A DNA stretch of 5,971 bases from Deltaproteobacteria bacterium RIFOXYA12_FULL_61_11 (GTDB taxonomy: Bacteria; Bdellovibrionota_F; JAHFAK01; YA12-FULL-61-11). Positions 1-5,971 of this stretch are shown one piece after another. The notes beneath the pieces were generated by a model that worked only from the letters and a program-made list of their open reading frames with translations, did no database searches and was not told the DNA's origin. The position numbers and the translations under genes were made by a program. The first letter of the stretch is position 1; every line of letters begins with the position of its first letter. Location: the NCBI GenBank assembly GCA_001799195.1, contig MGSU01000277.1, positions 1 through 5,971 of the forward strand. Direction: 5' to 3'.

Positions 1-535
1 AGCGGGCCAGGGCCTCGGCGGTGGCATACTCGGCCAGGGGTCTTGCGGCAAGGTCTTTGTCCAGGACGAAGGTCAGGAGCAAGGCCTGTTCGTCGGGCGA
101 GAGCAGGGTATGGGAAAAGTAGGGATTACGATGGAGCTCGTCGAGCAAGGCCGGTTCGATCGAGTAGTCGGGTTGTTGCACCACGTCGCGGAAGGTCAAA
201 CGGCCCTCGGCGAAGGTCACGTCCGTGGCCGTGAGCAGAGAGGACGTCGCCGTTACCCCCTTCACGTTCTTGGCCTCGAAGCTCAGGCGATCCACGGCCT
301 GGAGAAAGTCAGGTCGGAGTAGGTTAGTCGAGGTAATCAGACAATAGAGTTCTTCGGGTCGATCGAAGTCCTGCTTGAACTCGTGGTAGCGGGCCAGGTG
401 AGGGCTGGTCTTCTCGAAGAGGACCTCCAACCCATAGTCGAAGCGGAGGTCTTTCATCTGGAGGATCAGCCAGAGGCTGGCGCCGAGGTACACGAGCACG
501 AGCAGCGCGGTGAGAAGGCGATTCTTCGGGATCAA
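1..535 (-). CDS. RND-superfamily (MMPL/HAE3-like) exporter, N-terminal fragment
   Basis: This is probably an inner-membrane proton-driven exporter of hydrophobic or lipid-like substrates; the substrate cannot be read from this fragment. About 178 codons are visible, and the gene continues past the left edge. The start is TTG at 535-533: an in-frame TAA lies three codons upstream, and an AAAGG ribosome site (545-549) precedes it by nine bases. Residues 6-25 form one hydrophobic helix (LLTALLVLVYLGASLWLI), as at the N-terminus of RND proteins. The following residues look like the first periplasmic domain, with FEKTSPHLARYHEFKQDFD, a VKGVTATSSL segment and NPYFSHTLLSPDEQALLLTFVLD, a pattern I associate with HAE3-type exporters. 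Full-length members have roughly 750-900 residues and 12 helices, so most of the gene is missing. It follows the flavodiiron gene by 46 bases. A generic MMPL protein is the main alternative. Confidence 0.75.
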   Translation of the reverse strand, partial: MIPKNRLLTALLVLVYLGASLWLILQMKDLRFDYGLEVLFEKTSPHLARYHEFKQDFDRPEELYCLITSTNLLRPDFLQAVDRLSFEAKNVKGVTATSSLLTATDVTFAEGRLTFRDVVQQPDYSIEPALLDELHRNPYFSHTLLSPDEQALLLTFVLDKDLAARPLAEYATAEALAR

Positions 536-544
536 GCTCGTTTA

Positions 545-549
545 CCTTT
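545..549 (-). promoter_or_regulatory. Ribosome binding site of the exporter gene
   Basis: AAAGG reads on the minus strand nine bases before the TTG codon at 535. It supports the TTG start, because no ATG or GTG in that frame lies between the upstream in-frame stop and this codon. Confidence 0.6.
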
Positions 550-562
550 CGATATGTGCATA

Positions 563-580
563 AGCGCACGGCCGTGCGCT
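563..580 (-). promoter_or_regulatory. Perfect 18-base palindrome between flavodiiron and exporter genes
   Basis: AGCGCACGGCCGTGCGCT is its own reverse complement with no mismatch. It begins one base after the flavodiiron stop codon and ends before the ribosome site of the exporter gene. As RNA it could fold into a very GC-rich hairpin of about seven pairs with a four-base loop. No run of U follows, so it is not a canonical intrinsic terminator. It may cause partial termination, protect the 3' end of the upstream message, or bind a dimeric regulator. The palindrome is observed; the function is inferred. Confidence 0.6.
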
Positions 581-581
581 G

Positions 582-1778
582 CTACGAAGGAATCCCGACC
601 GTCGTCAGGCGCGCGTGTCGCTCGGCAAAGGTCGCCGCAAGGGCTTCCAGGGACTCGCAATCGTCGGCTCCCGGTAACCCCTTGCACAGTACCGGGGGGA
701 GGACCTCGAGCTTGAGGTTGGGGATCATCGCCGCGAGCTGTTCGACCATTTTACCGCCCCAACCATAGGACCCGAGGACCGAGAGGAAGCGCGCTTTCGG
801 GCGGAGTAGATTGGCGAGATAGGCGGCATAGGCTGCCTTGGGATGCGGCCCTCCGAGTACGACCGGAGTACCGATCACGATGGAGGCGGCGTCGACGAGG
901 AGCATGGCCAGTTTGCCGAGGTCGGGATCGGTCAGGTCGAACTGCTCGACGCGCATGCCCCGGCGGATGCAGGCTTCGACGAAGACCTCGACCATGCGCC
1001 GGGTGCTGGCGTGCATCGAAAGATACGGCACCACGATCAGGTTGTGAGGCGGAGCGGTCAACCATTCCCGATAGGCCTCGAGGATGAACTCGGGTCGCTC
1101 GTAGATCGGTCCGTGACTGGGGGCGATGTAGGCAGGCCGTAAGCCGGTGAGCCGTTCGAGGCGCTTCTCGATCAAGTTCCTGAAAGGCATCATGATCTCG
1201 GCATAGTACCGTTTCGCACCGAGGAGGACCCCGGCGTCTTCCCCGGCGAACAGCTCACTCGTGGCGAGGTGCGAGCCGAACAGATCGCAGGTGAAGAGGA
1301 TGCGCCGTTCTGGCAACCAGGTCACCATCGTCTCCGGCCAGTGTACCCAGGGGAAGTGGAGGAATTCCAGGGTCAGGCCTCCCAGGTTGAGGCGTTCGCC
1401 GTCCCGGACCGCTCGTATTCGCTCCGCGGGAACGCCGAGGTGGTCCACCAACATGGTCTTGCCCTTCTCCGTCGCCAGCACCGTGGTTTCAGGGTGGGCC
1501 GCCAGGACAAGGGGAATTGCGCCCGAATGGTCTTGTTCGGCATGGTGGGCGACGAGGAAATCGATATGTTCCGCCCCAGCGTGGGCGAGGCGAGCCGACA
1601 AGATCTGGGCGCAGGCCGGGTCGACCGTGTCCAGCAAGGCAGTTCCAGAGGACCCGCGTACCAGGTAGGCATTGTAACTCGTGCCGTCCGGGAGTGGAAT
1701 CAAGGCGTCGAACAGCCTTCTGTCCCAGTCTATCGCACCAACCCAGTCGACGCTCTCCACAACCCTGCGCGCTTGCAT
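582..1778 (-). CDS. Class A flavodiiron protein (FprA/ROO type O2 or NO reductase)
   Basis: Cytoplasmic enzyme that reduces O2 to water, or NO to N2O, with electrons usually delivered by rubredoxin or a similar carrier. At 398 residues it has the normal length of a class A member: a beta-lactamase-like diiron domain (about 1-240) followed by a flavodoxin-like FMN domain (about 245-390), with no C-terminal rubredoxin or reductase extension. All expected diiron ligands are present: H79, E81 and D83 in HAEQDH, H146 in VHWPETM, D165 in LFTCDLFG and H222 in APSHGP. The first five fall at the same residue numbers as in Desulfovibrio gigas ROO. The FMN domain shows PYLSMHASTRRM (251-262) and GSYGWGG (336-342). 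The ATG at 1778 has a strong AGGAGG eight bases upstream. The J-domain gene ends 63 bases upstream and the exporter starts 46 bases downstream, so this is probably the middle of an operon. O2 versus NO preference cannot be read from the sequence. Confidence 0.96.
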   Translation of the reverse strand: MQARRVVESVDWVGAIDWDRRLFDALIPLPDGTSYNAYLVRGSSGTALLDTVDPACAQILSARLAHAGAEHIDFLVAHHAEQDHSGAIPLVLAAHPETTVLATEKGKTMLVDHLGVPAERIRAVRDGERLNLGGLTLEFLHFPWVHWPETMVTWLPERRILFTCDLFGSHLATSELFAGEDAGVLLGAKRYYAEIMMPFRNLIEKRLERLTGLRPAYIAPSHGPIYERPEFILEAYREWLTAPPHNLIVVPYLSMHASTRRMVEVFVEACIRRGMRVEQFDLTDPDLGKLAMLLVDAASIVIGTPVVLGGPHPKAAYAAYLANLLRPKARFLSVLGSYGWGGKMVEQLAAMIPNLKLEVLPPVLCKGLPGADDCESLEALAATFAERHARLTTVGIPS

Positions 1779-1786
1779 GCTGAAGA

Positions 1787-1792
1787 CCTCCT
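1787..1792 (-). promoter_or_regulatory. Strong Shine-Dalgarno of the flavodiiron gene
   Basis: A full AGGAGG on the minus strand, eight bases before the ATG at 1778. It is the best ribosome site in the window and suggests that this gene is translated more strongly than its neighbours. I see no convincing promoter in the 63-base gap that contains it. Confidence 0.85.
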
Positions 1793-1841
1793 CAAGGGGT
1801 TCGGAAACAATGGGAAGCAGCCTCGGACTCGGCAGGCAGGT

Positions 1842-3296
1842 TCAGGCAGCCCCGTGCAATTCTTCCCTGGCTTCCTTGCATTCCGGGTCGTGCTTGAGCG
1901 CTTTCTGGTAGTAAAGCCGCGAGAGCATGGGATTATTGCGGACCTTGAACAAGCGGCCGAGAAAGAGATGGACGGACGGAGGAGCCGAGGCCTCCCGGGC
2001 CAGACGTTCCAACCGGTCGAGGCTCTCCTGGGCCGTCTCGGGTTGTTCCTCGCTCTTGACCATGTACTGGCAGTAGAGCAGATGGGCCTCGAAGTCGCGC
2101 TCCTCGGGATAGCAATCCCGGGCACGTTGGAACGAGGTCATGGCCCGTTTGTAGTTCTTGCGCAAGAGATGTCGTTGCCCGTCGGCGTAGTGTTGTTCGG
2201 CCTCCATGACCCCTTGGACGAAATCCTCGACGCTCTTGCCCGATTGCTTGAGTTCGAGATGCAACTTGTACTCGTAGATCTTCTCGTCCGAGCTGAGCCG
2301 GTGAAAGGCTTCGGTGATACGGGCGAAATAATCCTCGAGGTGACGCTTGTATCCAATCGCGACCCGGGAGTTGTAGAGATCGGGATGGTATTCGCGGACG
2401 AGTTCCAAATAGACGCGTTTCACCTCGACCGCATTGGCTTTGGAAGTGATGCCGAGGACTTCGAAGTAGTTCTCGTTATCGATGGTTCCGAGCTTCTGAT
2501 GAGTTTTCTCAACTTTCTCCATGAGTTCCCGCTCGTGAGCCGACAACTCATAGTCCAGGACCTGCAGTTCGATGAGCAGATAGAGAAGCGCATTCAGGAT
2601 GTTGTGGTATTTGTTCTCCTTCTCGGGCAAGACCGCGGCAAGCAGACTGGGGGTCTTGAACCGCAGACAGAGGCTCCGGATCATGTCGTTGAGTTTTTCG
2701 TTCCTGGTCTGGGGTACGGTCGCCCGGCGGAAACTGAACGTGTGCTCCCGCAGTCCCTCGAGGACCTCGAGGACTTCTTTCTCGGGGAGGTATTCGAGGA
2801 TGACCTTGAGAAAACTCTCGAACGCGGAGATCAACTCGAACTTCTCGGCCGGTTCGATCGGTGGCACCTGGTCGAGAAGCTCTATCTGGAAAGCGCCACC
2901 GCTGAACAGGAAACAACTCAGGTAGCGCAAGCGGAGCAGCTCTTGATAGTGTTTTTCGAGTTGCGAGGTGGGGAGGGCGCCAAGCCGACGAACGGTGTCG
3001 AATTCGTTGCCCCCCTTGGTCTTGAGCAGGAGACAAACCTGCTCGTTTTGCGGTTTGGTCAGGACGTTTCGTTTCCAGAGGTAGTGGGCGAAACGCTCTT
3101 CGGGTTTTTCCGAGTACAAGGTAAGGAGTGAGCGCTCGTGGAAGATCAGTTGTTTTCGCAGGTTGAAATCGGTGAGGGTGAGCCGGAAGGTGCCGGAGCG
3201 GCGGAGGAGTATATCGATGAGTTTGAAGGCCGAAAAATGATCGAGACTGCCCCGGTGCGGGAGTTCGTCGTCACGACTGAGGGCACTGAACTTCAT
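1842..3296 (-). CDS. DUF4388 - J-domain - TPR protein
   Basis: Probable cytoplasmic co-chaperone or regulatory scaffold of unknown target. With the ATG at 3296 it has 484 residues. Residues about 16-140 look like a DUF4388 (PATAN-type) domain, starting RGSLDHFSAFKLIDILLRRSG, a family found in regulatory and gliding-related proteins. A helical, charged middle part (about 150-270) is unassigned. A J-domain follows (about 276-344: NYFEVLGI, then EYHPDLY, then ITEAFHRLSSDEKIYEY). Its HPD triad, needed to stimulate DnaK ATPase, is intact at 304-306. The C-terminal 120 residues look like TPR helices (YADGQRHLLRKNYKRAMTSF, LGRLFKVRNNPMLSRLYYQK). A GTG at 3323 would add nine residues, but it lies only about 11 bases from the predicted transcript start and has no ribosome site. 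The ATG has GGTGATC, complementary to the 16S 3' tail, in register. No glycine-rich or zinc domain of classical DnaJ is present. It is the first gene of the likely operon. Confidence 0.85.
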   Translation of the reverse strand: MKFSALSRDDELPHRGSLDHFSAFKLIDILLRRSGTFRLTLTDFNLRKQLIFHERSLLTLYSEKPEERFAHYLWKRNVLTKPQNEQVCLLLKTKGGNEFDTVRRLGALPTSQLEKHYQELLRLRYLSCFLFSGGAFQIELLDQVPPIEPAEKFELISAFESFLKVILEYLPEKEVLEVLEGLREHTFSFRRATVPQTRNEKLNDMIRSLCLRFKTPSLLAAVLPEKENKYHNILNALLYLLIELQVLDYELSAHERELMEKVEKTHQKLGTIDNENYFEVLGITSKANAVEVKRVYLELVREYHPDLYNSRVAIGYKRHLEDYFARITEAFHRLSSDEKIYEYKLHLELKQSGKSVEDFVQGVMEAEQHYADGQRHLLRKNYKRAMTSFQRARDCYPEERDFEAHLLYCQYMVKSEEQPETAQESLDRLERLAREASAPPSVHLFLGRLFKVRNNPMLSRLYYQKALKHDPECKEAREELHGAA

Positions 3297-3298
3297 GC

Positions 3299-3305
3299 GA
3301 TCACC
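3299..3305 (-). promoter_or_regulatory. Extended anti-16S match that decides the J-domain gene start
   Basis: GGTGATC ends two bases before the ATG at 3296. It lacks the usual AGGAGG core, but it is the exact complement of 16S 3'-tail bases GAUCACC. It sits where the GGTGATC part of the full complement AGGAGGTGATC would sit at normal spacing. This favours the ATG at 3296 over the GTG at 3323. Confidence 0.5.
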
Positions 3306-3333
3306 GGCCTGGCTGGCGGGCACCAGAAAAAAA

Positions 3334-3370
3334 TCAGGCTAAGTATTGGAAGTCCGATCGCTTTTGTCAA
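3334..3370 (-). promoter_or_regulatory. Sigma70-type promoter of the J-domain/flavodiiron/exporter unit
   Basis: Reading the minus strand, a consensus -35 box TTGACA (3370-3365) is separated by exactly 17 bases from a -10 box AATACT (3347-3342, four of six consensus bases). Seven and eight bases downstream of the -10 box come G (3335) and A (3334), followed by seven T (3333-3327). Transcription starting there gives a leader of about 38 bases to the ATG at 3296. No other promoter of this quality is visible in the intergenic region. The boxes are seen directly; activity is inferred. Confidence 0.75.
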
Positions 3371-3377
3371 TGGGAAA

Positions 3378-3389
3378 GCGTGAGGCTTG
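3378..3389. repeat. 12-base direct repeat, copy 1
   Basis: GCGTGAGGCTTG on the plus strand. It is identical to 3546-3557, and its core GAGGCTTGG also occurs at 3537-3545. This copy lies just upstream of the -35 box of the minus-strand promoter, at a distance where an activator or repressor could bind. Significance unknown. Confidence 0.5.
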
Positions 3390-3459
3390 GTAACTCTTCA
3401 GTTTTAACGAGGTAAGGGGTCCTGTCACCTCTCACCCCCACCATGCTCATCCTTGCGCG

Positions 3460-3478
3460 TGGCGGGGGACCCCCGTCG
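3460..3478 (-). other. GC-rich hairpin in the intergenic region
   Basis: A GGGGG/CCCCC inverted repeat around position 3469 extends outwards through C-G and G-C pairs and two G-T wobbles, giving a stem of seven to eight pairs with a three- to five-base loop. It lies about 100 bases after the TcdA stop codon. No T-run follows on either strand, so it is at best an atypical terminator or an RNA-stabilising structure. Confidence 0.35.
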
Positions 3479-3513
3479 GTGCCACCCCAATGCGGTGACG
3501 AACAACCTACAAT

Positions 3514-3563
3514 CCACCCCAAGACTGAAGGAATACGAGGCTTGGGCGTGAGGCTTGAGGTGG
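3514..3563 (-). other. Long-loop inverted repeat after the tcdA stop
   Basis: On the minus strand CCACCTCAAG (3563-3554) can pair with CTTGGGGTGG (3523-3514): ten pairs including one G-T, around a 30-base loop. It begins 16 bases after the TcdA stop codon and could contribute to transcript termination. The loop is long and the downstream T content is modest, so I regard it as tentative. Confidence 0.25.
3546..3557. repeat. 12-base direct repeat, copy 2 (with a core copy at 3537-3545)
   Basis: GCGTGAGGCTTG again, 168 bases from copy 1. The shorter core GAGGCTTGG at 3537-3545 lies 13 bases from the matching core of this copy. The repeats bracket most of the intergenic region. They could be operator half-sites, or the direct repeats of a small decayed insertion. 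Confidence 0.45.
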
Positions 3564-3578
3564 GTGGTCTTAGCTTCT

Positions 3579-4400
3579 CTATGGTTCAAGGTTCGCATGG
3601 CCCTTGCCGTTGCCATCTGGTGTGCAGCGCAGCCCCTGGGGGCGCAGCTCTCCGAGGATGAGACGCAGGCATTCGCTCGCGGCAAGCAAGCCGAAAACCG
3701 CCGTCACGGTCATCAAGGTGCCGTTGACCGCCCGTTCGCGTCCGCGTTGTACCGAGGGTTCTTGGTCGAGGGCGCTATCCAGGGAATGCCACGGTAAGGA
3801 GGCTCTGCCGGGCAATTCATGGGAATGCACGCAACGGATGCCGTTGTGGATACCGCGGGCGGAGAGCCTCTTGCGCACGAACCTTGCCAACCTGCAGTTC
3901 TTGGTCTCGCTGAGATCTCCTACCCGGACCATGGTCGGGTCGATCTTGTTCGCCGCGCCCATCGAGGACACATGGGCCTGACCTCGGCGGTGCAAGGCGC
4001 AGAGCAAGGAAATCTTCGGTCCCAGGCTGTCGATGGCATCGATCACGACGTCGGGCCGCAGGTCGAGGTACCGCTCCACCGAGGTGCCGTCGAGGAAATC
4101 GACCACGGCCTCGACCATGGCTGCCGGGTTGATGTCGAGTACCCGTTCTCTGGCCACCTGGGCTTTCTCCCGACCCAGGGTACTGCTCGTGGCCAGGATC
4201 TGCCGATTGAAGTTGCTGGCTTGGATGCGATCACAATCGACTAGGTAGAAGCGTCCGATGCCGCTGCGAGCCAGGGTTTCCAGGCACATCCCCCCAACCG
4301 CGCCCAGGCCGAACAACAACACCGAACTGTGTTGCAGGGTTTCCACGGCTTCGTTGCCGAGGATCAAACGAGTACGCGCGCTGCTGGCGGGATCGATCAT
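3579..4400 (-). CDS. tcdA: TcdA-like tRNA threonylcarbamoyladenosine dehydratase (E1/ThiF superfamily)
   Basis: Predicted to use ATP to activate and cyclise the t6A modification at tRNA position 37, giving cyclic t6A, which improves decoding of ANN codons. The 273 residues form one E1-like fold. The nucleotide-binding loop is GLGAVG (31-36). An acidic patch DCD (55-57) is followed by SNFNRQ (62-67). K79 and the DAIDSLGPK segment (121-129) complete the adenylation site. MGAANKIDPT (147-156) and VNGTLMTVTAVFGLLAASE (225-243) are typical of the TcdA (YgdL/CsdL) branch. The CxxC zinc pairs and C-terminal additions of MoeB/ThiF are absent. The segment that commonly reads T-x-x-DPLA is T-K-N-CRLA here. 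The ATG at 4400 overlaps the TatD stop as ATGA, and GAGG (4411-4414) lies ten bases upstream, so translation is probably coupled. No CsdA/CsdE partner genes are in the window. Confidence 0.9.
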   Translation of the reverse strand: MIDPASSARTRLILGNEAVETLQHSSVLLFGLGAVGGMCLETLARSGIGRFYLVDCDRIQASNFNRQILATSSTLGREKAQVARERVLDINPAAMVEAVVDFLDGTSVERYLDLRPDVVIDAIDSLGPKISLLCALHRRGQAHVSSMGAANKIDPTMVRVGDLSETKNCRLARFVRKRLSARGIHNGIRCVHSHELPGRASLPWHSLDSALDQEPSVQRGRERAVNGTLMTVTAVFGLLAASECLRLILGELRPQGLRCTPDGNGKGHANLEP

Positions 4401-5164
4401 GGAAGCAAGGCCTCGACGTTACGCTGCACCTGAGCCGTGAGTTCGGAGAGCGAGAGACCTCGGTGTTCCGCGACCCGGAGCGCGGTCTCTCGGAGATCCT
4501 CGGGTCGGCATTCCAAACCCTTGCGCGAAGCCGGGGGCATGTCCGGAGCATCGGTCTCGAGCAGCAACCTGTCCAGAGGCACGGCCGCCAGGTTGGCCTG
4601 GGCGCGGAGGTTGGTCGGCCAGGTCGAGCTGCCGGAGAAGGAGAACCGGCAACCGAGAGCCGCGAACCGCGGTAGCTGTTCCGGACTACCGCTATAGGCA
4701 TGCAGCACCCCCCCGTGGCGCAGAGGACCTCGTTGTTCCAGGAGTTCGAGCAAGGGACCAAAGGCATTTCTGCCGTGGAAGAGGACCGGCAGCGCAAGAG
4801 CCTCGGCCAAGTCCAGTTGATCGAGCAGAGAGTATTCTTGAAGTTCTCGGGGCGGCGAGTGCTTCGAGCGATCCAGGCCAATTTCTCCCAACAGCACGAC
4901 CTCGTTCTGCCGGCAGAAAGAATGCAGTTCTTCAAGCATGCCGGTGTTCCAGGAGGTGAGATACAGGGGGTGCCAACCAACCGAGAGTTTGAGGTCCCGA
5001 TGCCGTCGTGCAGCAGTCGCGTTGAGATTCCAGGCCCTTGGATCCGTGCCGCTGGTCACGAAGGTGCCGATCCCCTGTGTTCTCGCCGTCTCCAAGAGAG
5101 CATCGAGCTCCCCCCTGGCCTCGAAGACATCGAGATGGCAATGGATATCGATCAGGGGTGCCAT
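4397..5164 (-). CDS. tatD: TatD-family metal-dependent hydrolase (DNase/D-aminoacyl-tRNA deacylase type)
   Basis: Cytoplasmic TIM-barrel amidohydrolase. Family members act as 3'-5' exonucleases in DNA repair and oxidative-damage handling, and some as D-aminoacyl-tRNA deacylases; the activity of this copy is not decidable here. With the ATG at 5164 it has 255 residues, the usual family length. The full metal site is visible: H8 and H10 in IDIHCHLD, E94 in GEIGLD, H130 in LFHGR, H155 in LHAYSGS and D205 in ETDAPD. SVGWHPLYL (61-69) matches the family VGxHP motif. The frame stays open upstream for 48 more codons to 5308, but that part lies inside the preceding gene and is arginine-rich junk, so the ATG directly before the barrel strand is chosen. 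A GAGAGG (5176-5181) lies 11 bases upstream, right after the previous stop. It overlaps tcdA by four bases. Confidence 0.95.
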   Translation of the reverse strand: MAPLIDIHCHLDVFEARGELDALLETARTQGIGTFVTSGTDPRAWNLNATAARRHRDLKLSVGWHPLYLTSWNTGMLEELHSFCRQNEVVLLGEIGLDRSKHSPPRELQEYSLLDQLDLAEALALPVLFHGRNAFGPLLELLEQRGPLRHGGVLHAYSGSPEQLPRFAALGCRFSFSGSSTWPTNLRAQANLAAVPLDRLLLETDAPDMPPASRKGLECRPEDLRETALRVAEHRGLSLSELTAQVQRNVEALLP

Positions 5165-5181
5165 GACCTGCGGTGCCTCTC

Positions 5182-5971
5182 TTAGGGTTTCTTGGCGGTG
5201 CTGCCGGCGAGGATCTCGGCTCGGAGTTCGGTGCACTGAGCGCGAGCCTGATCGCCGAGCATGGGTTGTGCGAGACAACGCCCGATCGAGGTCTTTGCCT
5301 GGTTCCATTCCCGCAACTCCACCGCGGCGAGAGCCTGGCCGTAGTGTACTTCCCAGGGTATCGGCAAGGATGCCTTGACGCTCAGCTTGCGCGCGGCTTC
5401 AAACGCTGCTGCGGCATCTCGGAAGGAGGAGCGCCCGAGATAGATCTTGCCCGCGGCGGCCAGGCCGTCCCGTTGCATGTGCGTGGGTAGGGAGAGGTAG
5501 TCTTTATCGCTGAGCAGAGCCGGGCAATTCAGGTTTTCCACCTTGCTCAGGAGCTCGTGGAGACGATCTTCCACGGAACCCCGGGCAGGGAGAGCGGCAG
5601 CCGGGCGTTCCGCTTCGCGCAACAGCTCTTCACAGTTCTTGCTCTGGGCAGCGTCACCTCTGGCAAGGCAGGTCCTGGCCGTTGTCGCTGCCTCACCTTT
5701 CCTGCCGAGTTCCAGGAGCACCACCGCGAGATGATAGAGGGCTACGGTCGAAACCTCTCCCTTGGGGTAGAGGGCGCGGGCGGCCTCCAGGAAGGCGAGG
5801 GATTCGGCGAAATGCTTGCTTTCCAACCGTTTGCTCCCGAGGTCGAGCAGGAGTTGTCGCCGTTCGGGCAGCGGGAGACGGTCGAGACCGGCCTTGCGCA
5901 GATCGGCGAGAGTAGCTCCCTCGAGGTTCTTGAAATCCTCGGTTGACGGCACTTTCTCGGGCGCGGTCGCT
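5182..5971 (-). CDS. TPR-repeat protein, probably 5'-truncated by the window edge
   Basis: Function unknown. At least 256 residues are visible from a GTG at 5952. The frame stays open to the right edge, adding ATAPEK, and this GTG has no good ribosome site, so the true start probably lies outside. The protein is alpha-helical with TPR-like pairs at about 29-100 (RRQLLLDLGSKRLESKHFAE, VALYHLAVVLLELGRKGEAA) and about 160-245 (GLAAAGKIYLGRSSFRDAAA, VHYGQALAAVELREWNQAKT). A proline/alanine-rich linker lies around 115-125. Such arrays bind other proteins and are common in periplasmic lipoproteins or scaffolds; whether a signal sequence exists cannot be seen. The TAA stop is 17 bases before tatD, which suggests one transcript. 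It ends in a polar, lysine-containing tail (STAKKP). Confidence 0.75.
   Translation of the reverse strand, partial: ATAPEKVPSTEDFKNLEGATLADLRKAGLDRLPLPERRQLLLDLGSKRLESKHFAESLAFLEAARALYPKGEVSTVALYHLAVVLLELGRKGEAATTARTCLARGDAAQSKNCEELLREAERPAAALPARGSVEDRLHELLSKVENLNCPALLSDKDYLSLPTHMQRDGLAAAGKIYLGRSSFRDAAAAFEAARKLSVKASLPIPWEVHYGQALAAVELREWNQAKTSIGRCLAQPMLGDQARAQCTELRAEILAGSTAKKP

Follow-up and report, generated by a model that had tools for sequence, protein, structure and literature searches.

The locus described here raises the question of whether a promoter in front of a J-domain gene, found in a stretch of DNA of 5,971 nucleotides that was analysed as a whole (the window), responds to UTP in the way of the E. 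coli codBA and upp promoters, or whether its run of T residues is incidental. The codBA promoter is said to combine UTP-dependent start switching with reiterative transcription, as Qi and Turnbough reportedly described in 1995, and the upp promoter of E. coli was reportedly treated by Tu and Turnbough in 1997. The genes that follow the promoter in the window had been read in the first-pass annotation as an operon for a J-domain protein, a flavodiiron protein and an exporter. Matches to Pfam and NCBIfam bear out the first two, whereas the fragment taken for an exporter matched no family (Table 1). Judging from the family matches of the three genes, the unit contains no pyrimidine gene. Upstream, and in the same direction, lie the genes of a TPR protein, a TatD nuclease and a ThiF/TcdA-like protein, with the stop codon of the ThiF-family gene at 3579. 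As to the J-domain protein itself, its J-domain is central, its N-terminal region has no Pfam match and its C-terminal part is TPR-like.

Table 1. Features of the promoter region and of the adjoining genes, in window coordinates.
Feature	Position	Strand	Detail
Third gene, 5' part, cut by the contig end	2..535	(-)	matched no family
Flavodiiron protein gene, ODP/metallo-beta-lactamase fold	582..1778	(-)	NCBIfam flavorubredoxin-like, below curated cut-off
J-domain gene, 484 aa, DnaJ domain at residues 276-343	1842..3296	(-)	Pfam/NCBIfam
GGTGATC, before ATG 3296	3299..3305	(-)	matches extended anti-Shine-Dalgarno complement; putative function, inferred
T7 tract, +3..+9 with G = +1	3327..3333	(-)	sequence
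Inferred alternative start bases G3335 (base 7 after -10) and A3334 (base 8)	3334..3335	(-)	codBA register
-10 element AATACT	3342..3347	(-)	4/6 consensus, 17-bp spacer to -35
-35 element TTGACA	3365..3370	(-)	6/6 consensus
Target-site duplication CAAGCCTC, promoter side	3382..3389	(-)	8 bp
MITE-like dispersed repeat with terminal inverted repeats	3390..3536	(-)	147 bp; about 71 core copies in genome
Target-site duplication CAAGCCTC, far side	3537..3544	(-)	8 bp

Read on the minus strand, the region runs TTGACA-17 bp-AATACT-TAGCCT-G-A-TTTTTTT-CTGG..., and this layout is established. In particular, a coordinate check confirmed the arrangement proposed at first reading, that is, a -10 element AATACT followed by G and A at bases 7 and 8 and then by seven T. 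A consensus scan of the 6-kb window for sigma-70-like sites returned TTGACA/AATACT only, at 10/12, where 0.7 sites are expected at 9/12 or better. As the site is the only one in 6 kb, scores 10/12 and stands at the correct spacing to the ATG of the J-domain gene (3296-3294, 39 nt past G3335), it was taken as the promoter. The presence of a real promoter at this position is very probable, and it is predicted to be of the native sigma-70 type, with transcription starting at G3335 and/or A3334. Specifically, purines are present among the start positions 6-8 after the -10 element, as far as the sequence tells, and the T-run placed directly after the GA start is uninterrupted and exceeds six residues. 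GTG 3323 was considered as an alternative start codon and rejected, as it lies only 12 nt past the presumed transcription start and has no ribosome site.

When the promoter region was searched against its own genome, at least 40 matches were obtained, owing to a dispersed repeat that ends before the promoter. Side-by-side comparison of 30 copies defined its inverted ends as TTCAGTCTTGG...CCAAGACTGAA, to which a further 7 nt belong at either end (GTATNCC / GGNWTAC), with many copies ending GTATNCC.../...GGGTTAC. The repeat is about 147 bp in length; some copies reach about 202 bp, this longer version having about 54 nt inserted internally (contigs C3, C64 and C101). Direct repeats of about 8 bp are found at a fixed distance from the ends in about ten other copies. 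The element is thus short, present in many copies, bounded by terminal inverted repeats and flanked by a target-site duplication, as expected of a MITE or insertion-derived repeat, and the window copy is a MITE-like insertion located between the ThiF-family gene and the promoter. A reading in which the dispersed repeat itself includes the promoter and the T-run was discarded, since the repeat ends before both. Its edge lies at -55 relative to the inferred start, and the -35 element, the -10 element and the T-run are therefore native sequence.

IS66-type MITEs have an 8-bp duplication and ends of the GTAA kind, which the ends of this repeat presumably resemble. The window element is like them in its 8-bp target duplication, its GTATNCC.../...GGGTTAC ends and its size of 147 bp. 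However, no parent IS66 with the same ends was found beside the IS66 transposase matches of this incomplete genome, and an assignment to the IS66-type MITEs is withheld for this reason.

How often such a start region would arise by chance was estimated on the 93-nt leader. Among 5,000 dinucleotide shuffles, 0.24% reached a site of 10/12 or better and 6.4% contained a T7 run at any position, and none of the 5,000 combined a promoter with a following R-T6. With the leader represented by a first-order Markov model, the probability of GA-T6 in either register, 6/7 or 7/8, is 5.8e-4, and it falls to 9e-5 if the model is built without the T7. T7 runs themselves occur at 0.024 per kb and strand in 103 kb sampled from this genome. 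Altogether, the rarity of the GA-T tract per promoter is about 1e-5 to 6e-4. The genome has perhaps two thousand promoters by our own estimate, and with this number about 0.2 to 1 GA-T tracts are expected per genome, a figure to be read for a GA-T7 site chosen post hoc, after reading of the sequence. As the genome holds thousands of promoters, a single codBA-type start could be due to chance.

The whole genome was scanned with the pattern TTGA-N(19-21)-ANNNT-N(4-8)-R-T6, the reversed pattern serving as control, and four sites were obtained, including that of the window, against one for the control. Two of the other three lie antisense within long open frames. The third, at C112:13873-13914 on the minus strand, reads TTGAGA-18-AATAGT-ATTGT-G-T6 and is a weaker candidate of the same kind; it shortly precedes a 340-codon open frame, which has a lipoprotein-like internal start. 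A strong promoter in front of a recognised nucleotide gene is not among these three sites. With four sites against one, the scan does not point to a promoter class, and it leaves room for chance. A simpler search for GATTTTTTT found 34 occurrences in the genome versus 8 for the reversed control. Of these contexts, 30 were inspected; they are mostly coding-like by eye and share no promoter context, and the excess was consequently rejected as evidence for a promoter class.

With regard to pyrimidine genes, no T-run of five or more residues was found in the 140 bp before the transcarbamoylase-family gene of contig C43, the one transcarbamoylase with a readable start. A second transcarbamoylase and the UPRTase-family matches gave no clear gene start, and the latter were left out as a upp control, the better one lying in a 320-codon frame of uncertain upp identity. 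Since the genome is 87% complete and carA was not detected in it, its pyrimidine genes are sampled in part, and the counter-evidence to a lineage that uses T-run starts for such genes is weak. Among the 59 nearest genomes (one in the same class, none at a lower rank), no ortholog of the J-domain protein was found; the best matches have 23-30% identity, and the upstream regions of these homologues are too distant for promoter comparison. A scan that covered 84,980 species with one genome each gave no ortholog either and yielded one relative, at 23%. Several other lineages have distant homologues, at 23-30% identity.

The reading that we prefer, with a probability of about 0.62, is that of a native promoter of the J-domain/flavodiiron unit, with incidental stuttering in the T7 tract and a MITE-like insertion upstream. 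RNA polymerase would start at G3335 and/or A3334, and the seven T would let it stutter somewhat from the A3334 start, as at many homopolymer-start promoters. The stuttering would most likely be incidental, with no selected UTP switch, and the MITE-like element would set the promoter apart from the preceding TPR-TatD-ThiF cluster. The repeat and its target duplication are established; start sites, stuttering and the absence of a regulatory role are what we infer. Some stuttering from A3334, to which we give even odds, is a fair prediction because an A start and an 8-bp spacing favour it (Han and Turnbough 2014, as reported in PMC6245113), because the run is unbroken, as is required for slippage, a process seen with polymerases of all domains of life (PMC6245113), and because reiteration affects up to 15% of starts in Streptococcus agalactiae, where nucleotide genes are enriched among the affected ones without being the only ones (PMC4448216). 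That such stuttering is incidental is most likely given the lack of a promoter class in the genome, the C43 gene without a T-run, the commonness of start stuttering where it has been sought and the non-pyrimidine genes downstream. Against this stand the low probability of GA-T6 or longer per promoter (at most 5.8e-4) and the base-exact codBA match, which a selected switch would explain, and the partial sampling of pyrimidine genes (87% completeness, carA not found).

Such a selected switch, of the true codBA type, would make the unit rise when pyrimidines are short: at high UTP, polymerase would start at A3334, stutter in the T-tract and release AUUUUn, and at low UTP it would start at G3335 and escape. 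The exact codBA register, the seven T and the combination of a perfect -35 with a non-consensus -10 all speak in its favour, as do the A start and 8-bp spacing, which promote stuttering, and the behaviour of carAB P1, where single breaks in the T-run abolish stuttering (PMC6245113). Nevertheless, a second clear case was not found in the genome, the J-domain/flavodiiron unit is devoid of nucleotide genes and the chance expectation per genome is not far below one; we regard the switch as quite unlikely, UTP control of this unit being suggested by the layout and unsupported beyond it. Its extended form, in which an under-sampled bacterial lineage would have adopted a codBA-type switch so that a J-domain/flavodiiron stress unit rises at pyrimidine shortage, is slightly less probable still. 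If true, it would mean that nucleotide-pool sensing via start-site stuttering extends beyond nucleotide-metabolism genes and well-studied bacteria, the mechanism requiring RNA polymerase and the promoter alone.

The opposite possibility is that the T-run does no more than make the start region easy to melt, notable stuttering being absent, either because the main start lies elsewhere, for example at T3336, or because the polymerase of this organism slips little on T7. The start is predicted from sequence, and coding runs show selection against slippage chiefly at a length of about nine bases, in an organism-dependent manner (PMC1088944), both in line with this reading; however, G7 and A8 are purines at the usual start positions and codBA stutters with only six T, which makes it unlikely. 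A regulatory role of the repeat, which can hold together with the preferred reading, is similarly doubtful. The insertion would have brought or displaced an UP-element or an activator site, or would fold into a structure that blocks read-through coming from the ThiF-family gene, and the edge at -55 with its 8-bp duplication and an RNA fold of -57 kcal/mol are compatible with such a role. Yet this fold is not clearly better than that of shuffled sequences (z -1.3), the repeat has no Rfam match, a scan found no terminator-like site within it on the minus strand, and the -35, the -10 and the T-run are all outside the element.

One of the close parallels is pervasive start-site reiteration, for example in S. 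agalactiae (PMC4448216), which likewise involves a homopolymer at the start and affects all gene classes, mostly without known function; there the starts were mapped by dRNA-seq, whereas in the window they are predicted. In terms of layout, the E. coli codBA and upp regions, taken from the MG1655 (K-12) record, allow a base-by-base comparison. Known members of the codBA/upp type drive pyrimidine salvage or synthesis genes, which are absent under the window promoter, although their presence is not a mechanistic requirement. The upp gene, itself one of pyrimidine salvage, is preceded by TATAATCCGTCGATTTTTTTTG, with G6 and A7 after the -10 and then eight T: GA followed by a long T-run recurs in the window, but the upp register is one base closer to the -10. 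In front of codB stands TAGAATGCGGCGGATTTTTTGG, with G7 and A8 after the -10 and then six T, so that the register is identical to that of the window and the T-run is one residue shorter; the window differs in its -35 and -10 elements and in the non-pyrimidine genes downstream, and is known here from its DNA layout. The layout that had been held common to codBA and upp is accordingly matched exactly by the former and missed by one base by the latter. With the register exact for codBA and one base off for upp, the window resembles codBA and, slightly less, upp, and its promoter can be described as a well-formed candidate of the known codBA kind.
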